DNA of 64,000 nucleotides from Streptomyces sp. DT2A-34 (lineage in GTDB: Bacteria > Actinomycetota > Actinomycetes > Streptomycetales > Streptomycetaceae): assembly GCF_030499515.1 (NCBI RefSeq), contig NZ_JASTWJ010000001.1, positions 372,001-436,000 of the forward strand, written 5' to 3'. The notes beneath the pieces are model-generated. The model was not told the origin of the DNA. It saw only the letters and a program-made list of their open reading frames with translations, and did no database searches. Position 1 is the stretch's first letter. The number at the start of each line of letters is the position of its first letter. This document shows positions 1-64,000 of this stretch, one piece after another. The translations under genes were made by a program, and so were the position numbers.

Positions 1-11
1 GGACCGAGGCC

Positions 12-461
12 ATGCCTCTTGACGGTGAGTACGAGCCGAGCCCGACCAAGTGGGTGCGCGACCAGGTGGAGTTGTACGAGAGCTCCGGCGGCACCCAGGG
101 CACGACCCTCATGAACACGGGGATGCCGGTGATCCTGCTCACGACCCGGGGTGTCAAGAGCGGCAAGATCCGCAAGACGCCGCTGATGCGCGTCGAGCAC
201 GAGGGGCGTTATGCCGCGGTGGCCTCGCAGGGCGGGGCGCCCGAACACCCGGTCTGGTACCACAACATCAAGGCCGAACCCCATGTGGAGCTCCAGGACG
301 GGCCGGTGAAGCGGGACATGCGGGCCCGCGAGGTCACCGGCGCGGAGAAGGCCGAGTGGTGGGAGCGCGCGGTCGCGGCGTATCCGCCGTACGCCGAGTA
401 CCAGGAGAAGACGGAACGGCTGATCCCGGTCTTCGTGTTGGAGCCGGTCGACGGGGAGTGA
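12..461 (+). CDS. F420-dependent nitroreductase family protein (Ddn-like)
   Basis: A 149-residue protein of the deazaflavin (F420)-dependent nitroreductase family (PF04075, Ddn-like). The family has a split beta-barrel that binds F420H2 and reduces quinones, nitro compounds or other electrophiles. Visible family features are the central [22 protein letters not shown] block (about residues 42-63) and the VWYHNI stretch (about 81-86). The length is normal for the family. The ATG lies almost at the window edge, so an upstream operon partner cannot be excluded. The substrate cannot be read from sequence. The family call is secure; any specific function is inference. Confidence 0.85.
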
Positions 462-736
462 CGGGGCGGCTGGGGCTTCGGGGGACTTGGGCTTGCGGGG
501 GGGGGATTGGCTCGGGCTTCTGCGGGGGCATCGGCTCGGGATTCCGCGGGATTCCGCTGGGGGTTCGACTGAGGCTTCGGCTCGGACATCCGCTGAGACG
601 GCTCGGCTTCCGCGGGGGCATCGGTTCGGCTTCCGCTCGCACTTCGGCTGAAGCAGCGACTCAGCTTCCGCGGGGGCATCGGTTCGGCAGCCACTCAAGC
701 TTCGGCTGAGCCCTCCGCTCGCGATTCGGGCCGTCG

Positions 737-800
737 ACTCACCCGGCGAGCTGGAGGGCATCGACGACGACCTCGCGGAGCTGCGGATCCTGCTCAAACT
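737..800 (+). other. Coding-like island inside the repeat array
   Basis: This stretch lacks the repeat words and has ordinary codon-like composition. One plus-strand frame reads SPGELEGIDDDLAELRILL before running back into repeats and then a stop. It has no start or ribosome-binding site of its own. It may be a fossil of a gene displaced by repeat expansion; the protein is not recognised. Confidence 0.25.
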
Positions 801-820
801 TCAACTCGGCTTCCACTCAG

Positions 821-1196
821 ACATCCGCTGAGGCTTCCGCTCAGGCGTCGACTCGGCAGCCACTCAAGCTTCGGCTGAGGCTTCCGCTCGGCCATGCGCT
901 GGGCCATGCGCTGGGCCTCGACTCGGGCTTCCGCCCGCGCTTCGGCTGAAGCAGCGACTCAGCTTCCGCTCGGGCACCCACTGAGGCCTCGACTCAGCTT
1001 CCGCTCAGACATCCGCTGAGGCTTCCGCTCAGGCGTCGACTCGGCAGCCACTCAAGCTTCGGCTGAGGCTTCCGCTCGGCCATGCGCTGGGCCATGCGCT
1101 GGGCCTCGACTCGGGCTTCCGCCCGCGCTTCGGCTGAAGCAGCGACTCAGCTTCCGCTCGGGCACCCACTGAGGCCTCGACTCAGCTTCCGCTCAG
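821..1196. repeat. Perfect 188-bp tandem duplication
   Basis: Positions 821-1008 and 1009-1196 read as identical by eye, each beginning ACATCCGCTGAGG and ending CTTCCGCTCAG. A third, diverged and truncated copy starts at 1197 and loses register after about 1270. A related block recurs at about 1465-1590. The perfect identity of the first two copies implies a recent duplication inside an older degenerate array. Confidence 0.9.
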
Positions 1197-1678
1197 ACAT
1201 CCGCTGAGGCTTCCGCTCAGGCATCGACTCGGCAGCCACTCAAGCTTCGGCTGAGGCTTCCGCTCGGCCATGCGCTGCGCCGTCGATTCTGGCTTCCGCT
1301 CGCGCTTCGGCTGAAGCAGCGACTCAGCTTCGGCTCTGGCATCCGCTGAGGCTTCGACTCGGCTTCCGCTCAGGCATCCACTGATGCTTCCGCTCAGGCA
1401 TCCGCTCAGGCATCCACTGATGCTTCCGCTCAGGCATCGGCTCGGCAGCCGCTCAGACTTCCGCTCGGCCATGCGCTGGGCCATGCGCTGGGCCTCGACT
1501 CGGGCTTCCGCCCGCGCTTCGGCTGAGGCTTCGACTCGGCTTCCGCTCGGGCACCCACTGAGGCCTCGACTCAGCTTCCGCTCGGGCTTCGGCTGAGGCT
1601 TCGGTTGGGGCTGATTGGCCTCCGGGAATTTTTTCGCGCCCAGGACGCATGAACCCATGTTCGCCGGGCACACGTGCG

Positions 1679-2650
1679 TCAGGCCCCGCCGCGTTCCCCC
1701 GTCGCGGCGGGGCTTCCCTGTGCCTCGTGTGCGGAGCGTTCGGTCACGTCGAGGAAGATCTGGTCGGCCTCGGCGACGGTGTGGGCGATGGAGCGCTTGA
1801 TGCGGACGGCGACCTCCTCGACCCGTTCGCTGTCGAGGCCGGGCATCAGATCGACGCGGGCCGCCACCAGGGCCGTTTCCAGGCCCGTCTGCATCGTGAA
1901 CAGCGCCTCCACGCTGTCGATCTCGGGCTGCGCCTCCAGCAGTGCGCGGATCCTGGCGTCGGCCTCGGGGGCTGCGGCCTGCCCGATCAGCTGGTCGCGG
2001 GCGTCGCGTCCCAGCCGATAGGCGACGTAGACGAGGAGCCCGCCGATCGCGAGTGAGGCGGACGCCTCCCAAACGACCTGCCCGGTGATCATGTGCAGCG
2101 CCATGCCGGTGAGGGCGAGGGTCACCCCGAGCACCGCCGTGGCGTCCTCGGCGACGACCGTGCGCAGGGCGGGGTCGCGCAGGCCATCCGCCACGCCGCC
2201 CTGCCGGCCTACCTGGTACAGCGCCCGTACCAGCGACAAGCCCTCGGCCACGAAGGCGACGCCGAGCACGATCATGCCCGCCACATAGCCGCCGAACTTC
2301 TCCTCGGCGCCGCCGCGCAGAGCCTCGATGCCCTGGAAGAAGGAGAAGCAGCCGCCCATCACGAAGATGCCGACGGCCGCGAGCAGCGACCAGAAGAAGC
2401 GCTCCTTGCCGTAGCCGAAGGGATGGCGGGCATCGGCGGGGCGGCGGCTGCGGCGCAGCGCGGCCAACAGGAAGACCTCGTTCATGCTGTCCGCCACGGA
2501 GTGCGCGGCCTCCGACAGCAGCGCGGGCGAGTGGGCGACGAGGCCTCCGACGGCCTTGGCGACCGCGATGGCGAGGTTGGCTGCGAGGGCAATCAGGACC
2601 GTGACCCGGGTCCTGCGATCCGTCTTCGGTGCCTTGGGCGTCCTGCTCAT
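1679..2650 (-). CDS. Cation diffusion facilitator (CDF/SLC30) metal transporter
   Basis: This 323-residue membrane protein belongs to the CDF family, which exports Zn2+, Co2+ or similar divalent metals in exchange for protons. Five to six hydrophobic segments span about residues 16-220. The TM2 metal-site motif HSVAD gives H50 and D54. TM5 carries EDATAVLG rather than the classical HxxxD, as in the ZnT9-like branch. The soluble C-terminal domain (about 225-310) is the usual dimerisation domain. It is transcribed alone, towards the repeat array, and is divergent from the GST gene. Metal specificity is not determined by sequence. Confidence 0.85.
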   Translation of the reverse strand: MSRTPKAPKTDRRTRVTVLIALAANLAIAVAKAVGGLVAHSPALLSEAAHSVADSMNEVFLLAALRRSRRPADARHPFGYGKERFFWSLLAAVGIFVMGGCFSFFQGIEALRGGAEEKFGGYVAGMIVLGVAFVAEGLSLVRALYQVGRQGGVADGLRDPALRTVVAEDATAVLGVTLALTGMALHMITGQVVWEASASLAIGGLLVYVAYRLGRDARDQLIGQAAAPEADARIRALLEAQPEIDSVEALFTMQTGLETALVAARVDLMPGLDSERVEEVAVRIKRSIAHTVAEADQIFLDVTERSAHEAQGSPAATGERGGA

Positions 2651-2719
2651 TTTTCACCGACTCCCCCGGTCGATGCGGCTCACACCGTGCCATCGGCGGA
2701 AATCGGGGGACTCGGTGAG

Positions 2720-2773
2720 ATCAAAGGAGTCGAACGAATCAAAGGAATCGAAGGACTCGACGGAATCGAAGGA
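2720..2773. repeat. Three 18-bp tandem repeats in the CDF/GST divergent region
   Basis: Three 18-bp units (2720-2737, 2738-2755, 2756-2773) share the core AAAGGARTCGAASGA with few changes. They lie between two divergent genes and could be a short minisatellite or a cluster of protein-binding sites. No known regulator site is recognised. Confidence 0.6.
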
Positions 2774-2868
2774 CTCGTGAGATCGGGAATCCGGCACAAG
2801 GCAGACGGGTATCCGCCACAGGGCCAAAGGCCACTAGGCAGAGGCGTGCGGCAGAGAGGAGCGCGGTC

Positions 2869-3882
2869 ATGAGCGGCGGGGGCAACACCGCCTACGGGAG
2901 GAAGTCGTTCCAGCGGTCGAAGGCCCACTTCACGGACCGGATCACCACGGACGGCCGGGACGGCTGGCCGGTGGAGGCGGGCCGCTATCGTCTGGTGGTC
3001 AGCCGTGCCTGTCCGTGGGCGAGCCGGGCGGTGATCTCCCGCCGGCTGCTCGGCCTGGAGGACGCCCTGTCCCTGGCGATCGCCGACCCGATCCAGGACG
3101 ACCGCAGCTGGCGCTTCACCCTCGACCCCGACGACCGCGACCCGGTGCTCGGCATCCGCTTCCTCCACGAGGCCTTCGACAGGCGGGAGAGCGACTACCC
3201 GGGCGGCGTCAGCGTCCCCGCGGTCGTGGACGTCCCCAGCGGCCGGCTCGTCACCAACGACTATCAGCGGATCACGCTCGACCTCGCCACCGAGTGGACG
3301 GCCCTGCACCGCGACGGGGCGCCCGATCTGTATCCCAGGGCGCGACGGGACGAGATCGACGCCGTGATGGCGGACGTCTACGAGGACGTCAACAACGGTG
3401 TGTACCGGACCGGCTTCGCCACCGGCCAGGACGAGTACGAGGGGGCGTGCACGCGTCTCTTCCGGCGGCTGGAGCTGCTCGCCGAACGCCTGGCCGGGCA
3501 GCGCTATCTGGTCGGCGACACGATCACCGAGGCGGACATCCGGCTGTTCACCACGCTGGTCCGCTTCGACGCCGTCTATCACGGCCACTTCAAGTGCAAC
3601 CGCTGGAAGTTGACGGAGAACCAGGTCCTGTGGGCGTACGCCCGCGACCTCTACCAGACGCCCGGCTTCGGTGACACCGTCGACTTCGACCACATCAAGC
3701 GGCACTACTACCAGGTGCACAGCGGCATCAACCCGACCGGCATCGTGCCCCTCGGACCGGATCTGTCGGGTTGGCTGACGCCGCACCACCGTGAGGAGCT
3801 GGGCGGCAGTCCGTTCGGCGAGGGGACGCCGCCCGGGCCGGTTCCCGAGGCCGAGCAGGTACCGGCGCGGGGGCGGCCCTGA
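2869..3882 (+). CDS. Xi-class glutathione S-transferase / glutathionyl-hydroquinone reductase
   Basis: A 337-residue homologue of the Xi-class GSTs (YqjG/ECM4 family), which remove glutathione from glutathionyl-hydroquinones through a catalytic cysteine. The motif RACPWASR places the active cysteine at C48, followed by the thioredoxin fold. The conserved NDYQRI and the helical GST C-terminal domain follow (about 165-300). Streptomyces use mycothiol, so the actual thiol may be mycothiol; this is inference. The ATG at 2869 has GAGAGGAG just upstream. The next gene (DUF4235) starts 30 bp downstream and may be co-transcribed. Confidence 0.85.
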   Translation: MSGGGNTAYGRKSFQRSKAHFTDRITTDGRDGWPVEAGRYRLVVSRACPWASRAVISRRLLGLEDALSLAIADPIQDDRSWRFTLDPDDRDPVLGIRFLHEAFDRRESDYPGGVSVPAVVDVPSGRLVTNDYQRITLDLATEWTALHRDGAPDLYPRARRDEIDAVMADVYEDVNNGVYRTGFATGQDEYEGACTRLFRRLELLAERLAGQRYLVGDTITEADIRLFTTLVRFDAVYHGHFKCNRWKLTENQVLWAYARDLYQTPGFGDTVDFDHIKRHYYQVHSGINPTGIVPLGPDLSGWLTPHHREELGGSPFGEGTPPGPVPEAEQVPARGRP

Positions 3883-3912
3883 CCGACGAAGACGAAGGAG
3901 GAGCAGGCGCAC

Positions 3913-4224
3913 ATGGCCAAGAAGAACAAGCAGAAGAAGATGACACTTCCTCTTGCCTACAAGCCCCTGGGATTCGCGCTCGGCTGGGCGAGCGGCGCGC
4001 TGGCGGGGCTCGCCTTCCGCAAGACGTGGATGGCGATACGACACGAGGAGGACGCCCCCGACGCGCTGGACCGGGACCGCGGCTGGGGCGAGATCCTGCT
4101 GGCGGCCGCGGTGCAGGGCGCCCTCTTCGCGGTGGCGCGCAGCTTGGCGGACCGCACGGGCGCGAAGGCGATCGAACGCTCGACGGGTGTGTGGCCGGTC
4201 AGCGAGAAGGGCGGGCGGGACTGA
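3913..4224 (+). CDS. DUF4235 small membrane protein
   Basis: A 103-residue protein matching DUF4235. It has a lysine-rich N-terminus (KKNKQKK), a hydrophobic segment at about 18-33 (LGFALGWASGALAGLAF), a short acidic loop, and a second hydrophobic segment at about 60-75. The family is common in actinobacteria and has no known function. A good ribosome-binding site (GAAGGAGGAG) precedes the ATG. It follows the GST gene closely and is likely its operon partner. The 110 bp downstream hold short direct repeats (CCTCCGGAAGAC and GACCGGCCGGA, each twice) but no clear terminator. Confidence 0.8.
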   Translation: MAKKNKQKKMTLPLAYKPLGFALGWASGALAGLAFRKTWMAIRHEEDAPDALDRDRGWGEILLAAAVQGALFAVARSLADRTGAKAIERSTGVWPVSEKGGRD

Positions 4225-4337
4225 GAGCACTTACGGGAGACCGGCCGGACCGACCCTCCGGAAGACACGCCAGTACCGACCTCCGGAAGACCGGCCGGAT
4301 CCGAGGCCCCGCAAGACCTGCCGGAACTCCAGAAGGC

Positions 4338-4730
4338 TCAGCCCTGCTTCGGCGCCGTAGGGGCGACGCGGCGCAGGGTGAAGGAGTGGCCGGCCGGGTC
4401 GGCGTAGCCGCGTTCCTCGTACGGCCCCGCCGCGTCCTTCGCCTCCAAGGGGCGGCCGCCGAGCCCGACGATCCTGCGCTCCGTCTCGTCCAGGTCCTCC
4501 ACCACGAAGTCCAGGTGGGCCTGGAGGGAGTTCTCGGGGCGCGGCCAGCTCGGCGGCGTCGCGTTCATGTCGCGGCGGAACGCCAGCCGGGTGCCGTCGG
4601 CGCCCCTGATCTCCACGCGGTTGGCGGTCGCCTCCGTCTGCTCACCGTCCAGCAGTTCCCTGTAGAACAAGGCGAGCTTCTCCGGCTCGGCACAGTCGAG
4701 CACCACGAAGCCCGCTTTCACCAGTGACAT
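4338..4730 (-). CDS. VOC (glyoxalase/bleomycin-resistance fold) family protein
   Basis: A 130-residue protein with the beta-alpha-beta-beta-beta repeat of the vicinal oxygen chelate family. It opens with VKAGFVVLDCAEPEKLALFY and ends with YADPAGHSFTLRRV, typical VOC strands. The family includes glyoxalase I, dioxygenases and drug-binding proteins. This single-domain type is usually unassigned in Streptomyces. A GGAGGACTC ribosome-binding site lies before the ATG at 4730. It is separated from the PPOX-like gene by about 80 bp on the same strand side. Confidence 0.8.
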   Translation of the reverse strand: MSLVKAGFVVLDCAEPEKLALFYRELLDGEQTEATANRVEIRGADGTRLAFRRDMNATPPSWPRPENSLQAHLDFVVEDLDETERRIVGLGGRPLEAKDAAGPYEERGYADPAGHSFTLRRVAPTAPKQG

Positions 4731-4809
4731 GAGTCCTCCGAAAGGTCCGGGGCGCGGAACGTCCCTGTCCCGCCGCCCTGCACCCCACGGGTGTCCCGGC
4801 CAGGACCTT

Positions 4810-5274
4810 TCAGTCCGCCACCAGCCACTCCCCGTCCCGCATCAGCTCCCGCCCGGCGATCTCGTCGGCCTCGCGCCAGGCCTGCACCCGGTGCGGCCGG
4901 ACGCGGAAGTACAGGCAGGGCGTGGCGAGTTGACGCGGATCGAAGCCGGTCCTGGCCGCGAACCGGTCGGCCACCTCCTCGGGCAGTTGAGCAGGGGCGA
5001 TCGTGTCGACCGTGCCCTCGATCATGACGACGTCACGGGTCGGCCCGATACCGAGGCGCGCTCTGCCGGTCGTCCTCAGGTTCCGGCCCGTCGGGCTGTT
5101 GGACGGTGTGGCCAGCAGCAGGGTCGAGCCGTCCCAGAGGTAGGACAGCGGGACGAGATACGGCACGCCCCCGTCGACCTCGGCCGTGGCGACCCACACG
5201 TCCTCGTCGTGCTCCAGTCGGTTCAGGGTGTCCTGCTTGCGCTGCTTGGCGGGGCGTGCGGGCGGGCGGGTCAT
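4810..5274 (-). CDS. Pyridoxamine 5'-phosphate oxidase-like flavin/F420-binding protein
   Basis: A 154-residue split-barrel protein of the PNPOx-like family, whose members bind FMN, F420 or heme. Visible features are VWVATAEVDGGVPYLVPLSYLWDG (about residues 22-45, first barrel strands) and RARLGIG followed by VVMIEGTVDTI. The open frame extends upstream to 5367. I chose the ATG at 5274 because GGAGG precedes it at suitable spacing and family homology begins just after. It sits downstream of nothing obvious and is transcribed toward the VOC gene. Cofactor and substrate are not determined. Confidence 0.8.
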   Translation of the reverse strand: MTRPPARPAKQRKQDTLNRLEHDEDVWVATAEVDGGVPYLVPLSYLWDGSTLLLATPSNSPTGRNLRTTGRARLGIGPTRDVVMIEGTVDTIAPAQLPEEVADRFAARTGFDPRQLATPCLYFRVRPHRVQAWREADEIAGRELMRDGEWLVAD

Positions 5275-5379
5275 CGGGGGACGGCCTCCTGACGGGACAA
5301 CGGTCGACGGACGTTTCCAGTGTGACCGGTCAGGCTTCCGGCCGACCCGGATTTCCGTCAGCCGCACCCCGGCCGCGCT

Positions 5380-5565
5380 CTACAGCAGGCCCACGGTCCG
5401 CGTCAGGTACGGCTCCAGCAGCGCCGCCGCCCCGGTCTCGGCGACACCGTCCAACATCAGCCTGACGCTGCCCGCCCACACGGCGGGCTCGGCGTATGCG
5501 CACCACCTCGACGACACGGGCGAGGTGCGGTCGGGAGCGCTCGCGGAGACTCGTGCAGCTATCAC
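5380..5565 (-). pseudogene. Short unassigned frame, possible C-terminal gene remnant
   Basis: A 61-residue open frame whose second half (AVWAGSVRLMLDGVAETGAA, then an LLEPYLTRTV tail) looks like a real protein C-terminus, perhaps that of a helical regulator. The N-terminal part lacks a recognisable domain and there is no convincing ribosome-binding site. The rest of the 5275-5787 gap holds the promoter region of the terpene cyclase gene, including an 8-bp palindrome TACGCGTA near 5635, and no further gene that I can support. Confidence 0.25.
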
Positions 5566-5787
5566 TTACGTCGGGGGCGCGCGAGTATACGCAGCTCAAC
5601 AAGCCTGAGCAGTAACGGAGATCATGGTCCGGTTACGCGTAGATCATTTACGCTCTGGGCAGTCTCGTACCGCTTTTCGGTTCAACTTTCGCACCGCGAA
5701 GCCCAGTTCGAGTGCGCGGGCGGTCGTCGCGACCGCCCGTTCGCAGGGGCGGGGGACTCTGCGCAGCCGTCTCCCGAAAGGAAGCAC

Positions 5788-6819
5788 ATGCCTCAGGACG
5801 TCAGGTTCGACCTCCCCTTCGACACCCCCGTCAGCGAACACCTGGAGTACGCCCGAGCACGCCACCTGCGCTGGATCTGGGACATGGGCCTGGTACGCAG
5901 TCACGCCGGGTTCGAGGAGTACAAGTCGTGGGACCTGCCGCAGGCCGCCGCCCGCACCTACCCGCACGCCTCGGCGGACGACATGGTCGTCCTGATGAAC
6001 TGGTTCTCCCTCGCCTTCCTCTTCGACGATCAGTTCGACGCGAACCAACCCGACCGCGCCGACCGAATAGCCGAGGTCGCGCGTGAGCTGATCATCACGC
6101 CGCTGCGCCCGGCGGGCACCCGGCCCCGGGTGGTGTGCCCGATCACCCTGGCCTGGGCGGAGGTCTGGAAGCACCTCTCGGACGGCATGCCCTTGACATG
6201 GCAGACGCGGTTCGCCGCCTCCTGGGGCCGGTTCCTCGTGGCGCACTGCGAGGAGGTCGACCTGGCCGCCCGCGGTCTGGAGGGGACGCTGGGGCTCGAC
6301 GAGTACGCGATCTTCCGGCGCCGTACGGTCGGCATCCACCACAGCATCGACGCGGGTGAGCGCAGTCGCCGCTTCGTGGTGCCCGCGCAGGTGATGGCGC
6401 ATCCGCTGATGGAGCGGATGCGGGACCTCGCCGCCGACACCATCGGCTTCATGAACGACATCCACTCCTTCGAGCGCGAGAAGCGCCGGGGCGACGGACA
6501 CAACCTGATCGCCGTGCTGCACCGGGAGCGGCGCTGCTCGTGGGAGGAGGCGGCCGACGAGGCGTACCGGATGACGGTCGCGTGCCTGGACGAGTACCTC
6601 GAACTGGAGGCGAGCGTCCCGCAGATGTGCGACGAGCTGGGCCTCGACGCCAGAGGCCGCGAGCAGGTGCGGATGGGCGTGGAGGCCATCCAGCACTGGA
6701 TCAACGGCAACTACGAGTGGGCGCTGGTGTCGGGCCGTTACAGCGCGGCCAAGGACGGCCCCGCGGCCGCCGCCGAGCTGTCGGGCCGGGGTTCCGTGGA
6801 CGACCTGCTGGCGGTGTGA
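5788..6819 (+). CDS. Class I terpene cyclase (sesquiterpene-type)
   Basis: A 343-residue bacterial class I terpene synthase. It cyclises a linear prenyl diphosphate, by length and type most likely farnesyl diphosphate. The aspartate-rich motif DDQFD is at 80-84. The NSE Mg2+ triad is N223, S227, E231 in NDIHSFEREK. A C-terminal RY pair occurs in SGRYS, near residue 312. All diphosphate-binding elements are present, so it should be active. AAAGGAAG precedes the ATG. It is convergent with a CYP157-like P450 that ends the conservon operon. The product cannot be predicted; it is not the long two-domain geosmin synthase. Confidence 0.9.
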   Translation: MPQDVRFDLPFDTPVSEHLEYARARHLRWIWDMGLVRSHAGFEEYKSWDLPQAAARTYPHASADDMVVLMNWFSLAFLFDDQFDANQPDRADRIAEVARELIITPLRPAGTRPRVVCPITLAWAEVWKHLSDGMPLTWQTRFAASWGRFLVAHCEEVDLAARGLEGTLGLDEYAIFRRRTVGIHHSIDAGERSRRFVVPAQVMAHPLMERMRDLAADTIGFMNDIHSFEREKRRGDGHNLIAVLHRERRCSWEEAADEAYRMTVACLDEYLELEASVPQMCDELGLDARGREQVRMGVEAIQHWINGNYEWALVSGRYSAAKDGPAAAAELSGRGSVDDLLAV

Positions 6820-6846
6820 GCCAGGCGTGTGGAACTGCGCCGCCGC

Positions 6847-6868
6847 CCGGCCGGAGCAAACCGGCCGG
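6847..6868. terminator. Bidirectional hairpin between the terpene cyclase and P450 genes
   Basis: CCGGCCGG (6847-6854) and CCGGCCGG (6861-6868) form a perfect 8-bp stem with loop AGCAAA in the 78-bp convergent gap. There is no U-tract, as is common for Streptomyces terminators. Confidence 0.6.
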
Positions 6869-6897
6869 ACGGCTCGCTTGTGCGCCTGTTCGTGCGC

Positions 6898-8148
6898 CTA
6901 TACGGGGAACTCGACCGGGAGGCTGTCCAGCCGGGACTCCCAGGTGGAGGCGGTGGAGCTGAGCTCCTCCGCCGGTACGGCCAGGCGCAGGCCCGGCAGC
7001 CGGTGCAGCAGGACGTCCACCGCGATCTCGATGATGGACATGCCGATGCTCTGCCCGGGGCACTCGTGCGGACCGGCGCTGAAGGCCAGGTGCGAGCCGT
7101 TGCCCTGGACGGACACCCCGGGGTCCGGCCGGACGTCGGGGTCGACGTTGCCGGCCGCGAGGCCGAGGAGGAGCAGGTCGCCCTCCTCGATGTGGTGGCC
7201 GCCCAGCTCCAGGTCGGCGGTGGCGAAACGCCCCGGCAGGACCACGAGCGGCGGGGTGTTCCACATGACCTCCTCCACCACCGCGGAGATGTTCAGCTCA
7301 CCGCTGATGAGGCCGGACAGCCGGGAGGCGTCGCTGAGGATCTTCTCCAGGACGCGGGCCAGCAGGTTGCTGGTCGTGGTGTGCGCGGCGATCAGCACCA
7401 GGCGCAGATGGCTGATCACCTCGGCCTCGTCGAGACCGGCGTGGTGCTCCAGCAGGGCGGTGGCGAAGTCGGAGCCCGGTTCGGTGCGCTTGCGCTCGGC
7501 GAGCTCTCCGAGGATCTCCATGATGCGGTCGTTGTGCACGATCGCGTCCTCGCCGCCCTTGAGGACATGGGCGCTGGATTCGACCAGTTGACGGCCCTCG
7601 CCTTGCGGCAGCCCGAGGATGCGGGTGAGGACCAGCATCGGCAGGTACTCGGCGTAGTCCGCCACCAGGTCGGCTTGTCCGGCGTCGGCGAAGGCGTCGA
7701 TCTGCTTGTTGGCGAAGTGCGTCGCATGCCGCCGGACCCCTCGGCCGGCCGCGGCGTGCAGCCCGTCGGTGACCGCGCCGCGCAGCCTGCGGTGCGGCTC
7801 GCCGTCCTGGGACACACAGTCGGGACGCCAGCCGATCATGGGGATCAGGGGGTGGGTGTCCTCGATCCGGCCCTCCCGCCAGTCCCGCCAGTTGCGCGCG
7901 TCCCGGGTGAACTGGCGGGGGTTGTCGAGGACCCGCCGGATGTCGCGGTAGCCCAGGACCAGCCAGGCCGGGACGTCACCTTCCAGCAGCACCGGAGCCA
8001 CGGCGCCGTGCTCCTTGCGCAGCCGCTCGTAGATGGCGAGCGGGTCGGTCGCCGCATCGGGCCCGAACAGCCGGGTGAGCTCGGCCGAACCGTGGGCCAC
8101 GGGGCAGCCGCGCGGTGCGTCGGGATCGTTTGAGGGCTGGGCGTTCAT
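6898..8148 (-). CDS. cvnE: CYP157-like cytochrome P450 of a conservon (no ExxR)
   Basis: A 416-residue P450. The heme-ligand loop is intact: FSAGPHECPG with the cysteine thiolate. The I-helix reads AAHTTT. The K-helix, normally ExxR, reads EEVMW, so the arginine is replaced by tryptophan. Loss of ExxR is a known hallmark of the CYP157 family, whose genes often accompany conservons. The ATG overlaps the cvnD stop as ATGA, so translation is probably coupled. It ends facing the terpene cyclase gene. It may be a regulatory or redox-sensing partner of the conservon rather than an ordinary oxygenase; that is inference. Confidence 0.85.
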   Translation of the reverse strand: MNAQPSNDPDAPRGCPVAHGSAELTRLFGPDAATDPLAIYERLRKEHGAVAPVLLEGDVPAWLVLGYRDIRRVLDNPRQFTRDARNWRDWREGRIEDTHPLIPMIGWRPDCVSQDGEPHRRLRGAVTDGLHAAAGRGVRRHATHFANKQIDAFADAGQADLVADYAEYLPMLVLTRILGLPQGEGRQLVESSAHVLKGGEDAIVHNDRIMEILGELAERKRTEPGSDFATALLEHHAGLDEAEVISHLRLVLIAAHTTTSNLLARVLEKILSDASRLSGLISGELNISAVVEEVMWNTPPLVVLPGRFATADLELGGHHIEEGDLLLLGLAAGNVDPDVRPDPGVSVQGNGSHLAFSAGPHECPGQSIGMSIIEIAVDVLLHRLPGLRLAVPAEELSSTASTWESRLDSLPVEFPV

Positions 8149-8750
8149 CGGGACTCCAGAGCGACGGCAGAGCGTTCCTTCAAGTGACGTATGAGCGCGA
8201 CGAGTACGTCACGGCTGGAGGTCCGCTCGCGGGCGTCGCAGGCCACGACGGGGATGTGCGGGGAGATGTCGAGGGCGTCCCGGATCTCCTCCACCGGATA
8301 GTGCTTGGAGTCCGGGAAGACGTTCAGGGCGACGACGAACGGGACGTTCTGTCGCTCCATCTCCTCGATCGCCCGGAAGCTGGAGGCGAGCCGGCGCGTG
8401 TCCACCAGGACGACCGCGCCGAGCGCGCCCTTGAACAGGCCGTTCCACAGGAACCAGAAGCGCTCCTGGCCGGGCGTGCCGAACAGGTACAGCATCAGGC
8501 TGTCGTTGAGGCTGATCTTGCCGAAGTCCAGGCTGACGGTGGTCTGCGTCTTGTCCGCGACGCCGATGAGGTGGTCGACGTCGGCGCTGGCCTGGGTGAG
8601 GGTCTCCTCGGTGGTGAGCGGCTTGATGTCGCTGACCGAGCGGACCATGGTGGTCTTCCCGGTGCCGAATCCGCCGGCGATCATCACCTTCACCGAGCGG
8701 ATGCCCCCGGCGTTCGGCCCGCCGGGTTGGTCAAAGCCTTTCAAGTCCAC
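8145..8750 (-). CDS. cvnD: Conservon small GTPase CvnD
   Basis: A 201-residue Ras-like/MglA-like GTPase. The P-loop GGFGTGKTT is near residues 20-28. The switch II region is FGTPGQERF, with the conserved DxxG-like TPG. The NKxD-type position reads ALNVF. The frame extends upstream to 8816. I prefer the GTG at 8750, which follows GAGGAGGTACTCA and overlaps the cvnC end by 20 bp. In characterised conservons CvnA-D form a membrane-associated signalling complex resembling a eukaryotic G-protein receptor system. Here it is the fourth gene of five. Confidence 0.9.
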   Translation of the reverse strand: MDLKGFDQPGGPNAGGIRSVKVMIAGGFGTGKTTMVRSVSDIKPLTTEETLTQASADVDHLIGVADKTQTTVSLDFGKISLNDSLMLYLFGTPGQERFWFLWNGLFKGALGAVVLVDTRRLASSFRAIEEMERQNVPFVVALNVFPDSKHYPVEEIRDALDISPHIPVVACDARERTSSRDVLVALIRHLKERSAVALESR

Positions 8751-9102
8751 TGAGTACCTCCTCAAGGAGCGCGAGGTCGGGCCCGCGGCCGGCACCATGC
8801 GCCGGGATGGGGTCACGGGCTTCGACGTGGCCTGCCTCCAGCAGATCCGTCAACAGCACCGCGAGAATGTTGAAGGGCAATCCGAGGTGGGCGCCGAGTT
8901 CGGCCACCGACAGCGGATCGCGGCAGCGCCGGAGGATCTCCTCGTGCTCGTACTGCAGCCCCGGTACGGGAGTGGTGCGGGAGACGATGAGGGTCGCCAC
9001 GTCGAGGCTCGATGCCGAACCGCCCGGTCCGCTACGCCCTTTGGTGAGGACGTAGTAGCGCTCGAGACCGGACGGGTTCGTGGACCGGCGGGGAGCACTC
9101 AT
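8731..9102 (-). CDS. cvnC: Conservon DUF742 protein CvnC
   Basis: A 123-residue DUF742 protein, the third conservon subunit. Family features are YVLTKGR (about residues 16-22), TLIVSRTTP, EHEEIL and the winged-helix-like LPFNILAVLLTDLLEAGHV. DUF742 proteins are the usual link between the roadblock protein and the GTPase. The ATG overlaps the cvnB stop as ATGA, and its own 3' end overlaps cvnD by 20 bp. The whole set is therefore tightly translationally coupled. Confidence 0.9.
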   Translation of the reverse strand: MSAPRRSTNPSGLERYYVLTKGRSGPGGSASSLDVATLIVSRTTPVPGLQYEHEEILRRCRDPLSVAELGAHLGLPFNILAVLLTDLLEAGHVEARDPIPAHGAGRGPDLALLEEVLSGLERL

Positions 9103-9509
9103 CCAGAGTGCTCCTCCAGGCGCGGAGTGGTGCCGAGCAGTTCGCCCATCCTGCGCGCCAGGTCCCTCATCTGGTGGCCGAGCAGGCCCTGGTCGAGGCC
9201 TTCCCGGGCAAGGACGCCGAGATAGGTCTCCACACCGGCCCGTACGACGAAGAGGTGGCCGCCGTCGACCTCGATCATCGCCAGCCTGAGCTGTCCCGCG
9301 TACCTGGGGAACTGCTCGGCGACCGGCTGGGCCAGCGCCTGCAGTCCGGCCACCACGGCCGCGAAGCGGTCCACGTCGTCGGGGTCCTCGGCGCCGTAGG
9401 AGGTGATGGCCTTGCCGTCGCTGGAAGCCACGAGGGCGAAGTTGATCTCCTGGATGCTCTCCACCAGGTCACGGAGCGCCCAGCTCACGTCGGTTCCCTG
9501 TTGCGTCAT
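9099..9509 (-). CDS. cvnB: Conservon roadblock/LC7 protein CvnB
   Basis: A 136-residue roadblock/LC7-domain protein. The N-terminal WALRDLVESIQEINFALVAS and the central GGHLFVVRAG strand are typical. Roadblock proteins regulate small GTPases of the MglA/Ras type, consistent with cvnD two genes downstream. It starts 5 bp after the cvnA stop and ends in an ATGA overlap with cvnC. Confidence 0.9.
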   Translation of the reverse strand: MTQQGTDVSWALRDLVESIQEINFALVASSDGKAITSYGAEDPDDVDRFAAVVAGLQALAQPVAEQFPRYAGQLRLAMIEVDGGHLFVVRAGVETYLGVLAREGLDQGLLGHQMRDLARRMGELLGTTPRLEEHSG

Positions 9510-9514
9510 GGGGA

Positions 9515-11242
9515 CTAGTCGCTCTCTTCAGTGCTGTGCTGCTCGGTGGACTCGCGGCCGGCGGCCGGCGCGCCTTGCTCACCGGGCTCGCGGCCCGCGG
9601 TGGCGAAGGCGGCCAGGCCGGCGAAGGACGCGTCGGGCGGGACGGCGGCGACGGTGGTCGTCTCCGCGGTCCGCTCCGGGTGCTCGGCCGGCTCGTGGCG
9701 TGCCGCCTCGTGCCGTTTGCCGCGGCGCCGGGGCAGGCCGCCGGGCGTGGTGTCCACGGCGTCGGCCGTGTCGGCCGGAGCCACTTCGGTGGCGCCCGGC
9801 TCGCGGGCCGGGGTGGGCGCGCCGGCCTGTGCCGTCGGGGCGGACGCCGCCGGGGTGGCGGAGGCGGCCGCGGGCAGCGGGCTGAAGTACTTGTGCGGAA
9901 CCACGACCACCACCGAGGTGCCGAGCCACGGCGAGTCCGCGAAGGTGACGCGGATGCCGTACCGGCGAGCGAGGATGCCGACGACGCGCAGGCCGATGTT
10001 CGCGTCCTCCGAGATGCCGCCGAGGCCCGCGCCGGGCGCGGTGCCGTCGAGGGCGTGCTCGGCCTCGCGCTTCTTCTCCTCGCTCAGGCCCTTGCCGGAG
10101 TCCTGGATCTCGATGCCGACGCCGTTCGGGACCTCCTTGCCGGAGACGACCACCGGCTCGGTGGGCGGCGAGTAGCGGGCCGCGTTGTCCAGGAGGTGGG
10201 CGAAGATCAGCGTGAGGTGGTCCACCAGGCCGCCGTCTACGCCGAGTTCGGGCAGATGGCGTACGTCGATGCGGTGGAAGTCCTTGATCCGGCCGATGCC
10301 GCCGCGAACCACGCTGAGCAGGCGCTGCGGCTCCTGCCACTGCCGACCGGGACGGTCGGAGCCGCCGAGGACGCTGATGCTGGCGGCGAGACAGTCGGCG
10401 GGGCCGATCGCCTGGTCGAGCTCCATCAGGCCCCGGGCGACGGCCGGCAGCCGGCCGTGCTCGCCCTGCAGTTCGTGCAGACGACCGCGGAGCTTGCTGG
10501 TCAGGACGTGGATGCGGTTGCCGACGCTGATCACGGCCTGCTCGGCGGAGGTCGAGCGGTTGAACTCCTCCTCGACGCCGATCAGTGCGGTGCGCAGGAC
10601 CTTGCGCAGGTTCGCCTGCAGTTCGGCGCTGACCTTCGCACACTGGTTGACGGTCGGCAGGACGTCGTCGATGGCGTCGCCCGCGCGCAGCTGCCGCAGT
10701 GCCTCGGGCAGCTGCTCGTCGGCGAGCCGGGCGACCGCGGCCAGCTGGTGGGCCAGCTGCTCCTGCCAGACCTCGGCCTGGTCGGCGAGCTGGGCCTCGT
10801 AGGACTGGGCCTGGGCGGCGATCCGCTCCTCGTAGGAGCCGCTCGCCTCGGCCAGCCGCTCCTCGTACGCCCGCGCCTGCTCGGCCAGTTGGGCCTCGTA
10901 GGCGCCCGACTGGTCACCGAGCCGGCTCTCCAGGGCGGCGCGATCGGCGCTGAACTTGCGCTCCAGGCCCGCCACATGCTGCTGCCACTGCTGCGAGTGC
11001 TCGGCCTGCGAGGTGCGGAATTCGACCTCGGCCCGGCTCAGCTGGGCCCGGGTGCGCAACAGGAGGCGTACGCACGCGGCGCCGGCCGCGGTCGCCGCGA
11101 TGCCCGCGACGCCGACGGTTATTCGCTCCGAGCTCATGAACGTGGCGGCAACCGTCCCACCTCCCAAAGCCAGCGGCATCAGCCACCAGCTGTACCAGGC
11201 GACAGGGGGCCGCGCCGCCGGCGGCGGAGTGGCGAGTTCCAT
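9515..11242 (-). CDS. cvnA: Conservon sensor histidine-kinase-like protein CvnA
   Basis: A protein of about 575 residues with an N-terminal membrane region (two hydrophobic segments within the first 65 residues). A long Glu/Gln/Ala-rich coiled coil follows, containing repeated SYEERxAxQAQSYEAQLA-like units (about residues 95-175). A dimerisation-like helix precedes a HATPase_c domain (HLLDNAARYSPP, QDSGKGLS, GLGGI). A Pro/Ala-rich low-complexity tail covers the last 115 residues. No extracellular sensor domain is evident. The start was placed at 11242, six bases after GAAGG; the in-frame ATG at 11248 is an alternative. It is the first gene of the conservon operon. Confidence 0.88.
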   Translation of the reverse strand: MELATPPPAARPPVAWYSWWLMPLALGGGTVAATFMSSERITVGVAGIAATAAGAACVRLLLRTRAQLSRAEVEFRTSQAEHSQQWQQHVAGLERKFSADRAALESRLGDQSGAYEAQLAEQARAYEERLAEASGSYEERIAAQAQSYEAQLADQAEVWQEQLAHQLAAVARLADEQLPEALRQLRAGDAIDDVLPTVNQCAKVSAELQANLRKVLRTALIGVEEEFNRSTSAEQAVISVGNRIHVLTSKLRGRLHELQGEHGRLPAVARGLMELDQAIGPADCLAASISVLGGSDRPGRQWQEPQRLLSVVRGGIGRIKDFHRIDVRHLPELGVDGGLVDHLTLIFAHLLDNAARYSPPTEPVVVSGKEVPNGVGIEIQDSGKGLSEEKKREAEHALDGTAPGAGLGGISEDANIGLRVVGILARRYGIRVTFADSPWLGTSVVVVVPHKYFSPLPAAASATPAASAPTAQAGAPTPAREPGATEVAPADTADAVDTTPGGLPRRRGKRHEAARHEPAEHPERTAETTTVAAVPPDASFAGLAAFATAGREPGEQGAPAAGRESTEQHSTEESD

Positions 11243-11396
11243 CTGCATCCTTCGAGGCGACGATCGATCAAGGGGGGGTGTGCAAGGCGATCGCACTCAT
11301 GAGTCCGCACCGCGAGATGATCGATCGCGACCGAGTCAACTCGCAGCGCCGAACGGGAGCTTATCGGGTTTGAACGCAAAAGGATCAACCTGACAG

Positions 11397-11434
11397 CTTG
11401 GCGGAAGTGAGGATTCCACCACTCTCCGCCCAAG
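11397..11434. terminator. Hairpin between the lipoprotein gene and cvnA
   Basis: CTTGGCGGA (11397-11405) pairs with TCCGCCCAAG (11425-11434) with one bulged C. Further GTG/CAC pairing extends it inward. It lies after the stop of the minus-strand lipoprotein gene and before cvnA. It is probably the terminator of the lipoprotein transcript. Confidence 0.5.
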
Positions 11435-11503
11435 GGTACAAACATCGACAAATAACTTTACCGACCTGCACAGTTGGAGAAACGACGCCTGGGTTCGCGG
11501 GGT

Positions 11504-12355
11504 TCACTTGCAGCCCGCGCCGTCCTTCACCCGGGGCCAGGCCTCGACACCGTCGGGGGTGCGGACGTACGCCGTCGACATGTCGTCGGTCAGCCACAAC
11601 CGCCGGTCGCCGAGCCGGTATCCGGTGTCGTGCGCGTCGCCGGGCATGGGTACGTCGCCGTCGTAGGCGGCGTTCAGCATGCCGGGGTCGAGTACACCGT
11701 CGGGATCGCGGGCGTACAGCTTGCGGTCCCGGTACGTGCCGAGTTCGAGGAAGTGCGCCTTCTGCCAGTCGCAGTGGGCCGACCCGGCGGAGCTGCTGAT
11801 CTCGGTGATCGGCACGCGGCGGCTGTCCCCGTCGCTCCAGATCTCGTACTCCTGGGTGGCCGTGAAGCTCTCCGGGAGTTCGGCGGGGTCGCAGGAGGCG
11901 CTGGTCTCCGGGCCCCAACCGGGGCGTTCCTTGCGGTCCTCGGCGACGACGACCGCTACCTTCGTCCGCCCGTCGACGTCGTAGGAGAACAGGACCCGGC
12001 CGTTCTCCTCCCGCTCCACGCGGTAGCCGGACCGCGGCACATCGGGCTGCTCGATGTCGAAGTACGCCGTCAGGCCCTCCTCGGGCGTGGATCCGCCGTC
12101 CCCCTCGCTCCACGTTTCACTGCCGCCGCCGGAGTAGACCTCCCCGTCGCACTCCAGCGCCCGGCCCGCGGCGCCCGACTCGATGCGTGTCGCCCGCGGG
12201 CCGTCCTCGTCGAGGTTCCGGACGGGGACGTAGAGCGGTCCGTCGTACGGCTTGGCCGGCGGTGTGCCCTCGACGACCGCGCTCTCCTCCTCGGCACCGC
12301 ATCCCACGGCCGCCGTCGCCACCAGCACCGCCACCGCCACGAGCCCTCTGCGCAT
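11504..12355 (-). CDS. Secreted lipoprotein of unknown function
   Basis: A 283-residue protein with a typical lipoprotein signal: MRRGLVAVAVLVATAAVGCG, cleavage before C19. The mature part is acidic and rich in Asp/Glu, Gly and Tyr, with several cysteines (for example ALECDGE, SASCDPAE, SAHCDWQ and the terminal GCK). These could form disulfides. No known domain is recognised. It is a single gene between the conservon and the GlxA-type regulator, and is probably anchored to the outer face of the membrane. Confidence 0.75.
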   Translation of the reverse strand: MRRGLVAVAVLVATAAVGCGAEEESAVVEGTPPAKPYDGPLYVPVRNLDEDGPRATRIESGAAGRALECDGEVYSGGGSETWSEGDGGSTPEEGLTAYFDIEQPDVPRSGYRVEREENGRVLFSYDVDGRTKVAVVVAEDRKERPGWGPETSASCDPAELPESFTATQEYEIWSDGDSRRVPITEISSSAGSAHCDWQKAHFLELGTYRDRKLYARDPDGVLDPGMLNAAYDGDVPMPGDAHDTGYRLGDRRLWLTDDMSTAYVRTPDGVEAWPRVKDGAGCK

Positions 12356-12420
12356 TCCTGCCCCCCTGTGCCCTTGCTGTCTTGATCCTTCGACGCGGCG
12401 GTGGACGGGAACGTTCGTGT

Positions 12421-13395
12421 CTACCTGGCGGCAGCCGCCTGGAACGTGCGCCGGTACGCCTGCGGCGACACCCCGATCGCGGCATGCAGGTGCTGGCGCA
12501 GGGAGGCTCCCGTGGCGAAGCCGACCTGGCCGGCGATCTGGTCCACCGGCAGGTCGCTGGATTCCAGCAGATGCCGGGCGCGGGCGACGCGCTGCTGGAT
12601 CAGCCAGCGGCCGGGGCTGAGGCCGACCTCGTCGTTGAAGCGGCGGGCGAAGGTGCGCAGGCTCATCCGGGCGTGGGCGGCGAGGTCGGCCAGGGTGAGG
12701 GGTTCGTCGAGGCGCTCCAGGGCCCAGCCGCGGGTGGCGGCGGTGCTCGCCGCTCCGCTCTCCGGGACCGGCTGCTCGATGTACTGGGCCTGGCCGCCGT
12801 CCCGGAAAGGGGGCACGACGCAGCGCCGGGCCACCGCGTTGGCGAGCTCATGGCCGTGGTCGGTACGGACGATGTGCAGGCAGACGTCGACGCCGGAGGC
12901 GGCGCCGGCCGAGGTGAGGATGCGGCCGTCGTGCACGAAGAGGACGTCCGGGTCCAGGTCGACGTGCGGGTACCGACGCCGGAACGGTTCGGTCACCTGC
13001 CAGTGCGTGGTGGCCCTGCGGCCGTCGAGGAGGCCCGCCGCGGCGAGGACGAAGGCGGCGGTGCAGATCGACACGATGCGGGCGTCCGGGCGGATCAGCG
13101 CGAGCGCGTCGGCGAGTTCGGCAGGCAACTCCACGGGGATGTATGGGGCCGCCATGGACGCGACCACCACGGTGTCGGCCGTGGCGAGGATCTCCGGGCC
13201 GTGCTGCACGCCGATCGTGAAGTCCGCGTTGCTGCGCACCGGTCGGCCGTCGATACTGCAGGTCAGCACCTCGTACCGGCCGTCGGCCGCGCCGAAGATC
13301 CGGCTCGGAATGCCCAGCTCGAAGGGGTAGACGCCGTCCAGGGCCAGCACCACGACCCGTTCCACATGCCGTTCACCGCTTCGCACTCCACTCAT
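12421..13395 (-). CDS. GlxA-type AraC-family transcriptional regulator (DJ-1/PfpI + AraC HTH)
   Basis: A 324-residue two-domain regulator. Residues about 12-190 form a DJ-1/PfpI-like amidotransferase fold, with SICTAAFVLAAAGLLDGRRATTHW around the nucleophile-elbow cysteine. Residues about 225-320 are an AraC-type double helix-turn-helix (MSLRTFARRFNDEVGLSPGRWL and the second motif QVGFATGASLRQHLHAAIG). GlxA regulators often control divergently placed redox genes. The divergent gene here is a quinone-reductase-like MDR whose start is only about 70 bp away. Regulation of that neighbour is a reasonable inference; the inducer is unknown. Confidence 0.88.
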   Translation of the reverse strand: MSGVRSGERHVERVVVLALDGVYPFELGIPSRIFGAADGRYEVLTCSIDGRPVRSNADFTIGVQHGPEILATADTVVVASMAAPYIPVELPAELADALALIRPDARIVSICTAAFVLAAAGLLDGRRATTHWQVTEPFRRRYPHVDLDPDVLFVHDGRILTSAGAASGVDVCLHIVRTDHGHELANAVARRCVVPPFRDGGQAQYIEQPVPESGAASTAATRGWALERLDEPLTLADLAAHARMSLRTFARRFNDEVGLSPGRWLIQQRVARARHLLESSDLPVDQIAGQVGFATGASLRQHLHAAIGVSPQAYRRTFQAAAAR

Positions 13396-13466
13396 GGCAC
13401 GATCCTATCGAAGCTTGGCAATCGTGCCATTTCCCTGTGCGGCGGTCCCCGGCAGGCTGTTTCCCC

Positions 13467-14417
13467 ATGAGCACTGTGAACACGATGCGAGCCATCAGCC
13501 AGGACGTCCTCGGCGGTCCCGAGGTCCTGAAGGAAGTGGAAATCGAGCGCCCGGCGCCGCGCCCGAACGAGGTGCTGGTCCGCGTCCGCGCCGCCGGCGT
13601 CAACCCGACCGACTGGAAGCACCGCGCGACCGGCGGCTTCCTGGGCGAGCCGCCCTTCGTCCTGGGCTGGGACGTCTCCGGCGTGGTCGAGGCGGTCGGC
13701 ATCGGCGTCGCCCGGTTCCAGCCCGGCGACGAGGTCTTCGGCATGCTGTCCTACCCGTTCGGCCACGGCTCGCACGCCGAGTACGTCACCGCGCCGGCGC
13801 GCGCCTTCGCGCACAAGCCGGCCTCGATCGACCACACGCAGGCGGGCGCGCTGCCGCTGGTCTCCCTCACCGCCTGGCAGGCCCTGGTCGAGTACGCCGA
13901 CCTCCGGCCCGGGCAGCGGGTCCTGATCCACGCGGCCGCGGGCGGGGTCGGGCACGTGGCCGTGCAGATCGCCAAGGCGCGGGGCGCGTATGTGATCGGC
14001 ACGGCGAGCGCGGGCAAGCACGCGTTCCTGCGGAGCCTCGGCGCGGACGAGCTGATCGACTACCGGGAGACGGACTTCGCCGAAGCCGTGAAGGACGTGG
14101 ACGTCGTACTGGACACCCTGGGCGGTGAGACGTCCGTGCGCTCGCTGAAGGTGCTGCGCCCGGGCGGCCTGGTCGTCTCGATCCTGCCGCTCGGGTCGGA
14201 CGAGTTCTACGAGGAGGCCGAGCGGCTCGGCGTTCGGGGCGTGCGGATGCTCGTGGACGCCGACCGCGCCGACATGCGGGCGATCGTGGACCTCGTCGAG
14301 AAGGGCGAGTTGCGCGCCGAGATCGCCGGTACGTTCCCGCTGGCCGATGCCGCCGAGGCGCATGCGCTGGGCGACACCGGCCGGACGACGGGCAAGCTGG
14401 TACTGCTCGTCAACTGA
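13467..14417 (+). CDS. Zinc-independent NADP-dependent MDR oxidoreductase (quinone oxidoreductase-like)
   Basis: A 316-residue medium-chain dehydrogenase/reductase. The N-terminal GroES-like domain has AAGVNPTDWK. The Rossmann NADPH site is AAAGGVGHVAVQIAK (about residues 153-167). There are no zinc-ligand cysteines, so it belongs to the quinone reductase/enoyl reductase side of the family. The frame extends 10 codons upstream, but the ATG at 13467 is preferred. It is divergent from the GlxA-type regulator and convergent with the alcohol dehydrogenase gene (one base between stops). Probable substrates are quinones or enones. Confidence 0.85.
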   Translation: MSTVNTMRAISQDVLGGPEVLKEVEIERPAPRPNEVLVRVRAAGVNPTDWKHRATGGFLGEPPFVLGWDVSGVVEAVGIGVARFQPGDEVFGMLSYPFGHGSHAEYVTAPARAFAHKPASIDHTQAGALPLVSLTAWQALVEYADLRPGQRVLIHAAAGGVGHVAVQIAKARGAYVIGTASAGKHAFLRSLGADELIDYRETDFAEAVKDVDVVLDTLGGETSVRSLKVLRPGGLVVSILPLGSDEFYEEAERLGVRGVRMLVDADRADMRAIVDLVEKGELRAEIAGTFPLADAAEAHALGDTGRTTGKLVLLVN

Positions 14418-14418
14418 G

Positions 14419-15525
14419 TCAGAACGTCAGCACGGGCTTGATCGCCTTCCCCGCCCCCATGTCCCCCACCGCCTGGTCGATCTCCGCGAACGGATAGGTG
14501 CTGATCAGGCGGTGCAGCGGGAGCCGCCCCTCCTTCACCAGGCGGACCAGGGCGGGGATGAAGGTCTGCGTCTCGGCGTCGCCGAGGGTGAGGCCGACCA
14601 CCTGCTTGCCGCCGAGCAGCCCGTTGACGTCCAGGGCGACCTCGGTGCCGAAGGGCGGGGCGCCGACGACGACCAGGGTGCCGCGGGCGGCGAGCGCGTC
14701 GACGCCCTGGCGCAGGACGCCGACGTTGCCCGTGGTCTCCACGACGCCGTCGGCGCCCTGCCCGCCGGTGATCCCGGCGAGCGCCTCGGCGAGGTCGGCC
14801 TCGGCGGCGTTGACGGTGTGGGTGGCGCCCAGCTCCTTTGCCAGCGCCAGGCGTTCGGCGACGCGGTCGACGGCGACGATGTTGGTGGCGGGGGTGAGGG
14901 CGGCGGCCATGACGGCGGACAGGCCGACGGCTCCGGCGCCGAGGACGACGACCGTGCTGCCGGTGACCGGCTTCAGCACGTTCCAGACGGCGCCGACTCC
15001 GGTCTGCACGCCGCAGCCCAGCGGGGCGATCGAGGCGAGCGGCACCTCCGGGTCGACCTTCACCAGGCTGGCCTCGTCCACCAGCGCCCGCTCGGCGAAG
15101 GAGGACTGCCCGAAGAAGTGACCGCCGAGCGCCTCGCCACCCCGGCTGATCGTGCTGCTGCCGTCGGCCCGGCGTCCGCCGATCAGGTTCAGCGGCAGCC
15201 AGGTCGCGCAGTAGGCGGGGTGGCCGCCCCGGCAGTTTCGGCAGTCACCACAGGAGGTGAAGGACAGCACGACGTGGTCACCCGGCGCGACGCCGGTCAC
15301 GGACGGGCCGACGGCCTCGACGACGCCCGCGCCTTCGTGGCCGAGGACGCCGGGGAGGGGGAAGGGCAGTCCGCCGCTCGCCACGCCGAGGTCCGTGTGA
15401 CACAGGCCGGTCGCCACCATGCGGACGACGGCCTCGTGCGGTCCGGGCTCGTCGAGTTCGACGTCGGAGAGGGTGAAGGGTGCTCCGCCGGACTCGACGA
15501 CGGCGGCACGGGTGGGGATGGACAT
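14419..15525 (-). CDS. Zinc-dependent alcohol dehydrogenase (aryl-alcohol dehydrogenase-like)
   Basis: A 368-residue zinc MDR. The catalytic zinc ligands are in GLCHTDLG (Cys) and GHEGAGVVEAVG (His-Glu). The structural zinc lobe is CGDCRNCRGGHPAYC. The Rossmann motif is VLGAGAVGLSAV. Its closest recognisable relatives are benzyl-alcohol and related alcohol dehydrogenases. It follows an aldehyde dehydrogenase gene by 25 bp on the same strand, so the pair can oxidise an alcohol to the acid through the aldehyde. The operon promoter faces the MarR gene and carries two MarR-like operators. Confidence 0.87.
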   Translation of the reverse strand: MSIPTRAAVVESGGAPFTLSDVELDEPGPHEAVVRMVATGLCHTDLGVASGGLPFPLPGVLGHEGAGVVEAVGPSVTGVAPGDHVVLSFTSCGDCRNCRGGHPAYCATWLPLNLIGGRRADGSSTISRGGEALGGHFFGQSSFAERALVDEASLVKVDPEVPLASIAPLGCGVQTGVGAVWNVLKPVTGSTVVVLGAGAVGLSAVMAAALTPATNIVAVDRVAERLALAKELGATHTVNAAEADLAEALAGITGGQGADGVVETTGNVGVLRQGVDALAARGTLVVVGAPPFGTEVALDVNGLLGGKQVVGLTLGDAETQTFIPALVRLVKEGRLPLHRLISTYPFAEIDQAVGDMGAGKAIKPVLTF

Positions 15526-15550
15526 CTGGCGAATCTCCTTGGCGGTGGGC

Positions 15551-17002
15551 TCAGTCGAGCGAGACGACGACGGACTTGGTGGTGGTGTAGGCGTCGAGCG
15601 CCTCGGGCCCGTACTCGCGGCCGAAGCCGGAGTCCTTGACGCCGCCGAAGGGGACCGCGGGGTCGAGCATCGCCCAGTCGTTGACCCAGACGATGCCTGC
15701 CTGGAGCCGGTCGGCGACGCGGTGGGCGCGGGCCAGGTTGCCGGTCTGGACGCCGGAGGCCAGCCCGTACGGCGTGGAGTTGGCGAGCTCGATGGCCTCG
15801 TCCTCGGAGTCGAAGGGCTGGACGGTGAGGACCGGGCCGAAGATCTCCTCCTGGATGACGCGGGAGTCGTTCGGCAGGTCGGCGATCACGGTGGGCTTGT
15901 AGTAGTAGCCGCCGTCGAGGTCGAGCCGTTCACCGCCGCAGACGATACGGCCGCCCTCCTTGCGGGCCAGCTCGACGTACTCCTCGACCTTGCGCAGATG
16001 CCGCTCCCCCGCCATCGGGCCGACGACGGTCTCGGGCTTGCGCGGGTCGCCGAGCGGTACGCCCGGCACGGCGTCGGCGAGGATGCCGAGCAGGGTGCTG
16101 TAGACGGGGCGCGCCACCAGCAGCCGCGGTCCGCCCATGCAGAACTGGCCGGTGTTGAAGACGAACCCCTTGATGATCGCGCCGACGGCCTTCTCCAGGT
16201 CGGCGTCCTCGAAGACGACGTGGGCCGCGTTGCCGCCGAGCTCCATGGTGACGGGCTTGAGCGCCTCACCGGCGATGCCCGCGACCTTCCGGCCCACCCC
16301 GGTCGAGCCGGTGAAGGCGACCTTGTCCACCCCGGAGTGCCGCAGCAGTGCCTCGCCGGCCGCCGGGCCGCCGGTGACGACGTTGACCACGCCGTCGGGG
16401 ACACCGGCCCGCTTGAAGAGCTCGGCCATGTACAGGGCGCTGAGCGGAGTCTCCTCGGCCGGCTTGTGCACCACCGTGTCGCCGGCCGCGAGCGCCGGGG
16501 CGATCTTCGAGCCGGCCAGGATCAGCGGGAAGTTGTACGGGGTGATCGCCGCGACCACGCCGAGCGGCCGGCGCCGGACGTAGGCGAGGGCGTTCATGGG
16601 CGTGTCCCGGACGGAGCCGTCCAGGGCGTGGGCGAGGGCGGCGAAGTACTCGTAGTCGTTGGCCGCGTTGGTGACGTCGACGGCGTGGGCGAGCGTGATC
16701 GGCTTGCCGACGTCGCGGCTCTCCAGCTCGGCGATGGTGTCCGCGTTCTCCCGGATCAGCTCGGCGATGCGGTGCAGCACCCTGCCGCGCTCGCGGCCGC
16801 TCAGCCCGGACCAGACGCCGTCGTCGAAGGCGTCCCGCGCGGCGCGTACGGCCGCGTCCACGTCGGCGGCGCCGGCGTCCGCGACGGTCGTGACGACCGC
16901 ACCGCGGGACGGGTCGACCACCTCGGTGCGCGCTCCGTCGGCGGCCTCACGCCACTGGCCCCCGATGAACAACCGACCGGGTTCGATCTCGAAGGTGGTC
17001 AT
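15551..17002 (-). CDS. NAD(P)+-dependent aldehyde dehydrogenase
   Basis: A protein of 483 residues in the ALDH superfamily. Key elements are the glutamate region VTMELGGNAA (general base) and the catalytic cysteine in NTGQFCMGGPRLLV. The late EEIFGPVLTVQPF motif is also present. The cofactor loop FTGSTGVGRKVA is intact. The ATG at 17002 follows GAGGAG at good spacing; an in-frame GTG at 17008 is an alternative. It is the first gene of an aldehyde/alcohol dehydrogenase pair divergent from a MarR regulator. The substrate is not identified; gamma-aminobutyraldehyde, betaine aldehyde or aromatic aldehydes are possible. Confidence 0.9.
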   Translation of the reverse strand: MTTFEIEPGRLFIGGQWREAADGARTEVVDPSRGAVVTTVADAGAADVDAAVRAARDAFDDGVWSGLSGRERGRVLHRIAELIRENADTIAELESRDVGKPITLAHAVDVTNAANDYEYFAALAHALDGSVRDTPMNALAYVRRRPLGVVAAITPYNFPLILAGSKIAPALAAGDTVVHKPAEETPLSALYMAELFKRAGVPDGVVNVVTGGPAAGEALLRHSGVDKVAFTGSTGVGRKVAGIAGEALKPVTMELGGNAAHVVFEDADLEKAVGAIIKGFVFNTGQFCMGGPRLLVARPVYSTLLGILADAVPGVPLGDPRKPETVVGPMAGERHLRKVEEYVELARKEGGRIVCGGERLDLDGGYYYKPTVIADLPNDSRVIQEEIFGPVLTVQPFDSEDEAIELANSTPYGLASGVQTGNLARAHRVADRLQAGIVWVNDWAMLDPAVPFGGVKDSGFGREYGPEALDAYTTTKSVVVSLD

Positions 17003-17037
17003 CACCACTCCTCAGCCTCATCGCCAAGATTTCAACC

Positions 17038-17052
17038 AACAGGATTCCTGTT
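17038..17052. promoter_or_regulatory. Putative MarR operator 1
   Basis: A perfect 6-3-6 inverted repeat, AACAGG-ATT-CCTGTT. It lies in the 103-bp region between the divergent aldehyde dehydrogenase and MarR genes. It shares the core ACAGG-N3-CCTGT with operator 2. Confidence 0.75.
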
Positions 17053-17071
17053 TGTCCGCAGTCTCAGTACG

Positions 17072-17086
17072 GACAGGTTTCCTGTC
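17072..17086. promoter_or_regulatory. Putative MarR operator 2
   Basis: A perfect 6-3-6 inverted repeat, GACAGG-TTT-CCTGTC, ending 19 bp before the MarR start codon. Its centre is 34 bp from that of operator 1. This places both sites so that they could repress the two divergent promoters together. Confidence 0.75.
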
Positions 17087-17105
17087 AATGCTCTAGGCTG
17101 AACTC

Positions 17106-17543
17106 ATGCTCGACACCCAGGCAACCAAGGCACCTCCGTCGCTTCTCTACATGGTGAAGCAGGTGGAGCTCGTCGTGCGCTCCCATCTGGACGAGCTGGT
17201 CAAGCCGTCCGGGATCACCGCGCTGCAGTACACGGCGCTCACCGTGCTGCAGCGGCACGACGGACTGTCGGCCGCGCAACTGGCACGCGACTCGTTCGTC
17301 ACGGCGCAGTCGATCGCCGATCTGGTACGGAGCCTGGAGAGCCGTGGGCTGGTCCGCCGGGAGCGCAACCCGCGCAATCGCCGGGAGCTGCTGATCCTGC
17401 TCACCGCCGCGGGGCGTGAGCTGCTCGCAGGGCACGAGGATGCCGTGCGGGAGCTGGAGGAGCGGATGATGCGGGACCTCACGGCCCATCAGACCGAGCA
17501 GTTCCGCCAGGCGCTCACGAAGGCCTGGCACGCGCTGTCGTAG
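17106..17543 (+). CDS. MarR-family transcriptional regulator
   Basis: A 145-residue winged-helix regulator of the MarR family. Helices opening the DNA-binding domain (GITALQYTALTVLQRHDGLSAAQLARDS) lead to the recognition helix (TAQSIADLVRSLESRGLV). The wing is RERNPRNRRELLILLT. C-terminal helices form the dimer interface. It is divergent from the aldehyde/alcohol dehydrogenase operon. Two near-identical operators lie in the shared promoter region, so it very likely represses that operon and itself, with release by an aldehyde, phenolic or oxidant ligand. The ligand is unknown. Confidence 0.9.
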   Translation: MLDTQATKAPPSLLYMVKQVELVVRSHLDELVKPSGITALQYTALTVLQRHDGLSAAQLARDSFVTAQSIADLVRSLESRGLVRRERNPRNRRELLILLTAAGRELLAGHEDAVRELEERMMRDLTAHQTEQFRQALTKAWHALS

Positions 17544-17696
17544 CCGCGTCCCGGACATCTCACGAAACCTCTGTCGCAAATCGAAGACATATGTCAATCG
17601 AACATGCTCAGATTCGCTCGATCGAGGGTAACTTGCCGTGCAGGGACTGGATTTGAGCAGCCCGCCGCGAGTGAGCAGGTTGGAGGCGATGTCGTC

Positions 17697-18077
17697 GTGC
17701 AGCAGGAACCTGCGCCGTTCAGTCGGCATCTGCGCGTCCACCGGCACCGGGACCACACGGTGCTGGAGTTCCGCGGCGAGATCGACATCGCCGCCGCGGT
17801 GGAGATCGCGCCATACCTGGACCGGGTGACGACACACCCCGACGCCCGGATCGTGATCGACCTCAGGAGCGTCGAGTTCTTCGACTGCTCGGGGCTGCGG
17901 CTGCTGTACCGGGCCCGCGCCCGGGTGCTCGACCACGGCGGGCAGCTGCACCTGGTCTGCACCCACCCGCTCACCCTGCGCGTCCTCAGGATCACCGGGC
18001 TGTCCCGGCTGCTGCCCCCGCATCCGACGCCGGACGCGGCCCTGGGGCAGCCCGAGACCACGTCCGGCACGTTATGA
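17697..18077 (+). CDS. STAS-domain anti-anti-sigma factor-like protein
   Basis: A protein of about 126 residues with a STAS domain (SpoIIAA/RsbV type). The phospho-acceptor serine is in FFDCSGLRLL, after VIDLRSVE. These proteins bind anti-sigma kinases when unphosphorylated. The open frame reaches back to 17604, but the ATG there lacks a ribosome-binding site. The GTG at 17697 follows GGAGG and begins just before homology, so it is preferred. No cognate anti-sigma gene lies in the window. It is convergent with the tuf pseudogene. Confidence 0.75.
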   Translation: MQQEPAPFSRHLRVHRHRDHTVLEFRGEIDIAAAVEIAPYLDRVTTHPDARIVIDLRSVEFFDCSGLRLLYRARARVLDHGGQLHLVCTHPLTLRVLRITGLSRLLPPHPTPDAALGQPETTSGTL

Positions 18078-18088
18078 CGCCTTCTCCC

Positions 18089-19213
18089 TCAGGTCTTCAA
18101 CCTCCTGATGACGGCGGCTGCTTGAGGATCTTGGTCACCTGACCGGCCCCCACCGTCCTGCCGCCCTCGCGGATGGCGAACTTCAGCCCCTCCTCCATGG
18201 CGATGGGCTGGATCAGCTGGACGGTAGTTCTGGAAGAACGGCGTGTGCCGGCCGCCCTCGTCCTTCGACAGGATGTACGCCCGCGCCTCGAACTCCGTGT
18301 GCGGGGTGACCGAGCCGGGCTTGACGACGACCTGACCGCGCTCCACGTCCTCCCGCTTCACGCCCCGCAGCAGCAGCCCGACGTTCTCGCCGGCCCGGCC
18401 CTCGTCGAGGAGCTTGCGGAACATCTCGATGCCGGTGACCGTGGTCTTCGTCTTCCGGTCGTGGATGCCGACGATCTCGACCTCGCTGTTCACGAGCAGC
18501 TTGCCGCGCTCGATCCGGCCGGTGACGACCGTGCCGCGACCGGTGATCGTGAACACGTCCTCGATCGGCATCAGGAACGGCCTGTCGACATCACGCTCCG
18601 GTTCCGGGACGGCTGTGTCGACGGCCTCCAGCAGGTCGAGCACCGACTGCGACCACTGCGGGTCCCCTTCCAGGGCCTTGAGCGCGGAGACCTTGACGAC
18701 CGGGACGTCGTCACCCGGCAACTCGTACTCCGTGAGCAGCTCGCGCACCTCCAGCTCGACGAGCTCCAGGATCTCCTCGTCGTCCACCATGTCGGTCTTG
18801 TTGAGGGCCACAACGATGTACGGCACGCCCACCTGCCGGGCGAGCAGCACATGCTCCTTGGTCTGCGGCATCGGCCCGTCGGTGGCGGCGACGACCGGGA
18901 TCGCGCCGTCCATCTGCGCCGCGCCGGTGATCATGTTCTTGATGTAGTCGGCGTGCCCCGGGCAGTCGACGTGCGCGTAGTGCCGGCGCTCGGTCTGGTA
19001 CTCGACGTGTGCGATGGAGATGGTGATTCCGCGCTGCCGCTCCTCAGGAGCCTTGTCGATCATGTCGAACGGCGTGAACGGGTTCAGATCGGGATACCGG
19101 TCGTGCGGCACCTTGGTGATGGCCGCCGTGAGCGTGGTCTTCCCGTGGTCGATGTGCCCGATGGTCCCGATGTTCACATGCGGCTCGGTCCGTTCGAACT
19201 TCGCCTTCGCCAT
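18089..19213 (-). pseudogene. tuf3: EF-Tu paralogue with an out-of-frame internal deletion
   Basis: Residues 1 to about 325 are a good EF-Tu: P-loop [27 protein letters not shown] and domain II are intact. In domain III the reading NYRP jumps directly to codons that in another frame read [20 protein letters not shown] and continue to [11 protein letters not shown] and a stop at 18097-18099. About 30 codons of the expected RTTDVTG/PGDN region are missing at the junction near 18214-18224, and the frame is lost. The annotated frame therefore ends in a nonsense tail. It lies downstream of prs, like a third, divergent tuf gene of Streptomyces. A functional domain III is unlikely. Confidence 0.8.
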
Positions 19214-19291
19214 GGCGAGCCCTCCTGAGCATCCGGTGATGCCGAGCCGTGCATCCGGGTGAATGCCGAGCGTTGCTCCGCTCCCTCCTGT

Positions 19292-20245
19292 CTATTCGGT
19301 TCCCGGCGCGTCGAACAGGGCGCTGACGGACTCCCCGTTGTGAATGCGGCGCACGGCCTCGGCGAGCGCGGGGGCGATGGAGAGGATCCGCAGCTTCTCG
19401 GTGCGCTCCTCCGCCGGGACCGGCACGGTGTTGGTGCACACGATCTCCAGTACGTCGGGCTGCTCGCCGATCCGCTTCAGGGCGCCGGACGCGAACAGGC
19501 CGTGCGTACAGGCGACCCGGATCGACCGGGGACCCAACTCGCGCAGCCGGTCGAGGAGTTCGAGGACGGTGCTGCCCTTGGCGATCTCGTCGTCCAGGAC
19601 GATGACGTCCCGCCCGGCGACATCGCCGATGACCGAGCTGATGCTGACCCGGTCGTCCGCGAACCGCTGCTTGGCACCGGCCGCCACCCCGGCGCCGATC
19701 AACCGCGCGAACGCGGCCGCCTCCTTGGCGTTGCCGAGGTCCGGCGAGACGACCGTGGTGCGCGAGAGGTCGTACTGCCGGAAGTGCGCGGCGAGTTCGC
19801 GCAGCGCGTGCAGGTGGTCGACCGGCACTGTGAAGAAGCCGTGCACCTGGGGCGAGTGCAGCGTCATGGCGAGGACCCGGCTCGCGCCGGCCGCCACCAT
19901 CAGGTCGGCGACGAGCCGGCCGCCGAGGGAGATGCGGGGCGCGTCCTTCTTGTCGGAGCGGGCGTAGGAGTAGTGCGGCATGACGACGGTGATCCGGCGT
20001 GCGGAGGCCCCGCGCGCGGCGTCGCACATGAGCAGCAGCTCGACCAGGTGCTCCTGGACCGGCCGGACCAGCGGCTGGATCAGGAAGACGTCCCGTTCCC
20101 GGCAGTTGGCCTGGAGCTGTACCTCCAGGCAGTCGTTGGCGAACCGGCTGACACGGCTGGGGCTGAGCGGCACCCCCAGGTGAGCGCAGACCTCCGCCGC
20201 CAGTTCGGGGTGGGCACTACCGCTGAACACGGCGATCTCTCGCAC
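19292..20245 (-). CDS. prs: Ribose-phosphate pyrophosphokinase (PRPP synthase) homologue
   Basis: A 317-residue PRPP synthase-family protein, making PRPP from ribose 5-phosphate and ATP. Conserved blocks are IAVFSGSAHPELA, FANDCLEVQL, PHYSYARSDKKD (flexible loop region) and DLGNAKEAAAFARLI. The PRPP-binding loop reads LDDEIAKGSTVLELL rather than the usual DDMIDTGGT. This marks a divergent paralogue, probably not the housekeeping enzyme. It precedes the degraded tuf gene on the same strand with 78 bp between them, suggesting an ancestral prs-tuf operon. The gap contains a diverged direct repeat around GCATCCGG and ATGCCGAGC. Confidence 0.85.
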   Translation of the reverse strand: MREIAVFSGSAHPELAAEVCAHLGVPLSPSRVSRFANDCLEVQLQANCRERDVFLIQPLVRPVQEHLVELLLMCDAARGASARRITVVMPHYSYARSDKKDAPRISLGGRLVADLMVAAGASRVLAMTLHSPQVHGFFTVPVDHLHALRELAAHFRQYDLSRTTVVSPDLGNAKEAAAFARLIGAGVAAGAKQRFADDRVSISSVIGDVAGRDVIVLDDEIAKGSTVLELLDRLRELGPRSIRVACTHGLFASGALKRIGEQPDVLEIVCTNTVPVPAEERTEKLRILSIAPALAEAVRRIHNGESVSALFDAPGTE

Positions 20246-20336
20246 GATCCGCTCCTCGCATGATCATTACGGGTGGCGGACTCATGCTACTGACCTCGGC
20301 AGAAACGTTGCGGCTCAGGCGAGGGCGAGGACCTGC

Positions 20337-20396
20337 GGTGACGGCCTCAGTGGTGATGGCGTCAGTGGTGACGGCATCCGTGGTGATGGCCTGACC
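20337..20396. repeat. Four 15-bp tandem repeats
   Basis: Four 15-bp units begin at 20337, 20352, 20367 and 20382. Each starts GGTGAYGGC and most end CAGT or CCGT. They lie between the prs start and the P450 relic. On the minus strand the array could read as TTDAV-like pentapeptides, but no gene covers it. Confidence 0.75.
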
Positions 20397-20426
20397 ACGA
20401 CACGGGCAACCGGAGCGGGCTCCGCG

Positions 20427-20762
20427 TCACGAGGGCAGGGGTGCGAAGAGGTCGGGTTCGCCGGGCGGGAAGACGTCCGGGGCGCGCCCGGCGGAGTTGG
20501 TCTGGACGGCGACCACGCTGCCCGCCGGGATCAGCACGTCTCCCACCTCGGTGTCCTCGACGGCGCGACGGATCAGCCCGGGCGGGACCCGGCCCTCGCT
20601 GAGCGGGACGGTGCGCAGCAGCTGTTCGGCCGCGGTGGTCGCCGCCTCCGTGTCCCTTACGACGAGCAGGGGCGGGGCGTCCGGGGCACGCAGCGAACTC
20701 CGGTTGAACCGGGGGTCCATGAGCACCTGCCGCACCTCGGCGCACTGGGCCACGAGCCACAC
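20427..20762 (-). pseudogene. Cytochrome P450 relic with internal deletion and no heme domain
   Basis: A 111-residue frame made of two P450 pieces. Its start (VAQCAEVRQVLMDPRFNR) matches the N-terminal B-helix region of Streptomyces P450s. After about residue 40 it jumps to the K-helix region, AAEQLLRTVPLS with an intact ExxR. It then reads VLIPAGSVVAVQTNSAGR and DVFPPGEPD, and stops before the cysteine heme loop. The I-helix and heme ligand are both missing, so it cannot be an active P450. The deletion is in frame. Remains of the N-terminus may extend slightly past 20762. Confidence 0.75.
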
Positions 20763-20842
20763 CGGGATGGCAATCGGCCAACGGACAGGTCCGGCAAGGG
20801 ATTTGGGGGTACTTCGTTGAATAGGGAAGGAGGACCGTCGCC

Positions 20843-21505
20843 ATGACGACTCCCATCAAACGCATCGACAAGCGTATGCCCGGCTGGGCGAAGGCGGTGA
20901 GCGCCCTGATCCTGGTGCTCGTCGTCTTCTTCGCCGGGATCCGGCTGAGCGTGATCCCCGGCCTCAAGGACCTGTTCGGCACGGAGACCAACGACCGTTC
21001 GGGTCCCGCACTGCTCCAGTCCATCCAGGACATGAGCCGCTACGACGCCGCCTCCGGCAACTTCCAGATCGTCGTGGATCTGGAGAAGGACGCAAAGTTC
21101 CTGCCCGACGCGATCCGCGGCACCCGCACGCTGTACGTCGGCGCGGGCACCGTGGACGCCTATGTCGACCTCGGGAAGGTCGGTGAGGACGACGTCACGG
21201 TCAACGACGACCGTACGTCCGCCACACTCCGTCTCCCGCACGCGGCCCTCGGCAAACCGGCCCTGGACCCCGACCGCTCCTACGCCGTCTCCAAGGAGCG
21301 CGGTCTCCTCGACCGCCTCGGCGACCTCTTCTCGGACAACCCGAACAGCGAACAGGCCGTGCAGCAGCTGGCGGTCAGGCACATCGGCGACGCGGCCAAG
21401 GAGAGCGAGCTGACCGCCCGCGCCGAGACCAACACCACCGGCATGCTCGAAGGCCTGCTCCACTCCCTCGGCTTCAAGGAGGTGAAGGTGACGTACGGGG
21501 CCTGA
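20843..21505 (+). CDS. DUF4230 membrane-anchored protein
   Basis: A 220-residue protein with one N-terminal membrane anchor (about residues 16-38, KAVSALILVLVVFFAGIRL) and a DUF4230 domain outside the membrane. Family features are LLQSIQDMSRYDAASGNFQIVVDLE and the C-terminal GLLHSLGFKEVKVTY. The function of DUF4230 is unknown. GGAAGGAGGA lies before the ATG. It stands alone between the P450 relic and the Mrp-like operon, facing the latter. Six GGACGCTG repeats follow its stop. Confidence 0.85.
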   Translation: MTTPIKRIDKRMPGWAKAVSALILVLVVFFAGIRLSVIPGLKDLFGTETNDRSGPALLQSIQDMSRYDAASGNFQIVVDLEKDAKFLPDAIRGTRTLYVGAGTVDAYVDLGKVGEDDVTVNDDRTSATLRLPHAALGKPALDPDRSYAVSKERGLLDRLGDLFSDNPNSEQAVQQLAVRHIGDAAKESELTARAETNTTGMLEGLLHSLGFKEVKVTYGA

Positions 21506-21512
21506 GCCTCTT

Positions 21513-21560
21513 GGACGCTGGGACGCTGGGACGCTGGGACGCTGGGACGCTGGGACGCTG
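21513..21560. repeat. Six perfect 8-bp tandem repeats (GGACGCTG)
   Basis: GGACGCTG occurs six times in a row directly after the DUF4230 stop, in the convergent gap. It is a simple microsatellite-like array and probably varies in copy number between strains. Confidence 0.95.
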
Positions 21561-21567
21561 GGCGAAC

Positions 21568-22353
21568 CTACGACAGCAGGCCCGGCAGGGCCAGCGCGCC
21601 GAGCACGGTCGCGCCGACCAGCACCCAGGCCACGTAGTCCCCGACGTGCCCGGACTGCAGGCGCCGCAGCGGCCGGGCCCGGTCCGGGGCGGTGAGGAGC
21701 CCCGGCCGGGTGACGGCCAGGGCGGCGAGGCCCAGGGCCAGCGCGGTGGAGGCGAGGTCGAGCAGCACGCCGGCCGGGCTCCAGTGCGGTGCGGGCACCA
21801 TGGCACCGCCGGACCCGGCCTCGTTGACGGCGTGTGCCACGACCTCGCCGAAGCCGGGGGCCACGCCGACGGCGAGCGAGCCGGCGAGCAGCAGGGCGAG
21901 GACCGCGGTCATGGTGTCGGGGATCCGGCTGAGCCGATGCCGGGTCTCGGGCCGCTCACCGGCGCCGGTCGTCTCGTAGTCGGTGTCGTCCTCGGGCGTG
22001 GGGCCGAGCCCGAGGAACACCCGGGCCGCGACCCGCAGTACCGCTCCGGCGGTGACCGCGGTCGCGGCGACGTACAGCACGGTGAGCGGACCGCCCACGG
22101 CCTCCTCGGTGACGGCCTTCCCGAACGACGTCCCGAACGGCGGGAGTCCGGCGAGCGCGAGCCCGGCCACCGCGAACAGCACGGCGACACCGCGCAGCTC
22201 CCGGGCCCGGCCGTGCAGCGCGTGTTCGTCGGCGAGTACGACGCCGAGGACGGCCAGCACGAGGGCCTGGCGCACGGGGTCGCGGACGGCCACCGCCACG
22301 GTCGCACAGACGGCGACGAGCAGCAGCGCTGCGGCGATCACCGCGTCAGCCAC
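21568..22353 (-). CDS. Mrp/complex I-like membrane protein: DUF4040 start fused to a proton-transporter C-terminus
   Basis: A protein of about 261 residues. Residues 1-36 (AAALLLVAVCATVAVAVRDP and following) resemble the first helices of the MbhD/DUF4040 subunit. At about VLGVVLADEHALHGR it passes straight into the distal half of an antiporter-like subunit (ELRGVAVLFAVAGLALAGLPPFGTSFGK and six or so further helices). The MrpB, MrpC and proximal MrpD segments expected between are absent. The GTG at 22353 overlaps the upstream stop by 8 bp. Either an in-frame deletion product or a compact natural variant. Confidence 0.6.
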   Translation of the reverse strand: MADAVIAAALLLVAVCATVAVAVRDPVRQALVLAVLGVVLADEHALHGRARELRGVAVLFAVAGLALAGLPPFGTSFGKAVTEEAVGGPLTVLYVAATAVTAGAVLRVAARVFLGLGPTPEDDTDYETTGAGERPETRHRLSRIPDTMTAVLALLLAGSLAVGVAPGFGEVVAHAVNEAGSGGAMVPAPHWSPAGVLLDLASTALALGLAALAVTRPGLLTAPDRARPLRRLQSGHVGDYVAWVLVGATVLGALALPGLLS

Positions 22354-22798
22354 CGCGCACCCCCGCGAAACCGCCGGACAGCGCATGGGAGGCGACGACG
22401 TTCCCGCCGATCAGGAGCACGCCCGTGAGCAGGAGCTTCACCATCGCCCGGCTCGGCCCGACCGCCACGCACAGCGCCAGGACCACCACCGCGACGAGGC
22501 CTGCGGCCGGCCAGGTCAGGCCCCAGGCGCGCGGCGGGTCGGCGGCGAGTTCGGCGGCGAGCAGCCGGGCGAAGACGAGGGTGCCGACGGGGCCCAGCAG
22601 GGCGAGGACCAGGGCGACATCGACGTACGAGGGGCGCTCGTACCCCTGGGCGAGCAGGAGCAGTCCGGGGCAGGCCAGGGCGGTGGACAGGTTCTGGGCC
22701 ACGACGCGGCGCCGCAGGGGTCCGGTGGCGATGCCCCAAAGGGCGGCGCCCACTCCCCCGCCGAGTACGACGGTCGCCGCGAGGAGCCAGCCGTTCAT
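22346..22798 (-). CDS. MrpF-like subunit apparently fused to an MrpG C-terminus
   Basis: A 150-residue hydrophobic protein. Residues about 1-70 match the MrpF subunit of Na+/H+ antiporters (RRVVAQNLSTALACPGLLLLA, then SYVDVALVLALLGPVGTLVFARLL). The remainder (VAVGPSRAMVKLLLTGVLLIGG) resembles the end of MrpG. The characteristic MrpG start is missing. Its ATG overlaps the upstream stop as ATGA and its stop overlaps the next gene, so the three genes form one tightly coupled operon. Confidence 0.6.
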   Translation of the reverse strand: MNGWLLAATVVLGGGVGAALWGIATGPLRRRVVAQNLSTALACPGLLLLAQGYERPSYVDVALVLALLGPVGTLVFARLLAAELAADPPRAWGLTWPAAGLVAVVVLALCVAVGPSRAMVKLLLTGVLLIGGNVVASHALSGGFAGVRGG

Positions 22799-22977
22799 CG
22801 TCCGGTCACCGCCCGGCGTGCGGCGACGGCCGCGAGCGCCGCTACGCCGGCGACGCCCGCGCCGACCGCGAGTTCCAGGGCGTCGACGGCGCTGATGAGG
22901 ACCAGCCACAGCAGGGCGAGCGCGGCCCACCAGGCCAGGAACTCGGCCGCGGCGGGAAGCGTCGCACGCCGGTCCAT
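22795..22977 (-). CDS. Short MrpE-like membrane protein
   Basis: A 60-residue protein with two hydrophobic segments (FLAWWAALALLWLVLISAVDALELAVG and following). It resembles the start of MrpE, the Na+/H+ antiporter subunit, but has less than half its usual length. It is the first gene of the three-gene operon and overlaps the next by ATGA. GGAGGTGGCGT precedes the ATG. It may be degenerate. Confidence 0.5.
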   Translation of the reverse strand: MDRRATLPAAAEFLAWWAALALLWLVLISAVDALELAVGAGVAGVAALAAVAARRAVTGR

Positions 22978-23217
22978 ACGCCACCTCCGCGGGCCGGATG
23001 TCCAGATGTCCGCTACTTCCGTTACTTCGGTTCCGCGTCATCCAAACACCACCCTGGGCGACAGTCGCGGCGGACGCGCGGGTCTCCGGCCGGAGTGCCC
23101 CGACAGCATGAGGGGAAACCGCGGGCGGCCGTGACCGGGAGCGGCGCGGGCGGCATCTCATCGGGGTACCTGGGTAATCCCACTACTACAAAGGGAAGTT
23201 GAAGACTGGAGGACCGC

Positions 23218-23883
23218 ATGGCCCGTGGAACCTCACGTTCGCGCGCCGCGATACGCCCCGGCACTTCCAAGACCCCAGGCGCCGCCAAGTCGGCGGGCGG
23301 CGCCAAATCCTCGGGCGGCGCGAAGCCCACAGGCGGGGCCAAGTCCGAGCGCGGCGCCAAGTCCGAGCGCGCCACCAAGCCCCGGCGCACCCCGCGCCCC
23401 AAGCAAAACCCCCTGCGCTTCCTCGCCCGCCTCCTGGCGATGCTGTGCGCCTTCGCGTTCATGGTCGCCTTCGCCGTCGTCCTGGCGAAGCTCACCCTCC
23501 AGCCCTCCCCCGCCTCGGCGGCCCTGACCCACACCAACCTGCATCCGGGCCGCTCCCTGCGGGCCTATCTGGACCAGCCCGAACTGCGCGACGCCGTCCG
23601 GCAGATCGGCGGGAACCTGCTGCTGGGCGTCCCGTTCGGCATCCTGGTCCCCGTTCTCGCCCCACGGACGCGCGGCGTCCTGCGTGTCCTTCTGCTGACG
23701 GCGACCGTCATGCTTCTCGTCGAGTTCGCGCAGGGTGCGCTGGTGACGGGGCGCGCCTTCGACATCGACGACGTCATCCTCAACACCACCGGAGCCCTGA
23801 TCGGCTACCTCCTGCTGGGCCGGCGACTGAGCCGCGCGGTACACGCCCGGGGCCCCGCTCCGGCGAGGACCAACAAGGCCTAG
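23218..23883 (+). CDS. VanZ-like membrane protein with a basic repeat N-terminus
   Basis: A 221-residue VanZ-family protein. The first 65 residues are a basic, disordered tail with repeated (G)GAKS units (KSAGGAKSSGGAKPTGGAKS). A membrane helix (about 70-92) follows. The VanZ core is NLLLGVPFGILVPVL, LVEFAQGALVTGRAFDIDDVILNTTGALIGYLL. VanZ proteins are linked to glycopeptide tolerance in a few cases but most are unassigned. GGAGGACCGC precedes the ATG. Its stop overlaps the stop of the convergent TSUP gene within CTAG. Confidence 0.85.
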   Translation: MARGTSRSRAAIRPGTSKTPGAAKSAGGAKSSGGAKPTGGAKSERGAKSERATKPRRTPRPKQNPLRFLARLLAMLCAFAFMVAFAVVLAKLTLQPSPASAALTHTNLHPGRSLRAYLDQPELRDAVRQIGGNLLLGVPFGILVPVLAPRTRGVLRVLLLTATVMLLVEFAQGALVTGRAFDIDDVILNTTGALIGYLLLGRRLSRAVHARGPAPARTNKA

Positions 23884-24656
23884 CGCAGCACCAACTGGAC
23901 GATGGCCACCGTGCCGACCACCACGATGAGCGCGCGCAGGACGGAAGGACGCAGGCGGCGGCCCGTCCTGGCTCCGAGATGGCCGCCGACCGCGGATCCG
24001 ATGGCGAGGAGGGCGACGGCCGTCCAGTCGAAGTCCGCGACGACGAGGAAGAACAGCGCGGCGACGGAGTTGACCACGGCGACGAGCACGTTCTTGACGG
24101 CGGTGAGGCGTTGCAGACCGTCGTCGAGGAGCATGCCCATCAGGGCGACGTAGATGATGCCCTGGGCAGCGGAGAAGTAGCCGCCGTAGACGCTGGCCAG
24201 GGTCAGTCCGATGAGCAGCAGGGGACCGCCGTCGGGACGTACGGACCGCCCCTCGCGTGCCCGGCGACCGCGCAGGTTCCTGCTGATCAGCGGTTGGAGG
24301 ACGACCAGCACGAGGGCGAGCCCCACCAGGACCGGCACGATTCGTTCGAACGCCGAGGCGGGCAGGGCCAGCAGCAGCGCGGCGCCGGTGACCCCGCCGA
24401 GCAGGGCGCCGGCGCTCCACTTCAGGATGCGGCGGCGCTGGCCACGGAGTTCCTCTCGGTACCCGATGGCTCCGCTGATCGAACCCGGGATCAGGCCCAG
24501 CGCGTTGGAGACCGTGGCGGTGACGGGTGGCAGGCCGGTCGCGAGCAGGACGGGAAAGGTGATCAGCGTCCCCGAGCCGACGGCGGCGTTGACGGCACCG
24601 GCGGCGATGCCCGCGCCGAGGACGGCGAGGAGCTCGGCGATGTGTGCGGCGTTCAT
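23880..24656 (-). CDS. TauE/SafE (TSUP) family anion exporter
   Basis: A 258-residue membrane protein with about eight helices of the TSUP family, which moves sulfite, sulfonates or other organic anions. The duplicated motif is visible as GIAAGAVNAAVGSGTLITFPVLL (about 16-38) and SVYGGYFSAAQGIIYVALMG in the second half. The start was chosen at the ATG 24656 because family homology begins there; the open frame itself runs much further upstream. It is transcribed alone, divergent from the GH16 glucanase gene. The substrate is unknown. Confidence 0.87.
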   Translation of the reverse strand: MNAAHIAELLAVLGAGIAAGAVNAAVGSGTLITFPVLLATGLPPVTATVSNALGLIPGSISGAIGYREELRGQRRRILKWSAGALLGGVTGAALLLALPASAFERIVPVLVGLALVLVVLQPLISRNLRGRRAREGRSVRPDGGPLLLIGLTLASVYGGYFSAAQGIIYVALMGMLLDDGLQRLTAVKNVLVAVVNSVAALFFLVVADFDWTAVALLAIGSAVGGHLGARTGRRLRPSVLRALIVVVGTVAIVQLVLR

Positions 24657-24735
24657 GGTGAGCAGCGTAGGAACCGAACACTTCGGCGGCGGACGAATCA
24701 TGCCGGGCGGCGACGACCGCGGCGCGCTCGAACTC

Positions 24736-24747
24736 TGGTCTGTACCA
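24736..24747. promoter_or_regulatory. Candidate DasR (dre-like) site upstream of the GH16 gene
   Basis: TGGTCTGTACCA matches 10 of 12 positions of the dre consensus TGGTCTAGACCA, with both mismatches at the centre. It lies about 130 bp before the glucanase start and directly upstream of a possible -35. DasR is the GntR-family regulator of aminosugar and chitin metabolism in Streptomyces. Confidence 0.45.
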
Positions 24748-24752
24748 AGGTA

Positions 24753-24781
24753 TTGACGGCCCCTTATCTCACTCCTTAAAT
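24753..24781 (+). promoter_or_regulatory. Possible promoter of the GH16 gene
   Basis: TTGACG (24753-24758) and TTAAAT (24776-24781) are separated by 17 bp. The -10 match is weak. It lies just downstream of the dre-like site. Confidence 0.35.
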
Positions 24782-24875
24782 CAAGTGGCGACACCTTTAC
24801 CCCCCGCCTTCCCCCCTTCACCCCCACCTCGCTCGGCGCGCCCGTCCACCGGGTCGTCGTACGGAAGGGAGCACG

Positions 24876-26105
24876 ATGGCCACCCCACGCCTGCTCCGCA
24901 CGGGTCTCCTCGCCGCACTGTCGGCCGTCCTGGTCGCGTCCGCCGCGATCGGACCCGCTCAGGCGGAACCACCGACCGCGACGGCCGCCGGGGTGACGTT
25001 CTCGGACAGCTTCGACGGGCCCGCCGGTGCCGCGGTCGACTCCTCGAAGTGGCAGATCGAGACCGGCGACAACGTCAACAACCACGAGCGGCAGTACTAC
25101 ACCTCGGGCAACAAGAACGCCGCCCTGGACGGCCAAGGGCACCTGGTGATCACGGCCAGGCGCGAGAACCCCGCCAACTACCAGTGCTGGTACGGCACTT
25201 GCCAGTACACCTCGGCCCGGTTGAACACCGCGGGAAAGTTCACCGCCCAGTACGGGCATGTCGAGGCGCGCCTGAAAGTGCCGCGCGGGCAGGGCATGTG
25301 GCCCGCGTTCTGGATGCTCGGCACACCGGTCGACTGGCCGGACTCGGGCGAGATCGACATCATGGAGAACGTCGGCTTCGAACCCTCGACCGTGCACGGC
25401 ACGATCCACGGCCCCGGCTACTCCGGGTCCGGCGGCGTAGGGGCCGCGTACTCGCTCCCGAACGGGCAGGCCTTCGCCGACGCCTTCCACACCTTCGCCG
25501 TCGACTGGGCACCCGACTCGATCACCTGGTCCGTGGACGGGAACGTCTACCAGCGGCGCACCCCCGCCGACCTGGGCGGCCGGGCCTGGGTGTTCAACAA
25601 GCCGTTCTTCCTGATCCTGAACCTCGCGGTCGGCGGCTACTGGCCCGGCGACCCGGACGGATCCACGGTCTTTCCGCAGCGGCTGGTCGTGGACCATGTC
25701 TCCGTGACGACAGGCGACTCGGCCGCCGGCGTCGCGATCAGGGGCCTGGCCGGCAAGTGCGTGGACGTGGCCGGTGCGAACCCCGCCAACGGCACGCCCG
25801 TGCAGCTCCACGACTGCAACGGCTCCGCGGCGCAGCAGTGGACCGCGGGCGCGGACGGCACGCTCCGCGCGCTCGGCAAGTGCCTGGACGTGACCGGCAA
25901 CGGCACCGCGGACGGCTCGACCGTCCAGCTGTGGGAGTGCACCGGCGGCCCGAACCAGAGATGGGCCGTCTCCGCGGGGCGCGACATCGTCAACCCGCAG
26001 GCCGACAAGTGCCTCGACGCGACCGGCAACGACTCGGCCAACGGCACCCGGCTGCAGATCTGGACCTGCACGGGCGGCACCAACCAGAAGTGGACGGTCG
26101 GCTGA
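24876..26105 (+). CDS. Secreted GH16 endo-beta-1,3-glucanase with ricin-type lectin domain
   Basis: A 409-residue secreted enzyme. A signal peptide spans 1-30, ending GPAQA. The GH16 catalytic domain is about 38-275, with EIDIME giving nucleophile E159, D161 and acid/base E164. The laminarinase-type GQGMWPAFWML is also present. A ricin B/CBM13 beta-trefoil covers about 285-409, with three QxW-type repeats (QQWTAG, QRWAVS, QKWTVG) and paired cysteines. It should hydrolyse beta-1,3-glucans such as laminarin or fungal wall glucan outside the cell. AAGGGAGCACG precedes the ATG. A dre-like site upstream hints at aminosugar-linked control. Confidence 0.92.
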   Translation: MATPRLLRTGLLAALSAVLVASAAIGPAQAEPPTATAAGVTFSDSFDGPAGAAVDSSKWQIETGDNVNNHERQYYTSGNKNAALDGQGHLVITARRENPANYQCWYGTCQYTSARLNTAGKFTAQYGHVEARLKVPRGQGMWPAFWMLGTPVDWPDSGEIDIMENVGFEPSTVHGTIHGPGYSGSGGVGAAYSLPNGQAFADAFHTFAVDWAPDSITWSVDGNVYQRRTPADLGGRAWVFNKPFFLILNLAVGGYWPGDPDGSTVFPQRLVVDHVSVTTGDSAAGVAIRGLAGKCVDVAGANPANGTPVQLHDCNGSAAQQWTAGADGTLRALGKCLDVTGNGTADGSTVQLWECTGGPNQRWAVSAGRDIVNPQADKCLDATGNDSANGTRLQIWTCTGGTNQKWTVG

Positions 26106-26111
26106 CAGGGC

Positions 26112-26348
26112 CTAGTGGTGGTGCCAGGTGAACTTGTCTCCGCCGACCCAGCGGACCACGTCCGGGTCGTCCAGGTCATGGACCGTGATGCCGAAGGCGG
26201 CGGCGGCCTCCAGGACGTCGGTGACGGTTTTCGCCTGACCGACGACCTCGCCGTCGATCTCCAGGATGCGGAACGGAGGCGTGCCCGGCTGAACCCCGAG
26301 CACCATGATCCGCGGGTGTGAAATGTGCGGGCTCGCGCTTTCGGTCAT
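26112..26348 (-). CDS. Conserved small hypothetical protein
   Basis: A 78-residue protein starting MTESASPHISHPRIMVLG. It appears to form a small alpha/beta fold (VLGVQPGTPPFRILEIDGEVVGQAKTV; DVLEAAAAFGITVHDLDDPDVVRWVGG). I recall similar short proteins in other Streptomyces but cannot name a family. The open frame extends 17 codons upstream to 26399; the ATG at 26348 is preferred since upstream residues look like promoter sequence. It is convergent with the GH16 gene, stop to stop 6 bp apart. Confidence 0.65.
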   Translation of the reverse strand: MTESASPHISHPRIMVLGVQPGTPPFRILEIDGEVVGQAKTVTDVLEAAAAFGITVHDLDDPDVVRWVGGDKFTWHHH

Positions 26349-26460
26349 GCATAGAGCGTAGAGCGCAATCCGGGTCGGCGAATCCTCCGAGTCACCCACC
26401 CGTCCGTCCGCTGTCGTGCGGGGGCGGCGGCTCCGGGGAACCCTGGAGGGGGAGGTGGCG

Positions 26461-27507
26461 ATGGATCCCGTCGAGGCGCTGAACCGGATCGCGTTTCTGC
26501 TGGAGCGGTCCCTGGCACCGACGTATCGCGTACGCGCCTTCCGTACGGCCGCCCGGGTCCTGTCCGAGCTGCCCGAGGACGAGGTGCGCGAGCGGGCGGC
26601 GGCCGGGTCGCTGGAGTCGCTCAGGGGCGTCGGTCCGAAGACGGCCCAGGTGGTGCGGGAGGCGCTGGCCGGTGGGACGCCGGGCTATCTGGAGAAGCTG
26701 GAGGGCGAGGCCGAAGAGTCCGCCGGGCCTGAAGGCCGGGCCGGCGGGCGGCTGCGGGCACTGCTGCGCGGGGACTGCCATCTGCACTCCGACTGGTCCG
26801 ACGGCGGCAGCCCGATCGAGGAGATGGGCAGGGCCGCGGCGGAGCTCGGCCACGAGTGGGCGGCACTCACCGACCACTCACCGCGGCTGACCGTCGCCCG
26901 CGGGCTGTCGGCCGACCGGCTGCGCGAGCAGCTGGACGTGGTGGCGGAGCTGAACGAGACCTGGGCGCCGTTCCGGCTGCTCACCGGCATCGAGTGCGAC
27001 ATCCTCGAGGACGGCTCGCTCGACCAGGAACCCGAGCTGCTGGAGCGGCTCGACGTCGTGGTGGTGTCCGTGCACTCCAAGCTGCGCATGGAAGCCCGCG
27101 CGATGACGCGGCGCATGGTGACCGCCGTACGCGATCCGCACGCGGACGTACTGGGGCACTGCACGGGCAGGCTGGTGACCGGGCGGGGGCGGCCGGAGTC
27201 GGAGTTCGACGCGGACGAGGTGTTCGCCGCGTGCGCCGAGTCGGGTACGGCGGTGGAGATCAACAGCCGTCCGGAGCGGCTGGATCCGCCGCGCGGGCTG
27301 CTGCGCCGGGCCGTCGAGGCGGGCGTGCTGTTCTCGATCGACACCGACGCGCACGCGCCCGGCCAGCTGGACTGGCAGATCCTCGGCTGCGCCCGCGCGG
27401 AGGAGTGCGGGGTGCCGGCCGAGCGGGTGGTGACCACCTGGGACCTGGAGGAACTGCTGGCCTGGACCCGTGCGGGCCGGACACCGTCCCGAGTGGCGGG
27501 CGCCTGA
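26461..27507 (+). CDS. PHP-domain phosphoesterase with N-terminal HhH region (PolX-like)
   Basis: A 348-residue protein. The N-terminus (about 1-80) resembles the helix-hairpin-helix part of X-family polymerases (ELPEDEVRERAAAGSLESLRGVGPKTAQVVREAL). The C-terminal PHP domain begins CHLHSDWSDGG (metal ligands) and continues with ALTDHSPRLT, LTGIECDIL, VVSVHSKLR, LGHCTGRL and DTDAHAP. This is the set of histidines and aspartates of a trinuclear-metal hydrolase. The polymerase palm domain is absent. It may act in DNA repair or as a histidinol-phosphatase-like enzyme. GGAGGTGGCG precedes the chosen ATG. Confidence 0.85.
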   Translation: MDPVEALNRIAFLLERSLAPTYRVRAFRTAARVLSELPEDEVRERAAAGSLESLRGVGPKTAQVVREALAGGTPGYLEKLEGEAEESAGPEGRAGGRLRALLRGDCHLHSDWSDGGSPIEEMGRAAAELGHEWAALTDHSPRLTVARGLSADRLREQLDVVAELNETWAPFRLLTGIECDILEDGSLDQEPELLERLDVVVVSVHSKLRMEARAMTRRMVTAVRDPHADVLGHCTGRLVTGRGRPESEFDADEVFAACAESGTAVEINSRPERLDPPRGLLRRAVEAGVLFSIDTDAHAPGQLDWQILGCARAEECGVPAERVVTTWDLEELLAWTRAGRTPSRVAGA

Positions 27508-27564
27508 CGTGGTACTCGTGCGGCTCCGGCCCTGGAGGAACGGCGCGTGAGGAAGGGACAGCAC

Positions 27565-28254
27565 ATGGAACGGGCGGCCGTGTTCGACGTCGACGGAACC
27601 CTCGTCGACACCAACCATCTGCACGTCACGACCTGGTGGGAAGCCTTCCGGCAGGCCGGACACCAGGTGCCGATGCACGCCGTCCACCGGGCCGTCGGTC
27701 TCGGCTCGACCGACCTGATCGCCCACCTCCTCGGCGACGACCGGGACACAGACCAGGACGCCGGGTTGAGCGCCGCCCACAAGGCCCTGTACGGGCAGTA
27801 CTTCGACCGGCTGCCCCCGCTGCGGGACGCGGGCCGGCTGCTGCGGCGCCTGGACCGCAACGGCTGGCGAGTCGTCCTCGCGACCTCGGCGGGCGGCGCC
27901 GAGCTGTCCGCGCTGCGTCGGGCGCTCTCCGCGGACGACGCGATCACCGCCACCGCGAGCGCCGACGACGTCGAGGAGGGCAAGCCCGCGCCGGAGCCCG
28001 TCGAGCATGCCCTGGAACTGGCCGGGGTGCCCGCCGAGCGCGCGGTCTTCGTCGGCGACACCGTGTGGGACATGCGGGCCGGCACCCTGGCCGGCGTGCG
28101 CTGTGTGGGCGTCCTGTGCGGCGGCATCCCCCGCGCCGACCTGCTGGACGCGGGCGCGCAGGCGGTCTACGAGGATCCGGCCCACCTGCTGGCGTCCCTG
28201 GCGGACAGCCCCTTGGCCGACGTGCCGGGCGATGCGGACCCGAACCGCGGATGA
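27565..28254 (+). CDS. HAD-superfamily hydrolase (phosphoglycolate phosphatase-like)
   Basis: A 229-residue HAD hydrolase. Motif I is DVDGTLVDT (about 8-16), motif II ATSAGG, motif III lysine in EEGKPAPEP, and motif IV VGDTVWD. A helical cap (about 20-90) marks subclass I. It should dephosphorylate a small phosphometabolite; the substrate is unknown. GGAAGGGA precedes the ATG. Its stop overlaps the FUSC start as ATGA, so the two are translationally coupled. Confidence 0.87.
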   Translation: MERAAVFDVDGTLVDTNHLHVTTWWEAFRQAGHQVPMHAVHRAVGLGSTDLIAHLLGDDRDTDQDAGLSAAHKALYGQYFDRLPPLRDAGRLLRRLDRNGWRVVLATSAGGAELSALRRALSADDAITATASADDVEEGKPAPEPVEHALELAGVPAERAVFVGDTVWDMRAGTLAGVRCVGVLCGGIPRADLLDAGAQAVYEDPAHLLASLADSPLADVPGDADPNRG

Positions 28255-29483
28255 CGCGTGTCACGAATGCGGCGCCCCGGCCCACGCGCCGGGGCGCCCG
28301 GACGCTGGAATCGATACGACAGCGGGCGCTCGGGGAGGCCCGCGTGACCGACGCCCTACGGCGGGACGCGCATGCCGTCGGCAGGGCCGCCCGCGCCGCC
28401 TGGCGCGGGCCGGGCCGGGAGCGGGACCTGGCCGTGCAGTCGCTCAAGGCGGCGGCCGCGGCACTGCTCGCCTGGCTCGTGGGGAGCGTGTGGCTGGGCG
28501 ATCCGATGGCCCTGATGGCGTCCTGGGTCGCTCTGATCCTGGTGCAGGCCACCGTGTACAGCTCACTGCTGCGGGCCGCGCAGCAGTTCGCGGCGATCTG
28601 TGCCGGGACCGTACTGGCGTCGGCCGCGCTGGCGTTCACCGGGAGCACCGTGGGCGCGCTTGCCCTGTCGATACCCCTGCTGATGCTGCTGGCCAACTGG
28701 CCGCGCTTCGGTGACCAGGGCGTCTTCGGCGCGACCACGGCGCTGTTCACCCTCGCGTCGGGCGCCGCCGGAGCGTCCGCGGTCGGGCACCGGGTCGGGC
28801 AGGCCGCTCTCGGCGCGGTGATCGGGGTCGCCGTCAACGCGCTCGTCCTGCCGCCGATCCATCTGCGGGACGTACGGGAGAACCTCGCGGCGCTGGCCCG
28901 GGAAGCGGGAGACCTCCTGCACACCGTGGCCGTGGATCTGCGGGAGACCGAATGGAACGCGCAGAGCGCGGCCGGCTGGTCGAGTGCCTCGGCACACTTG
29001 GAGCGCCGGCTGGAGGCGCTGCGGTCCGCGCGTGGCTGGAGCCGGGAGAGCCTGCGGCTGACCGCCGGACCGCTGCGTGGCCTTCGGCGCCCTCCCGCGC
29101 CGGCACCGCCGGAGGAGGAGGACGAACGCTGGAGCCGTGTCACCGGGCACATCAGGGCGCTCACCCGGACCCTGGCCGTCGCGGCCGACGATGGCCGCAC
29201 GCCCCTGCCGCCCGACGGGCCTGCGCTGCGGGCCTACGCCAGGCTGCTGGAGCTGATCGGCGAGGTCTGCCACACGGAGAGCCGCCGGCTGCTCGGGGCC
29301 GACGGTGACACCTGTCCGGACGGCCGGACCGAGGCCGCGATGCTTCGGCTGCACCAGGAGTTGCAGGACTTGCTGCGGGATCACGCCGGTCAGGGCGCGG
29401 CCCGGACGACGGTTCTCGGGACCCTGCTGCTGCAAGCCGAGAACGTGTGGAGCGAGACTGTTCCGGCAGGTCGGCGGGGGTGA
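28251..29483 (+). CDS. FUSC-family membrane protein (aromatic acid exporter-like)
   Basis: A 410-residue protein. Six or so hydrophobic segments (about 62-200, for example KAAAAALLAWLVGSVWLG and VGALALSIPLLMLLANW) belong to the FUSC/aromatic-acid exporter family. A long cytoplasmic C-terminal half (about 205-410) is rich in helices and contains a Pro/Glu linker. The family exports weak organic acids such as p-hydroxybenzoate. The ATG overlaps the HAD stop. A second, only distantly similar FUSC gene lies at 41.6-42.9 kb. Confidence 0.83.
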   Translation: MTRVTNAAPRPTRRGARTLESIRQRALGEARVTDALRRDAHAVGRAARAAWRGPGRERDLAVQSLKAAAAALLAWLVGSVWLGDPMALMASWVALILVQATVYSSLLRAAQQFAAICAGTVLASAALAFTGSTVGALALSIPLLMLLANWPRFGDQGVFGATTALFTLASGAAGASAVGHRVGQAALGAVIGVAVNALVLPPIHLRDVRENLAALAREAGDLLHTVAVDLRETEWNAQSAAGWSSASAHLERRLEALRSARGWSRESLRLTAGPLRGLRRPPAPAPPEEEDERWSRVTGHIRALTRTLAVAADDGRTPLPPDGPALRAYARLLELIGEVCHTESRRLLGADGDTCPDGRTEAAMLRLHQELQDLLRDHAGQGAARTTVLGTLLLQAENVWSETVPAGRRG

Positions 29484-29513
29484 CGCGGATCACCTCAAAT
29501 CGCCCCTTGCGTC

Positions 29514-29539
29514 GGAACACCGAAAGGTCGTTGCCCGTT
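29514..29539 (+). promoter_or_regulatory. ECF-sigma-like promoter of the structured RNA candidate
   Basis: GGAAC (29514-29518) and GTT (29537-29539) are separated by 18 bp. This is the layout of SigR-type ECF promoters. The predicted start about 7-9 bases later falls at the edge of the first long RNA stem. Confidence 0.45.
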
Positions 29540-29546
29540 GAACGAC

Positions 29547-29710
29547 ACGTGGGTGCGGATGGGACAGTGTCCCCGGGCCTCACCTTTTGCCCACAGGGAC
29601 GATCGTTCGGCTGAAGCCCTGTGGAGCGTTTCGCCGAGAGGCGACCGCCATCCGCACCCACCACTGACCGCCCCGACCGGCACTCCCCCGTCCGGTCGGG
29701 GCTTTCTCCT
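29547..29710 (+). ncRNA. Unassigned structured small RNA candidate (about 160 nt)
   Basis: The gap between the FUSC and SDR genes holds a nested set of perfect pairings. The outer stem is 14 bp: 29549-29562 (GTGGGTGCGGATGG) with 29648-29661. Inside are an 8-bp stem 29591-29598/29617-29624 (CCACAGGG/CCCTGTGG), and a 5-bp hairpin 29631-29644 closed by a GAGA tetraloop. A competing short hairpin at 29561-29573 (GGGAC/GTCCC) is also possible. A strong intrinsic terminator follows. An ECF-like promoter is placed correctly upstream. The long closing stem, asymmetric bubble and small 3'-side hairpin recall 6S RNA architecture, but I cannot assign a family. Confidence 0.55.
29670..29710 (+). terminator. 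Intrinsic terminator of the small RNA candidate
   Basis: GCCCCGACCGG (29670-29680) and CCGGTCGGGGC (29692-29702) form a perfect 11-bp stem with an 11-nt loop, followed by TTTCTCCT. The U-rich tail is on the plus strand only. Confidence 0.8.
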
Positions 29711-29736
29711 GTCCGGGCGCGTGCCCACGGCTCGGC

Positions 29737-29767
29737 TTGACTTCGAGAGCACTCCCAGTCGTAGCGT
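29737..29767 (+). promoter_or_regulatory. MerR-type promoter of the SDR gene (19-bp spacer)
   Basis: TTGACT (29737-29742) and TAGCGT (29762-29767) are separated by 19 bp. This overlong spacer is typical of MerR-family activated promoters. The spacer region has an imperfect dyad GACTTCGAGAG/ACTCCCAGTC. The start of transcription would fall at or next to the ATG at 29775, implying a leaderless mRNA. Confidence 0.5.
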
Positions 29768-29774
29768 CCCCGGC

Positions 29775-30737
29775 ATGAGCACCGCACAGCACAAGATCGG
29801 CTCCGGCTTCGACGCCACGAGCACCGCCGCCGACATCCTGAACGGCATCGACCTGACCGGCAAGCTCGCCCTCGTCACCGGCGGCTACTCGGGCCTCGGT
29901 CTGGAGACCACCCGGGCGCTCACCGAGGCGGGCGCCCATGTCGTCGTCCCCGCCCGCCGCCGGGCCGCCGCCGAGGAGGCGCTGGCCGGCCTCACCGGCG
30001 TCGAGGTGGACGAGCTGGACCTCGGCGACCTGGAGAGCGTGCGCGGCTTCGCCGAGCGGTTCCTCGCCTCCGGCCGCACGGTCGACTTCATGATCGGCAA
30101 CGCCGGGATCATGGCCTGCCCGGAGACCCGGGTGGGACCTGGCTGGGAGGCACAGTTCGCGACCAACCACCTCGGCCACTTCGCCCTGGTCAACCGTCTG
30201 TGGCCGGCGATCGAGCCGGGCGGCGCCCGCGTGGTCTCGGTGTCCTCACGGGCCCACCACTTCTCCGGGATGCGCTGGGACGACGTCCACTGGCGGCAGG
30301 GCTACGACAAGTGGGAGGCGTACGGGCAGGCGAAGACGGCGAACGTCCTGTTCGCCGTCCACCTCGACCAGCTCGGCGCCGACCACGGGGTACGGGCCTT
30401 CTCGCTCCACCCGGGCGGCATCCTCACCCCGTTGCAGCGCCACCTCCCGAAGGAGGAGATGGTGGCGCGCGGATGGATCGACGAGCAGGGCAACGTGCTC
30501 GCCCCGGAGGGCTTCAAGAGCCCGGCGCAGGGCGCGGCCACGCAGGTGTGGGCCGCGACCTCGCCGCGGCTGGACGGCATGGGCGGGGTCTATCTGGAGG
30601 ACTGCGACATCGCCGAACCCGCCGCCGACGGCGACGAGCGCAGCGGCGTCAAGGGCTGGGCGACCGATCCGGAGCAGGCCGCACGGCTGTGGCAGCTGTC
30701 GGCGGAGCTGACGGGCGTGAACGCGTTCGCCGCGTAG
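29775..30737 (+). CDS. Short-chain dehydrogenase/reductase (retinol dehydrogenase-like)
   Basis: A 320-residue SDR. The NAD(P) site is VTGGYSGLG (TGxxxGxG, about residues 37-45). NAGI follows in IGNAGIMAC, with a catalytic serine in VSVSSRAHH and the active YxxxK in YGQAKTANVL. It resembles the WWOX/retinol-dehydrogenase-like SDRs that oxidise or reduce various alcohols and ketones. The open frame extends upstream through the small RNA and its terminator, so the true start is the ATG at 29775. No Shine-Dalgarno is seen there, consistent with the leaderless promoter. It is followed 77 bp later by an epimerase-like gene. Confidence 0.87.
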   Translation: MSTAQHKIGSGFDATSTAADILNGIDLTGKLALVTGGYSGLGLETTRALTEAGAHVVVPARRRAAAEEALAGLTGVEVDELDLGDLESVRGFAERFLASGRTVDFMIGNAGIMACPETRVGPGWEAQFATNHLGHFALVNRLWPAIEPGGARVVSVSSRAHHFSGMRWDDVHWRQGYDKWEAYGQAKTANVLFAVHLDQLGADHGVRAFSLHPGGILTPLQRHLPKEEMVARGWIDEQGNVLAPEGFKSPAQGAATQVWAATSPRLDGMGGVYLEDCDIAEPAADGDERSGVKGWATDPEQAARLWQLSAELTGVNAFAA

Positions 30738-30814
30738 CGCGGGGTCCGGAGCGTGCGGGCGCCTCGGACGGGGTACTCGGACGCTCCCGCCCCCACTCCC
30801 GTAAGGAGCCGCAG

Positions 30815-31843
30815 GTGAGCAGCGAACCGGCCCGCAGGATCGTGGTCACCGGTGCCACGGGCAATGTCGGTACGAGCGTGGTACGGCTCCTCTCGGAGGA
30901 TCCGGAGGTCGACTCCGTGCTGGGGCTGGCCCGCAGGACTCCCGAGTGGTCGCCGCCGAAGACGGACTGGGCGGCGGTCGACCTGGCGTCCGAGCAGGCC
31001 GACCTGGTGCCCCTGTTCGAGGGCGCCGATGCCGTCATCCATCTGGCCTGGGCGTTCCAGCCCACGCACGATCCGGCCGTGACCTGGCGGACGAACGTGC
31101 TGGGCAGCATCCGGGCCTTCGACGCGGTGGCCGCGGCGAGGGTCCCGACGCTGGTGCACGCGTCGTCGGTCGGCGCGTACTCGCCGGGGCCGAAGGACGA
31201 CGCCGTGGACGAGTCGTGGCCGACACACGGCTGGCCCGACGCCGCGTACTGCCGGGAGAAGGCCTACCTGGAGCGGACGCTGGACACCTTCGACCGGGCC
31301 CACCCCAGGGTGCGTGTGGTCCGGATGCGGCCGGCGTTCCTGTTCAAGCGGGAGTCGGCGAGCGAGCAGCGCCGTATCTTCGGCGGCCGCTTCCTGCCGG
31401 GGCCGCTGGCGCGCCCGGAGCTGCTGCCGTTCCTGCCCGACATTCCGGGTCTGCGGGTGCAGGCCCTGCACACGGACGACGCGGCCGAGGCGTATCTGCT
31501 CGCCGTGCGGTCCGACGTCCATGGTGCGTTCAACCTCGCGGCCGAGCCCCCGGTCGACGCGGCCCTGCTGGGCGAGATGCTCGGCGCCCGCCCGGTCCGG
31601 CTCCCGCCCACGGCGGCCCGCTCGGCGATCGCCGCGGCGTGGGGGCTGCACCTGCTGCCCGCCTCCCCGCACCTCTTCGACGCGGTGCTCAGGCTGCCGC
31701 TGATGGACTGCACACGCGCCCGCACGGAACTGGGCTGGCGCCCGGAGCGCACGGCGCCCGAGGTGCTGGAGGAGTTCCTGCACGGCATGCAGCGCGGCGA
31801 GGGGGCCCCGACGGAGCCGATGCGGGGCCGCAAGGTGGGCTGA
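30815..31843 (+). CDS. NAD-dependent epimerase/dehydratase (extended SDR)
   Basis: A 342-residue extended SDR. It opens with IVVTGATGNVGTSVVRLL (GxxGxxG). It has VIHLAWAFQPT, VHASSVGAYSPG (catalytic Ser) and YCREKAYLE (YxxxK). Such enzymes act on nucleotide sugars or other hydroxy substrates. The lack of further signature leaves the substrate open. The GTG at 30815 is preceded by AAGGAG. It is probably transcribed with the SDR gene upstream. Confidence 0.83.
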   Translation: MSSEPARRIVVTGATGNVGTSVVRLLSEDPEVDSVLGLARRTPEWSPPKTDWAAVDLASEQADLVPLFEGADAVIHLAWAFQPTHDPAVTWRTNVLGSIRAFDAVAAARVPTLVHASSVGAYSPGPKDDAVDESWPTHGWPDAAYCREKAYLERTLDTFDRAHPRVRVVRMRPAFLFKRESASEQRRIFGGRFLPGPLARPELLPFLPDIPGLRVQALHTDDAAEAYLLAVRSDVHGAFNLAAEPPVDAALLGEMLGARPVRLPPTAARSAIAAAWGLHLLPASPHLFDAVLRLPLMDCTRARTELGWRPERTAPEVLEEFLHGMQRGEGAPTEPMRGRKVG

Positions 31844-31903
31844 CCCACGCCCTGACCCGGGGATCTGGCCCAGGGGGACTGTCTCAGCCGGAGGGGGCCT
31901 GTC

Positions 31904-32143
31904 TCAGTCGGACGGCTCCTGAGGTGCCGGATGTTCCGGGTGGACCGTGCCCGACCGGGCCGCGCCCTGCCGGCCCGTGCCCGCCTGGTCCGTGTCGGGG
32001 ACGTCGTCCCCTTCGGTGCTGTCGTCCGCGGGCTCGACGGACACCTCCCACGGGTCCTCCTCCGGGTTCGCCTGCTGGTCCGGCAGATCCCGCGGCACGG
32101 GTTCGCGGGTCCTGTCCTGCGGCGCGCGACGTTCGTCGGTCAT
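31904..32143 (-). CDS. Small acidic hypothetical protein
   Basis: A 79-residue highly hydrophilic protein rich in Asp, Glu, Pro and Gln (NPEEDPWEVSVEPADDSTEG). It is probably disordered. A clear GGGAGG ribosome-binding site before the ATG at 32143 supports translation. No domain is recognised. It lies downstream of the ROK regulator gene on the same strand and is convergent with the epimerase gene. Confidence 0.6.
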   Translation of the reverse strand: MTDERRAPQDRTREPVPRDLPDQQANPEEDPWEVSVEPADDSTEGDDVPDTDQAGTGRQGAARSGTVHPEHPAPQEPSD

Positions 32144-32226
32144 GGTGCACCTCCCTCGCATCGTCCCTCGCATCGTCCAAGGTCGTCGTGAGCCCCGCGA
32201 GTACCGTTCCCACCAGCGGCGAAACC

Positions 32227-33516
32227 TCAGGGCGCCACCCGCTCCGCCAGGGCCGTGCGCCAGGAGGGCGACGGCTCCTCGGGCACGGGCTCGGGGCGGC
32301 GGCCGCCCCGGGCGAAGAAGTCGGTGAGCGGCAGGATCGCGGCACCGACGGTGACCGCGTCCGGGCCGAGCCTGCCCAGGTCGACGGTGACCTTCCGGGC
32401 CGGATACCGCAGGGCGTACGACGCCGCGTGCCGGCGTACGGCGGGCAGGAGGTGGGCGCCGAGCCGGAGACCCGCCCAGCCGCCGATCAGGATGCGCTCG
32501 GGCTGGAAGAGGTTGATCAGGTCGGACAGGCCCGCGCCCACGTACTCGGCCGTCTCCTCCAGTACGCCGAGCGCCACCGGGTCGGCCGCACCGCCCCCGG
32601 GCGGACAGGCGCCGGCCAGCATGGCCGCCAGCGCGGTCTCCTCGTCGGCGTCCTCGGGCACGCTCCCGCCCTCCTCGCGCCAGCGTTCCAGCAGCGACTC
32701 GGCGCCCGCGTACGCCTCCAGGCAGCCGAGCGCCCCGCACCGGCAGCGGCGCCCCCTGACCCGTACCGTCAGATGCCCGCACTCCACCGCCCGCCCGTGC
32801 TCCGCCTCCGGGGTGACCAGGCAGGCGCCGATGCCGGAGCCGAAGAGCACGACGACCGCGCTGTGGGCGCCGCGTCCGCCGCCGAACCACATCTCCGCCA
32901 GGCCGAGGGTCCTGGCACCGTTGTCGATGAAGTACGGGACGCTGTCCGGGAGTTCGGAGCCGTCACGCAGGAGCCGCTCCAGCGGTACCGCGTCCCAGCC
33001 GATCGTCTGCCCGTGCACCACGGCACCTTGCCGCGGCGTGTGTTCGACGATGCCGGGGACGCCGATCCCGACGCCGAGGAGCCGTTCGGGCCTGATGCGG
33101 GCGCCCGCGAGCACCTCGGCGATGCCGTCGCGTACATGGCCGGCGATGTCCTCCACCGCGTACCGCTGCCGCGCCAGAGGCCCTTCGGCGCGGGCGAGTT
33201 CGGTGAGGGTGAGGTCGAACAGCCCGATCCGCACCCGGGTCTCGCCGACATCGACGCCGATCATGTGACCGCTGCCGGGAGCCACGCGCAACAGGATGCG
33301 GGGGCGGCCGCCGTCGGAGTCGACGCTGCCGGCCTCCTCGACCAGGCCGTCGGCGATCAGCTCGGCGACGACATTGCTGACGGAACCGGAGCTGAGTCCG
33401 GTCGCCGGGCCGAGTTCGAAGCGGCTGAGGGGGCCGTCGAAGTAGAGGCGCCGCAGTACGGCCGTACGGTTGCCCCGTCTGAGATCGCGTACCGTGCGCC
33501 CGTTCCGCCCCGCCAT
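32227..33516 (-). CDS. ROK-family transcriptional regulator
   Basis: A 429-residue NagC/XylR-type ROK regulator. An N-terminal winged helix (about 1-75, GPLSRFELGPATGLSSGSVSNVVAELIADGLV) binds DNA. The sugar-kinase-like domain carries GVDVGETRVRIGLFDL, the GIGVPGIVE block and the ROK zinc site CRCGALGCLE. The ATP-binding and catalytic parts of a true kinase are only partly conserved. It should respond to a sugar or sugar phosphate. No obvious sugar operon adjoins it; the nearest gene is an APH-like kinase upstream. The ATG at 33516 is chosen because homology begins there. Confidence 0.87.
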   Translation of the reverse strand: MAGRNGRTVRDLRRGNRTAVLRRLYFDGPLSRFELGPATGLSSGSVSNVVAELIADGLVEEAGSVDSDGGRPRILLRVAPGSGHMIGVDVGETRVRIGLFDLTLTELARAEGPLARQRYAVEDIAGHVRDGIAEVLAGARIRPERLLGVGIGVPGIVEHTPRQGAVVHGQTIGWDAVPLERLLRDGSELPDSVPYFIDNGARTLGLAEMWFGGGRGAHSAVVVLFGSGIGACLVTPEAEHGRAVECGHLTVRVRGRRCRCGALGCLEAYAGAESLLERWREEGGSVPEDADEETALAAMLAGACPPGGGAADPVALGVLEETAEYVGAGLSDLINLFQPERILIGGWAGLRLGAHLLPAVRRHAASYALRYPARKVTVDLGRLGPDAVTVGAAILPLTDFFARGGRRPEPVPEEPSPSWRTALAERVAP

Positions 33517-33575
33517 GCGGCTCCCTTCGGACCAGCCCTGTTCCCCACCCTGTTCGAACCGCCCCCCATTGTGAA

Positions 33576-34538
33576 CTACGACGTCAGGTCCTCGATCTCG
33601 GCCAGTGCGGCCAGGAGTTCCGGAGCGACCGCCTCCTGGACCCAGCGGTCCTGTGCGGCGTCGACCGCCCGGGGGACCGTCTCCGTGAGCATGATCAGGT
33701 AGAGGTAGGAGCGGTAGAGGGCCAGGCGGAGTCGGGCCGGTACATCGAAGTCGGCCCGCCCTCCGGCCTCCCGGTACCCCGCCAGGAACGCCTCGTCCTT
33801 CTTGATGTCCCCCAGGAGCGCCAAGGAGACGAAGTCGGCCAGCGGGTCGCCCCAGAACATGCGCTCCCCGTCGATGAGCCCGCCGATGCGGGCCTGACCC
33901 GACGCACGGTCCACCAGGATGTTGCCCTGCCACAGGTCGAAGTGGACCAGGCGCGGGACGGTGACCTCGTCGAGCGCGTCGTAGACGGCCCGGAACGTAC
34001 GGGCGACGGCGTCGGCGGGGCGCGGCAGCCGGGCCTCGTAGCGGCGGGCGTCGTCGAGGACGGCGTCGATCATTCCCGTGAAGGCGGTGCGCCAGTCGGG
34101 GGCGAGCGGCCCGAGGGCGCCGGAGGGATAGCCGAAGGCCGGCCCCGTGACGGTGTGCAGTCGGGCGACCTGACGGCCCAACTCCGTGCGCAGAGCGGTC
34201 TTCTCGGTGTCCGTGAGCGAGCCGTTCCAGGGTTCGCCGGGGCAGGCGGTCATCAGGAGATGTTTCCCGAGGCTCACCACACGCGGCGCCGCTACGTCCG
34301 CCTTCGCGGCCGCACGGTAGAACTCGGCCTCGGACACAAGGAGTTCGCGCTCGTGTGTCATGCACGGGAGGGTCGGAGCGGGCGGCACCTTCAGCACATA
34401 GCGACGCCCGTCGACGAGGACCAGCTCCTCGACCGTGTTGTACGTGCCGCCCGACAGCGGGCGCAGGTGGGCGAGGTGCCCCGGCGGAAGGCCCGCCGCT
34501 TCCAGGACCTGCCGGGCCCGCTCCCAGGAGTCCACCAC
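33576..34538 (-). CDS. Aminoglycoside phosphotransferase (APH)-family kinase
   Basis: A 320-residue protein with the APH/choline kinase fold. The nucleotide-binding lysine is in RRYVLKVPP. The catalytic loop is LVHFDLWQGNIL, which fits the HxDxxxxN pattern. The second metal-binding motif is LIDGERMFWGDP. The first His is followed by Phe rather than the usual Gly. Family members phosphorylate aminoglycosides, homoserine, fructosamines and other metabolites, so resistance should not be assumed. It is followed by the ROK regulator gene on the same strand. Confidence 0.8.
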   Translation of the reverse strand: MVDSWERARQVLEAAGLPPGHLAHLRPLSGGTYNTVEELVLVDGRRYVLKVPPAPTLPCMTHERELLVSEAEFYRAAAKADVAAPRVVSLGKHLLMTACPGEPWNGSLTDTEKTALRTELGRQVARLHTVTGPAFGYPSGALGPLAPDWRTAFTGMIDAVLDDARRYEARLPRPADAVARTFRAVYDALDEVTVPRLVHFDLWQGNILVDRASGQARIGGLIDGERMFWGDPLADFVSLALLGDIKKDEAFLAGYREAGGRADFDVPARLRLALYRSYLYLIMLTETVPRAVDAAQDRWVQEAVAPELLAALAEIEDLTS

Positions 34539-34562
34539 CGTGCGCCCACCCCTCTTCTTCGG

Positions 34563-37500
34563 TCAGCCGGCCGCGTACACGTCCTCGACGTAACGGCCGT
34601 CCGCGATCAACCCGTCGAGCCACCGCCCGGCCGCCTCGTCGTCGGCGCCCGGCGTGCGCTCCCGGTACAGCGTACGGAACGCCTCCCGCACTCCCGGAGC
34701 CATTCGCGAACCGTCCCCGCAGACGTACACCCGGGCGCCCGCGTCGAGCAGCTCCCAGACCTCGTCGGCCTCGGCGGCGATGCGGTGCTGGACGAAAGTC
34801 ACGCCGTCCTGCGGGGCGGCGCTGAAGGCCGGGCGGAGCGCGACCGCGCCGGCGGCTTCGGCGGCGCGCAGTTCGTCGGCGTGCAGGAAGTCGGCGTCGG
34901 GGGCGTCGCAGCCGAAGTAGCAGAGAGCGGGGGCGAGTTCGGCGCCCGCCGCTCGTGCCGCCGTACGGTCGGCGATCGCGCCGCGGAACGGGGCGAGGCC
35001 CGTACCCGCCGCGACCATGACGACCGGTTCGGGGCCGTCGATCCGGAAGGCCTCCCGGCACGGCTGGACACGGGCGTACACGGTGTCGCCGGGCTGGACG
35101 GTGGTGAGGTGTCCGGATCCGGTGCCTCGGTAGAGGCCCTTGCCCGAGCGGGCCGGAGCCTCCAGCAGGGACACCATCAGGTCCGCGTGGCCGGGGTCGA
35201 CGGCGGGCGAGGAGGAGATGGAGTAGTGGCGGGGGCGCAGCGGGGTGAGGAGGTCGAGCAGCGTCGGCCAGTCCAGGGCGCCCCGCAGGGCCGGGAAGTC
35301 CTCGATCACCTCGACGAGAGTGCGCGGGTCGTCGGTCAGGTCCGCCAGCGCCATGCGCTCCGGCGGGCACGGGTTGGCGGCGGCGAGCACGGACAGCTGG
35401 GCGGCGCTCGGGCGCTCCTGCAACTCGACGTGGTGGGTGAGGAGTTGGCGTACCGTCAGGGGCCGGTCGATGGCGAGCCCGTCCCGGCGGGGGCGGGTGG
35501 CCCGGATGTCCAGGACCGTGTCGGGGTCGACGCCGAACGCGGCGGCGGCTCGCTCGACCAGGGCCGGCGCGTTGCCGGGCAGCACGGTGAGGTGGTCGGC
35601 GGTGCGGTAGGTGACGCCGTCCGGTAGGGCGAGGCGGACGAAGCGCTTGCGGCGGGGGTGGCCGGGTGCGGTGAGGTCATGGGCCTCGGTGACCGTCATG
35701 GGGAGGAGGCCGTGGCGTTCGGCGAGGGCGTCCAGGGGGCCACCGGTCAGGGTGCGGACCTCGTACCCCGTCGCGGGCTCGTCGTCGGCCGGTGCGGTGG
35801 CGTCCGGGTCGCCGTACCGCTCCAGCAGCGCCGTGCGGAGCCTGACCGTGAAGTCCCGTACCGCGCCGGTGAGATCGCCGGAGGCGTCGGCGGCGGCGCG
35901 GTCGATCAGACGGGTGGCGCCGAGTTCGGCGAGGCGGTCGTCGAAGCGGGTCGGGACGTGCTGGTAGGTGGCGGCCCAGTTGCGGTCGCCGACGCCGAGG
36001 ACGGCGTAGGTGACGTCCGTGGCGTCGGCGGCCTCCTCCAGCCGGGTGGCGAAGGCGGTGGCGTCGTCGGTGGGGCGGCCGTTGTAGGAGGCGGCGGTGA
36101 TCACGACCGGGCGGTCGGTGGGCAGGCCGCCGGCGTAGTCGTCGAGGGACGCGATCTGCGTCTCGCAGCCGAGGGCGGCGGCCTCGTCGGCGAGCTGGGC
36201 GGCGAAGTCGCGGCAGGTGCCGTAGTTGCTGCCGTGCAGGAACAGGGCGCTGGTGCCGGGGCGGACGCGGGCGGGAAGGGCGGCCGTGTCGGAGACGGCT
36301 TGCGTGGCGGCGGGGGCGGCGCCGGGCAGCGGGGTGTGCACGCGGTCGGCAGGGGTGCGCGGGGTCAGGGTGAGGGTGAAGCCGTCGGGCTTGAGGGTCA
36401 GGGTCTCCTTGACGGTGAGGCGGTAGTCGGCGTGGTCGTGCAGCCGGTAGCGGTGGACCAGCATCGCCAGCAGCATGGTCGCCTCGTGCAGCGCGAACTG
36501 CCGCCCGATGCAGGCACGTTCACCGGTACCGAAGGGTTTGAAGGCGTGCACCGACCGCGCCGCCTCGGCCTCGGGCGCGAACCGGGCGGGGTCGAACAGC
36601 TCGGGATTGTCGCCCCAGACCGGCTGCCGGTGCAGCATCGGGGCGAGGACGGTGACGGACTGCCCGGCGCGCAGCGGAACACGGCCGCCGAGCATCGTGT
36701 CCTCCAGCGCGTGGCGGCTGAAGGCTGCGGCCGTGGGCCACAGCCGCAGCGCCTCGTTGAGGACCTGGCGGGTGTACGTCAGTTTGCCGACCTCGTCGTA
36801 CGTCGGCTCGGGGTCGGTCCGGTCGCCCCACAGCTCGTCGACCTCGCGCTGCACGAGCTGGAGCGCCGTCGGGTGCTTGGCGAGGTAGTACAGCGCGAAG
36901 GACATCGCGCCGGAGGTCGTCTCGTGGCCGGCGATCAGGAAGGTGATGACCTGGTTGCGGATGTTGGCGGCGTCGAGGCCGGTGCCGTCCTGCGGGTGCT
37001 CGGCGGTGAGCATGAGGCCGAGGAGGTCCTCGGCGGCACGCTGGTCGGTGCCGGCGCGGGAGGCGATGACGTCGTCGACGACCTGGGCGAGGTAGGCGGC
37101 GTCGTCCCGGAAGGCCGCGTCGGCCGCGGAGTAGTCCTGGCCCGGGACGCGGGCCAGGCGGTTCATGCTCCATTCCAGGCAACGCACCATCGACTCGACG
37201 AAGGGATGGGGCTCGGCCCGCTCGAAGGACCCGAAGTCGTAGCCGAAGCCGGCGAGCCCGATGGTGTCGAGGGTCATGCGGGTCATGTCGTCGGGAACGT
37301 TGACCGGCTGTCCGGCACGGGCGTCACGGTCCCACGACCCGATGAGCCGCTGCGCCACCTTCAGCATCACGGGGTGGTAGGTGCGCATCGCGCCGAGCGC
37401 GAAGGCGGGCATGAGGATGTCGTGCGCCCTGGCCCAGTTCGGTTCGTCGTTGTACGCCGTGAACAGGCCGTCGGCGGCGAACTCCCGGACGTTCTCCAGG

Positions 37501-37739
37501 GCGGGCCCCACATGCTTGGCGAACCGCTTCTCGTCCGCGAGGTCGGCCACCAGGTCCAGGTCGGCGGCGAACAGCGTGTCCCGCCCGTGCAGCCGCCGCA
37601 CGAGCACCGGCCCGTGCTCCCGCATCAGCTCCATGACCTGCTGGATCGGAGTGCGGCCGGGTCCGACGGCGGTGATGTCGACGACGGGGACGCCGGGGAG
37701 GGTGTCGAGGGTCTGCGGGTGCAACGCGGTGGGGGGCAT
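34563..37739 (-). CDS. CYP102-type self-sufficient cytochrome P450:NADPH reductase
   Basis: A 1058-residue fusion like P450-BM3. The heme domain (about 1-460) has [10 protein letters not shown] (I-helix), NEALRLWP (ExxR) and PFGTGERACIGRQ (heme Cys). A flavodoxin FMN domain follows (about 490-640, ALFLHGSNYGT). The FAD/NADPH reductase domain has RHYSISSSP and VMVAAGTGLAPFRG, plus a C-terminal VYVCGDGSRMAPGV. It should hydroxylate fatty acids using NADPH without a partner. It is divergent from a PAS-LuxR regulator across a region with an 8-bp inverted repeat. Confidence 0.95.
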   Translation of the reverse strand: MPPTALHPQTLDTLPGVPVVDITAVGPGRTPIQQVMELMREHGPVLVRRLHGRDTLFAADLDLVADLADEKRFAKHVGPALENVREFAADGLFTAYNDEPNWARAHDILMPAFALGAMRTYHPVMLKVAQRLIGSWDRDARAGQPVNVPDDMTRMTLDTIGLAGFGYDFGSFERAEPHPFVESMVRCLEWSMNRLARVPGQDYSAADAAFRDDAAYLAQVVDDVIASRAGTDQRAAEDLLGLMLTAEHPQDGTGLDAANIRNQVITFLIAGHETTSGAMSFALYYLAKHPTALQLVQREVDELWGDRTDPEPTYDEVGKLTYTRQVLNEALRLWPTAAAFSRHALEDTMLGGRVPLRAGQSVTVLAPMLHRQPVWGDNPELFDPARFAPEAEAARSVHAFKPFGTGERACIGRQFALHEATMLLAMLVHRYRLHDHADYRLTVKETLTLKPDGFTLTLTPRTPADRVHTPLPGAAPAATQAVSDTAALPARVRPGTSALFLHGSNYGTCRDFAAQLADEAAALGCETQIASLDDYAGGLPTDRPVVITAASYNGRPTDDATAFATRLEEAADATDVTYAVLGVGDRNWAATYQHVPTRFDDRLAELGATRLIDRAAADASGDLTGAVRDFTVRLRTALLERYGDPDATAPADDEPATGYEVRTLTGGPLDALAERHGLLPMTVTEAHDLTAPGHPRRKRFVRLALPDGVTYRTADHLTVLPGNAPALVERAAAAFGVDPDTVLDIRATRPRRDGLAIDRPLTVRQLLTHHVELQERPSAAQLSVLAAANPCPPERMALADLTDDPRTLVEVIEDFPALRGALDWPTLLDLLTPLRPRHYSISSSPAVDPGHADLMVSLLEAPARSGKGLYRGTGSGHLTTVQPGDTVYARVQPCREAFRIDGPEPVVMVAAGTGLAPFRGAIADRTAARAAGAELAPALCYFGCDAPDADFLHADELRAAEAAGAVALRPAFSAAPQDGVTFVQHRIAAEADEVWELLDAGARVYVCGDGSRMAPGVREAFRTLYRERTPGADDEAAGRWLDGLIADGRYVEDVYAAG

Positions 37740-37816
37740 GGCGCGACAACTGCCTTTCGCGGTACGGGACTACTGCGGTCCAGCGTGATCGACGGCCCCC
37801 GGCCGCCCGCACCCCC

Positions 37817-37838
37817 GCACTACATGATTGTGTAGTGC
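37817..37838. promoter_or_regulatory. Perfect inverted repeat between CYP102 and the PAS-LuxR gene
   Basis: GCACTACA (37817-37824) and TGTAGTGC (37831-37838) are separated by 6 bp. The dyad lies 43 bp before the regulator ATG and about 80 bp before the P450 start. It is a good candidate operator for the neighbouring LuxR-type protein. Confidence 0.65.
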
Positions 37839-37880
37839 ATGGATGGGCGTCGCTCTTGCGCCGAGGAACCGGAGGTGCTG

Positions 37881-38525
37881 ATGGACTGGACTCACCCGGA
37901 GGCCGTGGTGTGGCGCAACCGCGCCCTGATGGTCTTCGACCGCGTCTCGGTGCCGATCGCGGTCTGCGATGTGTACGGCGCGGTCCTGCTGGCCAATCCG
38001 GCGATGGCGGCGGAGTGCGGTACGACCCCGGGGCGGCTGCGCGGCCGGGAGGTACTGGAGCTGTTCCGGCCGCAGGAGGCGACGCAGGTGGAGCGCATCG
38101 CCGAGGCACTGCGGCTGCGGCACCGGTCGCGGTACCAGGTCTCGGTGCGCTGGCCGGCGCCCGACGGTGCTGAGCGGTACGGGGAGCTGACGGCGGACCC
38201 GGTGAGCGACACCGTCGAGGAGACGCCGGCGCTGCTGGTGATGCTCCGCGTCCTGGACGAAAGCGAGCCACATCGCCGCCGGCCCGCGAAGGCGGCGCCG
38301 ATGGAGGCACACATCCTGGCCCTGCTCGCCGGCGGCGCCACCACCGCCCAGGCCGCCCGCGACACCGGCCTCACCGTGGACGGCGTCAACTACCACCTGC
38401 GACGCCTGTCGGCCCGCTGGAACGCGACGAACCGCACGGAACTGGTCGCCCGCGCCTATGCGCTGGGCGTGCTGGCTGCCGGGGTGTGGCCGCCGGCGCC
38501 GGCCGCCGCGGAGGGACCGGAGTAG
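37881..38525 (+). CDS. PAS-domain LuxR-type transcriptional regulator
   Basis: A 214-residue regulator. A PAS domain covers about residues 10-125 (RVSVPIAVCDVYGAVLLANPAMAAECG). A LuxR/FixJ-type helix-turn-helix covers about 145-205 (GATTAQAARDTGLTVDGVNYHLRRLSARWNATNRTELVARA). PAS domains may bind heme, flavin or a fatty-acid-like ligand. GGAGG precedes the ATG at 37881; the frame itself extends to 37839. It is divergent from the CYP102 gene and is its likely regulator. Its 3' end overlaps the convergent DUF3626 gene by 70 bp. Confidence 0.82.
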   Translation: MDWTHPEAVVWRNRALMVFDRVSVPIAVCDVYGAVLLANPAMAAECGTTPGRLRGREVLELFRPQEATQVERIAEALRLRHRSRYQVSVRWPAPDGAERYGELTADPVSDTVEETPALLVMLRVLDESEPHRRRPAKAAPMEAHILALLAGGATTAQAARDTGLTVDGVNYHLRRLSARWNATNRTELVARAYALGVLAAGVWPPAPAAAEGPE

Positions 38526-39379
38526 GCGGTCCCCGCACCCTCAGGGGCGCCGAAGCGGGCGAGGGTGTGCCACACCATCTTCAGGTCCTGGAGGTCATGA
38601 CAGCCGGTCCGCGCCGCGTCGCCGATGACGCGCGGGTCGATACGGCCGTCCTCGGCGATGCGGGCGCCGAGCTCGGCGTACTCCCGGCCTCGGTAGTCGG
38701 CGTGGCGGTGCAGGTCGGCCACGGTGAGCCGGTAGCCGGGGTGCCACTCGACCGGGAACGGCAGCAGACGGGCCGCGGCCTCGACGGGCGTGCCGCGGTA
38801 GGCGGCGTCCAGGACGACAGCCTCGACGTCACGGGCGAGGACGACCCCGCCGTGGACCTGGGCCTCGACGTAATCGTTGAGGGCGTCCAGTTCGTCGGCC
38901 TCGGCGAGCGCGATGAGGTGCATGCCGGCGGCGACTCCGAAGTCGGTGGGTTCGGCGGCGCTGTCGGGGTAGCAGAAGGTGGCGCGGGCGAGTGCCGCAC
39001 CGTTCAGCCTGAAGTGCGAGGAACCGAACCGTGGGGCGGCGCCCACCACTTGGCGGCGGAAGTTCAGCGCGCCGTACACGGGCCGCTCGTGCGCGTCCGC
39101 GTCGTCGTACACCCCGCCGAAGATCCGGCTCTCCCAGCGCCGGCGGTCGCCACCGGGATGGGCGGTGAGTCCGCCGTTGCTGGTGCCGGTGACGAACTGG
39201 GAGTGGTAGGTGCCGTCCAGGGCCAACGCGCGCAGGATCGGCGCGCCCCGCGCCAGCCGGTCCGGGTGGAAGTTGAGGGTGATGCGCACGTCGGGGTCGA
39301 CGGCAGGCCCCGCGGAAGTGGCCGCGACATGCCGTAGGGCCGCCCGGGCCCGAGGCGACCCGACAGGGCCGAAATTCAC
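38456..39379 (-). CDS. DUF3626 domain protein
   Basis: A 307-residue DUF3626 protein. Recognisable blocks are ITLNFHPDRLARGAPIL, GTYHSQFVTGTSNGGLTAHPGGDRRRWE, YGALNFRR and RFGSSHFRLNGAALARATFCY. The last part, GCHDLQDLKMVWHTLARFG, is also conserved. Function is unknown; the conserved His/Asp/Ser pattern suggests an enzyme. The C-terminal 23 codons overlap the PAS-LuxR gene on the other strand. It is divergent from the FBP gene across a short dyad. Confidence 0.82.
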   Translation of the reverse strand: MNFGPVGSPRARAALRHVAATSAGPAVDPDVRITLNFHPDRLARGAPILRALALDGTYHSQFVTGTSNGGLTAHPGGDRRRWESRIFGGVYDDADAHERPVYGALNFRRQVVGAAPRFGSSHFRLNGAALARATFCYPDSAAEPTDFGVAAGMHLIALAEADELDALNDYVEAQVHGGVVLARDVEAVVLDAAYRGTPVEAAARLLPFPVEWHPGYRLTVADLHRHADYRGREYAELGARIAEDGRIDPRVIGDAARTGCHDLQDLKMVWHTLARFGAPEGAGTAYSGPSAAAGAGGHTPAASTPSA

Positions 39380-39415
39380 TGGCTCCCCCTCATTGAGCTG
39401 CCTACCCTAGCCTTG

Positions 39416-39434
39416 AACCTAGACCCCCTAGGTT
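39416..39434. promoter_or_regulatory. Inverted repeat in the DUF3626/FBP divergent region
   Basis: AACCTAG (39416-39422) and CTAGGTT (39428-39434) form a perfect 7-5-7 dyad in the 93-bp divergent gap, 38 bp before the FBP start. Possible operator. Confidence 0.5.
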
Positions 39435-39472
39435 TTCGTCGGTCCAACGCCCGTACGCTCCAGGAGACTCCC

Positions 39473-39967
39473 ATGAAGCCGCTCACCGAGCAGGACATCC
39501 GCAACTCTTTCGTCAACTGCTCGAAAGGCGAGGCCAAGCGCCTGTCCCTCCCCCGCGATCTCGACGAACGCCCTTGGGACGATCTCGACTTCCTCGGCTG
39601 GCGGGATCCGGGAGCCCCCGATCGCAGCCATCTGGTCACCGAGCGGGAGGGGCGGCCGGTGGGCGTCACTCTTCGCTTCCCGTCCTCGCAGCGCGGCTTC
39701 CTGCACCGCAGTATGTGCTCCCTCTGCCTGACGACGCATCCGGGCGGCGGCGTCTCGCTGATGACGGCCCGCAAGGCGGGCACGGCGGGTCGTGAGGGCA
39801 ACTCGGTCGGTCTGTACATGTGCACTGACCTCGCCTGTTCGCTGTACATCCGCGGCAAGAAGAACCTGGAGTCCGGAAGCCGCTTCGAGGAGAGTTTGAC
39901 GCTGGAGGAGCAGATCGCCCGGACCACGGGCAATCTGACCGCCTTCCTCGACAAGCTGTACGTCTGA
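39473..39967 (+). CDS. FBP-family (EF-G-binding) treble-clef zinc finger protein
   Basis: A 164-residue FusB/FBP-like protein. The N-terminal helical part (MKPLTEQDIRNSFVNCSKGE) precedes the C-terminal treble-clef finger: MCSLCLTTHPGG and MCTDLACSLYIRGKK, giving four zinc cysteines. FusB proteins bind EF-G and rescue it from fusidic acid; many actinobacterial homologues are chromosomal and of unclear role. CAGGAG precedes the ATG. It is convergent with the erythromycin esterase homologue. Note that another translation-factor gene here, tuf, is degraded. Confidence 0.87.
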   Translation: MKPLTEQDIRNSFVNCSKGEAKRLSLPRDLDERPWDDLDFLGWRDPGAPDRSHLVTEREGRPVGVTLRFPSSQRGFLHRSMCSLCLTTHPGGGVSLMTARKAGTAGREGNSVGLYMCTDLACSLYIRGKKNLESGSRFEESLTLEEQIARTTGNLTAFLDKLYV

Positions 39968-39981
39968 CGGGATCCGGGCGG

Positions 39982-41353
39982 CTATCGGTCCCGTAGCCGC
40001 GCCGCCTCCACCCGGTGCAGATGGATCAGGACGTCGTAGCTGCGGGCGAGCGCGATGTCGTGCGGGCCGTCGGGGTAGGCGGTGCCGATGCTGCGCGTCG
40101 GGCGCGCCTGCCGCAGCCAGTCACGGGCCGGAGCTGCGGCGGTCCGCAGGTCGAGTACGTAGTCGCGGTGCCGCACCCGGTCGAGGGTCCCCTCGTTGCT
40201 GCCCGGGCCCGCCGGGCCCAGGGTCCAGCGGCGCACGACCTCGTCGTCACTGCCGGTGGCGTTGAACGAGCCGCGGTCGAAGGTCAGGCCCACGCTCACA
40301 TAGCCCGCGCCGAGGAGGTCGCGCAGGAACGCGCCCTGCACCTTCGGGTTCTCGGCGGGTTCCTCCGGGACATAGCCGACGTGGTTGTCGTGCGCCGACA
40401 GCAGCACCTTGGTGCCGGTGTGCCGCTGCCACCACCCCACGTTGGCGGCCATCGCCCCGTCGCGGTAGCGCATGGCCTCGGCGATCTGTGCGGGGTCCTC
40501 GAAGTCGAAGGCGTACTGCCGGGCGGTCCGGTCGATGACCGTCGCGTGCTGGATCGCCCAGTCGTACGCCGCACGGTCGGCACCCGGGGCCATCCGCTCG
40601 ACCAGCCGCAGCGCCTCGCCCGTACGCGCCGCCCGCTCCCTGCGTTCGGCGTACGGCAGGCTCAGATACTGCTCGATGTACGCCCCGGTCGGCACGGTCG
40701 GCCGCAGTCCGCGGTAGAGCTCGGCCAGGCGGGCACTCAGCTCGGGAGCGGCGTCGGCCACGTGGTCCTCGACGGCGTCGTACAGCTCGGGTCCGGTCCA
40801 GGCGATGTCGTCGCCCATGAAGCGGACGGGGTCGCCGGGGTGCCGGACGTTGTAGGCGCGCATCCACTCCACGAGCCGCAGATAGTCGGTGTTGTTCCAC
40901 CACAGGTAGTCCCGCTGGAACTCCTCGCGCATGATGCGCCGCGGATCGCCCTTGCCGTACAGCACATAGTCGTTGAGGCGCAGGCCGGTGCTCCAGGGGG
41001 CCTCTACGGCGAAGGTGCGGAAGCCCCGTTCCTCGACGAGGTGGCGGAAGACGCGGTCCTTGAGGGCCAGGAAGTCGTGCGAACTGTGCGTGGCTTCGCC
41101 CAGGCCGACGACCCGCGCGTCGCCGATCATCCGGTGCAGGGGGCGCAGGTCGCCGGTGTCGCCGACCGGTTCGACGGTCCGATGGGGGTCCCCCCCGCTC
41201 GAGCGCAGCCGAGAGTGGGGGAGGGTGGGCGGCGCGGTCGAGCGCCTCGACGACCGTGGTGGGGGTCGGTGCCGCAGTGGCCGGGATGCCGGTCGTCAGG
41301 GCGGCGAGGATGATGAAGAGGGGCAGTGCCGATCCGGTCGGATGCCGTTTCAT
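39982..41353 (-). pseudogene. Erythromycin esterase family protein, frameshifted near its N-terminus
   Basis: The frame 39982-41130 encodes the erythromycin esterase fold (MIGDARVVGLGEATHSSHDF, GFRTFAVEAPW, SAHDNHVGYV). The true start appears to be the ATG at 41353. That frame encodes a signal peptide (FIILAALTTGIPATAAPTP) and the mature start, and leaves the esterase frame at a run of seven C (plus strand, 41190-41196). With six the frame would be continuous. The run is inside a palindromic repeat that seems to have inserted into the coding sequence. Either a real frameshift or a homopolymer error. The family includes macrolide esterases, but most chromosomal members are unassigned. Confidence 0.75.
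41182..41225. repeat. Palindromic GC-rich repeat element inside the esterase gene
   Basis: ATGGGGGTCCCCCC is followed by GCTCGAG and a hairpin returning through CCGAGAGTGGGGG. I recognise this from memory as a motif seen often in Streptomyces genomes. Here it lies within a coding region. Confidence 0.6.
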
Positions 41354-41366
41354 GATCCAAGGCTTG

Positions 41367-41382
41367 CGCCCCGGCCGGGGCG
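41367..41382. promoter_or_regulatory. 16-bp perfect palindrome before the esterase start
   Basis: CGCCCCGGCCGGGGCG lies 14 bp upstream of the minus-strand ATG at 41353. It could be an operator or a 5' UTR hairpin. Confidence 0.4.
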
Positions 41383-41553
41383 AAGACCATCCGGCGGTCC
41401 TCCGTCCCCGAGTGCGGACAACCAGGGGGTGACGGCGGGGGTTTTCTCAGTCCCGGACCCGGTCGGCCGTCCGTCCTCGCGTCGCGCGGGTGTCGATGAT
41501 CACCAGCCCGGCCCCTTGCCGCACCACGACCGCTGCGCTCAGTCTGGGGGTTC

Positions 41554-41578
41554 CTCGCGGACCGTCACGTTCCGCGAG
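41554..41578. promoter_or_regulatory. Inverted repeat upstream of the second FUSC gene
   Basis: CTCGCGGA (41554-41561) and TCCGCGAG (41571-41578) form a perfect 8-9-8 dyad, 41 bp before the ATG at 41620. Possible operator or leader hairpin. Confidence 0.45.
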
Positions 41579-41619
41579 CAGTGTGTGGGAAGCGTCTGTG
41601 GAAAGGGAACAGCCCAAGG

Positions 41620-42873
41620 ATGCGAGAGGTACCTGAGGGGTCGGTGTCCTTGGAGCGGCTCGGGAAGCTGCGCCGGGACCCGGTGGTGGTCCAGACGCTG
41701 CGGTCGGCGGCCGCGGCGACGATCGCGTACGTCATCGCACTGCGCCTGAGCCCCGAGGCGGCGCCGCTGACCGCGCCCCTGACCGCGCTGCTGGTCGTCC
41801 AGGTCACGCTGTACGCCACGCTCACCAACGGCATCCGACGGGTGAACTCCGTGGTGGCCGGCGTCCTCGTCGCCATCGCCTTCAGCCTCCTGGTCGGCCT
41901 GACCTGGTGGAGTCTGGCGCTGCTGATCGTGGCCTCGCTGGTGGTCGGACATCTGGTGCGGGTCGACGAGTACGTGCCCGAAGTGGCGATCAGCGCGATG
42001 CTGGTCCTCGGGGTCACGACCGTAGGGGACACGGCCTGGGCGCGGATTCTGGAGACGCTGATCGGCGCGGTGGTCGGGCTCGGCTTCAACCTGCTCCTCG
42101 CGCCACCGGTGTGGGTGGAGGAGGCCGGTGAGTCGCTGGAGGGCATGGCCCGTCGGCTGCGGCAGTTGATGCTGCGCATCGGCGAGGAGGCCGCCGGCCG
42201 CACACCGTTCGAGCAGGCCGCTGCCCGGCTGCACGAGGCGCGCCGGCTCGACCACGACATCGTCGAGGTTGACGCGGCGCTGAAGCAGGCCGAGGACAGC
42301 CTGCGGCTCAACCCGCGCGTGCGCGACAGCCTGCTGCACCGGGTGGTGCTGCGCACCGGACTGGACACGCTGGAGATCTGCACGGTGGTCCTGCGGGTGC
42401 TCGCGCGCACCCTCACCGACCTGGCGAAGGAGCGGGAGCCCGAGCCGCTGTTCGCGAAGGAGACCGGCGCCGTCGTGGAGCAGCTGCTGTCGGAGATCGC
42501 CGACGCGGTGGTCAGCTTCTCGGTGCTGGTCACCACCCATGTCAGCAGCAACGCCGACGCGGCGGAGTCCCGGCTCGCCGCCGAGTTGCGCGCGGCGGCG
42601 GGCACCCGCGACAAGCTGGCCCTGCTGCTGCGTGAGGAGGCCGAGCGCGAGGACCGGCACTGGCAGCTGCTCGGCGCCGTACTGACCGAGGTGAACCGCA
42701 TCCTCGACGAGCTCGACACCGAGCACCGCTCGCACCGGCTGCTGGAGGAACTGGACCGCGTGTCGCAGGAGCAGCGCGCCCGGATGCCGCGCCTGACCCG
42801 GTTGCGCGAGCGCATGGGGGTTCAGGAGCAGCTGTGGCGGAACCGCACGGGGTTCGGCGGGCGTTCTTCGTGA
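41620..42873 (+). CDS. FUSC-family membrane protein (aromatic acid exporter-like)
   Basis: A 417-residue protein. The N-terminal half has about six hydrophobic segments (about 28-160: VVQTLRSAAAATIAYVIAL, SVVAGVLVAIAFSLLVGL). The long C-terminal half is helical and charged, likely coiled coil, with EAEREDRHWQLLGAVL and LDTEHRSHRLLEELDRV. It belongs to the FUSC/ArAE superfamily of organic acid exporters. The upstream ATG at 41581 is an alternative start; neither has a strong Shine-Dalgarno. It is divergent from the esterase homologue and 46 bp upstream of the next gene. Confidence 0.82.
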   Translation: MREVPEGSVSLERLGKLRRDPVVVQTLRSAAAATIAYVIALRLSPEAAPLTAPLTALLVVQVTLYATLTNGIRRVNSVVAGVLVAIAFSLLVGLTWWSLALLIVASLVVGHLVRVDEYVPEVAISAMLVLGVTTVGDTAWARILETLIGAVVGLGFNLLLAPPVWVEEAGESLEGMARRLRQLMLRIGEEAAGRTPFEQAAARLHEARRLDHDIVEVDAALKQAEDSLRLNPRVRDSLLHRVVLRTGLDTLEICTVVLRVLARTLTDLAKEREPEPLFAKETGAVVEQLLSEIADAVVSFSVLVTTHVSSNADAAESRLAAELRAAAGTRDKLALLLREEAEREDRHWQLLGAVLTEVNRILDELDTEHRSHRLLEELDRVSQEQRARMPRLTRLRERMGVQEQLWRNRTGFGGRSS

Positions 42874-42919
42874 GGGAGCGCCGGGACGGGGCCGGCGCCG
42901 GAAGCGAGGGAGCGGGCGG

Positions 42920-43978
42920 ATGGCCGACACGAGCGTACGGATCGACGGGAACACGCTGCGGCTGCCGGGCGGGGTGGCGGTGCGGTTCGTCCGTACGCTG
43001 CGGCTGCCCGAGTCGGGCACGCACCCGCTGCCTCCGGGGCTCGGCGAGTTCCCGGTCCGGCGGGTGGCGGACTACGCGGACAGCGTTCCCGAGGCATGGC
43101 GGCAGCGCGGCGGTGTGATGCTGCCGGTGTACCTGCGCGAGGCGATGTGGCTGAGCTTCGGGGGCACGACGGAGCCGGCCGCGTTGCAGGTCGGGGTGGG
43201 CAAGGTGTGCGCGGTCTCGGGGAAGCCGTGGAGCGACCGGCTGTCCCGCGAGCCGCAGAACTACGTCGTACTGCCCCGCCAGCCCTGGCTGGACGGCATC
43301 AACTCCGGGAAGGGCACGGTCCGCCAGTTCGTGGCCGTGCCACTGGGGCTCGGGGCGACCGTCGAGGGCCAGGTGACCGGCGAGGAGGTCTGGGGCGGCG
43401 TACAGCTGCAGTCGTTCGCGCTGAAGGAGCCCCAGCTGGCGAGGTGGCGTGAGGAGGAGCGGCGCCGGGCGGAGCAGGCGCGGGTGATGCCTTCGTACGG
43501 CGGTTACGGTGCCGCCATGCCCATGGCGGCGCCCGCTCCGCAGGGCGGGGTTCCGGCGCCCGCGGCCGCTGTGGCCGGTCCCGCGCGCCGGGCCGCCGCG
43601 GCGATGGGCCTGGGCGTCGGCGGTTCGCTGCGCCAGGAGGTCTACGAGGACGACCGGCCGCTGTCGGACTGGTCCGAGGGCCCCGCAGGCCGGGTCTTCG
43701 TCCATCTGGTGACGCCCCCGGAGTGGCGTCGGATCACCGGCGAGGCTCCCCCGCCCTCGCCGGTGGACCGGGCGGCGTACACGCGCGCGGGGCTGCCCTG
43801 GTTCGACTACTACGACCAGGACGCCGAGGATCTCGCCCCCACGGACCCGCTGGGGTCGGTGAAGCCGGTCGGCGACTGGCTCGGCGACGACCACGAGCCC
43901 TGGCAGGCGCCCTCACCGGGCCAGGTGACGCCGCTCAAGGACGCGCCGGGCAAGCCGGTGCAGGACGGCGACTGGTAG
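42920..43978 (+). CDS. Conserved hypothetical protein (about 350 residues)
   Basis: A 352-residue protein. The N-terminal half (about 1-190) is conserved and non-enzymatic in appearance: VRFVRTLRLPESGTHPLPPGLG, PVYLREAMWLSFGG, PRQPWLDGINSGKGTVRQFVA. A Pro/Ala/Gly-rich linker (about 195-230) follows. The C-terminal half contains GRVFVHLVTPPEWRRITGE and PWFDYYDQDAEDLAPTDPLG. I recall homologues annotated only as hypothetical in diverse bacteria. It may be co-transcribed with the FUSC gene. The function is unknown. Confidence 0.7.
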   Translation: MADTSVRIDGNTLRLPGGVAVRFVRTLRLPESGTHPLPPGLGEFPVRRVADYADSVPEAWRQRGGVMLPVYLREAMWLSFGGTTEPAALQVGVGKVCAVSGKPWSDRLSREPQNYVVLPRQPWLDGINSGKGTVRQFVAVPLGLGATVEGQVTGEEVWGGVQLQSFALKEPQLARWREEERRRAEQARVMPSYGGYGAAMPMAAPAPQGGVPAPAAAVAGPARRAAAAMGLGVGGSLRQEVYEDDRPLSDWSEGPAGRVFVHLVTPPEWRRITGEAPPPSPVDRAAYTRAGLPWFDYYDQDAEDLAPTDPLGSVKPVGDWLGDDHEPWQAPSPGQVTPLKDAPGKPVQDGDW

Positions 43979-44019
43979 CACCCCGCTGCCCCGCGCGGAC
44001 GGTGCGCAGCCACCCCCTT

Positions 44020-44046
44020 CGTTGCACTGTGCGCAACGATCGTTGC
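44020..44046. promoter_or_regulatory. Alternating CGTTGC/GCAACG half-sites upstream of the lactonase
   Basis: CGTTGC (44020-44025), GCAACG (44033-44038) and CGTTGC (44041-44046) alternate. The last two form the perfect 14-bp palindrome GCAACGATCGTTGC (44033-44046). It lies about 77 bp before the lactonase ATG. The layout suits a LacI- or TetR-type operator. Confidence 0.55.
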
Positions 44047-44122
44047 TCTTCTTGCGCTCGACGGGTGGTCCACGCCAAGGTGGCTGTCGCGACCACGACG
44101 ACCGACGACCTGAGGTGTGGAC

Positions 44123-45343
44123 ATGGGCAGTGGTGGGCTGAGCAGGCGCCGATTCGTGGGAACCCTCGCGGGATCGGCCGCCGGCGTGACCCTCCCGGCG
44201 GCCACGGCGTGCGACGACGCGCCGGCCCCGGCGGACACGGCCGGCACGGCGGCCCCCGAGGCGACCACTCCCGGGACCCGTCCGAGCGCCCAGACCGAGA
44301 GCCGCGAGCCGTCCGGCCCGCGCCCCCTCTACCTCGGCGCCTACACCTCCGTCGAGAGCGGCGGCACAGGCATCGGCCTCGCCACCTACGACCCGGCGAC
44401 GGGCCGCGTCACCGGCACCGGAACGATCACCGGGATCGGCGACCCGTCGTATCTGGCACCGCACCCGAACGGCCGGACGCTGTACGCGGTCAACGAGCGC
44501 GACGACGGTGCCGTGACCGCCGTCCGCCTCGCCGACCGCAAGATTCTGGGGAGCCGGAGCACCGGCGGGGCGGCGCCCTGCCATCTGTCGGTGCATCCGA
44601 GCGGACGCTGGCTGCTGAGCGCCAACTACGGCGGGGGCAGCGTCGCCGTGCACTCGATCGGCGCCTCGGGGGCGCTCGGCGAGCGCACCGAGCTGGTCAC
44701 GCACTCGAGTCCGCCGCCCGGCCCCGGCCAGGAGGGCCCGCACGCCCACCAGTTCATCACGAGCCCCGACGGCGGCCATGTGCTCGCCGTGGACCTCGGC
44801 ACGGACACCGTGTACACCTATCGCCTCGACCAGAAGGCGGGCACGCTCACCGAGGTCGCGCGGGCGCAGACGCAGCCGGGTGCGGGCCCGCGTCATCTCA
44901 CCTTCCACCCGGGCGGCCGGTACGCGTATCTGGCCAACGAGGTCGACAACACCGTCGCGGTCTGCACGTACGACCCCGGCACGGGCCGGCTGACCGTCGG
45001 CAAGGAGCAGTCCACCGGTACGGGCTCGGGCACCAGCTATCCGGCGCAGATCGTGGTGACGGCGAACGGCCGGTACGCCTATCTCGCCAACCGGGGCCAC
45101 AACAGCCTCGCGCGCTACGCGGTGGAGGCGGACGGCGCCCGGCTCCGGCTGCTCGACACGGTGCCGGTGTCCGGGGACTTCCCGCGGCAGATCGCCCTCT
45201 CGCCGGACGGCTCGCTGCTGTTCGCGGCGAACCAGCGGTCGAGCACCGTCAGCGTCTTCCACGTCGACGAGGACAGCGGTGAACTGCGCCTCGCCGGCGA
45301 GCCGTTCGCGTCACCCGTCGCCGTCTGTGCGCTGCCGCTGTAG
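44123..45343 (+). CDS. Tat-exported lactonase (6-phosphogluconolactonase-type beta-propeller)
   Basis: A protein of about 406 residues with a twin-arginine signal (SRRRFVGTLAG) and a following cysteine (ATACDD) that could be lipidated. A Thr/Pro-rich linker precedes a seven-bladed propeller of the YbhE/PF10282 lactonase family. Repeated blade motifs are YLAPHPNGRTLYAVNE, CHLSVHPSGRWLLSANYGGG and HLTFHPGGRYAYLANE. Folded export and lactone hydrolysis are expected; the substrate may be a sugar lactone outside the cell. The ATG at 44123 follows GAGG; a GTG two codons earlier is possible. Confidence 0.87.
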   Translation: MGSGGLSRRRFVGTLAGSAAGVTLPAATACDDAPAPADTAGTAAPEATTPGTRPSAQTESREPSGPRPLYLGAYTSVESGGTGIGLATYDPATGRVTGTGTITGIGDPSYLAPHPNGRTLYAVNERDDGAVTAVRLADRKILGSRSTGGAAPCHLSVHPSGRWLLSANYGGGSVAVHSIGASGALGERTELVTHSSPPPGPGQEGPHAHQFITSPDGGHVLAVDLGTDTVYTYRLDQKAGTLTEVARAQTQPGAGPRHLTFHPGGRYAYLANEVDNTVAVCTYDPGTGRLTVGKEQSTGTGSGTSYPAQIVVTANGRYAYLANRGHNSLARYAVEADGARLRLLDTVPVSGDFPRQIALSPDGSLLFAANQRSSTVSVFHVDEDSGELRLAGEPFASPVAVCALPL

Positions 45344-46036
45344 GGCGCGCGGGCAGGAGGCGGCACTGGCCTGGGCGAGCAGGATGTGCATGCGTTCGGT
45401 GAGCTGTGCGACGTCGTCGGCGGGCCGGTGGAACGGCAGCCGTACGTCGGCCTGGGCGCGGGCGCGTTCGATGCGCAGCGTCAGTCCGTGCCGGTCGACG
45501 GCGAGGGGCTGCACACGGACGGCGCCGTGCAGGCTGTCGGAGTCGACGAGGCGGGTGAGCCGCTCCACGGCGTCCGGGTGGCAGTCGGCGAGGTGGGTGA
45601 GCAGCCGCGCCTCGGCGGTGGCCAGCGGGTCGGGCGTGGCGGCGGCGAACTCGTCGAGGTCGACGACCACGGCACCGGACGGCTGCCGCAGCACCACCCG
45701 CGTAGGCTGGAACGCCAGTTTGCCCTCCTCGGGGGTGAACCAGCCGGACAGCCAGAGCCGGGCGCGAATCCGTTTGCGTACGGGTACGGGGGCGACGTCG
45801 GCGAACTCCAGGACGGCGGCGGGCTCTCCGCGGGGGGCGCAGATCGCCGCCGCGACGAGCGCGCTGTCCTCCGGCACGTCGAGCAGGACGCGGCCGTCCT
45901 CGGCCACGGTGTGCGCGCCGACGAGCTCCTCGCGACTGCCCTCCGCGGTCACCGCGCAGGACCACGCGGCGTCGAGCACCGACCGGGCCCGCTCCGCCGC
46001 GGAAGGCGCGGCCGTCCACGCTTGGCTGTCACCCAT
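45311..46036 (-). CDS. DUF2470 protein, iron-regulated
   Basis: A 241-residue protein with a C-terminal DUF2470 domain (about 165-230: LLTHLADCHPDAVERLTRLVD, GLTLRIER, VRLPFHRP). The N-terminal half resembles a pyridoxamine-oxidase-like split barrel (SREELVGAHTVAEDGRVLLDVPED). This combination is found in heme-handling HugZ-like proteins. AAGGAGGT precedes the ATG at 46036. A 19-bp iron box lies 11 bp upstream of the start codon. Iron repression through DmdR/IdeR is therefore likely, which fits a role in heme or iron use. Confidence 0.83.
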   Translation of the reverse strand: MGDSQAWTAAPSAAERARSVLDAAWSCAVTAEGSREELVGAHTVAEDGRVLLDVPEDSALVAAAICAPRGEPAAVLEFADVAPVPVRKRIRARLWLSGWFTPEEGKLAFQPTRVVLRQPSGAVVVDLDEFAAATPDPLATAEARLLTHLADCHPDAVERLTRLVDSDSLHGAVRVQPLAVDRHGLTLRIERARAQADVRLPFHRPADDVAQLTERMHILLAQASAASCPRALQRQRTDGDG

Positions 46037-46047
46037 CCCAGACCTCC

Positions 46048-46066
46048 TTAGGTAAGCCTTGCCTAA
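46048..46066. promoter_or_regulatory. IdeR/DmdR iron box
   Basis: TTAGGTAAGCCTTGCCTAA is a 19-bp dyad (one mismatch between arms) fitting the actinobacterial iron-box consensus TTAGGTTAGGCTAACCTAA. It overlaps the expected promoter/leader of the DUF2470 gene. Confidence 0.85.
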
Positions 46067-46154
46067 CCTACAGAAGATCGGGCCGCACGCCAACCGGCCC
46101 CGCCGATCCTGTGCCATCTCTTTGCAGGTGCAGGCGGTACGGTTCGCCCGACAC

Positions 46155-46763
46155 TCAGGGCGTGATGACGCCCAACAGGGCCCGGGCGCACAGGTCGCGC
46201 ACCTGCTCCCGGGAGAGGTCCGGGCCTCTCAGCCACTCCAGGCAGACGGCGGTGGTGAACGCCAGCCAGCCCCGCACGGCCAGCGCTACATCGGGCCGCT
46301 CCTCGAAGACCGGGCCGAACTCGGGGTCCGCCGCCATCGCCGCGAGGATCTGCTTCTCCTGCGCGGCCAGGGCCTGTTGGTAGACCTTGCGCACGGCCTG
46401 GTCACCGGCCGCGTCGGCGCGATGGAAGGCGCGGAATCCGTGCGCGTGCGCTTCGACGTACTCCAGATACGTGTCGAGGCCCGCGGCGAGCTGCTCGCGC
46501 ACCGGGACTCCGGGCACGGCGGCCGTCATCCGCAGCATGCGCTCGCTCTCCCGCTCGACGACGGCCGCGAAGAAGTCCCGCTTGTTCGGGAAGTAGTGGT
46601 AGAGCAGCCCGCGCGAGACCCCGGCGATCTCGGCGACCCGCTCGATCCACACCTCGTCGTAGGGGCTCTCCGAGAACAGCCGCGCCCCGACCGCGAGGAG
46701 CTGCTCGCGGCGTTCCCCGGTACTGAGGCGGCGGCGGGTGCGCTCGCCCTGGTTCGCGGCCAT
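46155..46763 (-). CDS. TetR-family transcriptional regulator
   Basis: A 202-residue TetR regulator. The DNA-binding domain is residues about 15-62, with FSESPYDEVWIERVAEIAGVSRGLLYHYFPNKRDFFAAVV. A C-terminal helical ligand domain follows. It is divergent from a P450 gene, with a shared region of 107 bp containing a spaced inverted repeat. The arrangement recalls Bm3R1/CYP102 of Bacillus megaterium, where a TetR repressor controls a fatty-acid hydroxylase. The equivalent role here is inference. Confidence 0.88.
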   Translation of the reverse strand: MAANQGERTRRRLSTGERREQLLAVGARLFSESPYDEVWIERVAEIAGVSRGLLYHYFPNKRDFFAAVVERESERMLRMTAAVPGVPVREQLAAGLDTYLEYVEAHAHGFRAFHRADAAGDQAVRKVYQQALAAQEKQILAAMAADPEFGPVFEERPDVALAVRGWLAFTTAVCLEWLRGPDLSREQVRDLCARALLGVITP

Positions 46764-46779
46764 GACCGCACTTTACTTG

Positions 46780-46828
46780 ACGTGGATTCAACGGCGGGAC
46801 CAGACTGGACGCGTTACTGAACCCACGT
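46780..46828. promoter_or_regulatory. Spaced inverted repeat and promoter in the TetR/P450 region
   Basis: ACGTGGATTCA (46780-46790) and TGAACCCACGT (46818-46828) are inverted copies with one mismatch, 38 bp centre to centre. A plausible P450 promoter overlaps them: TTGACG (46777-46782), 18 bp, CAGACT (46801-46806). A repressor bound at both arms would bracket the promoter. Confidence 0.5.
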
Positions 46829-46870
46829 ACAACGAGCTCGACCTGCCGCTGGATCAAGGGAGATCGCGTC

Positions 46871-48406
46871 ATGGCGGAGACAGTGACCGGGACAGTGGCC
46901 GGGACCGGACTCCCCAAGGGATTCCGCAGCGCCGAGCAGGGCTGGCCGGAGCTGTCCCGCATCCCGCATCCGCCGCACCGGCTGCCGTTGCTCGGCGACG
47001 TCCTCGGCGCCAGCCGGCGTACGCCGCTGCAGGACTCCCTGCGGTACGCACGGGAGTTGGGGCCGATCTTCCGGCGCAGGGCGTTCCACAGGGAGTTCGT
47101 GTTCGTCTGGGGAGCCGGACTCGTGGCCGACATGGCGGACGAGTCGCGCTTCGCCAAGCATGTGGGGCTCGGCATAGCCAATCTGCGGCCGGTCGTCGGA
47201 GACGGCCTGTTCACGGCGTACAACCACGAGCCGAACTGGCGGCTGGCGCACGACGTCCTGGCACCGGGGTTCAGCCGGGAGGCCATGGCGGGCTACCACC
47301 CGATGATGCTGGCCGTGGCCGACCGGCTCATGGACCGCTGGGACCGCGAGCTGACGGCGGGCCGGGCGGTGGACGTGCCCGGTGACATGACCAAGCTGAC
47401 CCTGGAGACCATCGCGCGCACCGGGTTCGGGCACGACTTCGGCTCCTTCGAACGGGCCCGTCCGCATCCCTTCGTGACGGCGATGGTCGGCACACTCACC
47501 TACGCCCAGCGCCTCAACTCCGTACCGGCGCCGTCCCTGCTACGGCGTGCCGCACGCCGCAACCAGGCCGACATCGCCTACCTCGACCGCACGGTCGACG
47601 ACCTGGTCCGCGCCCGTACGGCGAGCGGGCCCGGGGACGGGGATCTGCTGGACCGGATGCTGGAGACGGCCCACCCGGAGACGGGCGAACGGCTCTCCGC
47701 ACAGAACGTCCGGCGCCAAGTGATCACCTTCCTGGTGGCCGGCCACGAGACCACCTCGGGCGCGCTCTCCTTCGCCCTGCACTATCTCTCCCGCCACCCG
47801 GACGTCGCCGAGCGCGCCCGTGCCGAGGTGGACCGCGTCTGGGGCGACACGGCGGTGCCCGGCTACGACCAGGTGGCGAGGCTGCGGTATGTGCGCCGGG
47901 TGCTCGACGAGTCGCTGCGGCTGTGGCCGACGGCGCCGGCCTTCGCCCGGGAGGCGCGCGAGGACACGGTGCTCGGCGGGGTCCATCCGATGCGGCGCGG
48001 CGCGTGGGCGCTGGTGCTCACGGCGATGCTGCACCGCGATCCCGAGGTCTGGGGCGCGGACGCCGAGCGGTTCGATCCGGATCGCTTCGACCCGAAGGCC
48101 GTACGGACACGTCCGCCGCACACCTTCAAGCCGTTCGGGACGGGGGCGCGGGCCTGCATCGGGCGCCAGTTCGCGCTGCACGAGGCCACGCTGGTGCTGG
48201 GGCTGCTGCTGCGCCGGTACGAGTTCAGGAGCGACCCGGCCTATCGGCTGCGGGTGACGGAGCGGCTGACGCTGATGCCGGAGGGGCTGCGGCTACGCCT
48301 GGAGCGGCGGGCGGCAGGCACTGCGATCACGGCACCCGCCTCGTCGGGGGCCGTCGAGGACGCGCCCTCAGAGCTGCGCTGTCCAGTGCGCCGGGCGGCC
48401 GACTGA
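46871..48406 (+). CDS. CYP102-like cytochrome P450, stand-alone heme domain
   Basis: A 511-residue P450 closely resembling the heme part of the CYP102-type fusion at 34.6-37.7 kb. Shared blocks are [23 protein letters not shown] and [14 protein letters not shown]. It has [11 protein letters not shown] (I-helix), DESLRLWP (ExxR) and [13 protein letters not shown] (heme Cys). The reductase domains are missing; the tail after about 475 is unrelated and short. It would need separate redox partners. It is divergent from a TetR regulator, and its 3' end overlaps the convergent pentapeptide gene by 39 bp. Fatty acids are the likely substrates. Confidence 0.9.
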
Positions 48407-49198
48407 GGCGGGCAGCCGCGTGCCCGCGCTGCCCCGGGCCGCGTTCAGCTGGGGCTGGGTCAGGAAGAACGCGCCGGTCAGATCGGCGTCCGTGAGGTCG
48501 GTGTCGCGCAGGTCGGCACCGATGAGGTCCGCTCCACGCAGGTCGGCGCCGGTCAGGTCGGCGGCTATGAGGTAGGCGCCGCGCAGGTTCGCGCCGCGCA
48601 GGTCGGCGCCCTTGAGACGGGCGCCCATCAGGTCCGCGCCCCGTCGGTTCTTCTTGCGGCCCCGTACGCCCGCCCGCGCCAACTCGCTGGTCTTCAGCAG
48701 GAGCACGTTGACCTCCTGCCGGTGAGCGGCCACGTCCAGCGCGCCGAGCTCCTCCGGGGTCCGGCGCGTGAGCTGCTCGGTCGCCTCCAGGAGCCCCCGC
48801 AGCTCGGCGTGGAGGGGGCGGGCGGCGGGCAGGGTGAGGGCCTCGGTCAGGTACCAGAGCAGTTCGTGGAGCTGGCGGACGACCGGGAAGACGTCGAACA
48901 TCCGCCGCGCGTGCTCGCGGGAGGCCGCACGCCAGTCCTTCCCGGCGAAGGTGACCTGTGAGACCTTCTGACCGGCGCCGAAGCAGTCGTAGACCGTGCA
49001 GCCGGTGAAGCCCTTGGTGCGGAGCCGGGCGTGGATGCCGCAGCGGTGGTCGTCCTGGAGGTTCCGGCAGGGCGTCCCGGCCGCCTTGTCGACCGCGAAG
49101 TCGGCGGAGGCGGCGAAGGGCAGGGCGACGCAGCACAGCCCGAAGCACCGCTCGCAGTCGCCGTGCAGGTCCGCCCGGTCGACGGTCTGATCTTGCAT
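48368..49198 (-). CDS. Cysteine-cluster plus pentapeptide-repeat protein
   Basis: A 276-residue protein with two parts. The N-terminus has a CxxCxxxCC cluster (CERCFGLCC, near residues 15-23) and later Cys residues (PCRNL, HRCGI, GCTVYDC), like YkgJ-type metal-binding proteins. The C-terminus (about 185-250) carries pentapeptide repeats A(D/N)Lx[21 protein letters not shown] and on. These form a quadrilateral beta-helix. The ATG at 49198 is preferred; the frame reaches 49321. Some pentapeptide proteins protect DNA gyrase, but the role here is unknown. Confidence 0.78.
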
Positions 49199-49350
49199 GA
49201 CGTTCAGCATACGGAACGAAAACTCACCGACGAGTTTCCGAGGCTGTGGGGGTCTTCTCATCCAACGGAAAACAAGCTCGGCTACCACTGAGAGACAAGC
49301 CGACGGAAGCAGGAGCACCACCGCATCGAAGAGAGTCGAGGCGATACGTC

Positions 49351-49551
49351 ATGTGCAGCCACCAGCCCCCGTGCCCGACCGCCGACAGCCTGGACCATCA
49401 CGCCGCCGTGATCGTGTCGGCCCACCCCGAACAGGGTTGGAGCCTGCTGTGCAACGGCACCATCGTCTTCGACGACACCGGTGAACTCCTCCCGGACGGG
49501 CGGGTGGTGAGCCCGCACCGTACGGTCGGCGTGCTGGCCGTGGCCGCCTGA
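49351..49551 (+). CDS. DUF5999 small protein
   Basis: A 66-residue protein starting MCSHQPPCPTADSLDHHAA and matching the Streptomyces family DUF5999 (HPEQGWSLLCNGTIVFDDTGELLPDG). Its histidines and three cysteines suggest metal binding, which is inference. The ATG at 49351 is preferred over the longer frame because the family begins there. It is convergent with the ECF sigma gene, 11 bp between stops. Confidence 0.78.
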   Translation: MCSHQPPCPTADSLDHHAAVIVSAHPEQGWSLLCNGTIVFDDTGELLPDGRVVSPHRTVGVLAVAA

Positions 49552-49562
49552 GCCATAAGGCG

Positions 49563-50465
49563 TCAGGCCTCCAGACCGGTCAGGTCCAGGCGCCCGAGGC
49601 GCTCGGGGTCGGCCAGGATGTACATCTCCGTGATCCGGCCGTCGGCGATGGTGACGCCCATGACCGACTGCGGCTGTCCTTCGGGGGCGTTGAGGACCCC
49701 GACCGTGCCGTTGACGAGCACGAACCGGATGAACCGCGTGGACTGCGCCAACTGCCGGAACAGCAGTGCCTGTTCGGCCACCGACTTCGCGCCGCGCACC
49801 ACCTTGGACGCCGCGACACCTCGGACCAGCGGCCCGGAGTCGGCGCGCAGCACCACGTCGGGGTCGAGGACCGCGAGCAGTGCCTCGAAGTCCCCCGCGC
49901 GGGAGGCCGCCATGAAGGCGTCGAGGACCTGCCGCTGTCTGCCGAGATCCGGCTCGGTCGACGGCGTGGCGCCCTTCACCCGGCGCCGGGCGCGGCTGGC
50001 CAGCTGGCGGGTGGCGGCCGAGGTGCGTTCCACGATCGGGGCGATGTCGTCGAAGGGCACGGCGAACATGTCGTGCAGCACGAACGCGATCCGCTCGGCC
50101 GGGTCCAGTGTCTCCAGCACGACCAGCAGGGCAAGTCCCACCGAGTCGGCCTGGAGCACCTCCTGTTCCGGGTCGATCGTCGACAGCGGTCTGATCACGG
50201 GGTCCGGGACGAAGGTGTCGTCCAGGGGCTCCTCGTGACGCCGCGTGCGCGAGCGGAGCATGTCCAGGCAGACCCGGCCGACCACGGTGGTCAGCCAGCC
50301 GCCGAGGTTCTCGATGTCGTCCGCGTCGCTGCGGCTCAGCTTCAGCCAGGCCTCCTGGACGGCGTCCTCCGCCTCGGCCGTCGAGCCGAGCATGCGGTAG
50401 GCGACCGCCCTGAGACGGCCCCGGTGCTCCTCGAAGCGGTGCGCCAGCAGATCCGTGTCGTTCAC
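49563..50465 (-). CDS. sigJ: ECF41-type RNA polymerase sigma factor (SigJ-like)
   Basis: A 300-residue ECF sigma factor. Sigma2 (about 5-75: RLRAVAYRMLGSTAEAEDAVQEAWLKL) and sigma4 (about 110-165: FDDIAPIVERTSAATRQLASRARRRV) are followed by a SnoaL-like C-terminal extension (about 178-300). That extension is the mark of the ECF41 group and modulates its activity. ECF41 genes usually sit beside a carboxymuconolactone decarboxylase- or oxidoreductase-type partner. None is adjacent here; the next gene upstream is a PIG-L deacetylase. No anti-sigma gene is seen. Confidence 0.9.
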   Translation of the reverse strand: MNDTDLLAHRFEEHRGRLRAVAYRMLGSTAEAEDAVQEAWLKLSRSDADDIENLGGWLTTVVGRVCLDMLRSRTRRHEEPLDDTFVPDPVIRPLSTIDPEQEVLQADSVGLALLVVLETLDPAERIAFVLHDMFAVPFDDIAPIVERTSAATRQLASRARRRVKGATPSTEPDLGRQRQVLDAFMAASRAGDFEALLAVLDPDVVLRADSGPLVRGVAASKVVRGAKSVAEQALLFRQLAQSTRFIRFVLVNGTVGVLNAPEGQPQSVMGVTIADGRITEMYILADPERLGRLDLTGLEA

Positions 50466-50498
50466 ATTCCCCCCGTTTCGCGCTTCGGTCGAGCGGGT

Positions 50499-51242
50499 CT
50501 ACCGGCTGAACAGCTCGAAGGCCACGGCCGGCTTCCCGCCGAACCGCTCCCCCGTCGCCTCGGCGTGCGAGGTGAGGAAGCCGCGGGCGTACGTCTCCGG
50601 GTCCTGCGTCGTCAACGCCTCGATGTAGGCACGGTGTTCGAGCAGCGAGCGCACCGCACGCTCCAGGCCGGCCGAGGCGTCCACCGCGTGCGTGGGCGTG
50701 CTGGAGCCCGCGACGGCGACCCAGCGCACGCCGTTCCACGGCTCGAGGCCCTGCTCGACGAGCTCCGGAAAGATCCACCGGTTACCGGCGTCGCCGGCCG
50801 CGTCCAGGGTGGCACGGCCGACCGCCACATGGTCCGGGGTGTTCCAGGCGACGCCGCCCCAGGTGTCCCGGTGGTTGAGCGTGATCACCAGCTCGGGCCG
50901 GTGCCGGCGGATCGCGGCGGCGATGTCGCGGCGCAGGGCGGTGCCGTACTCGATCACGCCGTCCTTGTGGTCGAGGAACTCCACCGCAGACACGCCCACC
51001 ACCGCCGCGCTCGCCCGCTGCTCGCGTTCGCGCAACGGGCCGCACTTCGCCGGTTCCAGCGTGTCGATGCCGGCCTCGCCGCGGGTCGCCAGGACGTACG
51101 CCACCTCGCGGCCCCCGTCCGTCCAGGCGGCGATCGCCGCCGAGCAGCCGTACTCGAGGTCGTCCGGGTGCGCGACGACGGCGAGCGCGCGCCGCCAGTC
51201 GTCGGGCATGGGCTTCAGCTCAGTGATCGTCGGCTCGGTCAT
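50499..51242 (-). CDS. PIG-L (LmbE)-family deacetylase
   Basis: A 247-residue zinc-dependent deacetylase. The metal motif AHPDD is in VVAHPDDLEYG (about 22-32). The later NHRDTWGG and NTPDHVAVGR histidines complete the site. The family deacetylates N-acetylglucosaminyl groups, including mycothiol precursors (MshB) and mycothiol conjugates (Mca). This member is a shorter divergent type. It is transcribed toward the ECF sigma gene 33 bp away and may share its transcript. Confidence 0.85.
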   Translation of the reverse strand: MTEPTITELKPMPDDWRRALAVVAHPDDLEYGCSAAIAAWTDGGREVAYVLATRGEAGIDTLEPAKCGPLREREQRASAAVVGVSAVEFLDHKDGVIEYGTALRRDIAAAIRRHRPELVITLNHRDTWGGVAWNTPDHVAVGRATLDAAGDAGNRWIFPELVEQGLEPWNGVRWVAVAGSSTPTHAVDASAGLERAVRSLLEHRAYIEALTTQDPETYARGFLTSHAEATGERFGGKPAVAFELFSR

Positions 51243-51270
51243 GCCCGCACACTAACCCGTCACACCGACA

Positions 51271-52574
51271 TCACGCTTCGTCACGGGTGAGCGCGAGCAG
51301 CCGGTCCAGGACGCGGGGGCCGCCGGCCCGTACGCCGTCGTGCTCGAACTCGTCGGTGACCCAGGTGCGCAGGCCGCGGATCGCGCGGGCGGTGGCGAGC
51401 GAGTGGGCGGTGTCGACGTACATGTCGTCGTGGTAGATCGCCGCCGCGACCGGCACCTCGTTGGCGGCGAGGCGCGTGGAGTCGTAGAGGGGCGTCCAGC
51501 CGGTGCGGGCGGCGAGGAGTTCGGCGGTCTCGCGCAGCGGGCGCAGCGCCGGGTCGCAGTCGAACATCCAGGGGTGGATGGTCTCGCCGGTGAACAGCAG
51601 CGGCCCGTCCCCGGCGAGGGTCTTGGCCGCGTCGAACTGCGGGAACTCGGCGCGGACGCGCTCGGCGGACCAGGCGGTGGGGCGGGTGTCCTGGCCGTAG
51701 ATCGCCTCGTGGACGAGGGCGTACAGCGGGTGGCTCGCGTACGACAGCAGGCCCTGGACCTCCTCCTGGAAGGCGTCCGAGAGGGCCGGGCCCTGCGGGG
51801 TGCGCACGAAGGCCTCTTCGAGGAGGTAGTGCAGGCGGTGGCTGCCCTCGCTGCCCCCCGAGGACGATGCCGAGGGACTGGAAGGCCTCGGCGGTGAGGC
51901 GGTAGCCGTTCGGCAGGACCACGTCGTGCGCGAGGAGGTGGTCGGCGATACGGCGGGCGCGCTCGACGTCCTGCGGGTAGCGGGCGTAGTGCGCGGCGAC
52001 CTTGCGCTCGACGCGCGGGTAGGCCGCGCGGTAGACGTCGTCGGCGTGCGCGTCGAGGGAGGGCAGACCGCCGGTGAGGACGGCGGCGATCAGACCCTCG
52101 GGGGCGGTGGAGAGGTAGTTGACCGTGCAGAAGCCGCCGAAGCTCTGGCCGAGGACGGTCCAGGGGGCGCCGCCGGTCACCTCCTGGCGGATCGCCTCGC
52201 AGTCGCGGACGATGGAGTCGGCGCGGAAGTGCGTGAGGTAGTCGGCCTGTTGGGCGGGGCCGCCGCGCAGCGGGAGCGTCTGACGGTTGGCGGGGGTGGA
52301 GTGGCCGGTGCCGCGCTGGTCGAGGAGCAGGACGCGGTACTCCTTGAGCGCGCGGCCCAGCCAGGCGCCCTTGTCCGACGAAGCGGTTCGCGCCGAAGCC
52401 GGGGCCGCCCTGGAGGTAGAGCAGCCAGGGCAGGTCCTGGTGCGCCTTGTCGCCGGCGACGACCTCACGGGCATAGAGCTCGATCGTCTCGCCCTTGGGG
52501 GCGTCGTGGTCGAGGGGCACGGTGAAGTGGCGGTCGGTGAGGACGACGCCGGGCTGGCGGTAGCTGACGGTCAA
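51271..52574 (-). pseudogene. S33-family peptidase/alpha-beta hydrolase with two frameshifts
   Basis: Three consecutive frames together encode one proline-iminopeptidase-like protein. Segment one (from about 52574) has LTVSYRQPGVVLTDRHFTVP and LQGGPGFGANRF. Segment two has ALKEYRVLLLDQRGTGHST and the nucleophile elbow GQSFGGF. Segment three has LLFTGETIHPW and the terminal domain. The first shift is near 52378-52384, consistent with one extra base. The second is near 51858-51863, in a run of six C on the plus strand where five would restore the frame. The start is uncertain; a TTG at 52574 after GGGAG fits the family. Either a decaying gene or two base-calling errors. Confidence 0.78.
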
Positions 52575-52675
52575 CAGGGCTCCCGGGACGGAGGGTTTTC
52601 GGTCCGCGTCCCAGTTCAGCACATGTTCGTCCGCCGACCGAGCCCCGGGATCATGAAATCGTACTGAACGGCGGA

Positions 52676-53701
52676 TCAGCGGGCCGAGAGACTGGACCGC
52701 CGGACCACCAGCTCCGGCTGCAGGACGACCCGCCGGTGCTCGTGCTTCTTCGGCGCGGTCTCCTCCTCCGTCTCCTCCAGCAGCATCTCCGCCGCGAGGG
52801 TGCCCATGGTGACCGCGGGCTGCCGTACGGAGGTGAGGGGGACGGCCGCGGCGGCCGCGAACTCGATGTCGTCGTAGCCGACGATCGCGAGGTCGTCGGG
52901 GACCTTTATGCCGGCCGCGTACATGGCCTGCAGGACGCCGAGGGCGAGCAGGTCGTTGGCGCAGAAGACGGCGGTCGGGCGCTCGGCGAGGCCGAGCAGG
53001 CGGGCGCCGGCGTCGCGGCCCGCGGCGACGTCGAGGCGCTCGGTGGGCAGCTCGCGCAGGTGCTCGGGGCCGAGGCCGGCCTCCTGAAGCGCGTGCAGGG
53101 CGCCGGTGCGGCGGTCGCGGACCTGGTTGAGGCCGGGCGGGCCGCTGACGTAGGCGATGGAGCGGTGCCCGGCGTCGACGAGGTGCCGTACGGCGAGGGC
53201 GCCGCCGGCGACGTCGTCGACGGAGACCGAGCACTCGGTGGTGCCCTCGGCGACGCGGTCGACGAGGACGAAGGGGATGTTGTGCCGCCGGAACGTCTCG
53301 ATGTTGCGGCCGGTGGCGTCGGCGGGGGTCAGCAGGACGCCCCGCACCCGCTGTTCGGCGAAGAGCGACAGGTAGTCGGCCTCCTCGCTCGCGCTCTGCG
53401 CGCTGTTGCAGACCATCACGCCGAGCCCGGCCTCGCGCGCGGCCCGCTCGGCGCCGCGCGCCACGTCGACGAAGAAGGGGTTGCCCATGTCGAGGACGAG
53501 CAGCCCCATGATCCGGCTGCGGCCCGCGCGCAGCTGGCGCGCGGACTCGCTGCGGACATAGCCCAGCCGGTCTATCGCGGACTGCACCCGCGCCCGGGTC
53601 TCGGTCGCGACCGTGTCCGGACGGTTGATGACGTTCGAGACCGTGCCGACGGAGACTCCGGCGGCGCGGGCGACGTCCTTGATACCCACCGACTGGGCCA
53701 T
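52676..53701 (-). CDS. LacI-family regulator of the rhamnose locus
   Basis: A 341-residue LacI/GalR regulator. The helix-turn-helix is KDVARAAGVSVGTVSNVINRPDTV (about 8-31). A hinge helix and a periplasmic-binding-like sugar domain follow (MGLLVLDMGNPFFVDVARGAE, VGYDDIEFAAAAAVPLTSVRQP). It is transcribed in the same direction as the rhaT-P-Q-S-M genes and is the only regulator in the locus. It is therefore the probable rhamnose repressor, acting at the two dyads at 60.39 and 60.56 kb. GAAGGCCTTC (53746-53755) upstream is a weaker, possibly autoregulatory, dyad. Confidence 0.88.
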   Translation of the reverse strand: MAQSVGIKDVARAAGVSVGTVSNVINRPDTVATETRARVQSAIDRLGYVRSESARQLRAGRSRIMGLLVLDMGNPFFVDVARGAERAAREAGLGVMVCNSAQSASEEADYLSLFAEQRVRGVLLTPADATGRNIETFRRHNIPFVLVDRVAEGTTECSVSVDDVAGGALAVRHLVDAGHRSIAYVSGPPGLNQVRDRRTGALHALQEAGLGPEHLRELPTERLDVAAGRDAGARLLGLAERPTAVFCANDLLALGVLQAMYAAGIKVPDDLAIVGYDDIEFAAAAAVPLTSVRQPAVTMGTLAAEMLLEETEEETAPKKHEHRRVVLQPELVVRRSSLSAR

Positions 53702-53788
53702 CGGGCAGGGACCTCCAGGAAGACTTGTAAGACGCGGGGCGGCGGGAAGGCCTTCACATTACCGTCATGCCGCCCACAACAGCTTCGA

Positions 53789-55219
53789 TCAGGCAGGCAG
53801 GCGGAAGTTGAGGTTACGGAGCGCCGAGGGCGTCGTACCGCTGGACTTCTCCTGGTACATGATCGACAGGAAGTTGTCCTGCGCGATACGCGTCTCGTCG
53901 ATGACGACCTCGCCGAAGGCGTTCAGCCCGGCCGTGACACCGTCGTACAGGACCGACCAGTCCGTGTAACCGGAGGCCTTGGAGGCCCCGGCGATCCGGC
54001 AGAACGGGAAGATCGCGTACGCGTTGCCGTACTTGTCCAGGATCAGCTTGGTGCGCTGGCTGGAGTTGAGCGGGACCGGGATCTCGGTCTTCTGCCAGGT
54101 GCCCGAGGAGTTCTTGCGGACGTGGAAGGCCCGGCCGTTGGCGGTGCGGTCGGCGACGTAGTTCGTCGTGCACTGGCCGAAGCGGCCGGGGACGTAACTG
54201 ATGATCGCGTGCGGCAGGCCCGCGGAGTCGGTGAACTGGCTCTCCTGGTTCATCAGGGAGTGGTCCGGGTTGAGCGCGTCGATCACCAGACCGCTGTCGG
54301 TGACGGCGACCTTGTCGGAGCCGCCCGTGGTGCCGACGACGGCGCCGGCGTTGTTGCGCCAGGTGCGGCCGCGGTCGTCGGAGTAGACGTAGCCGGTGTC
54401 GTGGTTGGTGATGCCGCCGCCGTTGCACATCACGGCGCCGTTCTGCTCGCGCCAGGTGAAGAAGGAGTGCAGTCGGCCGTTCTTGTCGTAGTCGATGCCG
54501 TGCAGGTACATGTTGCGGGCCGTCGAGGAGCCGTGCTCGCTGGTGTACGTGCCGGTGGAGCTGGTCCACTCGCCGAGGTTGGACCACGAGGTGCCGTTGT
54601 ACTCGGCGATCGCGTTGCGGCCGTTGCCCGAGATGCCGACGCGGTAGCTGAGCTGGAGCTTGCCGTCGGGCATCGAGATGAACTGCGGGTAGGTGAACTG
54701 CGAGGTGAGCGCCAGCCCGTCCAGGGTGGACTGCGGTGCCCCGAAGCGGCTCGCGTCCCAGCTGAGCCCGGCGGGGTTGTCCATCAGCCCGGCGACCGAC
54801 TTGACGTAGGTGAAGCCGTCGCTGTGCGAGTCCATGTTGAGGTGGAGGCGGCCGTCGATCTTGGAGAGGCCCATGGATATGACGTTGTGGGAGTCGTTGT
54901 AGCGCAGGGTGTGGCCGACCTTGACCGTGGACCAGGTGCTGGAGCCGAGGACGCGGCGGCCGACGACGGCGTTGCGGTCGGCGGTGTACCAGACGGCGTA
55001 CTGGTAGCCCTTGTAGGTCAGCAGGCCGTTCTTCTGGAAGGCGTTGTTGTTGACCAGGCCGTCGTACGACACGAAGAAGATGGCCTGCGTGTCGAGTGTG
55101 GTGGTGCCGGTCAGGGTGAGGGACGGGCCGGGGTCGGCGGCACGGGCGGTTCCGGATGCGAGGGCGGGGGTCATGACGGCTCCAGCGAGGGCGGCGCCCA
55201 GCAGCGTACGTCTCTTCAT
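53789..55219 (-). CDS. Secreted BNR_4-family protein, candidate rhamnoglycan-degrading enzyme
   Basis: A 476-residue secreted protein. A signal peptide spans about 1-27 (MKRRTLLGAALAGAVMTPAL, ending GTARA). The rest is a BNR_4 seven-bladed propeller: FVSYDGLVNNNAFQKNGLLTYKGYQYAVWYTAD near the start, and YNDSHNVISMGLSKIDGRLHLNMDSH. GYVYSDDRGRTWRNN is an Asp-box-like repeat. This fold is used by rhamnose-targeting enzymes such as ulvan and rhamnogalacturonan lyases and GH145 rhamnosidases. Its place downstream of rhaM in the rhamnose locus supports release of rhamnose-containing sugars. The exact reaction is not determined. Confidence 0.75.
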   Translation of the reverse strand: MKRRTLLGAALAGAVMTPALASGTARAADPGPSLTLTGTTTLDTQAIFFVSYDGLVNNNAFQKNGLLTYKGYQYAVWYTADRNAVVGRRVLGSSTWSTVKVGHTLRYNDSHNVISMGLSKIDGRLHLNMDSHSDGFTYVKSVAGLMDNPAGLSWDASRFGAPQSTLDGLALTSQFTYPQFISMPDGKLQLSYRVGISGNGRNAIAEYNGTSWSNLGEWTSSTGTYTSEHGSSTARNMYLHGIDYDKNGRLHSFFTWREQNGAVMCNGGGITNHDTGYVYSDDRGRTWRNNAGAVVGTTGGSDKVAVTDSGLVIDALNPDHSLMNQESQFTDSAGLPHAIISYVPGRFGQCTTNYVADRTANGRAFHVRKNSSGTWQKTEIPVPLNSSQRTKLILDKYGNAYAIFPFCRIAGASKASGYTDWSVLYDGVTAGLNAFGEVVIDETRIAQDNFLSIMYQEKSSGTTPSALRNLNFRLPA

Positions 55220-55270
55220 CTCGGGGGACTCCGTTGTCGGCGAGGTGCGGGGAAGGGGGACATTCAGGGG

Positions 55271-55591
55271 TCAGGCCAGGTGGAACACTTCCGTGAGCGG
55301 TTTCATGGCCTCGTCGGGCCGGGCGCCGTCCAGCGACTCGAAGAACGGCGCCATCTCCGCCTGCCAGCGGGCGTTGACGTCGGTGGCTTCCATGCCGGCC
55401 ACGGCCGCCGCGAAGTCCTCGGTCTCCAGGTAGCCGACGAGCAGGCCGTCCTCGCGCAGGAAGAGCGAGTAGTTGTGCCAGCCGGTGGCCGAGAGCGCTT
55501 CGAGCATCTCGGGCCACACGGCGGCATGCCGCTCACGGTACTCGTCGAGGCGGTCCGCCCTGACCTTCAGCAGGAAGCACACGCGTTGCAT
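55271..55591 (-). CDS. rhaM: L-rhamnose mutarotase
   Basis: A 106-residue RhaM (RhaU) homologue with a dimeric alpha/beta-barrel (ferredoxin-like) fold. Conserved parts are RVCFLLKVRADRLDEYRERHAAVWPEML (active-site His) and WHNYSLFLREDGLLVGYLE. It interconverts alpha- and beta-L-rhamnose to supply the form used by the isomerase. It starts 17 bp after the rhaS stop and is followed 51 bp later by the BNR_4 gene. Confidence 0.92.
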   Translation of the reverse strand: MQRVCFLLKVRADRLDEYRERHAAVWPEMLEALSATGWHNYSLFLREDGLLVGYLETEDFAAAVAGMEATDVNARWQAEMAPFFESLDGARPDEAMKPLTEVFHLA

Positions 55592-55608
55592 CAACAACCC
55601 TCCGGATG

Positions 55609-56688
55609 TCAGAAGTTGAACTGGTCGATGTTCTTGGCGTCGAAGACGGTCGGCTTGCCGAGGCTGATCACGCCGTCCTTGCCGATGGTGTACGTGGTGC
55701 CGTCGGCCTTGAAGGTCTCGCCCTCCTTGCCGGTGATCTGGCCGGAGACCAGGGCGACGGCGGTGCGGGCGGCCAGGTCGCCGAGCTTCGACGGGTCCCA
55801 CAGCTCGAAGGCGTCGACGGTGCCGTTCTTGACGTACTTGCGCATGTCGTTCGGGGTGCCGAGGCCGGTCAGCTTGACCTTGCCCTTGTACTTGGAGCCC
55901 GACAGGTACTGGGCGGCCGCCTTGATGCCGACGGTGGTCGGGGAGATGATCCCCTTCAGGTTCGGGTACTCCTGCAGCAGGCCCTGGGTCTGCTGGAAGG
56001 ACTTCTGGGCGTCGTCGTCACCGTAGGCGACCTTGACGAGCTTGATGTCCTTGTACTTGGGGTCCTTCAGCTCGTCCTTCATGAAGTCGATCCAGATGTT
56101 CTGGTTCGTCGCGGTCTGGGCGGCGGACAGGATCGCGATCTCGCCCTTGTAGTCGATCTGCTCGGCGAGCAGCTGCACCTCGGTGCGGCCGAGGTCCTCG
56201 GCGGAGGCCTGCGAGACGAAGGCGTTGCGGCAGTCGGCGGTGGTGTCGGAGTCGTAGGTGACGACCTTGATGCCGTTCTTCATGGCCTGCTTGAGCGCGG
56301 TGCACAGGGCGCCCGGGTCCTGCGCGGAGACGGCCATCGCGTCGACCTGCTGCTGGGTGAGCGTGTTGACGTAGGAGACCTGGCCGGCGGTGTCGGTGGC
56401 GCTGGACGGGCCGACCTCCTTGTAGCTGGAGCCCAGCTCCTTCAGGGCCGCCTCGCCGCCCTTGTCGGCGGAGGTGAAGTAGGGGTTGTTGACCTGCTTG
56501 GGCAGGAAGCCGACGGTCAGGCCCTTCTTCAGCTCGGCGTTCGGGTTCGCGGAACCGCCGGTGGCGGCGGAGGCGCCCTCGCTCTTGACGTCCTCCTTGG
56601 TGGTGCCGCCGCAGGCGGTGGCGGCCAGGGCGAGGGATGTGACGGCGGCGAGGGCCGCGCAGGTACGGCGGAGGGATGACTTGCGCAT
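55609..56688 (-). CDS. rhaS: Rhamnose ABC transporter substrate-binding lipoprotein
   Basis: A 359-residue periplasmic-binding-type lipoprotein. The signal peptide ends LALAATACGG, with lipidated Cys near residue 26. The type I sugar-binding fold follows (GLTVGFLPKQVNNPYFTSADKGGEAAL, IKVVTYDSDTTADCRNAFVSQAS, GIISPTTVGIKAAAQYL). It delivers rhamnose to RhaP/RhaQ. It is separated from rhaQ by a 121-bp gap containing a hairpin-rich repeat, which may stabilise or boost the rhaS message relative to the permease genes. Confidence 0.92.
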   Translation of the reverse strand: MRKSSLRRTCAALAAVTSLALAATACGGTTKEDVKSEGASAATGGSANPNAELKKGLTVGFLPKQVNNPYFTSADKGGEAALKELGSSYKEVGPSSATDTAGQVSYVNTLTQQQVDAMAVSAQDPGALCTALKQAMKNGIKVVTYDSDTTADCRNAFVSQASAEDLGRTEVQLLAEQIDYKGEIAILSAAQTATNQNIWIDFMKDELKDPKYKDIKLVKVAYGDDDAQKSFQQTQGLLQEYPNLKGIISPTTVGIKAAAQYLSGSKYKGKVKLTGLGTPNDMRKYVKNGTVDAFELWDPSKLGDLAARTAVALVSGQITGKEGETFKADGTTYTIGKDGVISLGKPTVFDAKNIDQFNF

Positions 56689-56716
56689 GCTGGGTTCCTT
56701 TTACGGTGGTGAGGTG

Positions 56717-56796
56717 GAGCGCCCCGAAAGGGGCGCGGGTCTGTATCGGTATGCGGCTCCGCCGCGTGGGCGCGACCAGCCACAGACGGCCGGCAG
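56717..56796 (-). repeat. Hairpin-rich intergenic element, copy 1 (rhaQ/rhaS gap)
   Basis: Read in the direction of transcription, this 80-bp element begins CTGCCGGCCG. It contains TGGTCGCGCCC and the small hairpin GCGGC-GGA-GCCGC, and ends in the perfect hairpin GCGCCCC-TTTC-GGGGCGC (56719-56736). It aligns with copy 2 at 61,818-61,899. It resembles a motif I recall as common between Streptomyces genes. Confidence 0.75.
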
Positions 56797-56809
56797 ATTG
56801 AGGACGGCC

Positions 56810-57799
56810 CTATGAGCCGAGTGATTGCGCTCTACGGCCCGCCCTCGTGACGGCGATCTGACGCGCAACCCGAGGACCGAGAACCGAGAGAACAAGCAGT
56901 ACGCCGGTCACGACGATCTGCGACTGGGCGGAAACGTCCTGCAGACTCATCACGTTCTGCAGCGCCCCCAGCAGGAACACTCCGGCGATCGCACCGCCCA
57001 ACGTGCCCTTGCCGCCGTCGAAGTCGATGCCGCCGAGCAACACGGCGGCGACGACGGAGAGTTCGAGGCCGGTGGCGTTGTCGTAGCGGGCGCTGGCGTA
57101 GTGCAGGGCCCAGAAGATCCCGGTGAGCGAGGCCATCAGCCCGGTGACCGTGAACAGGATCAGCTTCTGTCGCTTGACCCGGATACCGGCGAACCTCGCG
57201 GCCTCCTCGCTCGCGCCGGTCGCGAAGACCGACCGACCGAACGGGGTGGCGTGCAGGGCGATCACGGCGATCGCGAGGAGCACCAGGAAGGGCAGGAAGG
57301 CGTACGGGATGAAGGTGTCCCCGATACGTCCGGCCGCGAAGTCCAGGTACTGGGTGGGGAAGTCGGTCACCGCGTCGGAACCGAGGATGATCTGTGCGAT
57401 GCCGCGGTAGGCGGCGAGAGTGCCGATGGTGACGGCGAGCGACGGCAGCCCCAGCTTGGTCACCAGCAGACCGTTGATCAGTCCGCACACCACGCCGAGC
57501 ACCAGACAGATCGGGATGATCGTCTCGATCGTCATGCCCTGGTTCCACAGGGCGCCCATCACCGCGCCCGAGAGACCGGCGGTGGAGGCGACCGAGAGAT
57601 CGATCTCGCCCGAGACGACCAGAAGCGTCATCGGCAGGGCGATCAAGGCGATCGGAAGGGTGTTTCCGATCAGGAAGGACAGGTTGAGAGCGTTTCCGAA
57701 ACCATCGACCGTTCCGAAGGACAGCAGGAGCACGACGATCAGCAGCGCGCCGACGACCGTGTCCCAGCGGATCGCTCGGCTCAGGGAGAAGTCAGCCAT
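56810..57799 (-). CDS. rhaQ: Rhamnose ABC transporter permease
   Basis: A 329-residue membrane protein of the BPD_transp_2 (ribose/xylose-type) permease family with about nine to ten helices. Characteristic parts are VVSGEIDLSVASTAGLSGAVMG (about 60-81), LPSLAVTIGTLAAYRGIAQIILG and LLGGIDFDGGKGTLGGAIAG. It pairs with RhaP to form the membrane channel. Its start overlaps the rhaP end by 8 bp. Confidence 0.92.
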   Translation of the reverse strand: MADFSLSRAIRWDTVVGALLIVVLLLSFGTVDGFGNALNLSFLIGNTLPIALIALPMTLLVVSGEIDLSVASTAGLSGAVMGALWNQGMTIETIIPICLVLGVVCGLINGLLVTKLGLPSLAVTIGTLAAYRGIAQIILGSDAVTDFPTQYLDFAAGRIGDTFIPYAFLPFLVLLAIAVIALHATPFGRSVFATGASEEAARFAGIRVKRQKLILFTVTGLMASLTGIFWALHYASARYDNATGLELSVVAAVLLGGIDFDGGKGTLGGAIAGVFLLGALQNVMSLQDVSAQSQIVVTGVLLVLSVLGPRVARQIAVTRAGRRAQSLGS

Positions 57800-58832
57800 G
57801 GCGAGCGTTCCTCTTCTTCAGGGCGGAGGCCACGCGCAGCGCGACGATCCGGTCGACCGCGATGGCGAGGAGGAGCAGGATGCCGTTGATCGCGAGCACC
57901 CAGACGGAGCTGACACCGAGGGCGGGCAGCACGCTGTTGATGGAGGTCAGCAGCAGCGCGCCGAGCGCCGCGCCGTAGACACTGCCGGAGCCGCCGGTGA
58001 AGACGACGCCGCCGACGACGACCGCGCTGACGACGGTGAGTTCGTAGCCGTTGCCGGTGCCGGAGTCGACGTTGCCGAAGCGGGCCAGGTACATGGCGCC
58101 CGCGAGACCGGCCAGCGCACCGCAGAAGGTGTACGCGGCGAGGATCCGCTTGCGCACCGGGATGCCGGCGAGGCGGGCGGCCTCCGGGTTGGACCCGAGG
58201 GCGTACAGCTCGCGGCCGCTGCCGAAGTGCTTGAGGTAGTACGCGGTCGCCACCAGGACGGCGAGGGCGATCAGCGCCGGCCAGGGCACCGCGGAGATGC
58301 CGCCGGAGCCGAAGTCGACGAAGCCGTCCGGGAGGTCGGCCGCCGTGATCTGCCGGGAGCCGACCCAGATCGAGTCGATGCCGCGGATGATGTAGAGCGT
58401 GCCCAAGGTGACGACGAGGGCCGGTACCTGGCCGAGGCTGACGAGAAGGCCGTTCAGCAGACCGAAGGCGATGCCCATCAGGACCGCCAGGAGCACGGCG
58501 ACGACGGGGTTCCCGCCGCCCTGCAGATACATGCCGGCGGCGAAGGCGCTGATGCCGAGGGTCGAGCCGACCGACAGGTCGACGTTCCTCGTGATCACCA
58601 CCAGGGACTGGCCGGTGGCGACCAGGACGAGGATCGTCGCGTTCAGGAGCAGGTCCTTGATGCCCTGCTCGGTGAGGAACTCGCTGTTGCCGAGTTGGGT
58701 GACGGCGATCATCACCACGAAGACGACCAGGATGGCGAGTTCGCGCATCTTGAAGACGCGGTCGACCAGGCGGGTGCCGTGGGACTTCGGTACGTCGGTG
58801 ACAGGGGCCTGCTTGGGAGTGATCACCGTCAT
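57792..58832 (-). CDS. rhaP: Rhamnose ABC transporter permease
   Basis: A 346-residue permease of the same family as RhaQ. Diagnostic parts are [49 protein letters not shown] and [24 protein letters not shown]. The ATG at 58832 overlaps the rhaT stop as ATGA. It forms the heterodimeric channel with RhaQ. Confidence 0.92.
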
Positions 58833-60346
58833 GCGGCGGCCCTCCCGGTTGCTGCGGCCATCACGGTTTCCTCGGTGGCGTCGGAGCGCGGTATCTCGGC
58901 GGTCAGGCGGCCCTCGTGCATCACGAGCACGCGGTCGGCCATGCCGAGGATCTCGGGCAGGTCGGAGGAGATCATCAGGACGGCGACGCCGTCGGCGGCC
59001 AGTTCGCTGAGCAGCCGGTGCACCTCGGCCTTGGTGCCGACGTCGATGCCCCGGGTGGGCTCGTCGACGATCAGCACCTTGGGGCCGGTGGCGAGCCACT
59101 TGGCGAGGACGACCTTCTGCTGGTTGCCGCCGGACAGGGTGGAGACGGTGTCGGCGATCCGGGCGTACTTGACCTGGAGCTTGACGGCCCAGTCGAGGGA
59201 GCGGCTGCGTTCGGCGCCGCGGTCCATCAGGCCCGCCTTGACGGTCGTACGAAGACCCGTGAGGCCGATGTTGCGCTCGATGGACATGTCCATCACCAGG
59301 CCCTGGGCGCGCCGGTCCTCGGGGACGAGGGCCAGGCCGGAGGCCATGGCGGTGGACGGGGCGCCGTTGGTCAGGGCCCTGCCGTCGATGGTGACCTCGC
59401 CGGCGTCCCAGCGGTCGATGCCGAACACGGCCCGCGCGACTTCGGTACGGCCCGCGCCGACGAGCCCGGCGAGGCCGACGATCTCACCGCGTCGTACGTC
59501 GAAGGAGACGTCGGTGAAGACGCCCTCGCGGGTGAGCCGGCGCACGCTCAGGGCGACCTCGCCCGGCTTCACGTCCTGCTTGGGGTAGAGCTCGTCGAGG
59601 TCTCGGCCGACCATGCGGCGTACGAGGTCGTCCTCGGTCATGCCGTCCAGCGGTTCGCTGCCGATCCAGGCACCGTCGCGCAGGGTGGTGACCCGCTGGC
59701 AGATCTGGAAGATCTCCTCCAGCCGGTGGGAGATGAACAGGACGGCGGCGCCCTGTTCGCGCAGGGCGCGGACGACGCCGAAGAGGCGGGCGACCTCGCT
59801 GCCGGTGAGGGCGGCGGTCGGCTCGTCCATGATCAGGACGCGGGCGTCGAAGGAGAGCGCCTTGGCGATCTCGACGATCTGCTGGTCGGCGATGGACAGG
59901 CCGCGCGCGGGGCGGTCGGGGTCGAGCTCGACGCCGAGGCGCTGCATCAGGGCCAGGGTCGCGGCGTGCGTGGCCTTGTGGTCGATCCGGCCGAGCGCGC
60001 GCCGCGGCCGGCGGCCCATGAAGATGTTCTCGGCGATCGACAGGTCCGGGAAGAGAGTCGGCTCCTGGTAGATCACGGCGATACCGGCGTCGCGGGCGTC
60101 ACCGGGGCCGTGGAAGACGACGGGCGCACCGTCGAGCAGCACCTGGCCCGCGTCGGGCCGGTGCACTCCGGCGAGTGTCTTGATGAGGGTCGACTTGCCC
60201 GCGCCGTTCTCGCCGGCGAGGGCGTGCACCTCCCCGGGAAACAGCTCCAGGGAGACGTCCCGCAGGGCACGGACCGCGCCGAAGGACTTCGAGATGTCCC
60301 TGAGCGCCAGAACCGGGGCCGGACCCGTTTTGGACGGGTGGGTCAT
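58829..60346 (-). CDS. rhaT: Rhamnose ABC transporter ATP-binding protein (double ATPase)
   Basis: A 505-residue sugar ABC ATPase with two nucleotide-binding domains. The first has Walker [17 protein letters not shown] and signature [15 protein letters not shown]. The second lacks a proper Walker A, as is usual in this family, but has [16 protein letters not shown] and [14 protein letters not shown]. The ATG at 60346 is where homology begins; the frame extends to 60436. It is first in the minus-strand operon, under a promoter overlapped by a LacI-type dyad. Confidence 0.93.
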
Positions 60347-60390
60347 GGGGGCTCCTCGACGACGCCGGCGGGACGGCCCTCTCGGCGTCG

Positions 60391-60402
60391 TGAAAGGTTT
60401 CA
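60391..60402. promoter_or_regulatory. LacI-type operator at the rhaT promoter
   Basis: TGAAAGGTTTCA has perfect TGAAA/TTTCA arms. It lies 45 bp before the rhaT start and just downstream of the predicted rhaT transcription start. It shares TGAA-N4-TTCA with the site near rhaI. Confidence 0.7.
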
Positions 60403-60416
60403 ACTTGGTTGCCGGG

Positions 60417-60446
60417 ACGTTAGGCATGGAGCGCATGTCACGTCAA
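60417..60446 (-). promoter_or_regulatory. Promoter of the rhaTPQSM operon
   Basis: On the minus strand TTGACG (60446-60441) and TAACGT (60422-60417) are separated by 18 bp, placing the start near 60410. Confidence 0.6.
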
Positions 60447-60456
60447 TGGGTCCGTG

Positions 60457-60471
60457 TCGAAAAAATTTCGA
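60457..60471. promoter_or_regulatory. AT-rich palindrome between the divergent rha promoters
   Basis: TCGAAAAAATTTCGA is a perfect 6-3-6 dyad and unusually AT-rich for this genome. It sits just upstream of the rhaT -35 and could be an activator site. Confidence 0.5.
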
Positions 60472-60520
60472 TGAGACAAGGTCACGGGGGAGTCACGGGA
60501 AACAGCCTTGGCCACAGGGC

Positions 60521-60549
60521 TTGACACCCCACCGGACGGCTCATACGTT
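60521..60549 (+). promoter_or_regulatory. Promoter of rhaI
   Basis: TTGACA (60521-60526) and TACGTT (60544-60549) have an ideal 17-bp spacing. The predicted start (about 60556) abuts the operator at 60557-60568. Confidence 0.75.
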
Positions 60550-60556
60550 CCCCTCT

Positions 60557-60568
60557 TGAATCGTTTCA
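60557..60568. promoter_or_regulatory. LacI-type operator at the rhaI promoter
   Basis: TGAATCGTTTCA is a dyad of the TGAANCGNTTCA type with the CG centre usual for LacI regulators. Its position at +1 is suited to repression. Confidence 0.75.
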
Positions 60569-60628
60569 CAGCGAAGCCGTTCAGATGTCTACCGTCCGAC
60601 TTCCGTCCCGACGTCACAGGAGCCCTCA

Positions 60629-61789
60629 GTGACCGAGCTCGCCGCGGTGAAGGCCGCACTCAAGTCCCAGGCAGTCGAAACGCCGTCATGGGCGTACGGG
60701 AACTCGGGGACGCGGTTCAAGGTCTTCGCCCAGCAGGGCGTTCCGCGTACGCCGCGCGAGAAGCTGGAGGACGCGGCCCAGGTGCACGCGTTCACCGGTG
60801 TGGCCCCGACCGTCGCGCTGCACATTCCGTGGGACAAGGTCGAGGACTACGGCGCGCTGGCCAAGTTCGCCGAGGAGCGCGGCGTGAAGCTGGGCGCGAT
60901 CAACTCCAACACCTTCCAGGACGACGACTACAAGCTGGGCAGCATCTGCCATCCGGACGCGGTTGTGCGACGCAAGGCCGTCGACCATCTGCTGGAGTGC
61001 GTCGACATCATGGACGCGACGGGCTCCGCCGATCTGAAGCTGTGGTTCGCGGACGGTACGAACTACCCCGGGCAGGACGACCTCCGGGCGCGGCAGGACC
61101 GGTTGGCCGAGGGCCTGGCCGAGGTGTACGAGCGGCTCGGGGACGGGCAGCGGATGCTGCTGGAGTACAAGTTCTTCGAGCCGGCCTTCTACTCGACGGA
61201 TGTACCGGACTGGGGGACGGCGTATGCGCACTGTCTGAAGCTCGGGCCGAAGGCGCAGGTCGTCGTGGACACCGGGCACCATGCGCCGGGGACCAACATC
61301 GAGTTCATCGTCGCGACGCTGTTGCGGGAGGGGAAGCTCGGGGGGTTCGACTTCAACTCTCGGTTCTATGCCGATGACGACCTGATGGTCGGGGCCGCGG
61401 ACCCGTTCCAGCTGTTCCGGATCATGTACGAGGTCGTGCGTGGGGGCGGGTTCTCGCCCGAGGTCGCGTTCATGCTCGATCAGTGTCACAACATCGAGGC
61501 GAAGATCCCGGCGATCATCCGGTCGGTGATGAATGTGCAGGAGGCCACGGCGAAGGCGTTGCTGGTTGACCGCGTCGCTCTGGCCGAGGCGCAGGCCTCT
61601 GGTGACGTGCTGGAGGCGAATGCCGTGCTGATGGACGCGTACAACACGGATGTGCGGCCGTTGCTGGGTGAGGTGCGGGAAGAGATGGGTCTCGATGCCG
61701 ACCCCATTGCCGCGTACCGCCGGTCCGGGTGGGCCGAGAAGATCGTGGCCGAGCGGGTTGGTGGGGAGCAGGCCGGGTGGGGGGCGTAA
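60629..61789 (+). CDS. rhaI: L-rhamnose isomerase
   Basis: A 386-residue RhaI-type isomerase, a TIM barrel of the xylose-isomerase superfamily like the Pseudomonas stutzeri enzyme and distinct from E. coli RhaA. It converts L-rhamnose to L-rhamnulose. Conserved parts are [48 protein letters not shown] (metal Glu) and [30 protein letters not shown] is also present. It starts with GTG after ACAGGAG. It is the first gene of the plus-strand rha operon. Confidence 0.94.
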
Positions 61790-61817
61790 GCGTCTGCCAA
61801 GTTCTGTTGTCTTCGGG

Positions 61818-61899
61818 CTGCGGGCCGGATGTGGCCGGTCGCGCCCGCGCGGCGGTAGCCGCAAATTCAACACAGCCCCCCGCCCCTGTGGGGCGCTCC
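61818..61899 (+). repeat. Hairpin-rich intergenic element, copy 2 (rhaI/rhaEW gap)
   Basis: Read with transcription it begins CTGCGGGCCGGATGTGGCCG. It contains GGTCGCGCCC and GCGGCGGTAGCCGC, and ends CGCCCCTGTGGGGCGCTC. It aligns over its whole length with copy 1 and has the same orientation relative to transcription. It fills most of the 142-bp gap between rhaI and rhaEW. Confidence 0.75.
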
Positions 61900-61931
61900 C
61901 CGCACCCTCTCTCAGATAGGACTGAACACTA

Positions 61932-63971
61932 ATGGCACCCCACCCCGAAGCCGCCGCCCTCCTCGCCCGTTCCCGTCGGCTCGGCTCCGACCCCCGCAAC
62001 ACCAACTACGCCGGCGGAAACGCGTCCGCCAAGGGCACCGACACCGATCCCGTCACCGGTGGTGACGTCGAGCTGATGTGGGTCAAGGGGTCCGGTGGTG
62101 ACCTCGGGACGCTCACCGAGGCGGGGCTGGCGGTGCTGCGGCTGGACCGGATGCGGGCGCTCGTCGACGTGTACCCGGGCGTCGAGCGTGAGGACGAGAT
62201 GGTCGCCGCCTTCGACTACTGCCTGCATGGGAAGGGTGGGGCGGCTCCGTCCATCGACACCGCCATGCACGGGCTCGTCGAGGCCGCGCACGTGGACCAT
62301 CTGCACCCCGACTCCGGGATCGCGCTGGCCTGTGCCGCCGACGGCGAGAAGCTGACCGCCGAGTGTTTCGGTGACACCGTGGTGTGGGTGCCGTGGCGGC
62401 GGCCCGGGTTCCAGCTCGGGCTCGACATCGCCGCGGTCAAGGAGGCCAACCCGCAGGCGATCGGGTGCATCCTCGGCGGGCACGGCATCACCGCCTGGGG
62501 TGACACCTCGGAGGAGTGCGAGCGCAACTCGCTGCACATCATCCGCACCGCCGAGGCGTTTCTCGCCGAGCGCGGGAAGCCGGAGCCCTTCGGGCCGGTG
62601 ATCGAGGGGTACGCGGCGCTCGGCGCCGTCGAGCGGCGGGAGCGGGCCGCGGCGCTGGCGCCGGTCATCCGCAGCATCGCCTCCCAGGACCGGCCGCAGG
62701 TCGGTCACTTCACCGACTCCGAGGTCGTCCTCGACTTCCTCGCGAGCGCCGAGCACCCGCGTCTCGCGGCCCTGGGCACCTCGTGCCCGGACCACTTCCT
62801 GCGGACCAAGGTCCGGCCGCTCGTCCTCGACCTGCCGCCCACCGCTCCCCTCGACGAGGCCGTCGCCCGGCTCAAGGAGCTGCACGCCGAGTACCGCGAG
62901 GAGTACGCCGCCTACTACCAGCGGCACGCCCTGCCCGACTCCCCCGCCATGCGCGGCGCCGACCCGGCGATCGTGCTGATCCCCGGGGTCGGCATGTTCA
63001 GCTTCGGCAAGGACAAGCAGACCGCGCGCGTGGCCGGCGAGTTCTATGTCAACGCCATCAATGTCATGCGGGGCGCCGAGGCCGTCTCCACCTACGCGCC
63101 CATCGAGGAGTCCGAGAAGTTCCGTATCGAGTACTGGGCGCTTGAGGAGGCCAAGCTTCAGCGGATGCCGAAGCCCAAGCCGCTCGCGACGCGCATCGCG
63201 CTGGTGACGGGCGCGGGCAGCGGGATCGGGAAGGCCATCGCGCAGCGGCTCGTCGCCGAGGGCGCGTGTGTGGTCGTCGCCGATCTCAACGCCGAGAACG
63301 CCCAGGCCGTCGCCGAGGAGCTGGGCGGGCCGGACAAGGCCGTCGCGGTGACGGTCGACGTCACGTCCGAGGAGCAGATCACCGAGGCCTTCAAGGCGGC
63401 CGTGCTGGCGTTCGGCGGGGTCGATCTGGTGGTCAACAACGCCGGTATCTCCATCTCCAAGCCGCTGCTGGAGACCTCGGCCAAGGACTGGGACCTCCAG
63501 CACGACATCATGGCGCGCGGTTCCTTCCTGGTGTCGCGGGAGGCGGCGCGGGTGATGATCGCTCAGGAGCTGGGCGGTGACATCGTCTACATCGCCTCGA
63601 AGAACGCCGTCTTCGCCGGACCCAACAACATCGCCTACTCCGCCACCAAGGCCGACCAGGCCCATCAGGTACGGCTGCTCGCCGCCGAGCTGGGTGAGCA
63701 CGGCATCCGCGTCAACGGGATCAACCCGGACGGTGTGGTGCGCGGGTCCGGGATCTTCGCCGGTGGGTGGGGGGCCAAGCGGGCCGCCGTGTACGGGGTC
63801 GAGGAGGAGAAGCTTGGCGAGTTCTACGCCCAGCGCACCATCCTCAAGCGCGAGGTGCTCCCCGCCCACGTCGCCAACGCCGTCTTCGCCCTGACCGGCG
63901 GGGACCTCACGCACACCACGGGACTGCACATCCCGGTCGACGCCGGCGTCGCGGCCGCCTTCCTGCGGTGA
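61932..63971 (+). CDS. rhaEW: Bifunctional rhamnulose-1-phosphate aldolase / lactaldehyde dehydrogenase (SDR)
   Basis: A 679-residue fusion. The N-terminal class II aldolase domain (about 1-400) has GGNASAKGTD and the metal histidines in AHVDHLHPDSGIA. GGHGITAWG follows. It cleaves rhamnulose 1-phosphate to DHAP and lactaldehyde. The C-terminal SDR domain (about 415-679) has VTGAGSGIGKAIAQ, NNAGISIS, an IASKN active-site region and YSATKADQAH (YxxxK). It oxidises L-lactaldehyde to lactate. The length is normal for the family. It follows rhaI and precedes a probable kinase gene by a stop/start overlap. Confidence 0.93.
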   Translation: MAPHPEAAALLARSRRLGSDPRNTNYAGGNASAKGTDTDPVTGGDVELMWVKGSGGDLGTLTEAGLAVLRLDRMRALVDVYPGVEREDEMVAAFDYCLHGKGGAAPSIDTAMHGLVEAAHVDHLHPDSGIALACAADGEKLTAECFGDTVVWVPWRRPGFQLGLDIAAVKEANPQAIGCILGGHGITAWGDTSEECERNSLHIIRTAEAFLAERGKPEPFGPVIEGYAALGAVERRERAAALAPVIRSIASQDRPQVGHFTDSEVVLDFLASAEHPRLAALGTSCPDHFLRTKVRPLVLDLPPTAPLDEAVARLKELHAEYREEYAAYYQRHALPDSPAMRGADPAIVLIPGVGMFSFGKDKQTARVAGEFYVNAINVMRGAEAVSTYAPIEESEKFRIEYWALEEAKLQRMPKPKPLATRIALVTGAGSGIGKAIAQRLVAEGACVVVADLNAENAQAVAEELGGPDKAVAVTVDVTSEEQITEAFKAAVLAFGGVDLVVNNAGISISKPLLETSAKDWDLQHDIMARGSFLVSREAARVMIAQELGGDIVYIASKNAVFAGPNNIAYSATKADQAHQVRLLAAELGEHGIRVNGINPDGVVRGSGIFAGGWGAKRAAVYGVEEEKLGEFYAQRTILKREVLPAHVANAVFALTGGDLTHTTGLHIPVDAGVAAAFLR

Positions 63972-64000
63972 GCGCGTCCGTGAAGTCGTACGCCGCGGTC
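63968..64000 (+). CDS. rhaB: Start of a probable rhamnulokinase gene (cut by the window edge)
   Basis: Only 33 bases are visible. A GTG at 63968 overlaps the rhaEW stop as GTGA; a second in-frame GTG is at 63980. The residues read SVKSYAAV, which fits the first strand of an FGGY sugar kinase (usually followed by DLGASS). Rhamnulokinase is the one pathway step not otherwise present, so the call rests mostly on context. Confidence 0.45.
   Translation, partial: MSASVKSYAAV

Follow-up and report, generated by a model that had tools for sequence, protein, structure and literature searches.

The intergenic gap at 29484-29774 of the window (the whole 64-kb stretch of DNA analysed here) appears to be an independent RNA gene, in which a promoter, a 113-nt core and a terminator follow one another, with a CRP-like site just upstream. 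The layout is that of an independent transcription unit, the fold is a covarying three-way junction, and the RNA, mostly preceded by the same stress-type promoter, occurs in many soil actinobacteria and on some of their plasmids, spread over many genera of the class and with paralogues. The reading that best joins these results, and which we consider on balance the probable one, is of a family of free-standing small RNA genes outside Rfam 15, induced by stress through a sigma factor of the sigma-R/SigH type and acting in trans via the junction strand. Should this reading be true, antibiotic producers among the actinobacteria would have, in their sigma-R/SigH thiol-stress response, a widespread RNA arm outside Rfam. 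The near-invariant junction, the many natural paralogues and the conserved promoter make this a directly testable RNA. The model of the RNA also lets annotators label a gene that has been blank in Streptomyces, Micromonospora, Actinomadura, Actinoplanes, Nonomuraea and others.

Layout of the locus

The gene upstream of the gap (28248-29483, + strand) encodes an ArAE_1/FUSC-like membrane protein, assigned from profile scores; its stop codon ends at 29483 and its start codon is uncertain. The FUSC label given to it in the first-pass annotation is weak but plausible, as the ArAE_1 score of 25.5 bits passes the cut-off of 22 while the FUSC_2 score of 23.6 falls below the cut-off of 25.6. Downstream, a short-chain dehydrogenase (SDR, adh_short) is encoded at 29775-30737 on the same strand, its ATG at 29775.

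Between these genes, and again on the + strand, the -35-like element GGAAC (29514-29518) is followed after 18 nt by the -10-like element GTT (29537-29539), with a transcription start predicted at about 29546-29549. The closing stem P1, a perfect 14-bp helix, has its 5' strand at 29549-29562 and its 3' strand at 29648-29661. Within it lie the joining strand J1/2 (29563-29588), recognised from conservation among copies and holding GUGUCCCCGGGCCUCACC at 29567-29584; the arm P2, with its 5' strand at 29589-29598 and its 3' strand at 29617-29627; the hairpin P2a (29603-29614), in which UCG and UGA are paired around UUCGGC; and the hairpin P3 (29632-29643), CGCC-GAGA-GGCG with a GNRA loop. The 8-bp internal stem formed by CCACAGGG (29591-29598) and CCCTGTGG (29617-29624) becomes a 10-bp helix once a bulged A at 29625 is allowed for. 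An intrinsic terminator occupies 29670-29709, where an 11-bp stem (29670-29680/29692-29702) is followed by TTTCTCCTGT, the U-rich tail. With both ends predicted, the RNA would be about 160 nt long including the terminator. The perfect P1, the 8-bp internal stem, the GAGA hairpin, the 11-bp terminator and GGAAC-N18-GTT had all been described in the first-pass annotation, and each sits where it was placed there.

Conservation and covariation of the fold

That the stems exceed what chance would give had been proposed from the single sequence. P1 on its own is only mildly unusual: it is the sole perfect 14-bp inverted repeat with a 50-130-nt loop within the 64-kb window, but the order-1 Markov expectation for such a repeat is 0.16 per 64 kb, and at least one arose in 15 of 100 simulated windows. 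The + strand of 29514-29720 folds at -103.4 kcal/mol (z = -3.9); the - strand reaches z = -2.9, and folding energy alone therefore singles out the + strand only weakly. The decisive evidence is conservation together with covariation, which is beyond the reach of one sequence.

Searching 392 genomes of the genus at the DNA level gave matches that were 80-94% identical, mostly over 150-210 nt, as well as more divergent second copies in some of the genomes. When 50 loci were oriented and aligned, the promoter, P1, J1/2, P2, P3 and the terminator proved to be conserved while the flanks diverged. In a MAFFT alignment of 34 of these loci (A1), 97.1% of pairs are standard, and two-sided changes are seen in 9 of 26 pairs, making 70 such cells. 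Of 500 shuffles, none came up to A1 in paired percentage, cell count or covariation score, and one did so in the number of changed pairs; for further pair types the count in A1 was unexceptional, 291 of the 500 reaching it.

A larger alignment, A3, comprises 101 distinct relatives fitted to R1, a covariance-type model of the RNA, and hence leans towards the R1 structure; it holds 515 two-sided cells and has a covariation score of 0.507 as compared with 0.127 in shuffles. Two-sided changes affect every one of the 12 modelled P1 pairs and 6 of the 10 P2 pairs. Two P2 pairs are non-standard in 51 and 58 of the 101 sequences, many of them U-U. P2a lies outside the model; at its columns 75 and 88 there are 50 C-G and 36 U-A pairs with no mismatch among the 86 of 101 sequences that have letters on both sides. 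A mutual-information scan finds pairs of P1, P2 and P2a, together with three column pairs that are not partners. Compensatory changes in the stems, the check proposed in the first-pass annotation, are thus numerous across homologues in P1, P2 and P2a. The P2/P2a arm is variable in length, and in some genera there are forms of 84-91 nt with a P2 of only about 5 bp. A pseudoknot between the loop and P3 was dropped as an idea, since P2a covaries as a hairpin.

Promoter, CRP-like site and terminator

The ECF-like (SigR-like) promoter noted in the window is conserved across genera. GGAA-N15..20-GTT, with GTT 6-15 nt before P1, is present in 133 of 145 copies and missing in 12, as against 16 of 2647 control windows; where several spacings fitted a copy the one nearest 18 was taken, whereas the control counted any spacing of 15-20. 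Duplicate cores had been removed, leaving 146 copies, and one with less than 60 nt upstream was left out. The control windows for this count, as for the CRP-like and terminator/core counts, were drawn from the same loci. The spacer is N18 in 128 of the 145 copies and N19 in 3, and the fifth base of the -35-like element is C in 101, T in 26 and G in 6.

Sigma-R promoters are given as GGAAT-N18-19-GTT in the part of PMC9205884 used here, and this spacing is found both in the window (GGAAC-N18-GTT) and in the copies with N18. In S. coelicolor, however, sigma-E shares a GGAAC-like -35 element, and 59 of 100 sigma-E sites are spaced by 18 bp (PMC10771440, in part); the promoter is therefore only probably of the sigma-R/SigH type, with sigma-E as the alternative. 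The S. coelicolor sigma-R regulon includes tmRNA and ribosome-associated factors and is induced by translation-inhibiting antibiotics, according to the sections drawn on from PMC4921905. Provided that the RNA gene is itself transcribed, it would be induced by thiol, oxidative or antibiotic stress through an ECF factor of the sigma-R/SigH type.

CRP-type regulators bind palindromes like GTGA-N6-TCAC. Such a palindrome stands at 29480-29493, where it overlaps the stop codon of the upstream gene and is centred about 62 nt before P1. The looser pattern GTG-N8-CAC occurs 30-110 nt upstream in 63 of 71 copies of the Streptomyces set (loci L009-L079 and loci titled Streptomyces) and in 22 of 74 others, compared with 74 of 2401 control windows; relative to P1 its centre is mostly at -62 to -64 in the Streptomyces set and mostly at -47/-48 in the others. 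The stricter GTGA-N6-TCAC is found in 33 of the 71, 8 of the 74 and 1 of the 2401, respectively. A CRP-family regulator may modulate the RNA in Streptomyces and in some other lineages. Upstream of L081, L150 and L182 an A-rich element of the GGAAAA type lies around 20 nt before the -35 element, at the position of the CRP-like site in Streptomyces copies. The palindrome at 29480-29493 does not figure in the first-pass annotation, and nor do the paralogues, the plasmid copies or the class-wide spread.

A terminator-like hairpin follows 110 of 144 copies, the pattern being missing in 34; it was found in 73 of 1199 control windows.

The junction strand and P3

The core is made up of P1, the arm P2/P2a, the GNRA hairpin P3 and the near-invariant strand CCCCGGGC; sequence changes are frequent in its arms, whereas J1/2 and the GNRA loop class are nearly constant. 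Of the copies, 80 were pattern-found loci (L113-L192) that were required to contain GTGTCCCCGGG and CGCCGNGAGGCGACC, so that invariance among them is partly selection, and the 69 not chosen by pattern were counted apart. CCCCGGG is present in 68 of these 69, CCCCGGGC and CGCCGNGAGGCG in 65 each and GTGTCCCC in 63. P3 reads CGCC-GNGA-GGCG in 142 of 146 copies, with GAGA in 114, GCGA in 18, GTGA in 9 and GGGA in 1; on A3 its stem is invariant and its loop keeps the GNRA class. A further paralogue type, seen among 18 copies from four multi-copy genomes, has a GCGUA pentaloop at P3 in 7 of them; a pentaloop of this type can adopt a GNRA-like fold. Likewise, the A-N-N-A/A-G internal loop and the bulge in P2 are kept while the helices swap pairs.

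The stretch that follows CCCCGGGC is lineage-dependent and reads CUCACC, CUCCAAC or CCCAAA. An anti-Shine-Dalgarno reading of CUCACC was dropped, given that other lineages have CUCCAAC or CCCAAA there. A hairpin or operator at GGGACAGTGTCCC (29561-29573) was also dropped, as one pair is broken in L048, L050 and L055 and it is absent in distant relatives.

We propose that the fold of P1, P2/P2a and P3 would keep the joining strand CCCCGGGCYYCAM in one set conformation. The CCCCGGGCYYCAM strand and P3 would then be the effector, which might act in trans by pairing with target mRNAs or with another conserved RNA; this is the least certain step. Base pairing is the commonest mode of stand-alone small RNAs, and it is ranked first for that reason only; binding of a protein or ligand is ranked a close second because P3 and the internal loops hardly vary. 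The lineage changes after CCCCGGGC argue against one fixed target. The P3 stem and its loop class are also more invariant than seed pairing requires, which would suit protein or ligand binding too.

It is conceivable, and we offer it tentatively, that this is a class-wide stress RNA of the Actinomycetes in which a rigid three-way-junction core, CCCCGGGC with the GNRA hairpin, binds a conserved machine or ligand; it would be a new functional class and not an antisense small RNA, multiplying as paralogues and travelling on plasmids. It might even serve as a global regulator of the 6S kind in a group in which 6S RNA has hardly been identified (PMC11077062, in part). More doubtful, though still to be reckoned with, is a protein- or ligand-binding RNA, either a sponge or a free-standing aptamer, whose target recognises J1/2 and P3. 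The constancy of P3, the recurrence of the pentaloop and the persistence of the internal loop and bulge amid pair swaps all favour such a role, and multiplication as paralogues suits a titrating RNA. The sole candidate partner tested, TROVE/Ro60 (PF05731; the matches were partial, about 60-75 of 442 profile positions), nevertheless showed no association with the RNA, since it matched in 27 of the 45 genomes that have the RNA and in 23 of the 35 that lack it; a Ro60-bound Y RNA was rejected on the same counts.

Comparison with known RNAs and with coding sequence

No Rfam family reaches gathering level anywhere in the window. With E values up to 10 allowed, 29350-29850 gave three unrelated weak matches only, none of them 6S, and in 25 loci of distant relatives no family reached its gathering score over the RNA and no 6S row appeared at E up to 1. 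The earlier description of an unassigned structured small RNA with its own promoter and terminator is supported by the computational checks. None of the three reading frames is open in every one of the 146 copies (they are open in 110, 102 and 56), and the frame open in 110 is partly expected in GC-rich DNA. Core lengths modulo 3 are 2 in 81 copies, 0 in 38 and 1 in 27. A small protein-coding gene was rejected, there being no shared open frame and core lengths that differ modulo 3; a known coding or riboswitch family covering the region was looked for and none was found.

The first-pass annotation was reminded of 6S RNA, which we take to be Rfam RF00013. The two are similar in overall outline, with a closing stem, an asymmetric bubble with a small hairpin on its 3' side and an apical arm, but the resemblance is one of shape only. 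6S RNA is about 160-200 nt long with long duplex arms, whereas the core here is 113 nt, or 84-91 nt in the short forms; three helices meet at the junction, one of them an invariant GNRA hairpin, and the RNA is patchy and multi-copy, with no match in 35 of 80 genus genomes. Membership of the 6S family was rejected on length and on the want of a covariance-model match. The same evidence makes it unlikely that the RNA is an RNA polymerase-binding decoy like 6S or Ms1, in which P1 and P2 would serve as duplex arms and the asymmetric junction with its 3' hairpin would mimic an open promoter: apart from the missing 6S match and the patchy occurrence, a core of this length, with a P2 of about 5 bp in the short forms, offers little duplex for such mimicry. 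Its loops also seem to be more conserved than 6S bubbles, which again counts against a decoy. In favour of a decoy are the outline and the fact that S. coelicolor has RNA polymerase binders other than 6S, namely scr3559/Ms1 and the ~85-nt scr0792, 712-fold enriched on RNA polymerase (PMC11077062, in part).

Ms1/scr3559 of S. coelicolor is an RNA of about 230 nt that lies between sco3558 and sco3559 and binds the RNA polymerase core (PMC9130861, in part). Like it, the present RNA is a stand-alone structured actinobacterial RNA with a HAD hydrolase gene nearby, although that gene is not adjacent here; at the type-1 locus it is one gene away, at 27547-28251. By description, the RNA differs from Ms1 in being shorter and in having copies in many other contexts. 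The Ms1-type synteny is with a HAD hydrolase gene (SCO3558/MSMEG_6173), and the neighbours of the present copies are heterogeneous, with a HAD hydrolase in the type-1 block. By description only, the ~85-nt scr0792 is similar as a short stand-alone Streptomyces RNA of no known class (PMC11077062, in part). Small RNAs from Streptomyces RNA-seq are likewise intergenic, conserved and structured, and none described in the sections used of PMC3765725 and PMC11678152 could be matched with this anatomy. Searches of the open PMC literature by topic and by short sequence strings, whose scope was article text, found no description of the RNA in the portions retrieved, and it may sit under a scr, sar or svr number in RNA-seq lists. 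The family is new to Rfam (Rfam 15) and, within the literature searched, to print; its kind, the stress-controlled structured small RNA, is known.

Distribution

R1 finds matches in 45 of 80 genomes of the genus (Streptomyces) at E <= 0.001, with 0-7 per genome, some of them partial. In the class, 87 of 394 genomes match at E <= 0.01, spanning 38 of the 137 genera sampled. A second model, R2, built from 104 relatives, was run on 296 genomes of the phylum; the 14 that match at E <= 0.001 all belong to the window's own class. The tally of the DNA search, 307 of 392, was not taken as a count of presence, many of its rows being near E = 0.001-0.01. A pattern scan of genome contigs gave at least 117 stretches, of which the 80 listed were used, all confirmed by R1. 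Hosts among the matches listed are Streptomyces, Micromonospora, Verrucosispora, Actinoplanes, Paractinoplanes, Winogradskya, Dactylosporangium, Catenuloplanes, Phytohabitans, Asanoa, Actinomadura, Actinoallomurus, Actinocorallia, Nonomuraea, Microbispora, Planobispora, Saccharothrix and Prescottella.

Plasmids also carry the RNA: 55 of 72,556 records have a blastn match (43 Streptomyces, 10 Rhodococcus, 1 [Kitasatospora] and 1 Nonomuraea), these being blastn matches that were not each checked with the model. No match was found in 50,697 phage records, and none of 4 pattern matches in viral contigs was confirmed by R1.

Neighbours, paralogues and plasmid copies

Type-1 Streptomyces copies share a syntenic block, at 26416-31843 in the window, of genes for a PHP/HHH_8 protein, a HAD hydrolase and the ArAE/FUSC protein, then the RNA, then an SDR and an NAD-dependent epimerase. 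S. coeruleorubidus (L183) is among the species with a type-1 copy. Other paralogues and other genera have different neighbours and orientations, often convergent; gene calls around these copies were made by a simple script and most of the neighbours are unnamed. Since neighbours and orientation differ between taxa and paralogues, and copies are found on plasmids, the RNA probably acts in trans, so far as genomic context can tell. The copies within the four multi-copy genomes are 51-87% identical and 14 of the 18 have GGAAN-N18-GTT, so they are not recent transposition copies; divergent copies with varied neighbours point to a family of RNAs that act in trans and whose paralogues are old.

A cis-acting leader or attenuator of the downstream SDR gene is, given this context, very improbable. 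A co-oriented SDR gene does follow in the window and at many type-1 Streptomyces loci, with the terminator in between, but unrelated and often convergent genes follow other copies both in Streptomyces and in other genera; a riboswitch or leader was rejected in the same way, a fixed position upstream of a co-oriented related gene being found only at type-1 Streptomyces loci. That the locus is a mobile-element-like or palindromic DNA repeat with no RNA function, as its repetition in some genomes and its presence on plasmids might suggest, is scarcely credible, being contradicted by the two-sided compensatory changes, the conserved N18 promoter, the terminators and the divergence of the paralogues, which are not near-identical and on that ground also rule out a MITE-like repeat.

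Three or four of the 18 copies are degenerate; L254, L259 and L265 are without the promoter pattern and have partly lost the core, and their genomes hold intact copies as well. Degenerate copies beside intact paralogues suggest gene birth and decay.

Seven plasmid copies were inspected and have no neighbour common to all. In 3 of the 7 regions (L230, L233 and L235) the RNA has a gene for Ku or an ATP-dependent DNA ligase within 4 kb, and a few Streptomyces chromosomal copies (cluster c9) follow a gene that, named by reading its sequence, is NAD-dependent DNA ligase-like; the proximity of ligase and Ku genes may merely reflect the gene content of linear plasmids. Tandem pairs of the RNA, around 240 nt apart and each with its own GGAAT-type promoter, occur at L097 (1001-1390) and L098 (1001-1393), and at L093 three copies lie within 1.3 kb.
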